This document shows, one piece after another, positions 1 to 39,622 of a DNA stretch of 39,622 bases. Position numbers and translations under genes: made by a program. Where the stretch lies: the IMG/VR virus record IMGVR_UViG_3300023284_000826, positions 1 to 39,622 of that record, one strand, 5' to 3'. The first letter of the stretch is position 1. Every line of letters starts with the position of its first letter. Below the pieces are notes generated by a model, which was not told the DNA's origin, did not search any database, and worked only from the letters and a program-made list of their open reading frames with translations. This DNA is from a virus.

Positions 1-380
1 TTCAGTCTCTCTCGCTTCAGGAGCAACCTCAAGAGTTTTGGCTTGTGTTAATGTTTGCCTCTGATCTAATGAAGGTTGAACCCCTCTGTCACCTCTAGGA
101 ACAACCCCAGCACTTTCTATCTCTTTTATTTCTTTCTGAGAAGCTGTCTCTCTCTCCGTAAACTCTTGAAGTTTAGATTTAATATTTATCTTCCGTTCAA
201 GGTCTTGGAAACTTGAAATGCTTTTCGTATCTATACCGGCTTCTTCAAGAAATAAAAGAGATAGAAAGTGCTGGGGTTGTTCCTAGAGGTGACAGAGGGG
301 TTCAACCTTCATTAGATCAGAGGCAAACATTAACACAAGCCAAAACTCTTGAGGTTGCTCCTGAAGCGAGAGAGACTGAA
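1..380. repeat. Perfect 134-bp inverted repeat at the left end
   Basis: Bases 1-134 are the exact reverse complement of 247-380, with a 112-base spacer (135-246). Read leftward from 246 to 1, the sequence is an open frame beginning EEAGIDTKSISSFQDLERK and running without a break into the same residues (KEIKEIESAGVV) that the rightward gene shows from 249 on. So 135-246 looks like the true upstream coding sequence of that gene attached in the wrong orientation. The simplest reading is a fold-back chimera at a contig or amplified-DNA end. A physical terminal hairpin is the alternative but would not need the spacer. Confidence 0.95.
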
Positions 381-1193
381 CAACAAGTGCAGGGTGGTAA
401 ATTGACTAGCGCTGATTTTACATCACGTTTGCCACCTATTCAATTAACAGGTAATGAGAGAGTAGATAATGCTCGTAGAGTTGAAAGGCGAGGATTAGAG
501 CAGAAACTACTGGAGTCTGGTTCAAAGAAAGAGCAGGAACTTCTTATAAAAAGAAATACAGAGGAACAAGAAAAAAGAGTTAATTTCAATCTTACTGCTA
601 GTTTATTTAGGAATCTTGTTTCTCAGGTAAAGGGGAAAGGAGAAGAGCAGGGAGGGTTAGGTTTAGTCCCTGGACTTCTTGGACGACTTAATACTACTTT
701 TAAGAATCCTAATTTTTCACGTACTGCATCTTTTCCGGGTCAAATAAGAGAAACTGCGTTGACCCTTAATAGGGTTTTAACTGGACAGAATCGAGTTATC
801 AAAGGTGTACTTGAAATGATTAATGAAACTTTACCTGAAGATTTAGACCCTGAGACATTTGTTGCAAATAAGATAGATCAATCTTTAAGAAATGCTTTTG
901 GAATTACGAAAGCTTTTGAAAAGGCGGGATTGACTTCTGATGTTTTAGAAGGAATGACACAAGAACAATTAGATAATATTGATGCCAGAAGATTAGTTAA
1001 TTCGATTAGTTTGACTCCAGAAGAAAAAGAAGAGATTGATGCTGTCATTGAGGATGTTTTAGCTGCCCCTCCATCTGAACCAAGAAGATTTGAAGCATTG
1101 GAACAAAGAGGACAACAACCAACAGGTAATATTGAAATACTTAAAAATTTAGGAGTTGATCCTGATAATTTTGAAATAATAGGTATTGAATAA
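247..1193 (+). CDS. Late-region protein, possibly internal virion protein (5' end missing)
   Basis: About 315 residues are visible on this strand. An ATG at 213 is in frame, but the residues it adds before position 247 come from the inverted segment and are probably artificial; the natural N-terminus continues as the leftward frame 246 to 135. The protein is polar, rich in Glu/Gln/Arg and probably helical, with a Gly/Leu-rich stretch in the middle (GLGLVPGLLGRL) and an acidic C-terminus. I do not recognise the family. Its stop overlaps the next ATG (TAATG). Being next to another long helical protein, it may be an ejection or internal virion protein; that rests on position and composition only. 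Confidence 0.75.
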
Positions 1194-2926
1194 TGGCTAC
1201 TTTTAAAATTAGAGATAAAAAAACTGGTAAAGTTTTTACTATTCGAGAGAAAGAACCTCAAAGAAGAGAAGCAAAGCGTCCTACTCTTTTTCCAGAAGTA
1301 GAAGAAGAAGGCGCTTTTTTACCTACTCGAAGAAGCAGGATTGGAGCTTTCTTTACAGGTCAAGAGGCGGGAGAGCAACTTGCACCTGGTGAGAGGACTG
1401 TATTCGGAGAATTAAAAGATAGACCTGCATCTGCCATTCGTGCGGCCATACAAGCTGACCCGGGCACTCGATTAGAAGCTTTTGCGAGGGGTGCGATTCG
1501 TCCTGAATCTATTCCTGCGCCTAGTCAGTTACCTTCTGGAACTTCACGCTTAGATGCCGCAATAGGAGAATCTGTTTTAATGGCAAGTCCAGGCGGGATG
1601 TTTTTGGCAAGGGCTGTAAATGAACAACAAAAATCAAGATTGGGAAGTACTATCAATAAAGCAGTTCAAGATTTTGCGACCGATCCATTTGAACAGCTTT
1701 TAACTTTGACAACAGGCGGGCCAGTTACCAGAGGTATTGGAAGAGGACTTGAAGCCACAACCAGAGGGTTAGGAAAATTCGTATCAAAATTCAAGATTGA
1801 CTTCGTAAATGAAAATCTTTTCCCACGAGTAGCGAAAATATTTAATGAAAGTGTCGAAAAAATTACTCCTGCAATTCAGAGATTCATTAGAAAGGATACA
1901 AGGAATCCTAAAATATTAACAGATCATCTTTCTTCCAGGGGAGCAGTTAAAGTCAGGGAAACACGTGCAGCTTTTGAAGATAGTTTAGATAATGTTGCGC
2001 AAGGTATTAAGAAAGGATTTGATCAAAAAGATGAGTTAATAAATCAATCATATACAAAGGCTCTCAATAGTATCGCAGATAATGATTTAATTCCGATTGA
2101 TGATGCTTTTAAAGAAGTTACAAAAGTCCTTGAACGAAACGGAATAATTGACAAGATTGGAAATGTCACAAGTTTTGCTAAATCTCCGACGATTGATCCC
2201 AAACTTAGAGCATTGTCAGATTTATATGATTTCTTGGTTCCAATAAAAGGGGCAGGAACAACGAGGGCGCAAAGAGTAAATATTGGTGGTATAAATAAGG
2301 CTAAGTGGCAGCAATTAAGAACTGCTTTAAGCAAAACAAGTGTCAGGACAGGGAAGTCACAATTAACTAAGGATGTTGTTAAGATTAGTGATAAGCTTCA
2401 TGATCAAGCAGAACAGGCCGGAGTATCAGGTATAAGTCAAGCTAGAAAATTACAAGCTGAATTTTTTCAAAAGTCTGAATTATTAAGTAAAATTGATGAT
2501 GAAAAAAAATTGACAGGATTTTTTAAATCAACTGAGTCTCGAAGAAATCTAACGGAAGTTGATCAATATCTTAAGAGTGATTTTAGTAATGCGACAAAGG
2601 ATATTATTTCAGGACGTGAACTTCAAAAAGTAATAGATGATGCGGGTCGATTAAGTGCTGATACGAGGGAGTCTATTCTAAAAACTAGATTAAAATCAGC
2701 AGTTAATCCTAGAGAAACTGAATCAATTAAGAGGAGCTTTTTTGAAGATTTATTGGGAAAGAGTAACGAGCTTGATGATATATTTAATGACTTAAAAGGA
2801 TTCCGAAGAAATCAGATTATAAAAACTGGATTAAAGAGGGCGGGAGCAGCAGCCCTTGTCACTGGTGGTGGAATTGCTGGACTAAGAGCTGGTGCTCGTT
2901 CTTTTGGAGGCGGAGGTAGTGAATAG
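1193..2926 (+). CDS. Large helical late protein, candidate ejection/internal virion protein
   Basis: 577 residues. The first 75 or so are basic and Arg-rich (MATFKIRDKKTGKVF...). The middle has long charged helical stretches, and the last 35 residues form an Ala/Gly-rich hydrophobic segment (AGAAALVTGGGIAGLRAG) ending in GGGGSE, like a membrane-inserting tail. Long helical proteins with Gly/Ala-rich hydrophobic ends are common among DNA-ejection proteins of short-tailed phages, but no family motif is evident. Start shares TAATG with the preceding gene. It is the last rightward gene before the leftward pair at 2927-3188. Confidence 0.75.
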   Translation: MATFKIRDKKTGKVFTIREKEPQRREAKRPTLFPEVEEEGAFLPTRRSRIGAFFTGQEAGEQLAPGERTVFGELKDRPASAIRAAIQADPGTRLEAFARGAIRPESIPAPSQLPSGTSRLDAAIGESVLMASPGGMFLARAVNEQQKSRLGSTINKAVQDFATDPFEQLLTLTTGGPVTRGIGRGLEATTRGLGKFVSKFKIDFVNENLFPRVAKIFNESVEKITPAIQRFIRKDTRNPKILTDHLSSRGAVKVRETRAAFEDSLDNVAQGIKKGFDQKDELINQSYTKALNSIADNDLIPIDDAFKEVTKVLERNGIIDKIGNVTSFAKSPTIDPKLRALSDLYDFLVPIKGAGTTRAQRVNIGGINKAKWQQLRTALSKTSVRTGKSQLTKDVVKISDKLHDQAEQAGVSGISQARKLQAEFFQKSELLSKIDDEKKLTGFFKSTESRRNLTEVDQYLKSDFSNATKDIISGRELQKVIDDAGRLSADTRESILKTRLKSAVNPRETESIKRSFFEDLLGKSNELDDIFNDLKGFRRNQIIKTGLKRAGAAALVTGGGIAGLRAGARSFGGGGSE

Positions 2927-3010
2927 CTAGTCTTTATATTTCCAAGGGAAAAATATGTAAAGACCGATTCCTACGGCAATTATACTTATTATAATAATTA
3001 ATAAATCCAT
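2927..3010 (-). CDS. 27-residue single-TM microprotein
   Basis: A leftward ORF of 27 codons: MDLLIIIISIIAVGIGLYIF followed by FPWKYKD. Nearly all of it is one hydrophobic helix with a basic, aromatic C-terminal tip. It has a ribosome site (AAAGGA) about 8 bases before the ATG and lies 13 bases downstream of another leftward membrane gene, so the two look like one operon. The size suits a phage membrane effector (holin-like, exclusion or spanin-related), but there is no family evidence. Confidence 0.55.
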   Translation of the reverse strand: MDLLIIIISIIAVGIGLYIFFPWKYKD

Positions 3011-3023
3011 TTTTTAATATCCT

Positions 3024-3188
3024 TTATTTATTTTTAAAAGCACTTATTAAAGCAAACACACCAGCGCAGAATACTATCAAATAGGCTAGAACATGATGAT
3101 TAAATAATTCTATAAAATAATATGTACCAAATGAACAAATTGCAATTCCTAAAATAGATATTAATACTAGAGAGACAATGGAAAGCAT
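3024..3188 (-). CDS. 54-residue two-TM membrane protein, leftward
   Basis: Leftward ORF of 54 codons with two hydrophobic helices: about residues 4-26 (SIVSLVLISILGIAICSFG) and 34-50 (VLAYLIVFCAGVFALIS), separated by FIELFNHH and ending in FKNK. AAGGA lies about 8 bases before the ATG, and a sigma70-like promoter sits about 45 bases upstream on the same strand. Both neighbouring rightward genes are virion-type, so this pair is a separate transcription unit inserted between late genes. Holin-like or superinfection-exclusion roles fit the shape; none is shown. Confidence 0.6.
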   Translation of the reverse strand: MLSIVSLVLISILGIAICSFGTYYFIELFNHHVLAYLIVFCAGVFALISAFKNK

Positions 3189-3212
3189 AATTTAATTCCT
3201 TTCTTTGAACGG

Positions 3213-3241
3213 TTGAACTTTTTAGTTTCTTTAAATATAGC
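3213..3241 (+). promoter_or_regulatory. Possible rightward promoter before the 3295 gene
   Basis: TTGAAC (3213-3218), 17 bases, TATAGC (3236-3241), about 54 bases before the ATG at 3295. It overlaps the -10 box of the leftward promoter, so the two would compete. The -10 is only 4 of 6, so this is tentative. Confidence 0.3.
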
Positions 3242-3261
3242 AAAGTATTTTATCAAGTCAA
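3234..3261 (-). promoter_or_regulatory. Leftward sigma70-like promoter for the membrane-gene pair
   Basis: On the minus strand, TTGACT (3261-3256), a 16-base spacer and TATATT (3239-3234), followed by the two small leftward genes. Both hexamers match the sigma70 consensus at 5 of 6 positions. Confidence 0.6.
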
Positions 3262-3294
3262 GCAAAAAAGGATAAAAGTATAAAAGGATAAATC

Positions 3295-4182
3295 ATGGCA
3301 GACCCAACAAGAATCGTAGGTGGTAATATAGCGGGCCAGGATCATGAAGGTATCATGGCTCAGGTAACCAAAAACGCGGAGTTAAGAACTCTTAATTCTG
3401 ATTTCTGGACAAACGTTCAGGCTGGATTAGTGCCGGGATATTCTATTGCACATAAATTTGGTAGTAATTTAAATGCAGGTACAACATTGCAGGATATCTG
3501 GTCAACAGGTGGATTCTTTAAATGGGCGACAGTGGCTGCTCCATTAGAAGCAATATCTTCAAGCGCCGATGATACAGCAGCAGGGACAGGTGCAAGAGTC
3601 ATTACTGTAGAAGGACTTGATGCGGATTTTAAAGAAATATCGGAAGATATTGTAATGAACGGTATTTTAGTAACAACTACCACAATTAAAAATTTCATTC
3701 GAGTTCAGAGAGTTTTTGTCAAAGATGCTGGAACATATACGACAACAATCGACGGAAGTAATTTAGGAACGATAACAATACGATTTGAAAGTGCAGGAGA
3801 TATCCAATCAACTATCGAAGTGAATACAGTTGCATCGATCGGAGTCGGGCAATCAGAGCAATCATTATTTACAATCCCCGCAGGAAAATCAGGTTTTCTT
3901 CATTCCTCCTTTGTTAATGTAGATGCAGTTAAAGCAGCAACTTTTTATTTTTGGCAAAGACAAAATGCTGATGTTATTACAGCGCCCTTCTCATCAAGAA
4001 GGCTTATATTTAGATTAGATGGGATATCAGGGGCATCATTTTTCAACCCTGATACACCTATAGGTTCAAGTGGTTTTCCTGAAAAAACAGATCTATGGAT
4101 GAGTTCTGTTGCAAGCTTATCAAATACGATTGTTGAATCAGATTTTGAAATAGTATTAATCGACAATGATTTTATTTCTTAA
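3295..4182 (+). CDS. Virion structural protein candidate (beta-rich)
   Basis: 295 residues, rich in Thr/Ser/Val/Ile, with alternating beta-type segments and no membrane helix. The N-terminal third holds KFGSNLNAGTTLQDIWSTGG followed by SSSADDTAAGTGARVITVEGLD. I associate this layout with phage virion-associated proteins of unknown structure, but I cannot name a family with certainty. AAAGGA precedes the ATG. The next gene follows after 2 bases. Confidence 0.75.
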   Translation: MADPTRIVGGNIAGQDHEGIMAQVTKNAELRTLNSDFWTNVQAGLVPGYSIAHKFGSNLNAGTTLQDIWSTGGFFKWATVAAPLEAISSSADDTAAGTGARVITVEGLDADFKEISEDIVMNGILVTTTTIKNFIRVQRVFVKDAGTYTTTIDGSNLGTITIRFESAGDIQSTIEVNTVASIGVGQSEQSLFTIPAGKSGFLHSSFVNVDAVKAATFYFWQRQNADVITAPFSSRRLIFRLDGISGASFFNPDTPIGSSGFPEKTDLWMSSVASLSNTIVESDFEIVLIDNDFIS

Positions 4183-4184
4183 AA

Positions 4185-4418
4185 ATGGGACAAGAAAAAC
4201 AGACAACATCATTTGATATGAATACTTTTATTTTATCAGTTTCTTTTTTCTTTGCCCTAGCATCTTTCACCTTTACCATAGTTTCATGGGGTAATATTAA
4301 CGGTCGAATGAAAGTAATTGAATGGTCTGTTGGGGATTTAGAACAATTTCAAATTGATTTTGAGAAGTACCGTAGCGATTTATATGATCGAGTAATAACA
4401 GAAAAGGGGGAGTCATGA
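4185..4418 (+). CDS. Small membrane protein, one TM then coiled coil
   Basis: 77 residues: a short polar N-terminus, one strong TM helix at about 13-34 (TFILSVSFFFALASFTFTIV), and a charged helical C-terminal half. Gene size, position after virion genes and the run of similar TM genes fit a lysis-type cluster (holin or inner spanin), but no endolysin is recognisable nearby. ATG lies 2 bases after the previous stop; its own stop overlaps the next ATG (ATGA). Confidence 0.7.
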   Translation: MGQEKQTTSFDMNTFILSVSFFFALASFTFTIVSWGNINGRMKVIEWSVGDLEQFQIDFEKYRSDLYDRVITEKGES

Positions 4419-4489
4419 ATAAGATATATAGAGGAATAGTCAAAGGAACACGTAGAGGGACACGCAGGGGGACAAGGCGAGGGAAATGA
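4415..4489 (+). CDS. 24-residue Arg-rich peptide with GTRR repeats
   Basis: ORF MNKIYRGIVK followed by three GTRR-type units and RGK. The DNA holds three imperfect 12-base repeats from about 4445 to 4483. The ATG has a strong GGGGGAG site a few bases upstream, and both ends overlap their neighbours by ATGA, so translation is coupled on both sides. The purine-rich repeats also supply the ribosome site of the next gene, which could be their only purpose. If made, the peptide is strongly basic and may bind nucleic acid or membranes. Confidence 0.45.
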   Translation: MNKIYRGIVKGTRRGTRRGTRRGK

Positions 4490-4728
4490 GTATACCGGAA
4501 GAAAGAAGAAATGATGTAGGCGGTAAAATATTTTCTGGAATTGTCGTAGGTTCTTTTATTATTGGATTTAGTTTTTTTATTCATGTAGTTTGGAATACTT
4601 CTGATAATGCAGGTAGGAAAGCGGCCGAGAATGGTTTGAAGATCGCACGCCTTATGCACATCGAGGACGATATAAAAGAGATCAAAGAAGATATTAAAGA
4701 AATATCAAAGATCATTCATGCAAAGTAA
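4486..4728 (+). CDS. Small membrane protein, one TM then coiled coil
   Basis: 80 residues: polar N-terminus, a TM helix at about 15-36 (IFSGIVVGSFIIGFSFFIHV), then a heptad-like charged helix (IEDDIKEIKEDIKEISKII). Same layout as the 4185 gene, so the pair may act together at the inner membrane. Holin/spanin-like roles are possible. After its TAA the frame stays open for 16 codons (NEGLLTDYGYDPAEE) to a second TAA at 4777-4779, which looks protein-like. A terminator follows directly. Confidence 0.7.
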   Translation: MSIPEERRNDVGGKIFSGIVVGSFIIGFSFFIHVVWNTSDNAGRKAAENGLKIARLMHIEDDIKEIKEDIKEISKIIHAK

Positions 4729-4784
4729 AAAAACGAAGGACTGCTAACAGACTATGGATACGATCCAGCAGAAGAATAAAAAAA

Positions 4785-4814
4785 GGGCCAGATTTCTCCG
4801 GCCCCTTTTCTTTT
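4785..4814 (+). terminator. Rho-independent terminator after the membrane genes
   Basis: GGGCC (4785-4789) pairs with GGCCC (4800-4804) and is followed by TTTTCTTTT. An A-run precedes it, so it may work in both directions. It closes the operon ending at 4728 or 4779. Confidence 0.75.
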
Positions 4815-4917
4815 AGATGGTAGGATTCGATACCTACAAGGGGGCCGAACCCTCCGTCACCGGACATCCCCAACATGTGATCGAGTAGCGTCTATCTTCC
4901 GCCACATCCCCTAAAAG
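4810..4917 (-). ncRNA. tRNA-like element resembling a degenerate class II (Leu-type) tRNA
   Basis: Read on the minus strand, the ends pair (CTTTTAG with CTAAAAG). Next comes TGTGGCGGAA...AGACGC, which matches the D-arm region of Leu tRNAs. A possible anticodon stem follows (CTCGA with TTGGG), then a variable-arm hairpin TCCG-gtga-CGGA (4864-4853). A T-arm-like hairpin GTAGG/CCTAC (4837-4820) closes it, with an 8-base loop containing TCGAAT. Against a working tRNA: the extra hairpin between variable arm and T-arm, the 8-base T loop, no U at position 33 and a bulged acceptor stem. Confidence 0.4.
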
Positions 4918-4965
4918 CATATCACACAATAAAATCATTACAAGTAAAAAAGGATAAACTGAAAA

Positions 4966-5142
4966 ATGTTAAAAGATTGGTTGAAACCCAGAACAGTTTT
5001 TGCTATGATGTTTTATCTTACATATTTAATATTAATATTAAGTGGGCATAAACCACCGGCTGAATAATCAGCTGTGGTGAGTGTTCTGATGGGATTTTAT
5101 TTCGGGCAGAAGATCAATAAGTTAAAGTCTAATGAAAATTGA
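4966..5142 (+). pseudogene. Small two-TM membrane protein gene split by an in-frame TAA
   Basis: The frame starts MLKDWLKPRTVFAMMFYLTY, has a first TM helix, and reaches TAA at 5065-5067 after HKPPAE. It then continues in the same frame for 24 more codons (SAVVSVLMGFYFGQKINK...) to TGA at 5140-5142. A short DWLKPRTVF start, TM1, a loop with PP, then TM2 with GFYFGQK is how I would expect an intact small phage membrane protein to look, so the TAA appears to interrupt one gene. Alternatives: two proteins with a GTG restart near 5074, or programmed readthrough. AAGGA precedes the ATG. Confidence 0.55.
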
Positions 5143-5335
5143 AGGAATACAAATAGACGTTACATTTCGTATCAATCCAAACCTTCCTAACGAAATAAGT
5201 TTTGAAAATAGTCAAATGATTGATGTGGATGAATTATATAAAATAAAAATAAAAAAATTGATATCTGAAATGGTTACTGAAAAATTAGGTGAAAACTTAG
5301 AAAAAGAATTAGCAAAGTCTGGTTATGAATTTTAA
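5132..5335 (+). CDS. Hypothetical protein, 67 residues
   Basis: MKIEGIQIDVTFRINPNLPN... with a Lys/Glu-rich helical C-terminal half. No recognisable domain. It overlaps the end of the split membrane gene by 11 bases and is the last gene before the structured non-coding block. Confidence 0.55.
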   Translation: MKIEGIQIDVTFRINPNLPNEISFENSQMIDVDELYKIKIKKLISEMVTEKLGENLEKELAKSGYEF

Positions 5336-5339
5336 AAAA

Positions 5340-5417
5340 CCTGCTGCAGGGTGATATACGAGTATAAGCGTAATTGCTGCGTCCCGTAGGTTCGCATCTC
5401 GTTAAACCCTCAACAGG
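5340..5417 (+). other. Structured non-coding unit 1 (start of a 465-base block without genes)
   Basis: 5336-5800 holds no convincing gene but at least four tandem segments, each closed by complementary ends. Unit 1 nests three stems: CCTG (5340) with CAGG (5414), AGGGT (5348) with ACCCT (5406), and ACGAG (5358) with CTCGT (5398). Its loop contains a T-loop-like AGGTTCGCAT. It also carries the DNA palindrome TATACGAGTATA (5355-5366). Strand is assumed from flanking genes. Confidence 0.4.
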
Positions 5418-5426
5418 ATAATATGG

Positions 5427-5494
5427 GGTTAAAAGTACTCGCATGACCGTCCCGATTATAAGAGCAAAGGTCTTTAATATTGCCACTTTTAACC
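5427..5494 (+). other. Structured non-coding unit 2
   Basis: A perfect 10-bp closing stem, GGTTAAAAGT (5427-5436) with ACTTTTAACC (5485-5494), encloses 48 bases with an inner GACC/GGTC pairing. It is preceded by TAATATGGGG, a string repeated before unit 3. Confidence 0.45.
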
Positions 5495-5498
5495 TAAT

Positions 5499-5610
5499 AT
5501 GGGGCTGTAAAATAGAGGCAAGAGGCGCTCTCTAAGTGTCTCCCGAATCTAGCATAAGACATGCGAAAGCTCTATGGTTTTCTTAATTATAATAGGCTCG
5601 AGCCCCCCAT
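5499..5610 (+). other. Structured non-coding unit 3
   Basis: ATGGGGCT (5499-5506) pairs with AGCCCCCCAT (5601-5610), with two unpaired C. Near its 3' end is GGCTCGAGCC, which resembles a T-arm. The start GGGGCTG and end CCCCCCA recall tmRNA or tRNA ends, but the interior matches neither. Bases 5611-5689, between this unit and the next, are AT-rich and contain a near-repeat AAAAACTAT(G/A)T. Confidence 0.35.
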
Positions 5611-5689
5611 AGAAATCTTATGCCGGCCCTATATATAGAATTTCATTAAAAACTATGTACAATATATAAGAATTTAAGAAAAACTATAT

Positions 5690-5780
5690 GGGGCTAGGAT
5701 GGCCTGGGCAGATACATAAGGCCGGAGTAATCGGGGGTATACACCTTAAAAAAGATGAAAGAACAATTTCTGCCAGCCCT
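5690..5780 (+). other. Structured non-coding unit 4
   Basis: GGGCT-a-GG (5691-5698) pairs with CCAGCCC (5773-5779). An alternative inner stem is GGCAGA (5707-5712) with TCTGCC (5769-5774). The closing stem is almost the same as in the element at 10201-10323 (GGGGCTGG/CCAGTCCC), which suggests one family. It ends 20 bases before the next ATG and just upstream of its ribosome site. Confidence 0.4.
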
Positions 5781-5800
5781 AAAATTAAAAGGAGGTATCA

Positions 5801-6097
5801 ATGTCTTTCCGTTCCTGGGTTAAATCACTTTTCAATTACTTTGTAAAAAAAGCACGAATCTTCTTGAAGCGAGCTTTAACAGAAGCTAAAGAAGAGATCA
5901 TCGGTCAAATTGAAGGATATGCGACTATCCTTGTTAGGAATCTTAAGAAGAAAGTAAATTTAAATAGTGATGAAAAGAGAAATGAAGCAATAAAAAAGAT
6001 TAAAGAATATGCGGATAAGCACAATATCCCGGCTACTACAAATATAATTCGTGCAGTTATTGAACTCGCGTATATGCCAATCAAGGATGACAAATAA
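5801..6097 (+). CDS. Small basic helical protein, weakly like holin superfamily 6
   Basis: 98 residues. The first 30 form a basic amphipathic helix (SWVKSLFNYFVKKARIFLKR) and the rest is helical, including NLNSDEKRNEAIKKIKEYADKH, which resembles the soluble part of phage LLH/holin-superfamily-6 proteins. There is no classical TM helix, so the holin link is weak. It has an excellent ribosome site (AAAAGGAGG, 6 bases from ATG) and is followed by a terminator. Confidence 0.75.
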   Translation: MSFRSWVKSLFNYFVKKARIFLKRALTEAKEEIIGQIEGYATILVRNLKKKVNLNSDEKRNEAIKKIKEYADKHNIPATTNIIRAVIELAYMPIKDDK

Positions 6098-6142
6098 CAT
6101 CTACAGACTGATTTAAATCACAACTGGCGACAAAGGGTTAGG

Positions 6143-6173
6143 GGGATACGTAAAAGTATACCCCCTTTTTTAT
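6143..6173 (+). terminator. Rho-independent terminator
   Basis: GGGGGATAC (6143-6151) pairs with GTATACCCCC with one bulged A, followed by six T. It separates the late-side genes from the early promoter at 6246. Confidence 0.85.
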
Positions 6174-6245
6174 GGATGGAGGTGACGCATTGTAACATAG
6201 AAAAAATGAGTGTCAAATGAAAAACAGATTATTTTCAAATAATGT

Positions 6246-6274
6246 TTGATTTTACTTTTTTACTGTTGTATAAT
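6246..6274 (+). promoter_or_regulatory. Strong sigma70 promoter of the rightward early/middle operon
   Basis: TTGATT (6246-6251), exactly 17 bases, TATAAT (6269-6274). About 34 bases later comes AAGGAAGGTGAGG before the ATG at 6308. No other strong promoter is evident until 19430, so it may serve most genes up to 17901. Confidence 0.8.
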
Positions 6275-6307
6275 TGTACTAAATCAGAAAGGAAGGTGAG
6301 GAAAAAA

Positions 6308-6478
6308 ATGAAAAGATTGACTGAAAATCAAAAAATGAAGAGAGTTATAGCAGATATTCCTAAAGATTTACATAGGAGCATGAAGGTTAAGCTTAGTCTT
6401 GAATGTATGACCGTAAGAAAATTAGTCACAAGACTTATTTTAAGATGGGTGGATATTCCATCAAAAAAGAAAGCATGA
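6308..6478 (+). CDS. Ribbon-helix-helix DNA-binding protein
   Basis: 56 residues. An upstream in-frame ATG at 6242 lies inside the promoter, so I choose 6308, which has a strong ribosome site. RVIADIPKDLHRSMKVKLSL looks like the beta strand and helix A of an Arc/CopG fold, and the rest (ECMTVRKLVTRLILRWVD) like helix B. First gene after the promoter, as expected for an autoregulator. The next gene carries a related domain at its C-terminus, and the two overlap by ATGA. Confidence 0.75.
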   Translation: MKRLTENQKMKRVIADIPKDLHRSMKVKLSLECMTVRKLVTRLILRWVDIPSKKKA

Positions 6479-6942
6479 AAATGTACCCGAATGAAAAGAT
6501 TTACGCTAATTATCTTGATAGTAAAAATATCAAATGGGAATATCCGAGCAAAACATTTGTATTGAAAGGGACGACTTATCGTCCTGATTTTTATCTTCCT
6601 GATATGGGTAAATATATAGAGGTAGTCGGGACACGGCAAGCATATCATATAAATAAATATAAAATTTCTTTATTCTTAAAGAAGTTTCCAAATATTAATT
6701 TTGAAATTGTCAATCCTGATGGTTCAAATTTTATAAGTAATTTTGATCATAAAAGAAAAGACAAAATAAATAATTATAAAGGAAAATCAATCAGTCGAAT
6801 TCAGGCAGATATTAATCCTAAAATTTACAGAGATTTTAGAGTAAAACTACTATTCAAAGGTCTAATGATGAAAGATGTTGTTGAAATGTTGGTAGCCCGG
6901 TGGTCAAAGAGCCCGTGGCCTAATAAGGAAAAGAAGAAATGA
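6475..6942 (+). CDS. PD-(D/E)XK-type nuclease fused to a C-terminal RHH domain
   Basis: 155 residues from the ATGA overlap (a longer frame from 6403 only overlaps the previous gene). Residues 4-85 resemble small PD-(D/E)XK nucleases: early Glu7, then YRPDFYLPDMGKYIEVVGTR with Asp38 and Glu49; the usual Lys two after the Glu is Val51, so activity needs another lysine. Residues 103-145 repeat the RHH pattern of the upstream gene (ISRIQADINPKIYRDFRVKL). A nuclease tethered to an RHH domain suggests site-targeted cleavage such as a free-standing homing or exclusion nuclease; that is inference. Confidence 0.65.
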   Translation: MKMYPNEKIYANYLDSKNIKWEYPSKTFVLKGTTYRPDFYLPDMGKYIEVVGTRQAYHINKYKISLFLKKFPNINFEIVNPDGSNFISNFDHKRKDKINNYKGKSISRIQADINPKIYRDFRVKLLFKGLMMKDVVEMLVARWSKSPWPNKEKKK

Positions 6943-6945
6943 AAT

Positions 6946-7122
6946 ATGAAAATAGCTGAATATATATATGGAAAGAAAGCATCTTATGGAGAAGACTATT
7001 ATTTTGTTATTGGATGTACGACAAATAATGGGCATGGGAATTATCTTATTTTAATGAATAAAATTTATCCACATATGGTAATTACCGCTCCAATCCAAGA
7101 AGTAACAATACACCTGCACTAA
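6946..7122 (+). CDS. Hypothetical protein, 58 residues
   Basis: MKIAEYIYGKKASYGEDYYF... a small aromatic, beta-rich sequence with no known motif. It starts 3 bases after the previous stop; the nearest AAGGA is rather far upstream, so the start or translation efficiency is uncertain. Confidence 0.5.
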   Translation: MKIAEYIYGKKASYGEDYYFVIGCTTNNGHGNYLILMNKIYPHMVITAPIQEVTIHLH

Positions 7123-7140
7123 TAAAGGAAAGGACAAAGC

Positions 7141-7359
7141 ATGAAAAGGAAAAGCCAAAAGATGACCTTCAAAGATATAAAAGAAGCAGTCCAAGATATA
7201 GAATTAATGAAGGGTGATCCCGAGTCGGCACATGTGCTAGAAGACAAGCTTTACCTAGAAGCGATTAAGTTTGTATGTAAGGGGGGAAACTTAACACCGC
7301 AGATGGCGCTAAAGATTCTTGAAACTCAATCAATAGATTTTGAACGTTGGTGTGGTTAA
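7141..7359 (+). CDS. Hypothetical protein, 72 residues
   Basis: A helical, charged protein (FKDIKEAVQDIELMKGDPES...) ending DFERWCG. No domain recognised. It is preceded by TAATAAAGGAAAGGACAAAGC, a strong ribosome site that recurs with little change before the next gene. Confidence 0.65.
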   Translation: MKRKSQKMTFKDIKEAVQDIELMKGDPESAHVLEDKLYLEAIKFVCKGGNLTPQMALKILETQSIDFERWCG

Positions 7360-7374
7360 TAAAGGAAAGAAGAA

Positions 7375-7596
7375 ATGAAAACTAAGCTAGATCCGTGCCC
7401 GTTTTGTGGAAGAAATGGAAAGATTATTTTGAAATTAAATAAGTATTCAGGATTTTTCTGCCCAGTAGGAACTAAAATTGCGGTAGGTTGCAACAATAAA
7501 AAGTGTTTAGTGGTGCCTAGAATTAGCTTAAGGAATATCAGTAATAAACAAGAAGAAAATGCAATCAAAGCATGGAATACAAGGGTGAAGAAATGA
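7375..7596 (+). CDS. Lar-like restriction-alleviation zinc ribbon protein
   Basis: 73 residues starting MKTKLDPCPFCGRNGKI with a second Cys set (VGCNNKKCLVVP) and the C-terminal signature ENAIKAWNTRVKK. This arrangement (LxPCPFCG ... A-x2-WN-x-R) is typical of the Lar family, small zinc proteins of phages and prophages named for relief of type I restriction. Function here is inferred from family. Its stop overlaps the next ATG. Confidence 0.75.
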   Translation: MKTKLDPCPFCGRNGKIILKLNKYSGFFCPVGTKIAVGCNNKKCLVVPRISLRNISNKQEENAIKAWNTRVKK

Positions 7597-7829
7597 CAAT
7601 ACCTAAGAAGAAAAGAAGGTATGAACACATCAAGATTGGTACAGAGCCATTACATACTACAGTTATTGATCTAAGATATAATGCAGGGTGGAATGATTGT
7701 AGAGACGAATACCACAAAGCCATTGATAAGGCTCCAATTCGTGCTCTTCTCAGGGAGCACTATCTTATTAGAATGCACCCGGCAAGAACAGAGAAAGCAA
7801 TCCGCAAGTTATTGAAGGGGGAGAAATGA
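7593..7829 (+). CDS. Hypothetical protein, 78 residues
   Basis: Start taken at the ATGA overlap (7593); an in-frame ATG at 7572 lies inside the previous gene. It is basic and contains YNAGWNDCRDEYHKAI, a helix pattern loosely like the N-terminal part of the small paralogous genes at 8299, 9857 and 14724. The end is REHYLIRMHPARTEKAIRKL. No known domain. Confidence 0.65.
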   Translation: MTIPKKKRRYEHIKIGTEPLHTTVIDLRYNAGWNDCRDEYHKAIDKAPIRALLREHYLIRMHPARTEKAIRKLLKGEK

Positions 7830-8023
7830 ACAATGACGTAATAAATCTTTTAATGGTGTTACGTAAACACTACAACACGTTAAAAGAAAAAATAGATATG
7901 TTTCAAAAAATAATTATTACTGATAAAAAAGAAATTCTTAGAGTAGAAAGAAGATTTTTGGAAATTCAAGAAGAAAACCCAGAAGAATATAAATTTTATA
8001 AAGGAACACACAATGAAAAATGA
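7826..8023 (+). CDS. Small coiled-coil protein ending KGTHNEK (cassette copy 1)
   Basis: 65 residues, mostly one charged helix. Its last codons overlap the following gene and are nearly identical, in DNA and protein (KGTHNE), to the end of the gene at 14129. It is the first member of a three-gene cassette that recurs at 14129-14993. ATGA overlap with the previous gene. Confidence 0.65.
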   Translation: MNNDVINLLMVLRKHYNTLKEKIDMFQKIIITDKKEILRVERRFLEIQEENPEEYKFYKGTHNEK

Positions 8024-8312
8024 ATTGAGAGAGAAGGCGGCTAAATTATTTTATGAGAAACAAGGAAAGCCTTTTGATTCTGATTGGAAAGATTTAGAGC
8101 CTTGCGAAAAACAAGCCTTTTTGATTGAAATAGACCTTATCCTCTCCCCCGAGTTCCTAAAGCTGCTTCTGCCGATGTATGAGATAGATGAAAAGTCAGT
8201 AATTCATGCAATGAGCAGCCAATTAATGAATGGAACATCTGCAATTAATCTTGACACAATGTTTAAGGAATGCAACGCCATAAAAGTCAGGAGTGAAGAT
8301 GAAAAGACCTGA
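8013..8312 (+). CDS. FLKLLLPMY-family small protein (cassette copy 1)
   Basis: 99 residues. It shares a start (MK-ELR), a central PEFLKLLLPMYEIDE and the end IKVRSEDEKT with the 14268 gene, while the parts between have diverged. The family is not known to me. It overlaps its upstream neighbour by 11 bases and its downstream neighbour by 14, as in the second copy. Confidence 0.65.
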   Translation: MKNELREKAAKLFYEKQGKPFDSDWKDLEPCEKQAFLIEIDLILSPEFLKLLLPMYEIDEKSVIHAMSSQLMNGTSAINLDTMFKECNAIKVRSEDEKT

Positions 8313-8595
8313 AAAGAGAGATGTTGAAAAGTTGCAACCTATTTATACAATAGAAAAATTCCATGCACATGAACGTATATGTCGAGATATTGGATTTAAC
8401 GAATGTCACAATTTATTTGTTCCATACATGGCCCACATCCTCACGATGTTAGCGGATGATGTTAATTCAATTAAAGAAGCATTTGAATATAAATTTGACA
8501 AGAATTATTCACATGCTCAGATTAAAGCATATCAATCATCAATATGTAAAATAACTGAAGCTTTATCCAAACGAATAAAGGCCGAGATTAAATGA
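8299..8595 (+). CDS. SKRIKAEIK-family small protein (copy 1)
   Basis: 98 residues from ATG 8299 (GTG at 8293 is in frame, but CAGGAG is best spaced for the ATG). It begins MKRPEKRDVEKLQ, has a central GFNECHNLFVPYMAHILTMLADD, and ends ALSKRIKAEIK. Paralogues lie at 9857 and 14724. The shared H-I-L-T-x-LA core and C-terminus suggest one fold with variable middle. Function unknown. Confidence 0.65.
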   Translation: MKRPEKRDVEKLQPIYTIEKFHAHERICRDIGFNECHNLFVPYMAHILTMLADDVNSIKEAFEYKFDKNYSHAQIKAYQSSICKITEALSKRIKAEIK

Positions 8596-8939
8596 AAACC
8601 CTATCCTTAGACTTAAGTAAACGAATCGATGAGTTAAGACCGGGATTGTTTAAAGATTGTTTTAATTATAAGAACTCTTATATTTATGAGACAAAGATTC
8701 CTCGTCCAACCCTCGAAGAAATCCTTGAGGTGTTGCCGGGAGATTTACAGAGTAATATCAGTTTAGGCTTTAGAATTAACTATAATTTTTATTTGATAAA
8801 AGATGAATTTTTTGAGGCTTGTTTTTATAATCTTGAGTCTAAACTAATGTTAAAAATATTTCGAGATGAATCCCCCACCGAAGCAGCAGGCCAAATTCTC
8901 ATCTGGGTTTTAGAAAACCATCCCGAGGCTATTAAATGA
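8592..8939 (+). CDS. Hypothetical phage protein, 115 residues
   Basis: Sequence runs LRPGLFKDCFNYKNSYIYETKIPRPTLEEILEVLP... to DESPTEAAGQILIWVLENHPEAIK. Many phage genomes carry a similar small acidic protein of unknown role with a PTEAAGxxLIWVLEN-type end; this is recollection of a pattern, not a search result. ATGA overlaps on both sides. Confidence 0.65.
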   Translation: MKTLSLDLSKRIDELRPGLFKDCFNYKNSYIYETKIPRPTLEEILEVLPGDLQSNISLGFRINYNFYLIKDEFFEACFYNLESKLMLKIFRDESPTEAAGQILIWVLENHPEAIK

Positions 8940-9220
8940 AAACTTTTTCCCAAGAAATAAGAAAGCAAATGTCAGAAGCTTTTAATGGAAGCTGTCAAAA
9001 CTGTTTAGAGAAAGCGCATGATTGCCATCACAAACTTCCTAATATAAAGATCAATCAAAACAAATTCCCGCTGTTCCTACAAAGCCCTATGAATCTTCAA
9101 CCTTTATGCCGTACATGCCATGATAGATATAATTTCCATAGTATAACAGAGAAAGAAGCCGCGGTATATGAGCAGTGGTTAAAGAATATTATTGAAAAAT
9201 ATTTAGACAGATATGGTTAA
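8936..9220 (+). CDS. HNH-type endonuclease-like protein
   Basis: 94 residues. CQNC (Cys20/23) and CRTCHD (Cys58/61, His62) form the zinc knuckle; HH at 31-32 and Asn53 fit the H-N-H core. The family nicks or cuts DNA with a single metal ion. It is too short for a homing enzyme with its own DNA-recognition domain, so it may act in recombination or packaging, or be a degraded homing element. Confidence 0.75.
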   Translation: MKTFSQEIRKQMSEAFNGSCQNCLEKAHDCHHKLPNIKINQNKFPLFLQSPMNLQPLCRTCHDRYNFHSITEKEAAVYEQWLKNIIEKYLDRYG

Positions 9221-9246
9221 GGGTTGAAAAAAGAAAAGGATTCTAA

Positions 9247-9390
9247 ATGAAGATTAAGACGAAGATTTTTTGGAAAGATTTTATGGAGCTTATTTTTATA
9301 ATTTTTTTAATGATTATTATACCTATTATAGCATTTATGATTGGAGCTTTTATCGTAGGGATTATTTTGGGTATGGAGATTTTTAAATGA
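9247..9390 (+). CDS. 47-residue membrane protein
   Basis: Basic N-terminus (MKIKTKIFWKDF) followed by one long or two short hydrophobic helices (ELIFIIFLMIIIPIIAF, then GAFIVGIILGMEIF). AAAGGA precedes the ATG; its stop overlaps the next ATG (ATGA). Unknown role. Confidence 0.6.
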   Translation: MKIKTKIFWKDFMELIFIIFLMIIIPIIAFMIGAFIVGIILGMEIFK

Positions 9391-9857
9391 TCCTAGCAAT
9401 AGACCCCGGAACATACGCGAGTGCTTATGTTGTGTGGGATGAAAAGAAAGAAGAAATTAGAGAAATGGGAATAATATTTAATAATTCAATTATAGAATTT
9501 TTTCTTATAGACAGAAAAAATGCAGAAGAACATTGCGTAATAGAATTTATTCAGTGTCAAGGAAAAGTAGTAGGGGATGAAACATTTCACACTGCTAAAT
9601 GGGTTGGAAGGTTCGAGCAAGCATGGGGTGATGAGACGGTTTTAATGTACCGCAGAGAGGTATTGGTTCATCTTTTAGGAACAACGCGCACAGGGGGCAA
9701 GAGTTCAGATTCTCTTATAACACAAGCCCTTGTCAAAAGGTTCGGATATAAAAGCCTGGCAGAAGCAAAAAGAGGAAAACTAAAGGGAGTTAAATTCCAT
9801 ATATGGTCAGCATTAGCAGTGGCAGTGACTTATGGGGATAAATTAAAGGATAAATAA
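9387..9857 (+). CDS. RuvC-like Holliday junction resolvase / RNase H-fold nuclease
   Basis: 156 residues. The N-terminal MILAIDPGTYASAYVVW has the RuvC first motif (Asp6 in IDPGT), VIEFIQCQGK supplies Glu53, and the C-terminal KFHIWSALAVAVTYG matches the last helix, with Asp108 and His138 as further metal-ligand candidates. Length is close to bacterial RuvC (about 170). It would resolve branched DNA from replication or recombination before packaging. It lies a few genes upstream of the ERF/YqaJ pair. Confidence 0.8.
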   Translation: MILAIDPGTYASAYVVWDEKKEEIREMGIIFNNSIIEFFLIDRKNAEEHCVIEFIQCQGKVVGDETFHTAKWVGRFEQAWGDETVLMYRREVLVHLLGTTRTGGKSSDSLITQALVKRFGYKSLAEAKRGKLKGVKFHIWSALAVAVTYGDKLKDK

Positions 9858-10120
9858 TGAAAAGACCTGAGAAAAGAGACATTCCTAAAGGACTGGAACA
9901 TTTATGGAAATATGAATGTGATATAGATTTTAATCAAGGACTAGAATTAGGGTTTAAATACATGAACCACATCCTCACGAAGTTAGCTAATAAGATAACA
10001 ATAAAAAAAATAATAGATGATTGCATCAGAGATATTCCTGAAGGGTTTGAAAAGAATCATGATTTATTTGTGGAAATTGAGCATCGGTTATCCAAAAAAA
10101 TAAAGGCCGAGATTAAATGA
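9857..10120 (+). CDS. SKRIKAEIK-family small protein (copy 2)
   Basis: 87 residues, MKRPEKRDIPKGLEHLW ... GLELGFKYMNHILTKLANK ... RLSKKIKAEIK. Clearly paralogous to the 8299 and 14724 genes (same start, core and end, different middle). TAATG overlap with the resolvase, ATGA overlap with the next gene. This copy stands alone, without its cassette partners. Confidence 0.65.
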   Translation: MKRPEKRDIPKGLEHLWKYECDIDFNQGLELGFKYMNHILTKLANKITIKKIIDDCIRDIPEGFEKNHDLFVEIEHRLSKKIKAEIK

Positions 10121-10212
10121 ATTGGAATAACTGTAGAATATGCGGAATTGTTAAGTTTTGCGAACATTTAAATAAAGAATGTTTAGTTACAGATAATACG
10201 GGGGCTGGTTAA
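10117..10212 (+). CDS. 31-residue Cys-rich microprotein
   Basis: MNWNNCRICGIVKFCEHLNK then ECLVTDNTGAG: C-x2-C ... C-x-H ... C could hold one zinc. ATGA overlap with the gene upstream. Its last codons form one side of the closing stem of the structured element at 10201-10323. Confidence 0.5.
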   Translation: MNWNNCRICGIVKFCEHLNKECLVTDNTGAG

Positions 10213-10323
10213 AACTAAGAGAATTAAGGTTAACTATACGAGTATGAACCGAAGCCTCTGCGTTATAAGCTGCTTAGGTAGCAAGTAAGCTGGTCACAAA
10301 CTCGTCAAATCCATGCCAGTCCC
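10201..10323 (+). other. Structured element with GGGGCTGG/CCAGTCCC closing stem
   Basis: GGGGCTGG (10201-10208) pairs fully with CCAGTCCC (10316-10323; one G-U), and inside it ACGAGT (10238-10243) pairs with ACTCGT. It contains TATACGAGTAT (10235-10245), also found in unit 1 at 5355 and inside the ERF gene at 11383. The closing stem is shared with unit 4 (5690). Probably RNA-level structure; function unknown. It is followed by ATAACAGTTATCA at 10329. Confidence 0.4.
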
Positions 10324-10370
10324 TTTAAATAACAGTTATCAGAGGATGTTGAGACGAAAAGGAAATAATT

Positions 10371-10553
10371 ATGATAGATAAAGAATTATTACAAATACTA
10401 GAAGACAAATATTTTCATGTGCATGTTATAGAAAAACAAGATGAAACATTGCGTGATATTGCCATGCATAATACTCATTTTGTAATGAAAAATGATGAAA
10501 TAATTCATCGTGGAGATATCCGCTCAATAAAAAGTATGGTTTTAAGTAAATAA
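10371..10553 (+). CDS. Hypothetical protein, 60 residues
   Basis: MIDKELLQILEDKYFHVHVI... mixed helix/strand pattern, slightly basic end. AAGGAAATAATT precedes the ATG. It stands between two structured elements; its TAA lies inside the palindrome ATAACCGTTAT (10550-10560) that opens the next one. Confidence 0.55.
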   Translation: MIDKELLQILEDKYFHVHVIEKQDETLRDIAMHNTHFVMKNDEIIHRGDIRSIKSMVLSK

Positions 10554-10555
10554 CC

Positions 10556-10692
10556 GTTATCAAGGTTTGTGGCTAGACATAAATCTAGGATATTCAGTAT
10601 AAAGAACAGTAATCTCAAAGGTGCTTTATCTAATATCGGTGTAAAGAGATTATATCCCCCTGCAGGTGAAAATCCTGTCAAGCCTTGATAAC
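10556..10692 (+). ncRNA. tRNA-like structured element, copy A
   Basis: A 14-bp closing stem, GTTATCAAGGTTTG (10556-10569) with CAAGCCTTGATAAC (10679-10692), one G-U. Directly before the 3' strand is a T-arm-like hairpin: GCAGG, 7-base loop TGAAAAT, CCTGT (10662-10678), placed as in a tRNA. Inside are CTAGA-cataaa-TCTAG, AAAG-gtg-CTTT and AATCTC with GAGATT. No convincing anticodon arm. The same closing stem and 5' flank recur at 17904-18017, so this is a repeated element type and not chance pairing. Confidence 0.55.
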
Positions 10693-10709
10693 TTAAAAAT
10701 GGAGTTAAA

Positions 10710-10871
10710 GTGAGATCGTTAAATCAAAAAGATTGGATAATTATTATCTTAGTGAGCATATTTTTTCAGTTAGCTATGATTAAGAATGACATCGTGGAAT
10801 TTACCACTATGTATAGTGAGTTACAGTGCGGCCCAAAAAGCTATACCGAGGATGGTACAGAACCTCATTAA
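10710..10871 (+). CDS. 53-residue membrane protein
   Basis: GTG start with GGAG six bases upstream. After VRSLNQKDW comes one TM helix (IIIILVSIFFQLAMI), then a polar, probably external tail with one Cys (LQCGPKSYTEDGTEPH). Small and unrecognised. It follows the tRNA-like element by 17 bases. Confidence 0.55.
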   Translation: MRSLNQKDWIIIILVSIFFQLAMIKNDIVEFTTMYSELQCGPKSYTEDGTEPH

Positions 10872-10936
10872 AAAGTTTCTATTAACACGTGACTGTAATA
10901 GTTGTTCTCAATGATAACCAAAAAAGGAGAGAAACA

Positions 10937-11143
10937 ATGATAGAAAGAGAATTGATCGCGGATATTAAAGGGGCGTTAGTTTTGCCGAAAACTTTGCTTA
11001 CTTTATTTCCTGAGAGACATGTAATTACTAATGAAGAGGAGATAAAAAATCTTGCTGATGCTATCGCAGCAATCAAAACTATCGAAGAAAAACTAAAAGA
11101 ACTCGACTCTTTACTTGAGGAAATACAAAAGGAGCAGAAATAA
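10937..11143 (+). CDS. Small helical protein upstream of ERF
   Basis: 68 residues from ATG 10937, which has AAAAAGGAGAG in good position (a longer GTG-started frame from 10889 lacks one). It ends in a coiled coil (IKTIEEKLKELDSLLEEIQK). TAATG overlap with the ERF gene suggests co-translation, so an accessory role in recombination is possible but unproven. Confidence 0.65.
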   Translation: MIERELIADIKGALVLPKTLLTLFPERHVITNEEEIKNLADAIAAIKTIEEKLKELDSLLEEIQKEQK

Positions 11144-11850
11144 TGAGCCAAGATACAGAGATTGTACCAGAAAAATCTAATCAATCTTCGTTGATGTCCG
11201 ATACGATAAATTATGCAATAAAAAAAGATGTAAGTATCGAGGAGCTGGAAAGGCTGCTTGTTGTTAAAGAGCGATGGGAGGCTAATGAAGCAAAGAAGTC
11301 TTACTATAAAGCCATGTCACAATTTAAGGCCAATCCTCCAGTTATTACCAAAGATAAATTTAACAAACAATATGGTTCAAGATATACGAGTATTGAGAAC
11401 CTTGTCAATACAACCAATCCGGAATTAAGTAAACAAGACCTGTCGTCTCGATGGAATATTGAACAAAATGGAATAATAAAAGTTACTTGTTTTATTACAC
11501 ATCAACAAGGATATTCAGAATCTGCGTGTGTTTCTGGCCCCGCTGATACATCTGGTTCAAAGAATACAATTCAGCAAATAAAATCAACTATTACTTATCT
11601 AAAAGGAATAACGTTTGAATCTATTTGTGGGCTTGCTTCAACAGAAGCTAATTTAGATGACGATGGCCAAGCTGCAACCGATGAATTAATAAGCACTGAA
11701 CAATTAAACAAGATGAGCGCTTTGATTAAAGAGAAGGGGAGGACAGAAGAATCTTTTGCCGAACATCTTAAGTTGGAAAGTTTGGCAGACCTACGTAAAA
11801 AAGATTATCAGACTGCTATTTCAACTATAAAAAATGCGGTTAAGAAATGA
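11143..11850 (+). CDS. erf: ERF-family single-strand annealing recombinase
   Basis: 235 residues. Diagnostic stretches in order: AKKSYYKAMSQFKANPPVI (about 46-64), YTSIENLVNTTNPELSK, VTCFITHQQGYSES, then SGSKNTIQQIKSTITYLKG and GLASTEANLDDDGQ. These are hallmarks of the ERF superfamily, which anneals complementary single strands in phage recombination and genome circularisation. The C-terminal quarter is a helical domain, as usual. It overlaps the YqaJ exonuclease gene by 4 bases, a Red-like exonuclease/annealing pair. Confidence 0.9.
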   Translation: MSQDTEIVPEKSNQSSLMSDTINYAIKKDVSIEELERLLVVKERWEANEAKKSYYKAMSQFKANPPVITKDKFNKQYGSRYTSIENLVNTTNPELSKQDLSSRWNIEQNGIIKVTCFITHQQGYSESACVSGPADTSGSKNTIQQIKSTITYLKGITFESICGLASTEANLDDDGQAATDELISTEQLNKMSALIKEKGRTEESFAEHLKLESLADLRKKDYQTAISTIKNAVKK

Positions 11851-12440
11851 CAATAATTGATTGCGAACAAGGAAGCCCTGAATGGATAGCGGCTAGATGC
11901 GGAATCCCCTCCTCTTCTCATTTTAACGAGATCATCACAACCAAGGGCGAACCATCCAAGCAACGCTTAAAGTATCTCTACAGGCTAGCTGGTGAGCAAA
12001 TAACAGGCATTCCAGAAGAATCCTACAAGAGCAATGCAATGTCCCGCGGAACCGAGAAAGAACCAGAGGCAAGAAATGTGTATGCCTTTATAAATGATGT
12101 TGAGGTTGAAGAAGTCGGGTTTTGCCTTGCAGATGGATATGGAGCTTCACCGGATGGGATGGTTGGGGAAGATGGATTGCTTGAGATTAAGTGTCCAATG
12201 TTATCCACACATGTGGAATACCTGTTAATAAATAAATTACCAACGAATTATTTTCAACAAGTACAAGGGCAGCTTCTTGTCACGGGCCGGGATTGGTGCG
12301 ACTTCTTTTCTTATTTTCCGGGCATGAACCCCTTGACTGTCAGGGTTCAAAGAGACGAGACTTTTCTAAAATCCCTTAAAAAACAACTGGAAATATTTTG
12401 TCAAGAACTCAAAGAAACCGTTAAGAAATTGGAGGGATAA
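11847..12440 (+). CDS. YqaJ/lambda-exonuclease-type recombination nuclease
   Basis: 197 residues. GSPEWIAARCGIPSSSHF, RGTEKEPEAR (68-76), GASPDGMVG...LLEIKCP (Asp103, Glu113, Lys115 as PD-(D/E)XK core) and YFQQVQGQLLVTG all match YqaJ-type phage exonucleases. It would resect double-strand ends 5' to 3' so the ERF protein can load on 3' single strands. Length is near lambda Exo (226). Confidence 0.9.
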   Translation: MTIIDCEQGSPEWIAARCGIPSSSHFNEIITTKGEPSKQRLKYLYRLAGEQITGIPEESYKSNAMSRGTEKEPEARNVYAFINDVEVEEVGFCLADGYGASPDGMVGEDGLLEIKCPMLSTHVEYLLINKLPTNYFQQVQGQLLVTGRDWCDFFSYFPGMNPLTVRVQRDETFLKSLKKQLEIFCQELKETVKKLEG

Positions 12441-12441
12441 G

Positions 12442-12537
12442 ATGATTGAAATACCAATATGGCAACTTATTTTATTAACATTTAATTCTTTTGCATTATT
12501 TATTGTTGGATTAATTCAATTATTTAAGGAGAAATAA
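12442..12537 (+). CDS. 31-residue single-TM microprotein
   Basis: MIEIPIWQLILLTFNSFALF then IVGLIQLFKEK. One TM helix, strong ribosome site GGAGGGATAAG. It lies between the exonuclease gene and the next small gene; unrecognised. Confidence 0.55.
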   Translation: MIEIPIWQLILLTFNSFALFIVGLIQLFKEK

Positions 12538-12539
12538 AA

Positions 12540-12746
12540 ATGGGTAAAGTAATGAATATATGTACTACCGGAGTTTACAAGAAAAAAGACGGGTCAGAAA
12601 GCAAGCCATCTTGGCCAAAAGTCGGGGCTTTATTTATAAACGATAAAGGAAAAATGACTATTAAATTGGATATGTTTCCACAGTTATGGCTGCATGTTTT
12701 CGAGCAAAAAGATAAGAGCCAGCCTAAGCAAGAGGAGGAGTATTAA
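12540..12746 (+). CDS. Small conserved phage protein next to recombination genes
   Basis: 68 residues: KKKDGSESKPSWPKVGALF then NDKGKMTIKLDMFPQLWLHV. The pattern (K-x-W-x-K-x-G-x2-F-x-NDKG-x-x-x-IKLD) resembles small beta-rich proteins found beside recombinase genes in many phages, possibly single-strand-DNA or replication related. That assignment is from pattern memory and weak. TAATG overlap with the next gene. Confidence 0.65.
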   Translation: MGKVMNICTTGVYKKKDGSESKPSWPKVGALFINDKGKMTIKLDMFPQLWLHVFEQKDKSQPKQEEEY

Positions 12747-13135
12747 TGGATACAACGCCAGAAAATATCAAAATGTGTCTTAAGGCTGAGGAGATACAGA
12801 ATAAGTGGATACCACGCGTTGGAGATTTAGCATGGAAGGGAAAAGATTATTTGATGATAAGTGATGCTTGCGGCTTTATAACTGAAATGAATACAGAAAT
12901 AGGGAATAAAATATGGCTCCCCCACCAATGCCAGATGCAGGATATGGTGTTTGATAACAGAAATCATTCTCATATTTATTATATTCATATCTTTAGAAAT
13001 TGGATTGTAGAAGAGAAAACTCTTAAAAGCCATAAAGCTCAAAATTATTCAATGGAACAACTCTGGGAAGCTTTTGTGATGAAAGAACTTTGGCAAAAAT
13101 CATGGGACGGTGAAGAATGGAAATCGGACAAATAA
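12746..13135 (+). CDS. Hypothetical phage protein, 129 residues
   Basis: Contains KAEEIQNKWIPRVGDLAW and KIWLPHQCQMQDMVF with a Trp-rich C-terminus (LWEAFVMKELWQKSWDGEEW). This EIQ-x2-W-x-P-x-x-GD ... WLP-x-Q-x-Q-x2 layout occurs in small uncharacterised phage proteins. Possibly a regulator; no function assigned. It overlaps the next gene by 19 bases. Confidence 0.65.
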   Translation: MDTTPENIKMCLKAEEIQNKWIPRVGDLAWKGKDYLMISDACGFITEMNTEIGNKIWLPHQCQMQDMVFDNRNHSHIYYIHIFRNWIVEEKTLKSHKAQNYSMEQLWEAFVMKELWQKSWDGEEWKSDK

Positions 13136-13434
13136 GACAAAGGCTTGCAGATTTACCGGCAGAGATTGAGGCGGCAGAGATTGCTTATACAGAAGCTAAG
13201 TTTGCTATGAAATATAACGAAGATATTAAAGGTCATTTATTAGCCAATATAAAAAATACTTTTAAGGGAACAAATGCTTTTCAGGAGACCAATGCTTTGG
13301 CGAGTAAAAATTATGAAATTCATTTAAATTTAATAAGAGTTCAAAGGGAAAAAGCGGGGAAGTGCGGAGCAAAGTTTCATAAACTACAAAACGAATTAGA
13401 CGCAATGAGAAGCCTCCACAAGAATATTAATTAA
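13117..13434 (+). CDS. Coiled-coil hypothetical protein, 105 residues
   Basis: Almost entirely helical and charged (IRQRLADLPAEIEAAEIAY ... KFHKLQNELDAMRSLHKN). The start overlaps the preceding gene. No domain recognised. Confidence 0.65.
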   Translation: MEIGQIRQRLADLPAEIEAAEIAYTEAKFAMKYNEDIKGHLLANIKNTFKGTNAFQETNALASKNYEIHLNLIRVQREKAGKCGAKFHKLQNELDAMRSLHKNIN

Positions 13435-13448
13435 GTAAGGAGTGAGAT

Positions 13449-13706
13449 ATGGCATTAAGACTTAAGAATCCTAAAAAGGGCGAGTGGGATTATGACGGAA
13501 ACTGTGCGCCGGGACAGAAGGAAAAAACTTGGAATGAAACATTTAGTGTTGGAGTGTTCCAATGGCTGCCGACAAAAAGTGGTCTAGATTTAAAACGTGG
13601 CAAGTGTATTAAAAGATTCCGGGGATCAATAAATAATCCTCAAGAAGTTTATGACAAAGCTGAAGAATTTATAGAAAGAAATTTGAGAATTGCGGCTAAT
13701 GCATAA
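13449..13706 (+). CDS. Hypothetical protein, 85 residues
   Basis: Basic, with Trp and Gly-rich motifs (GEWDYDGNCAPGQKEKTW, FQWLPTKSGLDLKRGKCIKR) and a helical end. AGGAGTGAG precedes the ATG. Its TAA overlaps the next ATG. Function unknown. Confidence 0.65.
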   Translation: MALRLKNPKKGEWDYDGNCAPGQKEKTWNETFSVGVFQWLPTKSGLDLKRGKCIKRFRGSINNPQEVYDKAEEFIERNLRIAANA

Positions 13707-13867
13707 TGAACACTAACTTTTACAAAAACCAACTAACCATAAACCGAAATTCTCCTTTGAGGATCAATGAGATACAAAGAGTGGCTTATTGTGATCTGTG
13801 CTTGAAAGAATTGGAAGAGACAGAGATCCCGGGAGAGTATGAGAATTGTCAAAACTGTGTGGAATAA
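13706..13867 (+). CDS. 53-residue zinc-ribbon microprotein
   Basis: Two Cys pairs, CDLC and CQNC, separated by an acidic loop (ETEIPGEYEN), suit a single zinc ribbon. TAATG overlap upstream; its stop abuts the next ATG. Probably a small regulatory or adaptor protein. Confidence 0.6.
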   Translation: MNTNFYKNQLTINRNSPLRINEIQRVAYCDLCLKELEETEIPGEYENCQNCVE

Positions 13868-13975
13868 ATGACAAGACGACGACGACAAGAAATATATTTT
13901 TACATCAAGCTGTATGGAATCATTCTCACCTTAACCGTTCCGCATTATAAAATCTTAATGATAAAGGATGAATGA
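13868..13975 (+). CDS. 35-residue basic, partly hydrophobic peptide
   Basis: MTRRRRQEIYFYIKLYGIIL then TLTVPHYKILMIKDE. Four Arg in a row before a moderately hydrophobic stretch. No separate ribosome site beyond the coupled stop/start, and it overlaps the next gene by 4 bases. Reality uncertain. Confidence 0.4.
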   Translation: MTRRRRQEIYFYIKLYGIILTLTVPHYKILMIKDE

Positions 13976-14106
13976 CTACAAGGAATTTTAAAGCAACACT
14001 TATGATTTGTCCAAGATGTAAATCAAATAATATAACAGAGCATTCCGAATTCGGGCTGCCGTTATCAAATAAGTATTTATGCCAATGTTGCAATTTTATA
14101 TGGTAA
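13972..14106 (+). CDS. 44-residue zinc-ribbon microprotein
   Basis: CPRCKSNN near residue 13 and CQCC near residue 38 form a typical zinc ribbon spaced by about 24 residues. ATGA overlap with the preceding peptide and AAAGGA upstream. The second of two adjacent zinc-ribbon genes. Confidence 0.6.
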   Translation: MTTRNFKATLMICPRCKSNNITEHSEFGLPLSNKYLCQCCNFIW

Positions 14107-14128
14107 CACACAATGAAAGGGGGAGGGG

Positions 14129-14278
14129 ATGAATGCTTATGATTTGCTTGAAGAGGGAATAAAAAAATATCAAATATTAATTAAAAACAGACAGAAAGAT
14201 ATTGACTCTTACACCGAAACTGTTAAAGATTTTGAGATGGCTTTAAATCGATTAAAAGGAACACACAATGAAAGATGA
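14129..14278 (+). CDS. Small coiled-coil protein ending KGTHNER (cassette copy 2)
   Basis: 49 residues, one charged helix; GGGGGAGGGG ribosome site. The last 6 residues and the DNA across the overlap with the next gene match the end of the 7826 gene. A further fragment of the same junction (AACACACAATGAAA) lies at 14106, suggesting repeated recombination here. Confidence 0.6.
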   Translation: MNAYDLLEEGIKKYQILIKNRQKDIDSYTETVKDFEMALNRLKGTHNER

Positions 14279-14558
14279 ATTGAGAAAATGGATTAATTTA
14301 AAATTAGACTTTTGTATGGAGCATGTATATATACGTGAAGAGATTGTCAGATTTATTATGAACGATCTTAAAGATAACCCCGACTTTCTCAAACTCCTGC
14401 TGCCGATGTATGCTATGGATGAGGAGAAAATAAAAGAAATATTTGAACATATCTACTGTTCTCCTCAAGTTTTATGGTCCGATAGAGTAATGAGTTTAGA
14501 TGAATATCTGATAACCTATCCACCTATAAAAGTCAGGAGTGAATATGAGAAAACATAA
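14268..14558 (+). CDS. FLKLLLPMY-family small protein (cassette copy 2)
   Basis: 96 residues, sharing MK-ELR, PDFLKLLLPMYAMDE and IKVRSEYEKT with the 8013 gene while the rest differs. It overlaps its neighbours at both ends just as copy 1 does. Function unknown. Confidence 0.65.
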   Translation: MKDELRKWINLKLDFCMEHVYIREEIVRFIMNDLKDNPDFLKLLLPMYAMDEEKIKEIFEHIYCSPQVLWSDRVMSLDEYLITYPPIKVRSEYEKT

Positions 14559-14721
14559 TTACGTCGTTGGGTATGAAGGAGAAGGACAATGTGTTTATGG
14601 CTTTGAAAAATTAGAGTATATAAACCTTCTTACTTTATTTCAAGCTAGAAAATTAGCAAAAAAAACTGTTTGTGGATGCGATAAATCAGTAGTTTATAAA
14701 CTCGTTGAAGTTAAGGAGTGA
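14545..14721 (+). CDS. Hypothetical protein, 58 residues, inserted in cassette copy 2
   Basis: Start at ATG 14545 with CAGGAG six bases upstream (GTG 14539 is less likely). MRKHNYVVGYEGEGQCVYGF ... a compact beta-type start and a C-G-C motif (KKTVCGCDK). No homologue in copy 1, where the flanking genes abut directly, so this gene was gained or lost between the copies. Confidence 0.6.
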   Translation: MRKHNYVVGYEGEGQCVYGFEKLEYINLLTLFQARKLAKKTVCGCDKSVVYKLVEVKE

Positions 14722-14723
14722 AG

Positions 14724-14993
14724 ATGGAAAGACCTAAAGTTATAAAAATTAAAGATACAGATTGTTCTGAAGATCAATCTATGGACGCTGCTTGGAATAA
14801 TGGATTAAGACAAGGTTTTGTGTACCACAACCACATCCTCACCAAGCTGGCGGATGAAAATATAATGGCTGATATTATTATGGCTATGCAACAAGTTGAA
14901 TTAAAGATTGATAGATCATCAAATAAGTATATCCAATGTTTAAATATCGCAAAAGAATTATCCAAACGAATAAAGGCCGAGATTAAGGATTAG
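14724..14993 (+). CDS. SKRIKAEIK-family small protein (copy 3)
   Basis: 89 residues from ATG 14724 (AAGGAG upstream; GTG 14718 is in frame). The core HNHILTKLADE and end LSKRIKAEIKD match the 8299 and 9857 genes. Third member of this paralogous family and last gene of cassette copy 2. Confidence 0.65.
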   Translation: MERPKVIKIKDTDCSEDQSMDAAWNNGLRQGFVYHNHILTKLADENIMADIIMAMQQVELKIDRSSNKYIQCLNIAKELSKRIKAEIKD

Positions 14994-15002
14994 AATTGAG
15001 TA

Positions 15003-15842
15003 ATGGTAAAGCGTTTTACAGATACAGAACTTTGGGATGAAGATTGGTTCATTGAAATGGAAAAAGATGATCAATTATTTTGGATTTTTTTAAAAGATGC
15101 TTGTGACCACGCTGGGATATGGAGACCAAATATAGGCAAGTTCAAAAAACTTTTTAATTGTAACGTTGATTTGAATAAATTTTTGAATTTAATCAATAAA
15201 GACAAAAAAAGAATTGAAGTTCTAAAAAATGGTAGATGGCTCCTAACCGGGTTCATTCCATTCCAGTGCGGAGTGTCTTTAAATCTTGCAAACCGTATGC
15301 ACAATTCAGTTTATAAACTTTTAGTTAATAATGAGGTCAACTTGACCTCAATTAGACCTCAACTTGAGGTCATCGATGGTCTTAAGGACAAGGACATAGA
15401 CAAGGATAAGGACAAGGATAAAAAAAAAGGTAAAGGTAACACTCATCATAAAGGTAAAGGTAGTATCAATAACAAAGATAGTAATAAAGACTTATCAAAT
15501 GATAGTAAAAAGGTAAATACTGTTACTGTATTAAAAGATAGTAAAAAATTTGTCGTTCCAACTTTTGATGAAGTTAACAAATATCTTACTGAAATTGGTT
15601 CTTGGTCGATTGATCCAGGTTATTTTATAGATTATTACAAGGCAAGAGATTGGAAGCATAAGAGCGGTCAAAAAATGGCAAGCTGGAAATCTACGATTAA
15701 CAATTGGAAACGCAAAGAAAACCAAAAGAACGAAGGAGAAAGAAGTGGAGCAAATAAAAGAGTTGATGGGGGGACAGGGAAGCAGCCCCCGCACCAAAGA
15801 AGGCCGGAGGATGAAGGAAATCCTATCCTCCCCGGATTCTGA
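15003..15842 (+). CDS. Replication initiation / helicase-loader candidate with internal origin-like repeats
   Basis: 279 residues. The N-terminal 110 (RFTDTELWDEDWFIEMEKDD, then HAGIWRPN...LLTGFIPFQCG) resemble winged-helix N-termini of phage replication proteins. A Lys/Asp-rich linker (about 128-180) follows. The C-terminal part (PTFDEVNKYLTEIG, then GYFIDYYKARDWKHKSGQ, SWKSTINNWKRK) is typical of phage replication proteins and primosomal loaders. No polymerase or helicase gene is in the window, so it may recruit the host replisome, as lambda O does. Palindromic repeats lie inside the gene at 15333-15371. Confidence 0.7.
   Translation: MVKRFTDTELWDEDWFIEMEKDDQLFWIFLKDACDHAGIWRPNIGKFKKLFNCNVDLNKFLNLINKDKKRIEVLKNGRWLLTGFIPFQCGVSLNLANRMHNSVYKLLVNNEVNLTSIRPQLEVIDGLKDKDIDKDKDKDKKKGKGNTHHKGKGSINNKDSNKDLSNDSKKVNTVTVLKDSKKFVVPTFDEVNKYLTEIGSWSIDPGYFIDYYKARDWKHKSGQKMASWKSTINNWKRKENQKNEGERSGANKRVDGGTGKQPPHQRRPEDEGNPILPGF
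15333..15371. other. Candidate replication origin repeats
   Basis: Two perfect odd palindromes: GAGGTCAA-C-TTGACCTC (15333-15349) and GACCTCAA-C-TTGAGGTC (15355-15371), with centres 22 bp apart, about two helical turns. A purine-rich direct-repeat tract (GACAAGGA types, about 15386-15420) and an AT-rich stretch (about 15440-15550) follow. Initiator sites plus an AT-rich segment inside the initiator gene is the lambda-type origin layout. Confidence 0.5.
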
Positions 15843-16191
15843 TCGTTTAACGGCAGAGTGGATGTTTGAGTTTATAGATGAGTATGTGCCTAAAAAACTG
15901 CCTATCCCGCCATCTGATTTAGTTAGTTTCAGAATAATGTCAAAAACCCCTGGCGGTGATTATAGCAAGTTTTGGGCGAGAGACCATATCAAAGCTTTTG
16001 TTGATGGAAAATGGGCGATATGTATTTACAATCATAATCGATGGCATAGCTTAAAATTTATGTCTAAATACATTAAAGACAAACAAAAACTTCTTGCTAT
16101 AAATAACAGAAGATATGATTTTGCATGTATTTACGATAAAATAATAAATAGACCAACAGAGAGACCTTTTAAAGGATTGGAGTTGAAATGA
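15745..16191 (+). CDS. Hypothetical protein, 148 residues, overlapping the initiator gene
   Basis: GTG start with AAGGAG 7 bases upstream; the first 98 bases overlap the end of the 15003 gene in another frame. ATG 15811 is an alternative but has poor spacing to GGAGG. The core DSDRLTAEWMFEFIDEYVPK is plausible, the C-terminus is basic and aromatic. The first 22 residues are low complexity. Function unknown. Confidence 0.6.
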   Translation: MEQIKELMGGQGSSPRTKEGRRMKEILSSPDSDRLTAEWMFEFIDEYVPKKLPIPPSDLVSFRIMSKTPGGDYSKFWARDHIKAFVDGKWAICIYNHNRWHSLKFMSKYIKDKQKLLAINNRRYDFACIYDKIINRPTERPFKGLELK

Positions 16192-16346
16192 AATTAACGA
16201 AAGATATACCATATATTATTGTATTAAACGGTTGTTGTATTTACGTTTATAAAAATTCATTAATATTTAAAGACGAAAACGGCAAAAGTATCGGAGAATT
16301 GGAATGGAAAGATATTTATAGGCTGGCAGAGCAGGAGTTGTTATGA
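16188..16346 (+). CDS. Hypothetical protein, 52 residues
   Basis: MKLTKDIPYIIVLNGCCIYV then ...KSIGELEWKDIYRLAEQELL. ATGA overlaps at both ends place it firmly in the operon. Beta-type start and helical end; no known domain. Confidence 0.6.
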   Translation: MKLTKDIPYIIVLNGCCIYVYKNSLIFKDENGKSIGELEWKDIYRLAEQELL

Positions 16347-16678
16347 ATCTATACGACCAATTAAAAGACCATCCGCGGTTTCCTAAGAAATTTCTTGAGG
16401 AATATGAAAAAATACATTTCACAAGTGGTTCTCAAGGGTGGGATTCTCATACATTTGGGCTTAAATGTAAATTGGAAGGATTTGACGAACGGTTAGAACA
16501 GTTCATAGAGTTTCTAAAGAGTTTTGAAGTGGACAAGGAAAAGGTCCAAAAAATATTGTTCCAAGAAATGGAACCTGTTTTGTGTGAAAAAACAAAAAAA
16601 GGTGAATGGATATTGAAAGACCCTTCAAAGTTAGCTGCATCTATTTGTAAAGAAAACATCATAGGAGATAAAAAATGA
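16343..16678 (+). CDS. Hypothetical protein, 111 residues
   Basis: MNLYDQLKDHPRFPKKFLEE ... acidic, helical. No motif recognised. ATGA overlaps at both ends; ribosome site GCAGGAG. Confidence 0.65.
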   Translation: MNLYDQLKDHPRFPKKFLEEYEKIHFTSGSQGWDSHTFGLKCKLEGFDERLEQFIEFLKSFEVDKEKVQKILFQEMEPVLCEKTKKGEWILKDPSKLAASICKENIIGDKK

Positions 16679-16851
16679 ATCTACACCAAGCAGTCATGGA
16701 ATATAAAGAGGCAGAGGAAGCCACGCATAAATGTACAGAGATGCTTATATCTTCCCGCGGCTCATCTCCTGAACCGGAAAGGCTTATGAGAGTTATGGAA
16801 GAAAAGAAGCAAGCTATGTATGCCGTTTGTCAGGAATTTTTGAAAGGATAA
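16675..16851 (+). CDS. Small helical protein, 58 residues
   Basis: MNLHQAVMEYKEAEEATHKC ... a two-helix charged protein with two Cys, loop SSRGSSPEPER. Coupled to the preceding gene (ATGA), AGGAGAT upstream. Confidence 0.6.
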   Translation: MNLHQAVMEYKEAEEATHKCTEMLISSRGSSPEPERLMRVMEEKKQAMYAVCQEFLKG

Positions 16852-16857
16852 CCCGGA

Positions 16858-17028
16858 ATGAATGAAAAAGAATGGCGTTTCCCGCTGGACTTTGTATTGA
16901 TTGTTACAGTCATTGTATTTTTACTGTGCTTTTTTGGTTCAGCGTTTGGCGCGGAATTACCGGGAATTGAAATCCCGGGATATAGCGGGGAGAAAATAAA
17001 GGAGTTGTGTCATGACAAAGCAAGTTGA
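16858..17028 (+). CDS. Exported or membrane-anchored small protein, 56 residues
   Basis: A short N-terminus (NEKEWRFPLDF), a hydrophobic core (VLIVTVIVFLLCFFGS) and AFGAELPG give a signal-peptide shape with a possible cut after AFG-A, leaving about 24 residues. It could instead stay as a membrane anchor. It overlaps the next gene by 17 bases. Early-region exported proteins can act in superinfection control; that is speculative. Confidence 0.6.
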   Translation: MNEKEWRFPLDFVLIVTVIVFLLCFFGSAFGAELPGIEIPGYSGEKIKELCHDKAS

Positions 17029-17236
17029 AAAAGAATCTGAACTAATACCGTTAGAAACAATCGAGAGAGATTTAAAAGCAAATGGGTACAAACCGGAGAT
17101 AAATATTCACGAGGAAGTACAAATTATTTGTCTTACCTTAGCCAGCGTTATTGCCCACCTCAAGGTTATCAATGCGAAAATTGGGAAGGAAACGTGCGAT
17201 ACTGGCTCAGGAAAAATAGAAAATGAAACTATCTAA
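17012..17236 (+). CDS. Hypothetical protein, 74 residues
   Basis: Acidic, helical (LETIERDLKANGYKPEINIH..., VQIICLTLASVIAHLKVINA). AAAGGAG ribosome site. Overlaps both neighbours. Unknown. Confidence 0.6.
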   Translation: MTKQVEKESELIPLETIERDLKANGYKPEINIHEEVQIICLTLASVIAHLKVINAKIGKETCDTGSGKIENETI

Positions 17237-17456
17237 CGGAAAATTCTTAAGAATAACTGAATTGTATGCTTTTGTATCTAAAGATGAAAATGGTCATGAA
17301 GGTATTATGGGATTTCAAACACCCGACGGAAATATGATGCCTATGATAGGTGCTGATGTAGAGAGAGTTGAATCCTTAAAGCCTTACGCTGATATGATTA
17401 GCGAAAAAATGGGGGTGGGTTATGAGATCAGATATTTCATACAAAGAAAAATATAG
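17223..17456 (+). CDS. Hypothetical protein, 77 residues
   Basis: MKLSNGKFLRITELYAFVSK ... IMGFQTPDGNMMPMIGADVE: a small mixed alpha/beta protein. Similar short proteins with a GF-x-TPDG-x-MMPM-type core exist in phages, role unknown. It overlaps the next gene by 35 bases. Confidence 0.65.
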   Translation: MKLSNGKFLRITELYAFVSKDENGHEGIMGFQTPDGNMMPMIGADVERVESLKPYADMISEKMGVGYEIRYFIQRKI

Positions 17457-17901
17457 AGAAGAATATCGGGTCGATAACCCGCAAGAAATGCAGGAAGGGC
17501 AAAAGATAATTTTTTCAAATGGATTCTTAAGTTTTGGACATGGGAAGAATTATGGAAAAATATTGCCCGGAGAAGTGTGGCCTGAAAGAATGTGGTTAGA
17601 AGGTATGAGTCTTTGTTTAATAACAACAGAATCTAACCATAGAAACTGGGGATGGAACCGTTGGAACCATAATAGTAAAACTTTTAAACAATTAAAAGAG
17701 AAATGGAGGTACAAAATGAACAAAATGAACAAAATAATCATTGAAATGTTTCCAGTAACAAAAGAGGCCGTATTAGTTGACAAATGGTTTGGGACTGAAA
17801 TTGATGATGATCCTTTGACCAGATTATTGATTAAGGGCAAAGAATCTGATTTGATCGCAGAAGCGGAGAAGTTAGAGGCCGACGAAAAAGCAAAGAAATA
17901 A
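17422..17901 (+). CDS. Hypothetical protein, 159 residues, possible internal start
   Basis: The long frame starts at 17422 after GGGGGTGGG. The first 98 residues are basic and Trp-rich (NHRNWGWNRWNHN). An internal ATG at 17716 has an excellent GGAGG site and would give a 62-residue acidic protein starting MNKMNKIIIEMFPVTK and ending EKLEADEKAKK. A nested second product is therefore likely. It is the last gene of the early operon; its TAA lies in the palindrome opening the tRNA-like element. Confidence 0.6.
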   Translation: MRSDISYKEKYREEYRVDNPQEMQEGQKIIFSNGFLSFGHGKNYGKILPGEVWPERMWLEGMSLCLITTESNHRNWGWNRWNHNSKTFKQLKEKWRYKMNKMNKIIIEMFPVTKEAVLVDKWFGTEIDDDPLTRLLIKGKESDLIAEAEKLEADEKAKK

Positions 17902-17903
17902 CC

Positions 17904-18017
17904 GTTATCAAGGCTTGTAGTGGAGATAGATAGCAATGGCTATGCGGTTCGATCCCGCCTATCTGTTTGGAATTCCAAGTGCACTCGCAGGTTCGAATCC
18001 TGCCAAGCCTTGGTAAC
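17904..18017 (+). ncRNA. tRNA-like structured element, copy B, with two T-arm mimics
   Basis: Closing stem GTTATCAAGGCTTG (17904-17917) with CAAGCCTTGGTAAC (18004-18017), 14 bp with one G-U. Directly before the 3' strand is a canonical T-arm: GCAGG, loop TTCGAAT, CCTGC (17987-18003). Nested inside is a 41-base mini-cloverleaf: AGATAG/CTATCT (17924-17929, 17959-17964), hairpin ATAGC-aatg-GCTAT, and a second T-arm GCGG-TTCGATC-CCGC (17944-17958). TTGGAATTCCAA follows. There is no normal D- or anticodon arm, so it is unlikely to work as an ordinary tRNA. Confidence 0.65.
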
Positions 18018-18025
18018 TAACTAGA

Positions 18026-18051
18026 CCATTTCGTTCACTTGGGCGAAATGG
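18026..18051. terminator. Hairpin between convergent operons
   Basis: CCATTTCG (18026-18033) pairs perfectly with CGAAATGG (18044-18051) across 10 bases. No T-run follows on either strand, so it may be a weak terminator or an RNA-stabilising hairpin. It sits between the ends of the rightward and leftward operons. Confidence 0.4.
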
Positions 18052-18060
18052 TGGTGGCAA

Positions 18061-18372
18061 TTAACCCTTCAATATCCTTTTCGGAACATCCCAGTAAGGG
18101 CTTTTGCAACTAGGGCAGGTTCTCGGCTTTAAAGGTGTTTTTATATCCGCCGCTATGTTGGTCGCAAACCTTGATTCCCAATTATGCAAACATCGCAGGC
18201 AATGCAAAGATGGATAGGTTTTTTTAAGCTTATCCGCCCTTTCCATGGCCATGAACCGGCTACATGTCAAACAATAACAGCTTCTCCCGTCTTTTTGAGT
18301 TGAGGATCTTCCAAATACGGATAAACTTCGTATTTTCCGGCATTTTGAGCACTTCTTTGTTTCAGTAGGCAT
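18061..18372 (-). CDS. Zinc-finger protein, 103 residues, two Cys clusters
   Basis: The N-terminal cluster KKCSKCRKIRSLSVFGRSST ... GRSCYCLTC is the zinc module often found at the start of small phage HNH-like proteins; the C-terminal half has CLRC and CPSCKSPYW, a second zinc ribbon. No HNH catalytic residues are evident, so DNA binding is more likely than cleavage. Strong AAAGGAG ribosome site. Last gene of the leftward operon. Confidence 0.75.
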   Translation of the reverse strand: MPTETKKCSKCRKIRSLSVFGRSSTQKDGRSCYCLTCSRFMAMERADKLKKTYPSLHCLRCLHNWESRFATNIAADIKTPLKPRTCPSCKSPYWDVPKRILKG

Positions 18373-18469
18373 AATGTCTCCTTTATTTGTAGATCGTGTC
18401 TTAAAAGATAGGTTCCTGTTGATTAACGGGTATTTTTAAAGTAAGTTGAGATGCGTTTTTACTGTTATC

Positions 18470-18661
18470 TTAGATTTCTTCAAGGATTTTCTTAACTGAT
18501 TTTTCAAAAAGTATAATAGACTCTAACAATGTGTTAAGTGGCTCCGGATCAATTTTATACAATCGGCTATGTTCTTTGAGACTTTTTAATTTTCGCGCCA
18601 TTCTGTGTGCTTCCTCGAGCACTGTCATGGACAAGTCAAACGTTTTTTCAATTCCTTCCAT
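18470..18661 (-). CDS. Small helical protein, 63 residues
   Basis: Nearly all helix (FDLSMTVLEEAHRMARKLKS ... FEKSVKKILEEI). It starts just after the next upstream gene (18663) with GAGGTTTAGC as ribosome site. Unknown role. Confidence 0.6.
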   Translation of the reverse strand: MEGIEKTFDLSMTVLEEAHRMARKLKSLKEHSRLYKIDPEPLNTLLESIILFEKSVKKILEEI

Positions 18662-18662
18662 G

Positions 18663-19004
18663 CTAAACCTCCTCGGCTTTTTTGATTGCTTGTTTTAGCA
18701 TATTTGTAATTTTGAAATCTATTGGATCAGGGTTTTCGTGTGTTATTTTTTCAGCTAACGCGAATTTACACGCCTCCAAAAACTCTTTATTGATCTCTTT
18801 TAGTTTGTCCCGTTCAGCGGCAGTTTCAGGAGCCGCGGCTATCAATTCAGCATTAGCTTCTTGTTCAAACCCTTCGTATACCAGTTTGCATACCATCACT
18901 TCGTGGTCTTTTGGATCAGTTCCAGCGATACAATACTCTTTATTCCCAAATTTATTCGGACTATATACTTTCCATGGGCCCGGCGTTGATTTTTGTTTGT
19001 TCAT
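18663..19004 (-). CDS. Phage protein of the TPGPW / ANAxLIAAAPE type
   Basis: 113 residues. STPGPWKVYSPNKFGNKEY, then EQEANAELIAAAPETAAERD and a helical tail. This TPGPWxV ... ANAxLIAAAPE layout is widespread in small phage and prophage early proteins of unknown function. AAAGGAGG ribosome site. Third gene of the leftward operon. Confidence 0.75.
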   Translation of the reverse strand: MNKQKSTPGPWKVYSPNKFGNKEYCIAGTDPKDHEVMVCKLVYEGFEQEANAELIAAAPETAAERDKLKEINKEFLEACKFALAEKITHENPDPIDFKITNMLKQAIKKAEEV

Positions 19005-19017
19005 TTTTGTTCCTCCT

Positions 19018-19176
19018 TTATCTTTCTTTAATGTTTTTTAATATTATATCTTGGATAAAATCTTTCAAAGATTCTCTTTGATTGTTTGTAAGATTACAAT
19101 TCCAATTATCGTTAGAAATTCCAATGTCTCCGAAATCACTCTTGTCTAAATATGATATTTTAATGGTTGTGTTCAT
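19018..19176 (-). CDS. Hypothetical protein, 52 residues
   Basis: MNTTIKISYLDKSDFGDIGI ... ending KDFIQDIILKNIKER. AAGGGGGATGAG ribosome site on the minus strand. Second gene of the leftward operon; no domain recognised. Confidence 0.6.
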   Translation of the reverse strand: MNTTIKISYLDKSDFGDIGISNDNWNCNLTNNQRESLKDFIQDIILKNIKER

Positions 19177-19186
19177 CTCATCCCCC

Positions 19187-19312
19187 TTAGTTGGTGCTGG
19201 TTGTCCCGACGGTTTTACCCGTAAAAGCGTTGATCCATCCTCTTTGTTTATAGCTGTCTTCGATTGCTTTTAAAGCTGCTGTGATCTCTGCATCTGTTGG
19301 CTTCCTGTTCAT
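19187..19312 (-). CDS. Hypothetical protein, 41 residues
   Basis: MNRKPTDAEITAALKAIEDS, then YKQRGWINAFTGKTVGT. Perfect AAAAGGAGG ribosome site and about 43 bases downstream of a TTGACA promoter: first gene of the leftward operon. Confidence 0.65.
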   Translation of the reverse strand: MNRKPTDAEITAALKAIEDSYKQRGWINAFTGKTVGTTSTN

Positions 19313-19354
19313 CTCTGCCTCCTTTTGGTTGTGTGTCTTATATCTCATAACCAT

Positions 19355-19382
19355 AGTTTAGCATGGCTGGGGAGTTTGTCAA
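19355..19382 (-). promoter_or_regulatory. Leftward promoter of the 19312-18061 operon
   Basis: On the minus strand: TTGACA (19382-19377), 16 bases, TAAACT (19360-19355), preceded by TGC (extended -10). It fires away from the rightward promoter at 19430, leaving about 50 bases between the two. Confidence 0.7.
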
Positions 19383-19429
19383 GGGTTTTGTTTAAATTAT
19401 TTTTTGTCGTCGAGGAATGGTGAATTGTC

Positions 19430-19458
19430 TTGACAGATAGGGGTTTTTATGGTTTAAC
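19430..19458 (+). promoter_or_regulatory. Rightward promoter of the structured RNA
   Basis: TTGACA (19430-19435), 17 bases, TTTAAC (19453-19458) preceded by TGG (extended -10). No gene follows before the terminator at 19622-19651, so its product appears to be a non-coding RNA. 19313-19750 has no convincing gene. Confidence 0.6.
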
Positions 19459-19464
19459 AAAGAT

Positions 19465-19651
19465 ACTTTACGCGTTTCGCATTTTTTAATCAGCGGTAAG
19501 ACCTGATTGAGTGGGTTAAGTGCTTCCCTCAATGAGGCTATGAGCTTAACCACAAGGCATTCAAGAGGCGCGCTATAGTTTTTAGCGGACGGGAGCATAA
19601 CCTGGGATACATCACCGAAAGGGCCATGATTTCAATGTTGTGGCCTTTTTT
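19465..19651 (+). ncRNA. Structured non-coding RNA (about 190 bases) upstream of the late promoter
   Basis: Between a TTGACA promoter and a terminator lie three hairpins: AATCAG/CTGATT (19488-19493, 19503-19508); GTGGGTTAAG/CTTAACCAC (19511-19520, 19545-19553) with an inner CCTC-aat-GAGG; and CGCTA/TAGCG (19571-19575, 19583-19587). No ORF with a ribosome site. Possible roles: regulatory or antisense RNA, an antitermination leader, or a packaging RNA; none is proven. The exact 5' end is estimated from the promoter. Confidence 0.55.
19622..19651 (+). terminator. Rho-independent terminator of the structured RNA
   Basis: GGCCA (19622-19626) pairs with TGGCC (19641-19645) and is followed by six T (19646-19651). 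The late promoter begins two bases later, so this insulates it from upstream transcription. Confidence 0.75.
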
Positions 19652-19652
19652 C

Positions 19653-19681
19653 TTGACATATAGCCCCGGATCATGTATAAT
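19653..19681 (+). promoter_or_regulatory. Perfect-consensus sigma70 promoter, probably late
   Basis: TTGACA (19653-19658), exactly 17 bases, TATAAT (19676-19681), also TG just before the -10 box. Both hexamers are full matches. It faces the terminase, capsid and tail genes. Such a strong promoter would normally need repression early in infection; a palindrome lies at 19700-19718. Confidence 0.85.
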
Positions 19682-19699
19682 AAAGATACCTTTGATGCC

Positions 19700-19718
19700 A
19701 GTTTATCCAAAATAAACT
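19700..19718. promoter_or_regulatory. Inverted repeat just downstream of the late promoter
   Basis: AGTTTAT (19700-19706), CCAAA, ATAAACT (19712-19718): a perfect 7-bp inverted repeat about 11 bases past the expected start site. It could be an operator or a 5' mRNA hairpin. Confidence 0.4.
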
Positions 19719-19750
19719 TGTCAAGGGGATTTTGTATTCTCACCTAAATC

Positions 19751-19966
19751 ATGCCGGTTATAAATATTAAAAAAGATTTAATCGTTAGTTTATGGACAGA
19801 AGGAGTACCTACCTTAAGTCCTGTGATAAGTATTCAAGGACATGTGATTCATTTAAGTAGATTAAATATTGTACAAACGATTGCGGCTTTAGAAGAAATC
19901 TTACGAGTTGGAGACAATGAAACAAAAAAAGGACATAAACCGGAATGGAATAATATTGATGATTAA
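19751..19966 (+). CDS. Hypothetical protein, 71 residues, first late gene
   Basis: MPVINIKKDLIVSLWTEGVP ... with a beta-type first half and helical second half. There is no clear ribosome site before the ATG (CTCACCTAAATC), so either the start or the level of translation is uncertain. About 60 bases after the expected transcription start. Confidence 0.55.
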   Translation: MPVINIKKDLIVSLWTEGVPTLSPVISIQGHVIHLSRLNIVQTIAALEEILRVGDNETKKGHKPEWNNIDD

Positions 19967-19978
19967 AAATAATAAACA

Positions 19979-20296
19979 ATGAAAAAAGTTGGAACTGTGA
20001 TAGACAAAAGTTATTGGGATGCTGCTACAAATTTAAATAACGGTTTAAATTATTGTTTAAGAATTCTGAAGTTAAGTCCAGGGCGTTATCCCTGTGAAGT
20101 TGTAAACTGGCAAAAGAAAAGAATCTATTCCGATGAAATCCCTATGGCTAACAGTGTAATAACAAGAGGGCCGGGATTAAGAACATCTTACTGTCCGCCA
20201 TATCATCATAATGTCGTAAGATCGCACGATCCGAATATTTATTGTGGCCATATAGACAGGTACGGAGTGCAAAATAAAACTTTAGGAGTTGAATAA
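19979..20296 (+). CDS. Hypothetical protein, 105 residues
   Basis: Tyr/Pro/His-rich: SYWDAATNLNNGLNYCLRIL, then TSYCPPYHHNVVRSHDPNIY. Cys and His residues could bind metal but no pattern is clear. Weak ribosome site. Unknown. Confidence 0.5.
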   Translation: MKKVGTVIDKSYWDAATNLNNGLNYCLRILKLSPGRYPCEVVNWQKKRIYSDEIPMANSVITRGPGLRTSYCPPYHHNVVRSHDPNIYCGHIDRYGVQNKTLGVE

Positions 20297-20410
20297 ATGC
20301 CAAGATGTAAAGGCGGGTCAAATACCGGATCAGAGCCAAGAATTGAATTAGCATTAGGCGCTATTTTGATGACAATAGTTATTTTATTAACAGTATTTTT
20401 TTCAAAATAA
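20297..20410 (+). CDS. 37-residue single-TM microprotein
   Basis: MPRCKGGSNTGSEPRIELAL, then a TM helix (GAILMTIVILLTVFF) and SK. It follows the previous stop directly. AGGAGTTG upstream. Unknown role. Confidence 0.55.
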   Translation: MPRCKGGSNTGSEPRIELALGAILMTIVILLTVFFSK

Positions 20411-20437
20411 AAGAGAATTTCAGGTGGCAAGAACAAC

Positions 20438-20545
20438 TAAAGGATAAGACATGCTATTAACCTTCAGAGAAATACAGCGCAGAGTTCAGGCAAAAATACA
20501 AAATACCAATGCCTCAACATCCAATACCGATGATCTTCTTCCAAA
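20438..20545 (+). repeat. 108-bp second copy of the adaptor gene 5' end
   Basis: 20438-20545 matches 33162-33269 at 106 of 108 positions (differences at 20457 and 20526). It covers the ribosome site and the first 31 codons of the 33175 gene. Identity stops abruptly at both ends. The copy is flanked by TGGCAAGAACAAC at 20425-20437 and again at 20684-20696, so 20425-20683 looks like an insertion or tandem-duplication scar. Confidence 0.95.
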
Positions 20546-20567
20546 TGAGCCTACAACCAATAGATGA
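20451..20567 (+). pseudogene. Truncated copy of the head-tail adaptor N-terminus
   Basis: 38 codons starting MLLTFREIQRRVQAKIQNTN, identical to the start of the 33175 protein (one change, Ala to Thr), then six unrelated codons and TGA. It has the same ribosome site as the full gene, so a short peptide could be made. Most likely a recombination leftover; a decoy or regulatory role cannot be excluded. Confidence 0.7.
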
Positions 20568-20667
20568 GAGCACGTACAGACAGCTTGAGAAAGATTTATA
20601 CACATTCCTTATGAAAAATAAAGTAAAAACTGATATGGCATGGCATGATACGCAGGGTTTTCTTTAA
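20545..20667 (+). CDS. 40-residue hypothetical protein after the duplication
   Basis: MSLQPIDESTYRQLEKDLYT, then FLMKNKVKTDMAWHDTQGFL. The ATG begins on the last base of the duplicated segment and has no ribosome site of its own; it may be the tail of a gene whose start was replaced. It overlaps the truncated adaptor copy in another frame. Confidence 0.35.
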   Translation: MSLQPIDESTYRQLEKDLYTFLMKNKVKTDMAWHDTQGFL

Positions 20668-20682
20668 AAAAAGGTAAAATAA

Positions 20683-20949
20683 ATGGCAAGAACAACATTA
20701 AGTCAGCGGAGTACGGATAAGCTTTGCGATGTTTGTGTTTATGGATGGTCTGAGCCTCATGCAAGTAAGGATAATTACATTGTACAAATAAATCATGAGG
20801 GAAATTATGGACTACCGGAAGCATGGATATGCATGGATTGTGGAAAAAATCAAAGTAAAAAAATAAGAACGCGAATGGTAGGATATGGCGGAGCAGATAA
20901 ACAAGCTTTAAATATTACAGATAAAGATGTTGAAATGTATTTTGCATAG
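20683..20949 (+). CDS. Zinc-ribbon protein, 88 residues
   Basis: CDVCVYGWSEPH (about residues 15-26) and CMDCGKNQ (about 50-57) form a zinc ribbon. The rest is polar. It sits just before the terminase genes. AAAAGGT upstream. Possibly DNA-binding; role unknown. Confidence 0.65.
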   Translation: MARTTLSQRSTDKLCDVCVYGWSEPHASKDNYIVQINHEGNYGLPEAWICMDCGKNQSKKIRTRMVGYGGADKQALNITDKDVEMYFA

Positions 20950-20960
20950 AGGTGAATTAA

Positions 20961-21266
20961 ATGGGCGGTAAAGGATCAGGAAGAATCGGTAGTACATTAA
21001 CACTTAAGAGAGCACAAGAATATTTAGAACTTGCTGAAGGGATTGTGGTTGATGTTTTGACAGGAGTCGAAAAAGTGCCACCAGGAGATAGGGCCAAATT
21101 AGCATTTGCATTGGTAGGCAAAAGAATACCAACAATGACAGAAGAAGTTGGAGAAGGTGTTGTGCAAAATATAATTAATGTGATTAAAACAAACGGATCA
21201 AATGGAACAGGTCGAACAGAGAGAACACAACTGGGAGTTCAGCCCGAAACAAACACTGGCTCTTGA
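20961..21266 (+). CDS. Terminase small subunit candidate
   Basis: 101 residues beginning MGGKGSGRIGSTLTLKRAQE, a Gly/Arg-rich start common in phage DNA-binding and TerS-like proteins, then helical segments (YLELAEGIVVDVLTGV, PPGDRAKLAFALVGKR). It lies directly before and overlaps the large terminase by 65 bases, the usual TerS position. No full HTH match can be shown by eye. Confidence 0.55.
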   Translation: MGGKGSGRIGSTLTLKRAQEYLELAEGIVVDVLTGVEKVPPGDRAKLAFALVGKRIPTMTEEVGEGVVQNIINVIKTNGSNGTGRTERTQLGVQPETNTGS

Positions 21267-22644
21267 GTCTTTAGAGGATAAGAAGATCAGAGAGTTATTG
21301 TATGGAGGGGCAAAGGGAGGCGGTAAGTCTGTCTTTTTTTGTCGTTGGGCATATTTACAATGTCAGTACTTGATTAATTTATTTGGATTAAATCAAAAAA
21401 TGACGCATCCTTTGCCGGTTGGGTTCTTGGGAAGAAAGAGGGGGACAGATTTTAAGACTACTACCTTAGAGACTTGGAAAAAGTTCATTGATCCGAGTCT
21501 TTATCGAATAAGAGATTTACATAAAGAAATTATCATCGACGAGAAAGTTAAGATATTCTTTGGAGGTTTAGACGATGAGCATAACATTAATAAGTTTAAT
21601 TCTGCTGAGTTTGCTTTTGTTGGTATTGATCAGGCTGAAGAAATAAACCGGACAGATTTAGCATTGCTTAAGGGGACGTTAAGATTAAAGTATGAGAATA
21701 TTGAACCATCGTATAAAGTATTGTTGACAGCTAATCCCGCACCGTGTTTTTTAAGACAAGATTACATCGAATCCCCGAACAAGGATGGGTCTCAATTATT
21801 TATCCAAGCCTTGCCTAAAGATAATCCTTACTTACCAAAAAGTTATATCCCAACCTTAATAGATGCTTTTAAACATCGGCCGGAACTTGTTGAAGCTTAT
21901 GTGAATGGTTCCTGGGATCAGTTAGAAGGCGGAGATATCCTTATTAAACATAAATGGGTTATCGATGCAGTCGAAAAACAGTTGCCGACTAATTTAGATC
22001 GGAGAGTGACAGTCTGTGATATAGCATGGCAGGGAAATGATGAGACAGTTATTTACAATATGATTGATAATAGGGTGGTTGGAGAACTTATATTCGGAGC
22101 AAAGCAGCCAGAGTATTCCGCGGCAAAGATTATGGAAATGTCAGTTAAGAATAATTCTGATCTTATTGCTCTTGATTGTGATGGTTTTGGCGGAGGTGTT
22201 GCCGGATTAATAAGAGTATGGTTATCCGAATCAAAATCATCGAAAACATTTTATGAGATCAGGAGTGGTAAGAATGCTGAGAATGAAGATCAATATGTCA
22301 ATAGCCGTACGGAGATGTGGTTTCATGCGGCAAAGCTATTGGCTGATGGTGAGGTATCTATTCCTAATGATCAGGTCTTGATAGGTCAATTAACAGGGTT
22401 AAAATATAGCCCTAATGGCTCAAAAGGAAGATTTGCGGCTGAGACAAGCAAGGATTATAAGGCAAGGATGGATGGTTCACCGGACAGGGCTTGTGGTGTA
22501 GTATACGGATGGTGGGCAACAAGCAAGGTTACTAAAAACAAGTTTGATTTTAATCGTGTAGATCAGAATCCTTTACCGCAGAAGGATGGATATGGATGGA
22601 ATGAAGTGCACGGGGGAAGTATGGTAGCCAGTGGGTTGTATTAA
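21202..22644 (+). CDS. terL: Terminase large subunit
   Basis: 480 residues. ATPase: Walker A GGAKGGGKS (35-43), Walker B FAFVGIDQAEE (137-147, Asp143, Glu146), coupling motif TANP (176-179). RNase H-like nuclease: VCDIAWQGNDETV (Asp273) and ALDCDGFGGG (Asp325/327), with SPDRACG near the end. It cuts and pumps phage DNA into the prohead through the portal. Normal length for the family. Confidence 0.95.
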   Translation: MEQVEQREHNWEFSPKQTLALESLEDKKIRELLYGGAKGGGKSVFFCRWAYLQCQYLINLFGLNQKMTHPLPVGFLGRKRGTDFKTTTLETWKKFIDPSLYRIRDLHKEIIIDEKVKIFFGGLDDEHNINKFNSAEFAFVGIDQAEEINRTDLALLKGTLRLKYENIEPSYKVLLTANPAPCFLRQDYIESPNKDGSQLFIQALPKDNPYLPKSYIPTLIDAFKHRPELVEAYVNGSWDQLEGGDILIKHKWVIDAVEKQLPTNLDRRVTVCDIAWQGNDETVIYNMIDNRVVGELIFGAKQPEYSAAKIMEMSVKNNSDLIALDCDGFGGGVAGLIRVWLSESKSSKTFYEIRSGKNAENEDQYVNSRTEMWFHAAKLLADGEVSIPNDQVLIGQLTGLKYSPNGSKGRFAAETSKDYKARMDGSPDRACGVVYGWWATSKVTKNKFDFNRVDQNPLPQKDGYGWNEVHGGSMVASGLY

Positions 22645-22664
22645 ATCATGAAAGGAAATAAAAA

Positions 22665-22757
22665 ATGCCAAGTCATACAGCAGAAAAACGAAGGAAAATA
22701 GCAAAAGAGATTATGGATAAACAAAAATTGGCCAAACAAAAAGGAGGCAAGAAATAA
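22665..22757 (+). CDS. 30-residue Lys-rich microprotein
   Basis: MPSHTAEKRRKIAKEIMDKQ, then KLAKQKGGKK: strongly basic helix. GAAAGGAAATAAAAA upstream; TAATG overlap with the next gene. Similar short basic peptides occur between terminase and portal genes. Possibly a minor DNA-binding virion component. Confidence 0.5.
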   Translation: MPSHTAEKRRKIAKEIMDKQKLAKQKGGKK

Positions 22758-22939
22758 TGCCAGATGCATCAGAAGTACTTAGCGGATCACGAAGAGGAAA
22801 TATAGTAGTAAGTTTCATGAACCGGCGTAAGAGAGAAGAGCTTGAAGAGCGTACGGAAGATAAACTTGAAATGTTGTTAAAGAAGAAAAAGATGGCTGAT
22901 AGGGTTATGAGGATTACTAAGAATTTTAAGGAGAGGTGA
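22757..22939 (+). CDS. 60-residue basic coiled-coil protein
   Basis: SGSRRGNIVVSFMNRRKREE then ELEERTEDKLEMLLKKKKMA: a basic N-terminus and a charged helix. AAAGGAGG ribosome site. Unknown role between terminase and portal genes. Confidence 0.6.
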   Translation: MPDASEVLSGSRRGNIVVSFMNRRKREELEERTEDKLEMLLKKKKMADRVMRITKNFKER

Positions 22940-22942
22940 TTT

Positions 22943-23059
22943 ATGCAAGATTTATTATCACAATATACGAATAGATTTCAAAGCAATGAAGAGATGCATG
23001 ATTATTATAGCAATGTAATATGTTGGTGTGACAACCCAAAATGTAAAGGTGAGCATTAA
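22943..23059 (+). CDS. 38-residue Cys-rich microprotein
   Basis: MQDLLSQYTNRFQSNEEMHD, ending CWCDNPKCKGEH: C-x-C-x4-C-x3-H could bind one zinc at the C-terminus. AAGGAGAGG ribosome site 6 bases before the ATG. Confidence 0.5.
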   Translation: MQDLLSQYTNRFQSNEEMHDYYSNVICWCDNPKCKGEH

Positions 23060-23083
23060 TATCTATGCGAAGGATTTTAATTA

Positions 23084-25165
23084 ATGGCTGAAATACGCGA
23101 ACCATCCACAAAAGAGCAGACAGAGACCAGTGGCTTTACACAAAAGATGGAGGACTTCTTAAATGAGGTCCGCAATCGTGTCTTACAGTTTGATATAGAC
23201 GGAAGTCTTATCTGGCTTGAGAAGATGCGTATAGCCAGGAACATGCGGCAAGGGATAAAGAGAGTAACAAACTTTCCGTATCCCGGGGCTCCTGATATTC
23301 CTTTACCTGAAGTTGACAAGCTGATACGTAAGCAAAAGGCCAAGATGGTATTGGCCGCGGTCTCTGGTAAAAACTATATGTCCATCAAACCTCTTGAAGG
23401 TGTGCAGAATGTAGATGATGCCATGAAGCAGAAGGCAGAGAAGGCTGAAATGGCGATGAACAATCTATTTACATCACCAAAGATGGACTGGAAGATGAAG
23501 CTTACTTTGCAGGCAGATGGAACACTTGAGAAAGGGTTTTGTATATTCAAGATCATCGAGAAATTTGAAAGCAATCTTGTGAATAGGGTTTTGGATGTTG
23601 AAAGAGATTTCACAAAAGAACAGGTTGATCAGTTTAGACAGGCGAATAGACAGGAGAAAGAGGCTGAGATTATAAGAAGGTTTGGTCTTGATCCTGAGAT
23701 AGAGACAGATAAACAAACGATCAAAAAGGTTCTTAAAGATTTCGGTAAAGGTACAAAGATAATCCGATTTACCACAGAGGAAGTCACATCTTTGCCTGAT
23801 GTGATTATTCCACCGTCAGAAAAAATATATGTTCCAAAAGACACAACAGAAATCCAAAAGGCGGCACGTATTACACATGAGTTCTTTTTAAGTGAGCATG
23901 ATTTAAGGTTAAGAGCTTTGCAGGGGGTTTACGATAAAGCAAAAGTCGATAAGATTTTAGAAGATAAGTCCGCGTTAAGGCGGGATGATGACACCTTGAA
24001 TGAAAAGACTAAAGATCGTTTGGAAGGTGTCGCAGAAGGACAAGATTCCGGTGAAATGTTTAAGATGCACGAGATTATGGTCTGGTGGCAGAAGAGTAAA
24101 GATAAACCGGCAGAAAGGTGGGTGTTCACATTATTCGCGGATGTCGGAAGTGTTAAGAAAACAGGAGAGACTAAAGATTCAGGTGATGCGGTTGTTGCTT
24201 TTAAGCCTTATCCGTTTGAAGCTGAAGGATGGAATTATGTTAAGCATAATAATGAGATAATGGATCAAAGATATAGATCATCGAGAGGTATCCCCGAACA
24301 AATAAGATCAATCGTTGAGTTCCTTGAACGATCAATGAATAATATGTTGATAAGGGATGAAGTAAATAATGCCCCGATGTGGACAGTGCTTAGTACTTCA
24401 AGTCTTAAATCAAATAATGTAAGGTTTTTGCCGGGTTCTAAGTTTGAAGTAGGTAGTCATGACGAAATTCGCAAGATGGATAATATCAATAATGTTGATG
24501 TATCCAGTGAAAGAATCAATCAATTACTCAAAGCTTATGCAGAAGAATATTTGGGTGTTTCGGATCAGTTGTTCAGGAATGCTACGAATGAAGGTGGGGG
24601 TAAAACCTTAGGAGAGATCAAGCTTGGAGTATCAAGAGACCAGTTCATATCAGGTCTTGAGATAATGTTATGGCTTGATTCTTTACGGAAAGTATATGAA
24701 AAAGTATTCCAGGTATTTAAAGAGAGATTAACAGGTTCTATATTTATTAACAATGTTGAAATCACGCGTGAAGACTTTGATTTTGTTCCTAACATTCTTC
24801 CTAACGGATCGGAAGAGATGGCAGACAAACAACTGCAAGCGCAGAAATCCGTTACAAGATTAAATCTTTCAAGGCAGGCCGTAGAGGATGGAGTGGCAAC
24901 ACCGGATGATGTGTTTAATGCTTATCAGGAGTTTTTTGAAAAAGATGGTGTGACTAATCCTGATAACTTCACAACTGATCCTAAGGTTATTTTACAGGAA
25001 CAGATCACACAGTTGCAGCAGCAGGCTCAACAGTTGAATCAGATGATTGCTCAACAAAATCAGGTTTTACAACAGGGAGATCAGGCTTTAGAAGGTGTTG
25101 AAAATAAATTAAGAGAAGGGCAAGGGGGAGAGAATGGAAGACCAGGACCGACAGTTAGTCCGTAA
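23084..25165 (+). CDS. Portal protein
   Basis: 693 residues. The N-terminal part (NFPYPGAPDIPLPEVDKLIR), the middle with long helices and a beta-rich segment (EVTSLPDVIIPPSEKIYVPK), and a Gln-rich coiled-coil C-terminus (ITQLQQQAQQLNQMIAQQNQ) fit large portal proteins, as does the place after terminase and before scaffold. It forms the dodecameric DNA channel. The size is near P22 portal (725). Confidence 0.8.
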   Translation: MAEIREPSTKEQTETSGFTQKMEDFLNEVRNRVLQFDIDGSLIWLEKMRIARNMRQGIKRVTNFPYPGAPDIPLPEVDKLIRKQKAKMVLAAVSGKNYMSIKPLEGVQNVDDAMKQKAEKAEMAMNNLFTSPKMDWKMKLTLQADGTLEKGFCIFKIIEKFESNLVNRVLDVERDFTKEQVDQFRQANRQEKEAEIIRRFGLDPEIETDKQTIKKVLKDFGKGTKIIRFTTEEVTSLPDVIIPPSEKIYVPKDTTEIQKAARITHEFFLSEHDLRLRALQGVYDKAKVDKILEDKSALRRDDDTLNEKTKDRLEGVAEGQDSGEMFKMHEIMVWWQKSKDKPAERWVFTLFADVGSVKKTGETKDSGDAVVAFKPYPFEAEGWNYVKHNNEIMDQRYRSSRGIPEQIRSIVEFLERSMNNMLIRDEVNNAPMWTVLSTSSLKSNNVRFLPGSKFEVGSHDEIRKMDNINNVDVSSERINQLLKAYAEEYLGVSDQLFRNATNEGGGKTLGEIKLGVSRDQFISGLEIMLWLDSLRKVYEKVFQVFKERLTGSIFINNVEITREDFDFVPNILPNGSEEMADKQLQAQKSVTRLNLSRQAVEDGVATPDDVFNAYQEFFEKDGVTNPDNFTTDPKVILQEQITQLQQQAQQLNQMIAQQNQVLQQGDQALEGVENKLREGQGGENGRPGPTVSP

Positions 25166-25496
25166 CGGGCAGATTATAGAAGAGACATTAAATACTAAAG
25201 GATGGACAGACATTATTGAACCTTTATTAAGTAAGATGATTGAAGATATAATCGGGTCTAAGAATCTTGATGGTACATGGGATGTTGGGGGATGGGGAGA
25301 TAAAAGGATAGGAGAAATTAAGGCAGACAGACTTTTATGGTATCGACGAGCATTGATGGATTTTAACAATCATATTTACAGTTTTCTTTCTTCGGCAGAA
25401 TCAGCCATAGACAGATTAAAAGAAGAGGAAGAAAAACAAAAAGAAGATTTAAAAGATCCGATGCTTGATAGTAGTTATAACATTAAAGGAAATTAA
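25134..25496 (+). CDS. Hypothetical head-region protein, 120 residues
   Basis: Acidic helical protein with a Gly/Trp patch (GTWDVGGWGDKRIGEIKADR) and a charged tail. It overlaps the portal end by 32 bases; probably virion or assembly related by position. No family recognised. Confidence 0.65.
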   Translation: MEDQDRQLVRNGQIIEETLNTKGWTDIIEPLLSKMIEDIIGSKNLDGTWDVGGWGDKRIGEIKADRLLWYRRALMDFNNHIYSFLSSAESAIDRLKEEEEKQKEDLKDPMLDSSYNIKGN

Positions 25497-25682
25497 ATGA
25501 AACATTTCGGATCGTTAGAATATTTACAAGGACATGAAACAAACTCACGATTCTCTGATTCTATTTTGTGTAGAATTTTTAGAGAAAAACATTTTAAATT
25601 CTCAATAAGATCTGATGAAGAAATGGAATCGAATAAAGAGGTGAATTATAAAACATGGAAACATTCCCTGAAAAAGGCATGA
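25497..25682 (+). CDS. Hypothetical protein, 61 residues
   Basis: MKHFGSLEYLQGHETNSRFS ... KEVNYKTWKHSLKKA. Begins right after the previous stop, weak ribosome site; overlaps the next gene by 28 bases. Uncertain but open and operon-placed. Confidence 0.45.
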   Translation: MKHFGSLEYLQGHETNSRFSDSILCRIFREKHFKFSIRSDEEMESNKEVNYKTWKHSLKKA

Positions 25683-25858
25683 CGTATAAACAATCTTTAC
25701 CTAAAGCGATGAGATTTGCTAAAGAGGGCAGCGGGAAATTAGTAGATTCTGTAGCCAATCAAGTGAGACGAAACGAAGGAGCAAAGGCAGAAAGAGAGTT
25801 TAGGCGAGAGGTTCAAATTAGAAATAAAGAATCAGGAAGTAAAAAATATTTTATATAA
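25655..25858 (+). CDS. Basic hypothetical protein, 67 residues
   Basis: METFPEKGMTYKQSLPKAMR, then a basic helix (VRRNEGAKAEREFRREVQIR). The overlap with the preceding frame means one of the two may not be used. GAGGTG lies about 10 bases upstream. Function unknown. Confidence 0.55.
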   Translation: METFPEKGMTYKQSLPKAMRFAKEGSGKLVDSVANQVRRNEGAKAEREFRREVQIRNKESGSKKYFI

Positions 25859-25861
25859 TTT

Positions 25862-26023
25862 ATGGTTTCAGTCGCATGTAGATATTGTAAGAAAGTTAAT
25901 CCTCCTAATCAAATGTGGGTTAAAGGATTAATTTTTTGCGGTTTTCAATGTTGTAAGAAATTTTTAATAAGACATAATAATCTTTTTAAAGGTTCTGGTT
26001 TATCCTTAGAAAATCTGGCATAG
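25862..26023 (+). CDS. 53-residue zinc-finger microprotein
   Basis: MVSVACRYCKKVNPPNQMWV, then KGLIFCGFQCCKKFL: C-x2-C and C-x3-CC around a WVKG turn, a TRASH-like treble-clef pattern. It lies just before the scaffold gene. Confidence 0.5.
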   Translation: MVSVACRYCKKVNPPNQMWVKGLIFCGFQCCKKFLIRHNNLFKGSGLSLENLA

Positions 26024-26054
26024 GTTCTGTGACCTTAAAACACTGGAGAAATAG

Positions 26055-27098
26055 ATGGCAGATACAGAAACAACACCTCAAGAAACAACGACACCCGCGA
26101 CAACTGAAACTCCAAAACAAGAGGCTGTACAACCAGAACCTCTTGTAAGTAAAGCACAGACTGTAGCGGATGGACTTGAGGATCAGGCTTTCGGTAAACC
26201 TTCGACTGAAGAACCCGCGGAAACAACGGAGACGACAGAAGAAAAGCCAGCCGGAGAAGACGTAAAACCTGAGACTTCGGAACCAGAGGAGAAACCGTCA
26301 ACTCCTGAAAAGACCGATGGGTTAAGTGACAATATTCAAAAGCGTATTGATACTCTTACAGCCAGAAGGAAAGAAGCTGAGGAGAAAGCAACTGAATCAG
26401 AAAATAGGGCTATCAGGCTCGAAGAACGGATACGTTTAGCAGAAGAAGGACGGTTAACTAAACCCACAGATGGGAAAGAAAAAGAAAAGTTACCGGAATA
26501 TTCTGATGAACAGATTCGTCGAGCTATGAAAACGTTTATGGATGAAGGTGATACTGATGGCATATTGGATATTATGGATCACAAGGTTAAGAAGATGGAG
26601 ACTAATTTACGTTCTGAGTATGAAGCTGAACAGAAAAAAGTCACGGAAGTTCAAGCTAAGAGTAACGAAGAATGGAAATCTGTAGTCAAAGACTTTTCAC
26701 CTGGAAGCTATAACGATCCGATGTTTGATGACGATCCTGATTTCGATATAACGAGTAAGGAAAGCCTTATTTTTCAGGTAGCAGAAGCTTTTTCTAAAGA
26801 TACCGATGTAATGAAAAATTATCAAGGTTCCGGATGGATGAAAAGAATTGTCAATGATGCTTTTGTTGAGATATTAAAACAGAAAATGTCCGGGAGTTCT
26901 AAGGATAAAACCGAAGAGCCGAAGGATAAGGGTTTAAAATCAAGACTTGCAAAGGAACAAAGAAAGAATTCTTTGGCAGAGGGAACACCTTCATTAGGTG
27001 AGAGTGAAGAAAAACCTCAAAGTAATCAAAGTCTTCTGGATGAAGCATTGTCTGAACGCAAGTCTTATAAAGATAAACGAACAGGTGTAGGAGTTTAA
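26055..27098 (+). CDS. Scaffolding protein candidate
   Basis: 347 residues. The N-terminal 100 are Thr/Glu/Pro-rich and disordered (TTPQETTTPATTETPKQEAV), followed by long charged helices (RKEAEEKATESENRAIRLEE) and a basic C-terminal tail (SLLDEALSERKSYKDKRTG). Low hydrophobicity, coiled coils and the position immediately before the major capsid gene are the usual marks of a scaffold. CTGGAG precedes the ATG. Confidence 0.75.
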   Translation: MADTETTPQETTTPATTETPKQEAVQPEPLVSKAQTVADGLEDQAFGKPSTEEPAETTETTEEKPAGEDVKPETSEPEEKPSTPEKTDGLSDNIQKRIDTLTARRKEAEEKATESENRAIRLEERIRLAEEGRLTKPTDGKEKEKLPEYSDEQIRRAMKTFMDEGDTDGILDIMDHKVKKMETNLRSEYEAEQKKVTEVQAKSNEEWKSVVKDFSPGSYNDPMFDDDPDFDITSKESLIFQVAEAFSKDTDVMKNYQGSGWMKRIVNDAFVEILKQKMSGSSKDKTEEPKDKGLKSRLAKEQRKNSLAEGTPSLGESEEKPQSNQSLLDEALSERKSYKDKRTGVGV

Positions 27099-27107
27099 TG
27101 AAATAAT

Positions 27108-28037
27108 ATGGCAGGACAAATATTTGCAATAAACTCTTTGGGTGGTTTTTTCACTAACAATGAATTGTCAAGAAGGGTTCGTCACGCGGCGCAACCTTTG
27201 ATGAAGTTTCGGCAGTTTGTTGACGCGGAACCGGCGGCAGGAAGATCAAGAGGAGATAAAGTCTTTTTTGACAAAATTTCCAATATCGCAACTGCCGGTG
27301 GAACGTTAAATGAAACATCCACAATTCCAAAGACAAATTTCGTTATCAGGCAAGGGACTTTAACAGTAACAGAATATGGGAATTCTATTCCGTTTACTTT
27401 GAAGTCACAGACCTTAACGGAGATCAGTGTTCCTGAAAACATTCGTACTGTTTTAAGGAATGATATGGCCAAAGTCCTTGATTCCGCGGCAGCTACAGAG
27501 TATACGTCAGCAAAGATCAAGGCCGTTGCTTCAGATACGGCAACAACCGTATTCACAAGTGATGGGACGGCAACTGTAACAGCAACTGCTAATATGTCAG
27601 ATAAAAACGTTCGGGATGTGATCGATCAGATGAAGAAAGAGAACTTTCCACGTTTTGACGGAAACAATTATATTAGCATTTCGTCAACCAATTCGATTAG
27701 AGGTCTTTATGATTTCTTTGAGGCAAAAGCTCAATTAACAACGATGCAACCGTTATTTGAGGGAGAGGTTGGCAGGTATTATGGTTGTAGGTTCATTGAA
27801 GAAACTAATTTCCTTTCTAATGTTATTGGTAGTGGAACAGATAAAGGGGAAGCAGTTTTCTTTGGGGGAGATTCAGTTCGTGAAGGAATGGTTATTCCTG
27901 AGAATGTCCGGATTGATATTCCAAAAGACTTTGGCCGGGATCAGGGAATTGCCTGGTATGCCTTAACAGGTTTTGTTAAGACATGGGACAAAGTATCCGA
28001 TGGTGAAGCTCGTATTATTCATTTAACATCAGCATAA
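27108..28037 (+). CDS. Major capsid protein
   Basis: 309 residues, alpha/beta, with MKFRQFVDAEPAAGRSRGDK and VFFDKISNIATAGGTLNETS near the start and GIAWYALTGFVKTWDKVSDG near the end. The LNETSTIPKT-type loop and LKSQTLTEISVPENIR helix are typical of HK97-fold capsid proteins of this size. Scaffold upstream and a decoration candidate downstream agree. Forms the icosahedral shell. Confidence 0.8.
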   Translation: MAGQIFAINSLGGFFTNNELSRRVRHAAQPLMKFRQFVDAEPAAGRSRGDKVFFDKISNIATAGGTLNETSTIPKTNFVIRQGTLTVTEYGNSIPFTLKSQTLTEISVPENIRTVLRNDMAKVLDSAAATEYTSAKIKAVASDTATTVFTSDGTATVTATANMSDKNVRDVIDQMKKENFPRFDGNNYISISSTNSIRGLYDFFEAKAQLTTMQPLFEGEVGRYYGCRFIEETNFLSNVIGSGTDKGEAVFFGGDSVREGMVIPENVRIDIPKDFGRDQGIAWYALTGFVKTWDKVSDGEARIIHLTSA

Positions 28038-28050
28038 GGAGGGTTACGAA

Positions 28051-28464
28051 ATGTCAAGATCATATTCCGATCCTTCTTATGGATCAAAAAAAGTGTTAGT
28101 AATGAATAAGACAGGTTCTACGGTTGGGACGTCTGCCGGTACTGATTTAATTCAGAGTACCACAAGGACAGAGTTCCCGATCATTGTTTCAGATGTTACA
28201 TTGCATTATGTAGCGGGTGGAACAAGTACGGTTAAGAGTCTTGTTCTTAACACCAAGTTGGCAGGTACGGGGGCAAATGTAGGAATTGGGACTATTGCTC
28301 TTGGGACCAATGTGACTGGTGGAGTACGGGACGGAGCTTTAACTTCAACAACTATGGCCGCAGGTGATGATTTAATGTTCACCTTCGTTGGAACAGATGC
28401 CATCGTGGCTGATGTTCGAGCGCATGTCACATATGTTGAGAGTTACGTTCAGAGTGACACGTAA
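28051..28464 (+). CDS. Head decoration/stabilisation protein candidate
   Basis: 137 residues, Gly/Thr/Val-rich beta sandwich type (VSDVTLHYVAGGTSTVKSLV ... DDLMFTFVGTDAIVADVRAH). Strong AAGGAGG ribosome site. Directly after the capsid gene, so a capsid decoration protein is likely; no diagnostic motif. Confidence 0.55.
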   Translation: MSRSYSDPSYGSKKVLVMNKTGSTVGTSAGTDLIQSTTRTEFPIIVSDVTLHYVAGGTSTVKSLVLNTKLAGTGANVGIGTIALGTNVTGGVRDGALTSTTMAAGDDLMFTFVGTDAIVADVRAHVTYVESYVQSDT

Positions 28465-28479
28465 ATAAAAGGGGGAGAT

Positions 28480-29544
28480 GTGAAAAAGGTATTAATATCC
28501 AGGTATGGGGCTTTTGGAGATATTATCCATTGTTCGCATCTCCCTCGTTTATTAAAAGAAAACGGTTATGATTACGTGGCGTTTGAGACCAATTATAAAG
28601 GCACGCAGCTTTTATCTCATAATCCGTTCATTGACAAAATGATGTTTTTTGAACCGTCAGATTGTATGGCGGTATATTCTTCAATCACTTTGATGAAAAG
28701 ACACTGGGATGATATCTCCAGAGATTATGATAAGTTTATAAATTTATTTTGGTCATTGGAGCATTCGATCATTGCGATGGAAGACGATCCTGAATATTAC
28801 ATGCATTCAGATGCTCGAAAGTTTATGCGAGAAATAAATTTTTATGATCAAACGTCTAAATGGGCAGGGTTCCCTGAATTGATGGGTAAGTATAAAGGCG
28901 AGATTTGGTATACAACGGAAGAAAAACGGATCGTTGAAAAGTGGATGAAGAAGTTCGAGGAAAAATTTATTTTAATGATAAATCTTACCGGTACGACCAT
29001 CCATAAAGTTCTTTTAGATTATCAGGAATATATTGATTATGTTCTTGATAATTACCCGGATGCACATGTAATAACAACAGGTGACGAAACTTGTAAAGAT
29101 TTAGTAAAAGAAACGGACAGAATAACGAACATCGCGGGAAAGTTTCCGTTTAGGCAGGCGGCACACATTATCAGATATGTTAATAGTGTCTTAACGATGG
29201 AATCCGGGATAGGAGTTGTTGGAAATATGTGGGGGACTCCCACTGTTCAGTTAATGACTTCAAGCAGCATTAAAAATCATCCGAATGGATGTAGTGGTGA
29301 TTTCAGTTTACAGTCACCGGCAAGATGTTCACCTTGTTCTAAAGGTCCGTACAAATTTATAGGATGTCCCAGCGAGAATGGATATCCTTTGTGTGTATAT
29401 TTTGATAAAAGAAAAGTAAAGGATAGACTTGATGAAACTTACAGGGCATATCAAGAGGACAGGTTCTCTATCGAGGATAGATTTTCCGGCGAAAATGTTA
29501 ATGCGGTGTCCTTTGTGCCAGAACCAACATCCGATATTTGTTAG
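28480..29544 (+). CDS. GT9 (heptosyltransferase-type) glycosyltransferase, copy 1
   Basis: 354 residues, GTG start after GGGGGAG. The N-terminus VLISRYGAFGDIIHCSHLPR is the GT9 motif (R-x-GA-x-GD); the C-terminal domain has FILMINLTGTTIHKV and VLTMESGIGVVGNMWGTPTV, then a Cys cluster (CSPCSKGP...C...C). Family members move heptose or related sugars from nucleotide-sugar donors. Inside a head module this may modify virion proteins, phage DNA or host surface sugars; the target cannot be read from sequence. Confidence 0.8.
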   Translation: MKKVLISRYGAFGDIIHCSHLPRLLKENGYDYVAFETNYKGTQLLSHNPFIDKMMFFEPSDCMAVYSSITLMKRHWDDISRDYDKFINLFWSLEHSIIAMEDDPEYYMHSDARKFMREINFYDQTSKWAGFPELMGKYKGEIWYTTEEKRIVEKWMKKFEEKFILMINLTGTTIHKVLLDYQEYIDYVLDNYPDAHVITTGDETCKDLVKETDRITNIAGKFPFRQAAHIIRYVNSVLTMESGIGVVGNMWGTPTVQLMTSSSIKNHPNGCSGDFSLQSPARCSPCSKGPYKFIGCPSENGYPLCVYFDKRKVKDRLDETYRAYQEDRFSIEDRFSGENVNAVSFVPEPTSDIC

Positions 29545-30250
29545 AGGTATAGTCAGGGATTTAGAAAATGAGTCGATGGATACTTGCATAGACAGGGGCT
29601 ATGCTTTCTGTAATTGCCGGAATATATTTTATACCGATTGGGATAATATTGATCAAAGAATATATGACCAGGCTTATTTTGACAAATATCAATTCAATGA
29701 TTCTAAAAAGGTTTATGGTGAATATGTAAAAAAATATTTTCCTATAATTACAGAACATAAAGATATTAAGAAATTTTGTGAGATAGGGGCTATCAATAAT
29801 ACTTTATTGGATTTCGGAAAAGATAAGCTGGGATGGGAAACAATACGACTGGATATCAATTCTGCTTCTACGGACAAAAATCATAGGATTATAACGGGAG
29901 ATATTGAAGACCCTTTAATTGTTAATAAATTACAGGATATTGATTGTATGTGGATGAGCCATTTGCTCGAACATTTAAAAGACCCGATACAAACTTTGAA
30001 GAATGTAAAGAATTGTTTAGCGGATGGAGGGCTTGTTTTTATAGCTATGCCTGATCCGTATTTTATCGATTGGGCTACGCCCAGTACGTGGGGGCATTGG
30101 GCTTTAAGAGAACATCACATAATGTGGGATATGGAATCTTTTTTACAGTTGACGAGAGAACTTGGATTTAAAACTATTTATTCCAAAAGAAATTTAGTTT
30201 CCGATAAATTTATTTGTTGCATGGATTATCATATAATTTTAAAAAAATGA
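29495..30250 (+). CDS. SAM-type methyltransferase with zinc ribbon, copy 1
   Basis: About 251 residues. The frame opens at 29429, but MLMRCPLCQNQ at 29495-29501 is a more natural start. CPLC and CNC form a small zinc ribbon; KKFCEIGAINNTLLDFGKDK is at the SAM-binding position but has lost the usual GxGxG; DCMWMSHLLEHLKDPIQTL and LADGGLVFIAMPDP are the later class I motifs. Methylation of a sugar such as O-methylation is plausible beside GT9. The weak glycine motif makes activity less sure than in copy 2. Confidence 0.7.
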   Translation: MLMRCPLCQNQHPIFVRGIVRDLENESMDTCIDRGYAFCNCRNIFYTDWDNIDQRIYDQAYFDKYQFNDSKKVYGEYVKKYFPIITEHKDIKKFCEIGAINNTLLDFGKDKLGWETIRLDINSASTDKNHRIITGDIEDPLIVNKLQDIDCMWMSHLLEHLKDPIQTLKNVKNCLADGGLVFIAMPDPYFIDWATPSTWGHWALREHHIMWDMESFLQLTRELGFKTIYSKRNLVSDKFICCMDYHIILKK

Positions 30251-31311
30251 AAAAAGCGTTAGTCATTAGATGCGGTGCTTTAGGAGATATGATTATTATT
30301 TCTCCGGTATTTCGTATTCTTAAAGATTTAGGATACAGAACTTATTGTTATACAGGAAAACGTGGCCTTAACGTTCTTAAATACAATCCTTATATCGACG
30401 AATTTATTGAATATGAAAAAGAAGGGCAGGAGAATCCTGACATTCAGAAAGACTGGGATGATGTAAAGAATAGGATTAAACCGGATTGGTTTAAGAATTT
30501 CTCTGAAAGCATTGAAGTCAATCTTGCACTGCATCCTTTATCACCGGCATATTATTATCCCAAGAATGAACGACGAGAGAGGTGTGATAAAAATTATTAC
30601 GATGAAACATTAAGGTGGGCTGGGTTTGGAGAATTAAATAATTTAACGCCCGAGCTTTTTATTTCAGACGATGAGGAGAAACAAGCTTTAAGCCGGCTGA
30701 GGAAAGGGAAAATAAATATTGTCTGGGGAATGTCCGGATCAGCAGGGAATAAAGCGTATCCATGGACAGATTATGTAATGGGAGAAGTTATCAAGGAATT
30801 TAAAGATGTCCATTTCATGACGGTAGGTGATAACCGGTGCAAAATTCTTGAGTACGTTGAAGACCCTGAGATTATTAAACACGTGACGAATTTATCGGGA
30901 GAAATTAGTTTTAGAGAAACAATCGCATTGACAAAAGTTGTTGACTTGGTTATCAGCCCGGATACAGGAACGCTTCACGCTTCAGGAGCATGGGACACAT
31001 ACAAGATCGGAATTCTCGGGCATACAACCATTGAGAATATCACAAAATATTTCAAGAATGATTATAGCCTTGAGGCTGATCCACAGAAGTCTGAATGTTC
31101 GCCGTGTTTCAGATTAATTTATGACCATACTTATCAATGCCCCATAGATATTGCATCGAAAGCGGCATGGTGCATGCATTACGGACAACCGGCTGACAGA
31201 TTATTTGAACAAGTCAAGAAAGTCATTGAAAGGATTTATGACGACAGTAGAAACCGAAAAACAAGAACACATTCACAGGGTGTATCAGAAAAAGTGTCCT
31301 GTTTGTCTTAG
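30247..31311 (+). CDS. GT9 (heptosyltransferase-type) glycosyltransferase, copy 2
   Basis: 354 residues from the ATGA overlap (30247). ALVIRCGALGDMIIISPVFR is a clear GT9 N-terminal motif; INIVWGMSGSAGNKAYPW, VVDLVISPDTGTLHASGAWD and the Cys cluster CSPCFRLIYDHTYQC follow in order. Same family and size as copy 1 but well diverged, so it probably adds a different residue or acts on a different acceptor. Confidence 0.85.
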   Translation: MKKALVIRCGALGDMIIISPVFRILKDLGYRTYCYTGKRGLNVLKYNPYIDEFIEYEKEGQENPDIQKDWDDVKNRIKPDWFKNFSESIEVNLALHPLSPAYYYPKNERRERCDKNYYDETLRWAGFGELNNLTPELFISDDEEKQALSRLRKGKINIVWGMSGSAGNKAYPWTDYVMGEVIKEFKDVHFMTVGDNRCKILEYVEDPEIIKHVTNLSGEISFRETIALTKVVDLVISPDTGTLHASGAWDTYKIGILGHTTIENITKYFKNDYSLEADPQKSECSPCFRLIYDHTYQCPIDIASKAAWCMHYGQPADRLFEQVKKVIERIYDDSRNRKTRTHSQGVSEKVSCLS

Positions 31312-32014
31312 ACCAACATTGTACGCCAACAGCATTGCCGAAGATCCGGAACTGAAAAACTCGGCTCTCTGGTATCGGTGTATGTGCGGGATTATTTTTC
31401 AAGAGAATGTTCACGATAAAGTTTTAAAGGATCAAAAATTTATCGAAGACCACAAAGAGATCAAAGAATCCAGAGAGACGGAAACCCACGCGGCCAGAAT
31501 TTATTCTGGAGTTCTTGAGTGTTTAACATACGGACGTAAATTTCTCGACATAGGTTTTGGAACCGGTCAGGTGATGCAATATTTTGTAGATAGAGGGTGG
31601 GTTTCATTCGGGATGGATAGCAATAAGGACATCAAAGAGACAGATCGAATTTTTCAAGATGATTTTGAGTTAACGAATAAGTTAGGTAGAGAGCAATATG
31701 ATTTAGTTTGGATGTCATTTATTCTTGAGAAGTTTCATAATCCCATATTAGCATTGAAAAAGGCTTATGACATTTTACAGGAAGACGGTGTTATTTATAT
31801 TTCAACACCGGATATCGATTTTCATTTTTCAAAGCCTACGGATCAATGGACACATTGGAATATGAAAGAAAATTATATAATGTGGTCAGAGAAAGCACTA
31901 TGCGCGGAACTTGAGAAGATAGGATTTAACATTATTATCAAACGCAGGAATTTCAATAAAGCATTCGGTTATTATTTTGATTTACAAATCATCGCTCAAA
32001 AAGTTTATTTTTAA
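31238..32014 (+). CDS. SAM-type methyltransferase with zinc ribbon, copy 2
   Basis: 258 residues from ATG 31238 (AAAGGATTT upstream; a longer frame from 31151 lies inside the GT9 gene). CPVC and CMC form a zinc ribbon; KFLDIGFGTGQVMQYFVDRG is a full class I SAM motif; YDLVWMSFILEKFHNPILAL and LQEDGVIYISTPDIDFHFSK match later motifs. It shares the HW(N/A)xxE(N/H)xIMW-type segment with copy 1. It overlaps the GT9 gene by 74 bases. Confidence 0.8.
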   Translation: MTTVETEKQEHIHRVYQKKCPVCLRPTLYANSIAEDPELKNSALWYRCMCGIIFQENVHDKVLKDQKFIEDHKEIKESRETETHAARIYSGVLECLTYGRKFLDIGFGTGQVMQYFVDRGWVSFGMDSNKDIKETDRIFQDDFELTNKLGREQYDLVWMSFILEKFHNPILALKKAYDILQEDGVIYISTPDIDFHFSKPTDQWTHWNMKENYIMWSEKALCAELEKIGFNIIIKRRNFNKAFGYYFDLQIIAQKVYF

Positions 32015-32029
32015 AAAAGGAGATAAAAT

Positions 32030-32452
32030 ATGGCAGCATTTGATGATGCAACAGTAACGATTGATACAGGGGAGATGACCTATACGGACAGACATGAACA
32101 AAAGCATGTTGTCAATAACGCAGAGACTTTTGTTTTTGAATTAGTCGCCGCATCGACGGGGGCAAGATACACCATCAAGTCGGATAGTCTGGCATTAGCA
32201 ACAGGTGAAAGACTTGAATTAGAACTAGATAAAGTGTTTTCAAGCTTTCAGGTTCCTACAGACGCAACCGCGGCTCTGAATGCGGGTTCTTTGTGGATAA
32301 GAGAGACCGATGGATATCGGGCCGAATGGAAAATACGAAGTATCACGATTAATAATGTTGACGAGCCGACGGTCATTACAGCGGCAAAATTTGAACGAGT
32401 TGACAATCCGGTCATTACAATGACTTTAACCAATATCACCGTTACTCAATAA
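32030..32452 (+). CDS. Virion structural protein candidate, 140 residues
   Basis: Beta-rich, Thr/Glu-rich: DTGEMTYTDRHEQKHVVNNA, then RLELELDKVFSSFQVPTDAT and MTLTNITVTQ at the end. Strong AAAAAAGGAG ribosome site. Its place between the glycosylation cassette and tail genes fits a minor capsid or decoration protein. Confidence 0.6.
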   Translation: MAAFDDATVTIDTGEMTYTDRHEQKHVVNNAETFVFELVAASTGARYTIKSDSLALATGERLELELDKVFSSFQVPTDATAALNAGSLWIRETDGYRAEWKIRSITINNVDEPTVITAAKFERVDNPVITMTLTNITVTQ

Positions 32453-32460
32453 GGAAAATC

Positions 32461-32616
32461 ATGGTTAAAAAAACAGATATTGAAAAATCCGCTGAACAGC
32501 GTCAAAAGTTTCAGCAGGAAAGAACAGAAAGAGTCCAAAAAGATTCTTCAAAGGCATCCTTTAATAAAGACGGTAAGGACGTGAGTTTTAATTTTAATGA
32601 GGGAAAGTTTGAATGA
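32461..32616 (+). CDS. 51-residue charged protein
   Basis: MVKKTDIEKSAEQRQKFQQE, then a Lys/Ser/Asp-rich tail. Polar, probably helical then disordered. ATGA overlap with the next gene. Unknown minor virion or assembly protein. Confidence 0.55.
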   Translation: MVKKTDIEKSAEQRQKFQQERTERVQKDSSKASFNKDGKDVSFNFNEGKFE

Positions 32617-33164
32617 TATTTGATTATCTTCCAAACGCTAATTTTTTACGTGATGTAATTTTTTGGGTAGATGGTCTTAATGGTCTTAATCCATTGCGTG
32701 ATCGTAAGAATAAGACAGCTTATACGACCGCGAATTTGACGATTCCGACCTTTTCTCATAGAGGTGGAGATATGACGTTTAACAATACGTCGTCTTTAGT
32801 GACCGTCGGGGATACTGGTGAAACAATGAAGGCTGTCCAATTCTGGGTTAATCCTACCACGAGTACAGAGTTCTTTTTGACTTTGGGTGCGGGTGGTGAA
32901 GTGGTTCAATCTTCTACGGGAACTTTGTCGGCAAATAACTGGACATCCCCGACGATTTATATTAATGGTTCACAAACAACAACCTTACCTACAGGATCAT
33001 TTTCATTAGTCACAGTGAATACAGATACAGGATTTTCAGCGGACAATGTTCTTATTGGCAAGGTATCGACGAATTTTATGCAGGGCATTATGACACAGGT
33101 CATTGGGTTTAATAAAACTCTCACATTAGATGAACATCGAGAGGTTTTTAATAAATTCATGTAA
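32613..33164 (+). CDS. Lectin/LamG-like virion protein candidate
   Basis: 183 residues with FWVDGLNGLNPLRDRKNKTA, SSLVTVGDTGETMKAVQFWV, NNWTSPTIYINGSQTTTLP and a C-terminal MTQVIGFNKTLTLDEHREVF. The strand pattern and the final FNKTLTxDE motif are typical of concanavalin/LamG-type phage proteins that bind sugars. May decorate the virion or help host binding. Confidence 0.65.
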   Translation: MIFDYLPNANFLRDVIFWVDGLNGLNPLRDRKNKTAYTTANLTIPTFSHRGGDMTFNNTSSLVTVGDTGETMKAVQFWVNPTTSTEFFLTLGAGGEVVQSSTGTLSANNWTSPTIYINGSQTTTLPTGSFSLVTVNTDTGFSADNVLIGKVSTNFMQGIMTQVIGFNKTLTLDEHREVFNKFM

Positions 33165-33174
33165 AGGATAAGAC

Positions 33175-34191
33175 ATGCTACTAACCTTCAGAGAAATACA
33201 GCGCAGAGTTCAGGCAAAAATACAAAATACCAATGCCTCAACATCCAATGCCGATGATCTTCTTCCAAAGATTAAGGATTGGATTAATATCCGGTATGAC
33301 CGGGTTTATAGAAGTTTTGACTGGATATGTACGACAGAAACACAAGATCTTCAAATTGTGGCCAGTCAGCAGGAATATATTTTTAATCGGGATATCGGCA
33401 AGATCATTTCTATATTTGACAGAACAAACGGGGTTCCCGTCCATGAGGATACGATTGAGAATCATATTAGAAATAATGGCATAGATTTTGATCAGACCGG
33501 AAACATTCAAAGGGACGATCCGTCAAGATACCGGATGGTCGGGGAATATACCGTAAGGAATGAAATAGGTGCGTCCGCCGAAACAATCAATGTTGTATCA
33601 ACGAACAACACAACAGATATTGCACCTAATGTGGTACGTATTGTTGGGCTAGTTAATGGGGTGGAAATTGGAGAAAATATCACTTTAACCGGAACAACAA
33701 CAGCGACGAGCATAAATACTTATGACGCCAATCAAAAATTGAAAGTATCGGTCGGAACATCGGACGGGACAAGAAATACTATAGTTGGAAAAATTACAGC
33801 TTCAGGAACAACATCATCAACAATATTTTCTGATATCGCTCCAACGGAGTTCGCTCATATGTACAGATGGATCAGGGTATCCCCGCAGCCTTTGACAGGT
33901 GCGACTCAACCGGTGTGGGAAGTTTGGTATCAAAAAGTCTTGAGATTCTTAGAAGATAATAATGACATCACGGTCATTGACTGTGGTATGGAGCTTGTTC
34001 AGGGAGCGTTCGCGGATTCTCTGCGAGAAGATGGTCTTGAACAAGAAGCCAGCCTGGCAGAGCAGAAATTTGTCAGCATGGTTCAGGAATTGCAATCTGC
34101 TCAAAGACAACCGAATCTAATGGAACAGTTTATGCCGGAAACCAAAAGACCTATTAAAATCCTGGATTTTGGGAGAGTGGTGACACGATAG
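33175..34191 (+). CDS. Head-tail adaptor protein candidate
   Basis: 338 residues. The N-terminal helical part (LTFREIQRRVQAKIQNTNAS, LLPKIKDWINIRYDRVYRSF) resembles phage adaptor proteins that dock under the portal. A Thr/Ser-rich beta domain (about 140-215) and a helical end follow. Position between capsid-region genes and the tail stabilisation protein agrees. Its ribosome site and first 31 codons are duplicated at 20438-20545. Confidence 0.65.
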   Translation: MLLTFREIQRRVQAKIQNTNASTSNADDLLPKIKDWINIRYDRVYRSFDWICTTETQDLQIVASQQEYIFNRDIGKIISIFDRTNGVPVHEDTIENHIRNNGIDFDQTGNIQRDDPSRYRMVGEYTVRNEIGASAETINVVSTNNTTDIAPNVVRIVGLVNGVEIGENITLTGTTTATSINTYDANQKLKVSVGTSDGTRNTIVGKITASGTTSSTIFSDIAPTEFAHMYRWIRVSPQPLTGATQPVWEVWYQKVLRFLEDNNDITVIDCGMELVQGAFADSLREDGLEQEASLAEQKFVSMVQELQSAQRQPNLMEQFMPETKRPIKILDFGRVVTR

Positions 34192-34192
34192 T

Positions 34193-36340
34193 ATGCCAAT
34201 CACAAGAGAAAAAAATAGGATAAGGGTTCAGTCCTTTAATGGCGGAGAAGATTCTACATCCGAGCCCGCGGTTGTTCAACAGAACTTTGCCACTATTTTA
34301 AGAAATGGTGTCATTAAAGAACTGGGTAAAGTCAAACAGAGAGAAGGAATTGATAGAATAGGTGATAATCCCGACACTCTGGTAAGTCATTATAAGTTCG
34401 ATGCGTCCAGTTCCGAGGATGATAAGGGGTCGAATACCGGAGTTGATACGTCTATTGCTTACGTTGACGGAAAGTTTGGTAAGGCCCCATCGTTTAACGG
34501 AACAACTTCCAAGATCACTGTCGCGGCGGATTCAACGATTGATATTACGACAATCGATGACTTTACGTTTACATGCTGGGTTTTCCCTGATAGTGATGGA
34601 CAGCTTGATACTGGCCGGATATGGACAAAAGGCAGCAGTTTTGTCCAAGTTCAGAATGAATCTTCAAATACCGTTAAAATCCGTTTTGTCGTGGATTATG
34701 ACACGACAGATGCCGAGGTTATAACATCTACGACAATCAATATTGGAGAATTTACAAAATTAGAATTTATCCATAATACCGATAATTCACTAGATATCGT
34801 TATCAACGGGGTTATTGCTACATATTCAACCGATACGACCGGTGTAGGTAGTCTGGTGGATGATTCAAGCGATGATCTGGTGATAGGCAACAATACAGGT
34901 CAAACACAGACATTTGATGGAGAGATTGATGATTTTAGGATTTATAACGCCCCGAGAGTAGCAAATGATTTTGAACAGGATAAGATTTTCGGGATAACCC
35001 GGTATACAGTAGGAACCACGATTGATCGTATTTTCAGGATCAGAGACACGAATCTTGAACGATTAGATGATGATTTTAAAGGATACACGGTTATTGATTC
35101 CGGATTTACTGCGGATTTAACAACAAATTTTGTACAGGCTAAAGATTTACTTTTCATTCTTAACGGTACTGAAAATGTCCATTCAATGGATTCCGCGGAG
35201 ACTGTGACCGATGAAGGAAATACTAATACAGACCCACCAAGAACAACTGTTGGGGCGTGGGCCCAAAATAACAGATTGTTTGTTGGGGGTTCTCTAACCG
35301 AAGCCGAACGGGATTTTATATGGTTCAGTGATTCTCTTGATCCACAGACATTCGATCAGGCAACAAATGTTTTCAAAGTTCGGTCCGGTTCATCCGGTAG
35401 AGTGACATGGTTACAGACATTCAAATTAAACGAGATGATTATTTATAAGGATGATTCGGTTTTTGTCTTGAATATGACAGGTGCGACACCTTTGACAGAT
35501 TGGACGTTGGAACCTGTTAATGTTGAGGTTGGATGTAAAGCCGGACGCACAGTCCAGGATATCGGAAATGATCATGTTTTTCTGGATAATGAAAATAGAG
35601 TTAGGTTGCTTCAAAGAACTACGTTTGATAAATTGCAAACAGCGGTTATTTCCGACCGTGTGCAGAGTATTCTTGATACGATCAATGTGGATGCCGTGGA
35701 AAAAGCGGCGTCATGGTTTATTGACGGCAAGTATTATCTCGCTATTCCTACAGGAACACAGACCGAGAATGATGTTGTTTTGGTATGGGATACGGCAGCA
35801 GCACGGTTAATTGGAAGAGAAGATACCGGATGGTCAGTTATTCCTTCAGGGGAATGGTTTGCTTCCGTGTTTACCGAGTTTGAGTTTGGCGATAACAAAT
35901 TGAGATTAGTCTTCGGAGATAACAGAACAGTATCTTTGACTTACAAGCAATCCGGTAACAATGATAACGGTGCTGCAATCAGGATGCGTATAGCCGGTCA
36001 AGATCATGATTTAGGCAATCGAGGATCAGATAAGATATGGGGGCCGTTGCATGTTGTGTGGGATGCCGGAGAAAGCACATCCGTTGAAATATTCGCCGAG
36101 ATAGACAGGGGTGGACGGCGTTCTTTGGGAACATTGTCTTTGAGCGGGGGAGCCCCTGTCTTACCTATTGATTTACCTTTTGATTTGGGAGGGAGTGCGA
36201 AAGCATCCGATGTTTTCTTTGTTAAACAGATCGGAAGAGGCAAGACGTGCCGCATTGAAGTCGAGCATGACACGTTTAACGTTCAACCGACGTTTACAGA
36301 ATATGAATTGTTTGCCGAAGAGAGGATTACACGCGCGTGA
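34193..36340 (+). CDS. P22-type tail stabilisation (propeller) protein with inserted LamG domain
   Basis: 715 residues. Residues 1-60 (RIRVQSFNGGEDSTSEPAVV...) and 265-715 (TIDRIFRIRDTNLERLDDDF, GAWAQNNRLFVGGSLTEAER, RVTWLQTFKLNEMIIYKDDS) look like one propeller-type tail protein. About 62-262 is a LamG/concanavalin domain (LVSHYKFDASSSEDDKG, FNGTTSKITVAADSTIDITT, DLVIGNNTGQTQTFDGEIDD). The core would plug or stabilise the short tail; the LamG insert may bind a surface glycan. The P22 comparison rests on pattern and position. Confidence 0.65.
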   Translation: MPITREKNRIRVQSFNGGEDSTSEPAVVQQNFATILRNGVIKELGKVKQREGIDRIGDNPDTLVSHYKFDASSSEDDKGSNTGVDTSIAYVDGKFGKAPSFNGTTSKITVAADSTIDITTIDDFTFTCWVFPDSDGQLDTGRIWTKGSSFVQVQNESSNTVKIRFVVDYDTTDAEVITSTTINIGEFTKLEFIHNTDNSLDIVINGVIATYSTDTTGVGSLVDDSSDDLVIGNNTGQTQTFDGEIDDFRIYNAPRVANDFEQDKIFGITRYTVGTTIDRIFRIRDTNLERLDDDFKGYTVIDSGFTADLTTNFVQAKDLLFILNGTENVHSMDSAETVTDEGNTNTDPPRTTVGAWAQNNRLFVGGSLTEAERDFIWFSDSLDPQTFDQATNVFKVRSGSSGRVTWLQTFKLNEMIIYKDDSVFVLNMTGATPLTDWTLEPVNVEVGCKAGRTVQDIGNDHVFLDNENRVRLLQRTTFDKLQTAVISDRVQSILDTINVDAVEKAASWFIDGKYYLAIPTGTQTENDVVLVWDTAAARLIGREDTGWSVIPSGEWFASVFTEFEFGDNKLRLVFGDNRTVSLTYKQSGNNDNGAAIRMRIAGQDHDLGNRGSDKIWGPLHVVWDAGESTSVEIFAEIDRGGRRSLGTLSLSGGAPVLPIDLPFDLGGSAKASDVFFVKQIGRGKTCRIEVEHDTFNVQPTFTEYELFAEERITRA

Positions 36341-36651
36341 GAGAATTGAGTGATATAAAAAATAAACAGATTCCGCATGAAGTTAGATTAAGAATTGCAA
36401 CGGCTGTACGGGATTATACGGAACAGGCCAGAGTTTCTGTAAAAAGTAATAGTTTGGATTATTCGGTAGAAGCTTTTAACAATACTGATCTTTTTAGAAA
36501 TCCCGACAAAGTGGGCGTCACATTGTTTTTTCCAAATAAAGTCAATGCCACGCATGTGATGTGCCGGATATTTCCTTTATCGATCGGTGAAACGGCTTTT
36601 GGAAGGCAGTTAGAAAATATGGAAAAACAATTACTTAGAAAGGTTCCCTAA
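36337..36651 (+). CDS. Hypothetical tail-region protein, 104 residues
   Basis: GTG start in a GTGA overlap with the tail protein; the end shares TAATG with the fibre gene. RIATAVRDYTEQARVSVKSN and TLFFPNKVNATHVMCRIFPL suggest a small alpha/beta protein. Possibly tail assembly. No family recognised. Confidence 0.6.
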   Translation: MRELSDIKNKQIPHEVRLRIATAVRDYTEQARVSVKSNSLDYSVEAFNNTDLFRNPDKVGVTLFFPNKVNATHVMCRIFPLSIGETAFGRQLENMEKQLLRKVP

Positions 36652-37565
36652 TGGGTATTGTCTCGACATTTACGTTTACGAGTGATACGGAAACCGTCAC
36701 ACGAACAAAACTCAATAACCTCGTCGCTAATCTATTGACAGAGTTTAACGGGAGTGTTGATAATGCAAATGTTAAGGCCGCAGCGGCGATTTCAGCGACA
36801 AAGTTGAATTTATCGACTATTGTGCAAAATGTGGCGTTTTCAGGTACGGTAGATTTATCGGCGGCGACATTGAGTGCTCAGGTAACGTTTGCGGATTTAG
36901 TGGCAACGACCGCGGATATCAATGGGGGGACTATTGATGGGGTGACTATTGGGGCGACCGTTGCTCCAACGGTTACAGATTTAGGGAGTGTCGCAACATG
37001 CGATATCAATGGGGGAACGATTGATGGTGTGACGATAGGTGCAAGCGTTGCTCCGACGGTTACAGATTTAGGATCAGTAGCAACAGCGGATATGAATGGT
37101 GGGACGATTGATGGAATGACAGTGACAGTTACAGAAGCTCAATTCAATATCGGAACAAGCAATCAAGGAGATGTTTATTATGATAATGGGACAACAGATC
37201 AAACTAGATTGCCACCGGGAACTTCAGGTCAGTTTTTAAAGACTCAAGGAGCAGCAGCTAATCCTGTATGGGATACGGTAGATACAAAAGAGTTAGGTGC
37301 TTGGGCTTCAGCTACAGTAGGTTCATCAACACAAGTAGCAACAGATGGATTTCTTGTTGGTTTTGCAAGAATAGAAGAAGCAGATGGGACATTTACTATT
37401 AAAACAGATTCTGTTGATCCTCCAACGATTGATAGAGCGAGTGTAAATAATGATGCAGCTGGAAATTCAGATTGGTCTTTTTGTGTTCCTGTAATAAAAG
37501 ATGATTTTTATTTAATATCTTCAAATGCGACATCAGAAACTTTCTTTTTCATACCATTAAGTTAA
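36651..37565 (+). CDS. Tail fibre protein 1 with 29-residue repeats
   Basis: 304 residues. The N-terminal TVTRTKLNNLVANLLTEFNG and SVDNANVKAAAAISATKL are typical of phage fibres. Then come two full 29-residue repeats and a partial third (89-155), each DINGGTIDGVTIGA-x-VAPT followed by VTDLGSVAT. RLPPGTSGQFLKTQGAAANP is a common fibre linker. A beta-type C-terminal domain (230-304) is the likely host-contact part. Its N-terminus is paralogous to the 37794 gene. Confidence 0.75.
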   Translation: MGIVSTFTFTSDTETVTRTKLNNLVANLLTEFNGSVDNANVKAAAAISATKLNLSTIVQNVAFSGTVDLSAATLSAQVTFADLVATTADINGGTIDGVTIGATVAPTVTDLGSVATCDINGGTIDGVTIGASVAPTVTDLGSVATADMNGGTIDGMTVTVTEAQFNIGTSNQGDVYYDNGTTDQTRLPPGTSGQFLKTQGAAANPVWDTVDTKELGAWASATVGSSTQVATDGFLVGFARIEEADGTFTIKTDSVDPPTIDRASVNNDAAGNSDWSFCVPVIKDDFYLISSNATSETFFFIPLS

Positions 37566-37581
37566 AAAGGAGAATCAATAC

Positions 37582-37791
37582 ATGCCCGACGATACCATAA
37601 AAAAAGAAGAGTTAAATGTTAAAGATGCTATCTATCAGGTTGTTTTTACTGAATGGGAAAAATCTGCTTTAATTCAGATTATTAATAACGGAAAATTTTT
37701 AGGTACTGATATCGAATTAGTATCTAAATTGAAACAAAAGGTTTTTAACGCAGAAAAATTAAAATTCGAAGAACCTGCTAAAAAAGAATAA
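37582..37791 (+). CDS. Small hypothetical protein between the fibres, 69 residues
   Basis: MPDDTIKKEELNVKDAIYQV ... GTDIELVSKLKQKVFNAEKL: charged, helical, soluble. AAAAAGGAGAA ribosome site. Perhaps a fibre assembly helper; position is the only basis. Confidence 0.65.
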   Translation: MPDDTIKKEELNVKDAIYQVVFTEWEKSALIQIINNGKFLGTDIELVSKLKQKVFNAEKLKFEEPAKKE

Positions 37792-37793
37792 TT

Positions 37794-38891
37794 ATGGGAA
37801 TAGTCACCGTAACAACGATAGCCGATGAAGACGAGACAATAACCAAAACCAAGCTTAATGGTTTGGCCGGGAACCTTGTCACAGAGTTTAATGGTTTTAT
37901 TGATAATGCCAATATCAAAGCGGCGGCAGCTATTGCTTACTCGAAATTAGCTTCTTTGACAGATGGGAACCTTTTAGTCGGTAGTGCTGGGAATGTGGCG
38001 ACTTCTGTTGCTATGACAGGAGACGTTACAATAACTAATGCCGGCGTAACATCGATTGTGGCGGGTTCAATCGTAAACGCGGATATTGACGCGGCAGCGG
38101 CTATAGATTTTTCAAAGTTAGCAGCATTGACGGACGGAAATCTCTTGATCGGAAACGGTTCAAATGTTGCCACATCCGTATCTACTTCTGGGGATATCAC
38201 TTTATCCAATGCCGGTGTTTTTGCGATAGGTTCGGGTGTAATTGTTAATGCTGATATTAATGCATCGGCAGCGATAGATTTTTCTAAACTGGCGGCTTTA
38301 ACGTCGACCAATATTTTAGTAGGAAACGGATCAAACGTGGCCGCGTCCGTTACCATGACGGGTGATATCACAATCAGTAACGCGGGGGTCACGGCTATTG
38401 GATTGGGGGTCATCGTTGACGCGGATGTCAATGCTTCGGCGGCCATTGCTTTATCAAAACTGGCCACGACAGGAACGCTTCAATCCACAGATTTAGCGGA
38501 TGGAACGACAACTTTAAATGTGACGGAGTTGGGCGCTGGGGTTATTGGATGGATTATAGATGGTTCAGGTTCAGCCATAACGACTGGAATAAAAGGTGAT
38601 TTGGAAATACCTTTTGCCTGCACAATTCAAAGAGCAACTTTACTGGCAGATCAAACCGGATCAATCGTCATTGATATATTCAAAGATAGCTTTGCGAATT
38701 TTCCGCCGACAGTTGCGGATACAATTACAGCAGCAGCCAAGCCGACTCTTTCTGCGGAGATTAAAAGTCAAGATAGTACCTTGACAGGATGGACGACAGC
38801 AGTTAGTGCCGGGGATATTTTAAGATTTAATGTTGATAGTGTTGCGACGATTACACGTGTAGAAGTAAGCTTAAAGATTGTTAAAGTTTAG
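37794..38891 (+). CDS. Tail fibre protein 2 with 57-residue repeats
   Basis: 365 residues. The N-terminal TITKTKLNGLAGNLVTEFNG and IDNANIKAAAAIAYSKL match fibre 1. A 57-residue unit (NADIDAAAAIDFSKLAALTD, then NLLIGNGSNVATSV and GDITLSNAGV) runs from about 41 with starts at 41, 98, 155 and 212; only the last is partial. The C-terminal 110 residues are beta-type and unique (GDLEIPFACTIQRATLLADQ). Very repetitive DNA makes unit number prone to change. Confidence 0.8.
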   Translation: MGIVTVTTIADEDETITKTKLNGLAGNLVTEFNGFIDNANIKAAAAIAYSKLASLTDGNLLVGSAGNVATSVAMTGDVTITNAGVTSIVAGSIVNADIDAAAAIDFSKLAALTDGNLLIGNGSNVATSVSTSGDITLSNAGVFAIGSGVIVNADINASAAIDFSKLAALTSTNILVGNGSNVAASVTMTGDITISNAGVTAIGLGVIVDADVNASAAIALSKLATTGTLQSTDLADGTTTLNVTELGAGVIGWIIDGSGSAITTGIKGDLEIPFACTIQRATLLADQTGSIVIDIFKDSFANFPPTVADTITAAAKPTLSAEIKSQDSTLTGWTTAVSAGDILRFNVDSVATITRVEVSLKIVKV

Positions 38892-38900
38892 GGGATAAAT

Positions 38901-39209
38901 ATGCCTATAAATGATGAATTTAGTTTTAAAGATTTTACAGATAAAGATTTATTGAGTACTCCTGTACAATCTTTTAATAACACAACAATTAAAGGGTCAT
39001 GTTTTTATCAACAAATAGGAACGAACATTGCGGTATTTCCTAATCAAATGGATGGAGTGATATTTGATGCTTGTAATTTAGATAATGTCAAGATCCCTCC
39101 TGGCAATACAGTATTATCTAATTGCTCATCTGATAAAATTAAATTTAATCCGGCTGATAAAAAAGACTGGATTCTTAACGGATCAGGCGGATTTGACCGG
39201 CCTAAATAA
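38901..39209 (+). CDS. Small tail-region protein, 102 residues
   Basis: STPVQSFNNTTIKGSCFYQQ, then NQMDGVIFDACNLDNVKIPP and a Lys/Asp-rich end. The repeating beta pattern around VIFDACNLDNV resembles a short pentapeptide-like beta helix. AGGGGATAAAT precedes the ATG. Likely a virion accessory protein; not firmly identified. Confidence 0.6.
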   Translation: MPINDEFSFKDFTDKDLLSTPVQSFNNTTIKGSCFYQQIGTNIAVFPNQMDGVIFDACNLDNVKIPPGNTVLSNCSSDKIKFNPADKKDWILNGSGGFDRPK

Positions 39210-39220
39210 CAGGAATAAAT

Positions 39221-39622
39221 ATGGCAATAGGTTCAGGAGCACAATGGGAGATTAGAGCGAACGGGACAGCAACCGGAGGAGGTTTTTTTATTTCAGGAGC
39301 CTCCGGGACAGATAGAAGTCAACAAGATGCCGTTCATTCTACCCGTACGGACATTGTAATTGATGGGGCAGATAATACTATGATTACAAGTGCAGGTGAT
39401 GCTTTCGCTGCGGACGATGTCGGAAATGCTTTAAGTATAACCAGCGGGACAGGGTTCACAGTCGGTAGGTATGAGATCGCTTCTGTAGCCGCAGGGGTTG
39501 CGACAGTTGATAGAGCAATAGGAACCACTGGAAGCACTGGAGGAAATGGAGTTTTAGGTGGTGCTGTTATTTTTGCGGACGCATCTTTTGAAGCGATGGA
39601 GCCGGGGAATAAGGCTCATGTT
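39221..39622 (+). CDS. Tail/spike-type structural protein (3' end outside the window)
   Basis: 134 residues to the window edge with no stop: MAIGSGAQWEIRANGTATGG, then GASGTDRSQQDAVHSTRTDI, AGDAFAADDVGNALSITSGT, GFTVGRYEIASVAAGVATVD. This ASG-D-S-x-QDA ... D-VGN-x-L-I-TSGTGFT-x-G-Y-I-SV style is common at the start of phage adhesins and spikes. AGGAATAAAT upstream of the ATG. The next genes of the late operon are not visible. Confidence 0.75.
   Translation, partial: MAIGSGAQWEIRANGTATGGGFFISGASGTDRSQQDAVHSTRTDIVIDGADNTMITSAGDAFAADDVGNALSITSGTGFTVGRYEIASVAAGVATVDRAIGTTGSTGGNGVLGGAVIFADASFEAMEPGNKAHV

Follow-up and report, generated by a model that had tools for sequence, protein, structure and literature searches.

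Which molecule would a phage modify with two glycosyltransferases and two methyltransferases encoded inside its head module? The question was raised by a locus in the 39,622 nt stretch analysed here (the window), taken from the IMG/VR virus record IMGVR_UViG_3300023284_000826. As the original prediction had described, the four genes, named here GT1, MT1, GT2 and MT2, overlap on the + strand within the head module. The genes of this region are as follows.

27108..28037, + strand: major capsid protein (MCP) of the phrog_1357 type (PHROG 5.2e-14; Pfam Phage_capsid_3), the constant gene upstream of an exchangeable block.
28051..28464, + strand: dec, 137 aa with 26% Ser+Thr, probable capsid decoration protein and probable glycan acceptor, from its position and co-inheritance with GT1.
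28480..29544, + strand: GT1, divergent GT9-type glycosyltransferase with a GTG start (GT-B/GT9 fold match; 27% identity to GT2; conserved motifs).
29432..30250, + strand: MT1, predicted class I methyltransferase with an N-terminal Cys4 ribbon, overlapping GT1 (Methyltransf_23 1.9e-14; AF2 model pLDDT 83; invariant cysteines).
30247..31311, + strand: GT2, GT9-type glycosyltransferase (Pfam GT9 6.9e-10).
31238..32014, + strand: MT2, predicted class I methyltransferase with an N-terminal Cys4 ribbon (Methyltransf_23 6.2e-19; ribosome site GAAAGGA).
32030..32452, + strand: 140-aa protein, function not assigned, probable second small head protein, found after MT2 in many loci.
32613..33164, + strand: 183-aa protein of the head module, function not assigned (ORF call; homologues at the same place in loci L116 and L135).
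33175..34191, + strand: SU10-type head-tail adaptor, the downstream end of the island (Pfam SU10_adaptor 3.5e-9).

The dec gene begins 14 nt after the capsid gene and has a strong ribosome site. MT1 probably starts at ATG 29432, with AAAGGA about 10 nt upstream (alternative ATG 29495), GT2 at ATG 30247 in an ATGA overlap with MT1, and MT2 at ATG 31238 rather than TTG 31151. Promoter-like sites were no more numerous than expected by chance and terminator-like sites exceeded chance by only some 1 sd; the case for an operon is therefore made by gene spacing and ribosome sites. The capsid protein shared 38-40% identity with capsids from cultured phages of Vibrio and E. coli, and these cultured relatives were without the island. 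The name decoration protein comes from the position of dec behind the capsid gene; no database family or phage record matched dec, and the role is probable.

GT2 passed the curated cut-off of the Pfam GT9 model (PF01075; 39.1 bits vs 22, E 6.9e-10), and GT1 alone remained under it (18.4 vs 22 bits). The best matches of the predicted GT1 fold were the GT9 structures 3TOV, WaaF, WaaC and TibC, with E values of 1e-11 to 1e-7 for the first three from a model of only moderate confidence. The structure-based assignment that had been named as a check therefore places GT1 closest to GT9 heptosyltransferase structures of GT-B fold. A catalytic-base Asp near the N-terminus, in the motif RxG..GD, was present in 41 of 45 GT1 and 93 of 103 GT2 homologues, and CxxC...C...C was conserved in GT1. 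This cysteine finger was considered as proof of TibC-type protein glycosylation and rejected, because the barrel domain is missing and many LPS-type GT9 proteins have similar cysteines.

By fold and SAM motifs, MT1 and MT2 are predicted class I SAM methyltransferases; the fold search matched generic methyltransferases only (3L8D and 3CC8). The GxG of SAM motif I is mostly absent, and MT1, whose motif I is relaxed, is without it, so that MT1 activity is putative and its SAM binding less sure. Cysteines C4, C7, C38 and C40 of MT1 (numbering of that comparison) were invariant in 14 homologues. The pattern CxxC...CxC occurred in 67 of 68 homologues, which makes the earlier label zinc-ribbon a fair description, with metal binding putative. 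The view of the two pairs as diverged duplicates was borne out (GT1 and GT2 27% identical, E 7e-34; MT1 and MT2 26% identical, E 9e-23). A recent duplication was rejected, since GT1 formed one clade, and MT1 and MT2 reciprocal clades, across many phages.

The locus was surveyed in capsid-matched IMG/VR loci with 6.5 kb downstream (n=22). The order GT1-MT1-GT2-MT2, of which the original prediction knew no described example, proved common in this metagenome survey, being exact in 15 of the 22 close-capsid loci. A GT9 gene lay downstream of the capsid gene in 22/22 loci and upstream in 0/34, and the capsid gene was found upstream of GT9 in every GT9 locus with 3 kb upstream (67/67 and 19/19). The window holds a compact form (3.5 kb) of a larger island that reaches roughly 6-10 kb in relatives. 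There variable glycan genes lie between GT1-MT1 and GT2-MT2, and in distant relatives MT-GT9 fusion proteins occupy the same place. GT1, GT2, MT2 and dec had no tblastn match in phage isolate records, a GT1 single-sequence scan of close relatives found no match (alignment queries were needed), and no description of the locus was found in the open-access literature. A host-genome scan gave only two phage-like contigs, both in one Magnetococcales MAG. The genes are real and selected (dN/dS ≤0.17 wherever dS was estimable), with purifying selection on GT1 and MT1, and their place is tied to the capsid gene. In this large group of uncultured phages, dec, a small probable surface-protein gene, comes right after the capsid gene and is followed by sugar-adding and methyl-adding enzymes.

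The best-known role of GT9 enzymes is synthesis of the LPS core, their usual target, which they modify at the cytoplasmic face with no flippase required. Late in the infection cycle the phage could therefore alter the host LPS core or another surface glycan, either to exclude superinfecting phages or so that progeny do not stick to debris. A weak match of GT2 to heptosyltransferase models (NCBIfam heptosyltransferase II, 7e-8, under the cut-off of the model) agrees with such a target, and surface modification is the usual reading of pelagimyophage transferases (PMC7029224). We consider it rather unlikely here: the island is fixed inside the head module beside capsid and dec, no strongly hydrophobic segment occurs in any of the four proteins (19-residue mean at most 1.77, in GT2), and dec switches type with the first transferase, an outcome not expected for a host target. 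The same coupling and the head-module placement make it extremely improbable that the enzymes glycosylate and methylate bases of phage DNA. DNA glycosylation by phage transferases is known (Pyle 2024, cited in PMC12619734), but no base-hydroxylating or thymidylate-synthase-like partner was seen among the window genes scanned, which covered part of the small ORFs of a possibly partial record.

The coupling emerged from co-variation comparisons on the best 80 of 535 IMG/VR capsid loci. The type of the first transferase required 9 changes on the capsid tree vs 2 on the dec tree. In loci L013, L018 and L149 the capsids were 95-97% and GT2 75-79% identical, but the dec proteins were unrelated (16-17% identical) and three transferase families were present, GT9 in L149 and other types in L013 and L018, with breaks in homology close to the MCP stop and the GT2 start. 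The pair L002 and L082 had the reverse pattern: dec (91%), GT1 (89%) and MT1 (92%) were alike, but capsid (65%) and portal (39%) were not. Co-variation of dec with GT1 given MCP was 0.66 (dereplicated 0.39, p 0.0035), and that of dec with MCP given GT1 was 0.05, although dec is next to MCP; dec and GT2 correlated at -0.09. The types of dec and transferase thus switch together on a constant background, which favours a virion protein as target, one of the two that had been proposed. The four genes are not one doubled cassette as first supposed: GT1-MT1 move with dec, GT2-MT2 stay with the backbone, and with capsid divergence removed the divergences of GT1 and GT2 were uncorrelated (-0.02).

Co-transfer could come from physical linkage. 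The interval behind the capsid gene might simply tolerate insertions, its blocks being exchanged through recombination between homologous MCP and GT2 sequences, free of enzyme-acceptor specificity. It holds many variable genes and has homology near both borders, as recombination needs; in one clade GT1 changed and dec was kept, and in L026 and L135 GT1 is changed but the dec type is not. This explanation is nevertheless very improbable, as every change of transferase family was accompanied by a change of dec, GT1 and MT1 are selected, and dec tracks GT1 rather than the MCP gene 14 nt away. As a linkage control, loci with a C-methyltransferase gene between dec and GT1 gave a signal of 0.70, which was gone without L126, L130 and L132, so that the control counts as one contrast only.

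The main acceptor could also be the capsid, the 140-aa protein or a tail protein instead of dec. In mycobacteriophages it is the capsid and the tail tube that receive the glycans (PMC12619734), and the 140-aa protein co-varied moderately with GT2 (partial correlation 0.34) and MT2 (0.30). The variation of this protein follows the backbone and not dec (adaptor 0.50, dec -0.16), and L002 and L003 have the cassette but no similar gene between MT2 and the adaptor. GT1 does not track the capsid, and transferase types differ on nearly identical capsids. Such an acceptor therefore appears unlikely.

We regard it as probable that the locus is a late virion-protein glycosylation island, with dec as the probable acceptor of methylated sugars. 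The enzymes would be made late, together with the head proteins, and the cytoplasmic GT9 enzymes would draw on the nucleotide sugars of the host, perhaps ADP-heptose, and attach the sugars to a surface protein of the virion. GT1 would start the glycan on dec, encoded just upstream, and MT1 would methylate the sugar, a step made more plausible by the MT-GT9 fusions. The conserved second pair, GT2-MT2, may extend or cap the glycan or act on another surface protein. Because phages exchange dec and its transferase as one cassette and retain capsid and GT2-MT2, the particle coat could change type on an unchanged capsid, and the benefit would be an altered particle surface.

More tentatively, the locus may be a phage 'serotype' locus, in which exchangeable dec/GT/MT cassettes between constant capsid and GT2-MT2 give near-identical capsids different methylated glycan coats. 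If so, it would correspond, in viruses, to the variation of O-antigens and of pilin glycosylation and would shape how environmental phages deal with hosts, predators, surfaces or antibodies. The modular exchange points to selection on particle surface type and suggests that phages of this lineage give their own particles a sugar coat and vary it. To our knowledge, few cases of virion glycosylation in tailed phages are documented, and in the present, uncultured capsid lineage part of the head operon appears to be given over to it. A concrete probable acceptor, a matched enzyme and the natural swaps in L013/L018/L149 and L002/L082 make the question testable without phage isolation.

Several known systems resemble the island in part. 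Capsid and tail tube proteins of mycobacteriophages are glycosylated (Che8 gp110, Corndog gp38, Myrna; Freeman et al. 2023, via PMC12363180 and PMC12619734). In both cases the glycosyltransferases are phage-encoded, and here they are proposed to act on virion head proteins. The island differs in its GT9-type enzymes, the methyltransferases paired with them in the head operon, the linked probable acceptor gene and cassette exchange. By tblastn, no relative was found in phage records. Prophage seroconversion (gtr) clusters differ from the island, whose four proteins had no strongly hydrophobic segment in a simple hydropathy scan; flippase or membrane-bound transferase genes were not among the island families found. 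TibC, a bacterial autotransporter heptosyltransferase (PMC4358343), shares the GT-B fold match, the conserved catalytic Asp and CxxC...C...C towards the C-terminus. The proteins here lack its N-terminal beta-barrel domain, their GT domain starting at residue 1, and the cysteine spacing is x2-x9/10-x8/10 vs x2-x15-x11 in TibC. Identity to TibC is 10-12%, and the match is weaker than to LPS-type GT9 structures. Polymorphic flagellin glycosylation islands of Aeromonas (PMC7874193) likewise place variable transferases, methyltransferases and sugar-nucleotide genes beside a structural gene, and L018 encodes an MptE-like protein with a weak match to the flagellin-modification protein PseD. The present island is viral, more compact and GT9-based, with no pseudaminic acid genes seen. 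In the pilin cassettes of Pseudomonas aeruginosa (pilA-tfpO, pilA-tfpW; PMC11841053), a surface-protein gene is followed by its own transferase, and unrelated transferases accompany different types of the same acceptor, as here. The island has a phage head protein in place of pilin and soluble GT9/GT4-type enzymes, whose action on the acceptor is putative. Virion glycosylation is already known, and the pilin-transferase cassettes are similar to the island in logic.

Profile matches assign to the window, an IMG/VR virus record of 39,622 nt, recombination proteins (ERF and YqaJ), the large terminase subunit (Terminase_3), portal and adaptor proteins of SU10 type and a major capsid protein (MCP) of the phrog_1357 type.

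Genes from the capsid gene to the adaptor gene
27108-28037, MCP, phrog_1357-type
28051-28464, dec (137 aa), the next gene after MCP, probable decoration protein
28480-29544, plus strand, glycosyltransferase GT1
29432 or 29495 to 30250, plus strand, methyltransferase MT1
30247-31311, plus strand, glycosyltransferase GT2
31238-32014, plus strand, methyltransferase MT2
32030-32452, 140-aa gene after MT2
32613-33164, 183-aa gene before the adaptor gene
33175-34191, SU10-type adaptor

From MCP to the 140-aa gene, neighbouring genes overlapped or were separated by about 15 nt, and most starts had a good ribosome site. The original prediction of overlapping GT9 and methyltransferase genes in two diverged duplicate pairs inside the head module was right, given this layout and the similarity of GT1 to GT2 (27% identity, E 7e-34) and of MT1 to MT2 (26% identity, E 9e-23). 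GT1 and MT1 possibly overlap by 113 nt (29432-29544); the N-terminal extension of MT1 was kept in the related loci L002 and L003, and the overlapping GT1 frame could be the cause. After the adaptor gene, a 715-aa protein (34193-36340) matched a Laminin_G_3/concanavalin-like domain at residues 103-256 (E 8e-17) that may bind glycans; the protein would belong to the head closure or the tail.

GT2 was assigned to GT9 by profile. GT1, though below the Pfam cut-off, is a divergent GT9 judging from its AlphaFold2 model (pLDDT 67), whose best structure matches were the GT9s 3TOV, WaaF and WaaC, then TibC. Nearly all homologues of the transferases kept RxG..GD at the position of the catalytic base and, in the C-terminal region, CxxC...C...C. 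Both MT1 and MT2 belong to the class I methyltransferases and carry an N-terminal Cys4 ribbon. Because their SAM motif I is relaxed (GxG is rare; D/E-x-G and a later acidic residue are retained), MT1 is predicted as likely, not certain, to be active.

IMG/VR was searched with alignment queries, giving 79 GT2-type and 23 GT1-type loci; the best 80 of 535 capsid loci comprised 72 distinct ones, 22 of them close and with at least 6.5 kb downstream. Among these best matches, a GT9-type gene was located downstream of the capsid gene in 22/22 close loci and the exact order GT1-MT1-GT2-MT2, intervening genes allowed, in 15/22, so that the four-gene order does recur in viral metagenomes; the counts are not family-wide frequencies, since the profile that selected the 80 loci was derived largely from loci with the cassette. 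No GT9-type gene was found upstream of the capsid gene in 34 loci with an equal length of upstream sequence, and wherever a GT9-type locus had 3 kb of preceding sequence, this included the capsid gene (67/67 and 19/19). Ten more distant capsids were accompanied by a GT2-like gene in seven cases and by none in three. Capsids of the cultured relatives Vibrio 219E41.1, Vibrio 1.232.O, E. coli PTXU04 and Bas95 were 38-40% identical; their capsid-adaptor intervals held only a few small ORFs, joined in 1.232.O by an HNH nuclease, and no annotated transferase. GT1, GT2, MT2 and dec matched no phage isolate record.

In relatives, the dec-adaptor interval contained GT-A and GT4 transferases, sugar C-methyltransferases (Methyltransf_13/14), a DegT aminotransferase with FdtA, RMNT_CmcI, hexapeptide acetyltransferases, radical SAM proteins and an MptE-like protein weakly matching a flagellin-modification model. 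Most GT9-type loci carried the variable genes between GT1-MT1 and GT2-MT2. In L018 (7485-9907), GT1 was replaced by an MptE-like domain fused to a methyltransferase, and a radical SAM gene came after it. Distant relatives had an MT-GT9 fusion at the same place, twice with an added GT8 domain; the GT9 part of some was recognised only by a profile built here. The fusion was also present in two phage-like contigs of one Magnetococcales MAG. These related contigs (L180, L181; capsid, dec, fusion) differed in coverage and give a weak hint of Magnetococcales as host. The fused methyltransferase belongs to another subfamily, so the fusions speak for a functional link between methyl transfer and GT9 and not for a single origin.

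L010 had small genes between its GT9 and methyltransferase genes (10753-11424 and 9337-9762), at least one HNH-endonuclease-like by eye. A group I intron (Rfam RF00028, 66 bits) was located at 3974-4231 of L019, where the capsid gene is split in pieces. About 570 bp resembling an HNH endonuclease interrupted the capsid ORF of L005 (5700-6290), and similarly of L016, without an Rfam intron match; the insert is possibly an unrecognised intron.

Loci were typed by the first transferase behind dec (GT9, n=31; GT4, n=11; MptE-like, n=1). The label required nine changes on the capsid tree, at least four of them forced by supported branches, and two, the minimum, on the dec tree. At equal capsid identity (74-90% bin), dec similarity was 0.19 between types versus 0.50 within them; for scaffold, portal, terminase, GT2 and MT2 the types did not differ in the lower bins, and in the top bin the difference was smaller or absent. 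L013, L018 and L149 had capsids 95-97%, GT2 75-79% and MT2 74-77% identical, with dec 16-17% identical and three transferase families. Nucleotide homology between L013 and L149 was at background from near the MCP stop and was regained about the GT2 start, and L018 versus L149 gave the same pattern. The reverse case was L002 and L082, with dec 91%, GT1 89% and MT1 92% identical (MT1 in part only, at a contig end) and capsid 65% and portal 39%. With capsid divergence removed, dec and GT1 divergence correlated in GT9-type loci (0.66, p 0.002; 0.39, p 0.0035 after reduction to one locus per dec cluster), by permutation p-values that ignore shared ancestry, and neither dec and GT2 (-0.09) nor GT1 and GT2 (-0.02) did. 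The type changes, locus pairs and partial correlations indicate that dec, GT1 and MT1 are a co-travelling unit and that GT2-MT2 is part of the backbone.

Physical linkage can cause co-transfer of dec and GT1, and the enzymes as linked cargo are an improbable reading. In 13 loci with a C-methyltransferase gene between the two, dec correlated with GT1 (0.70) and not with the C-methyltransferase (-0.17), a control that hinges on one group, L126/L130/L132; in L026 and L135, GT1 had changed while the dec type stayed. The enzymes probably glycosylate the virion, with dec as main acceptor. Late in infection, GT1 would transfer a sugar from the host ADP-heptose or a similar pool to dec, and MT1 would methylate it; GT2-MT2 may attach or cap the second residue, or else act on another surface protein, and larger islands would build a longer, type-specific glycan. 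If each dec type needs its own initiating enzyme, exchange of dec and transferase as a unit would be explained. Modification of host LPS would account for the GT9 family and leaves the dec coupling unexplained; we consider it rather unlikely. Dec is presumed to be a virion protein from its place and size, and it was marginally similar to the small proteins encoded behind the capsid gene in isolates. A virion acceptor other than dec is unlikely as well, and DNA modification is very improbable.

No description of this locus was found in the open-access papers searched. Virion glycosylation is known in mycobacteriophages (Freeman 2023, as cited in PMC12619734 and PMC12363180), acceptor-plus-transferase cassettes in P. 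aeruginosa pilins (PMC11841053) and polymorphic glycosylation islands for flagellins (PMC7874193). The present locus resembles these systems in anatomy and exchange, a likeness that may or may not extend to membership of any of the three kinds.
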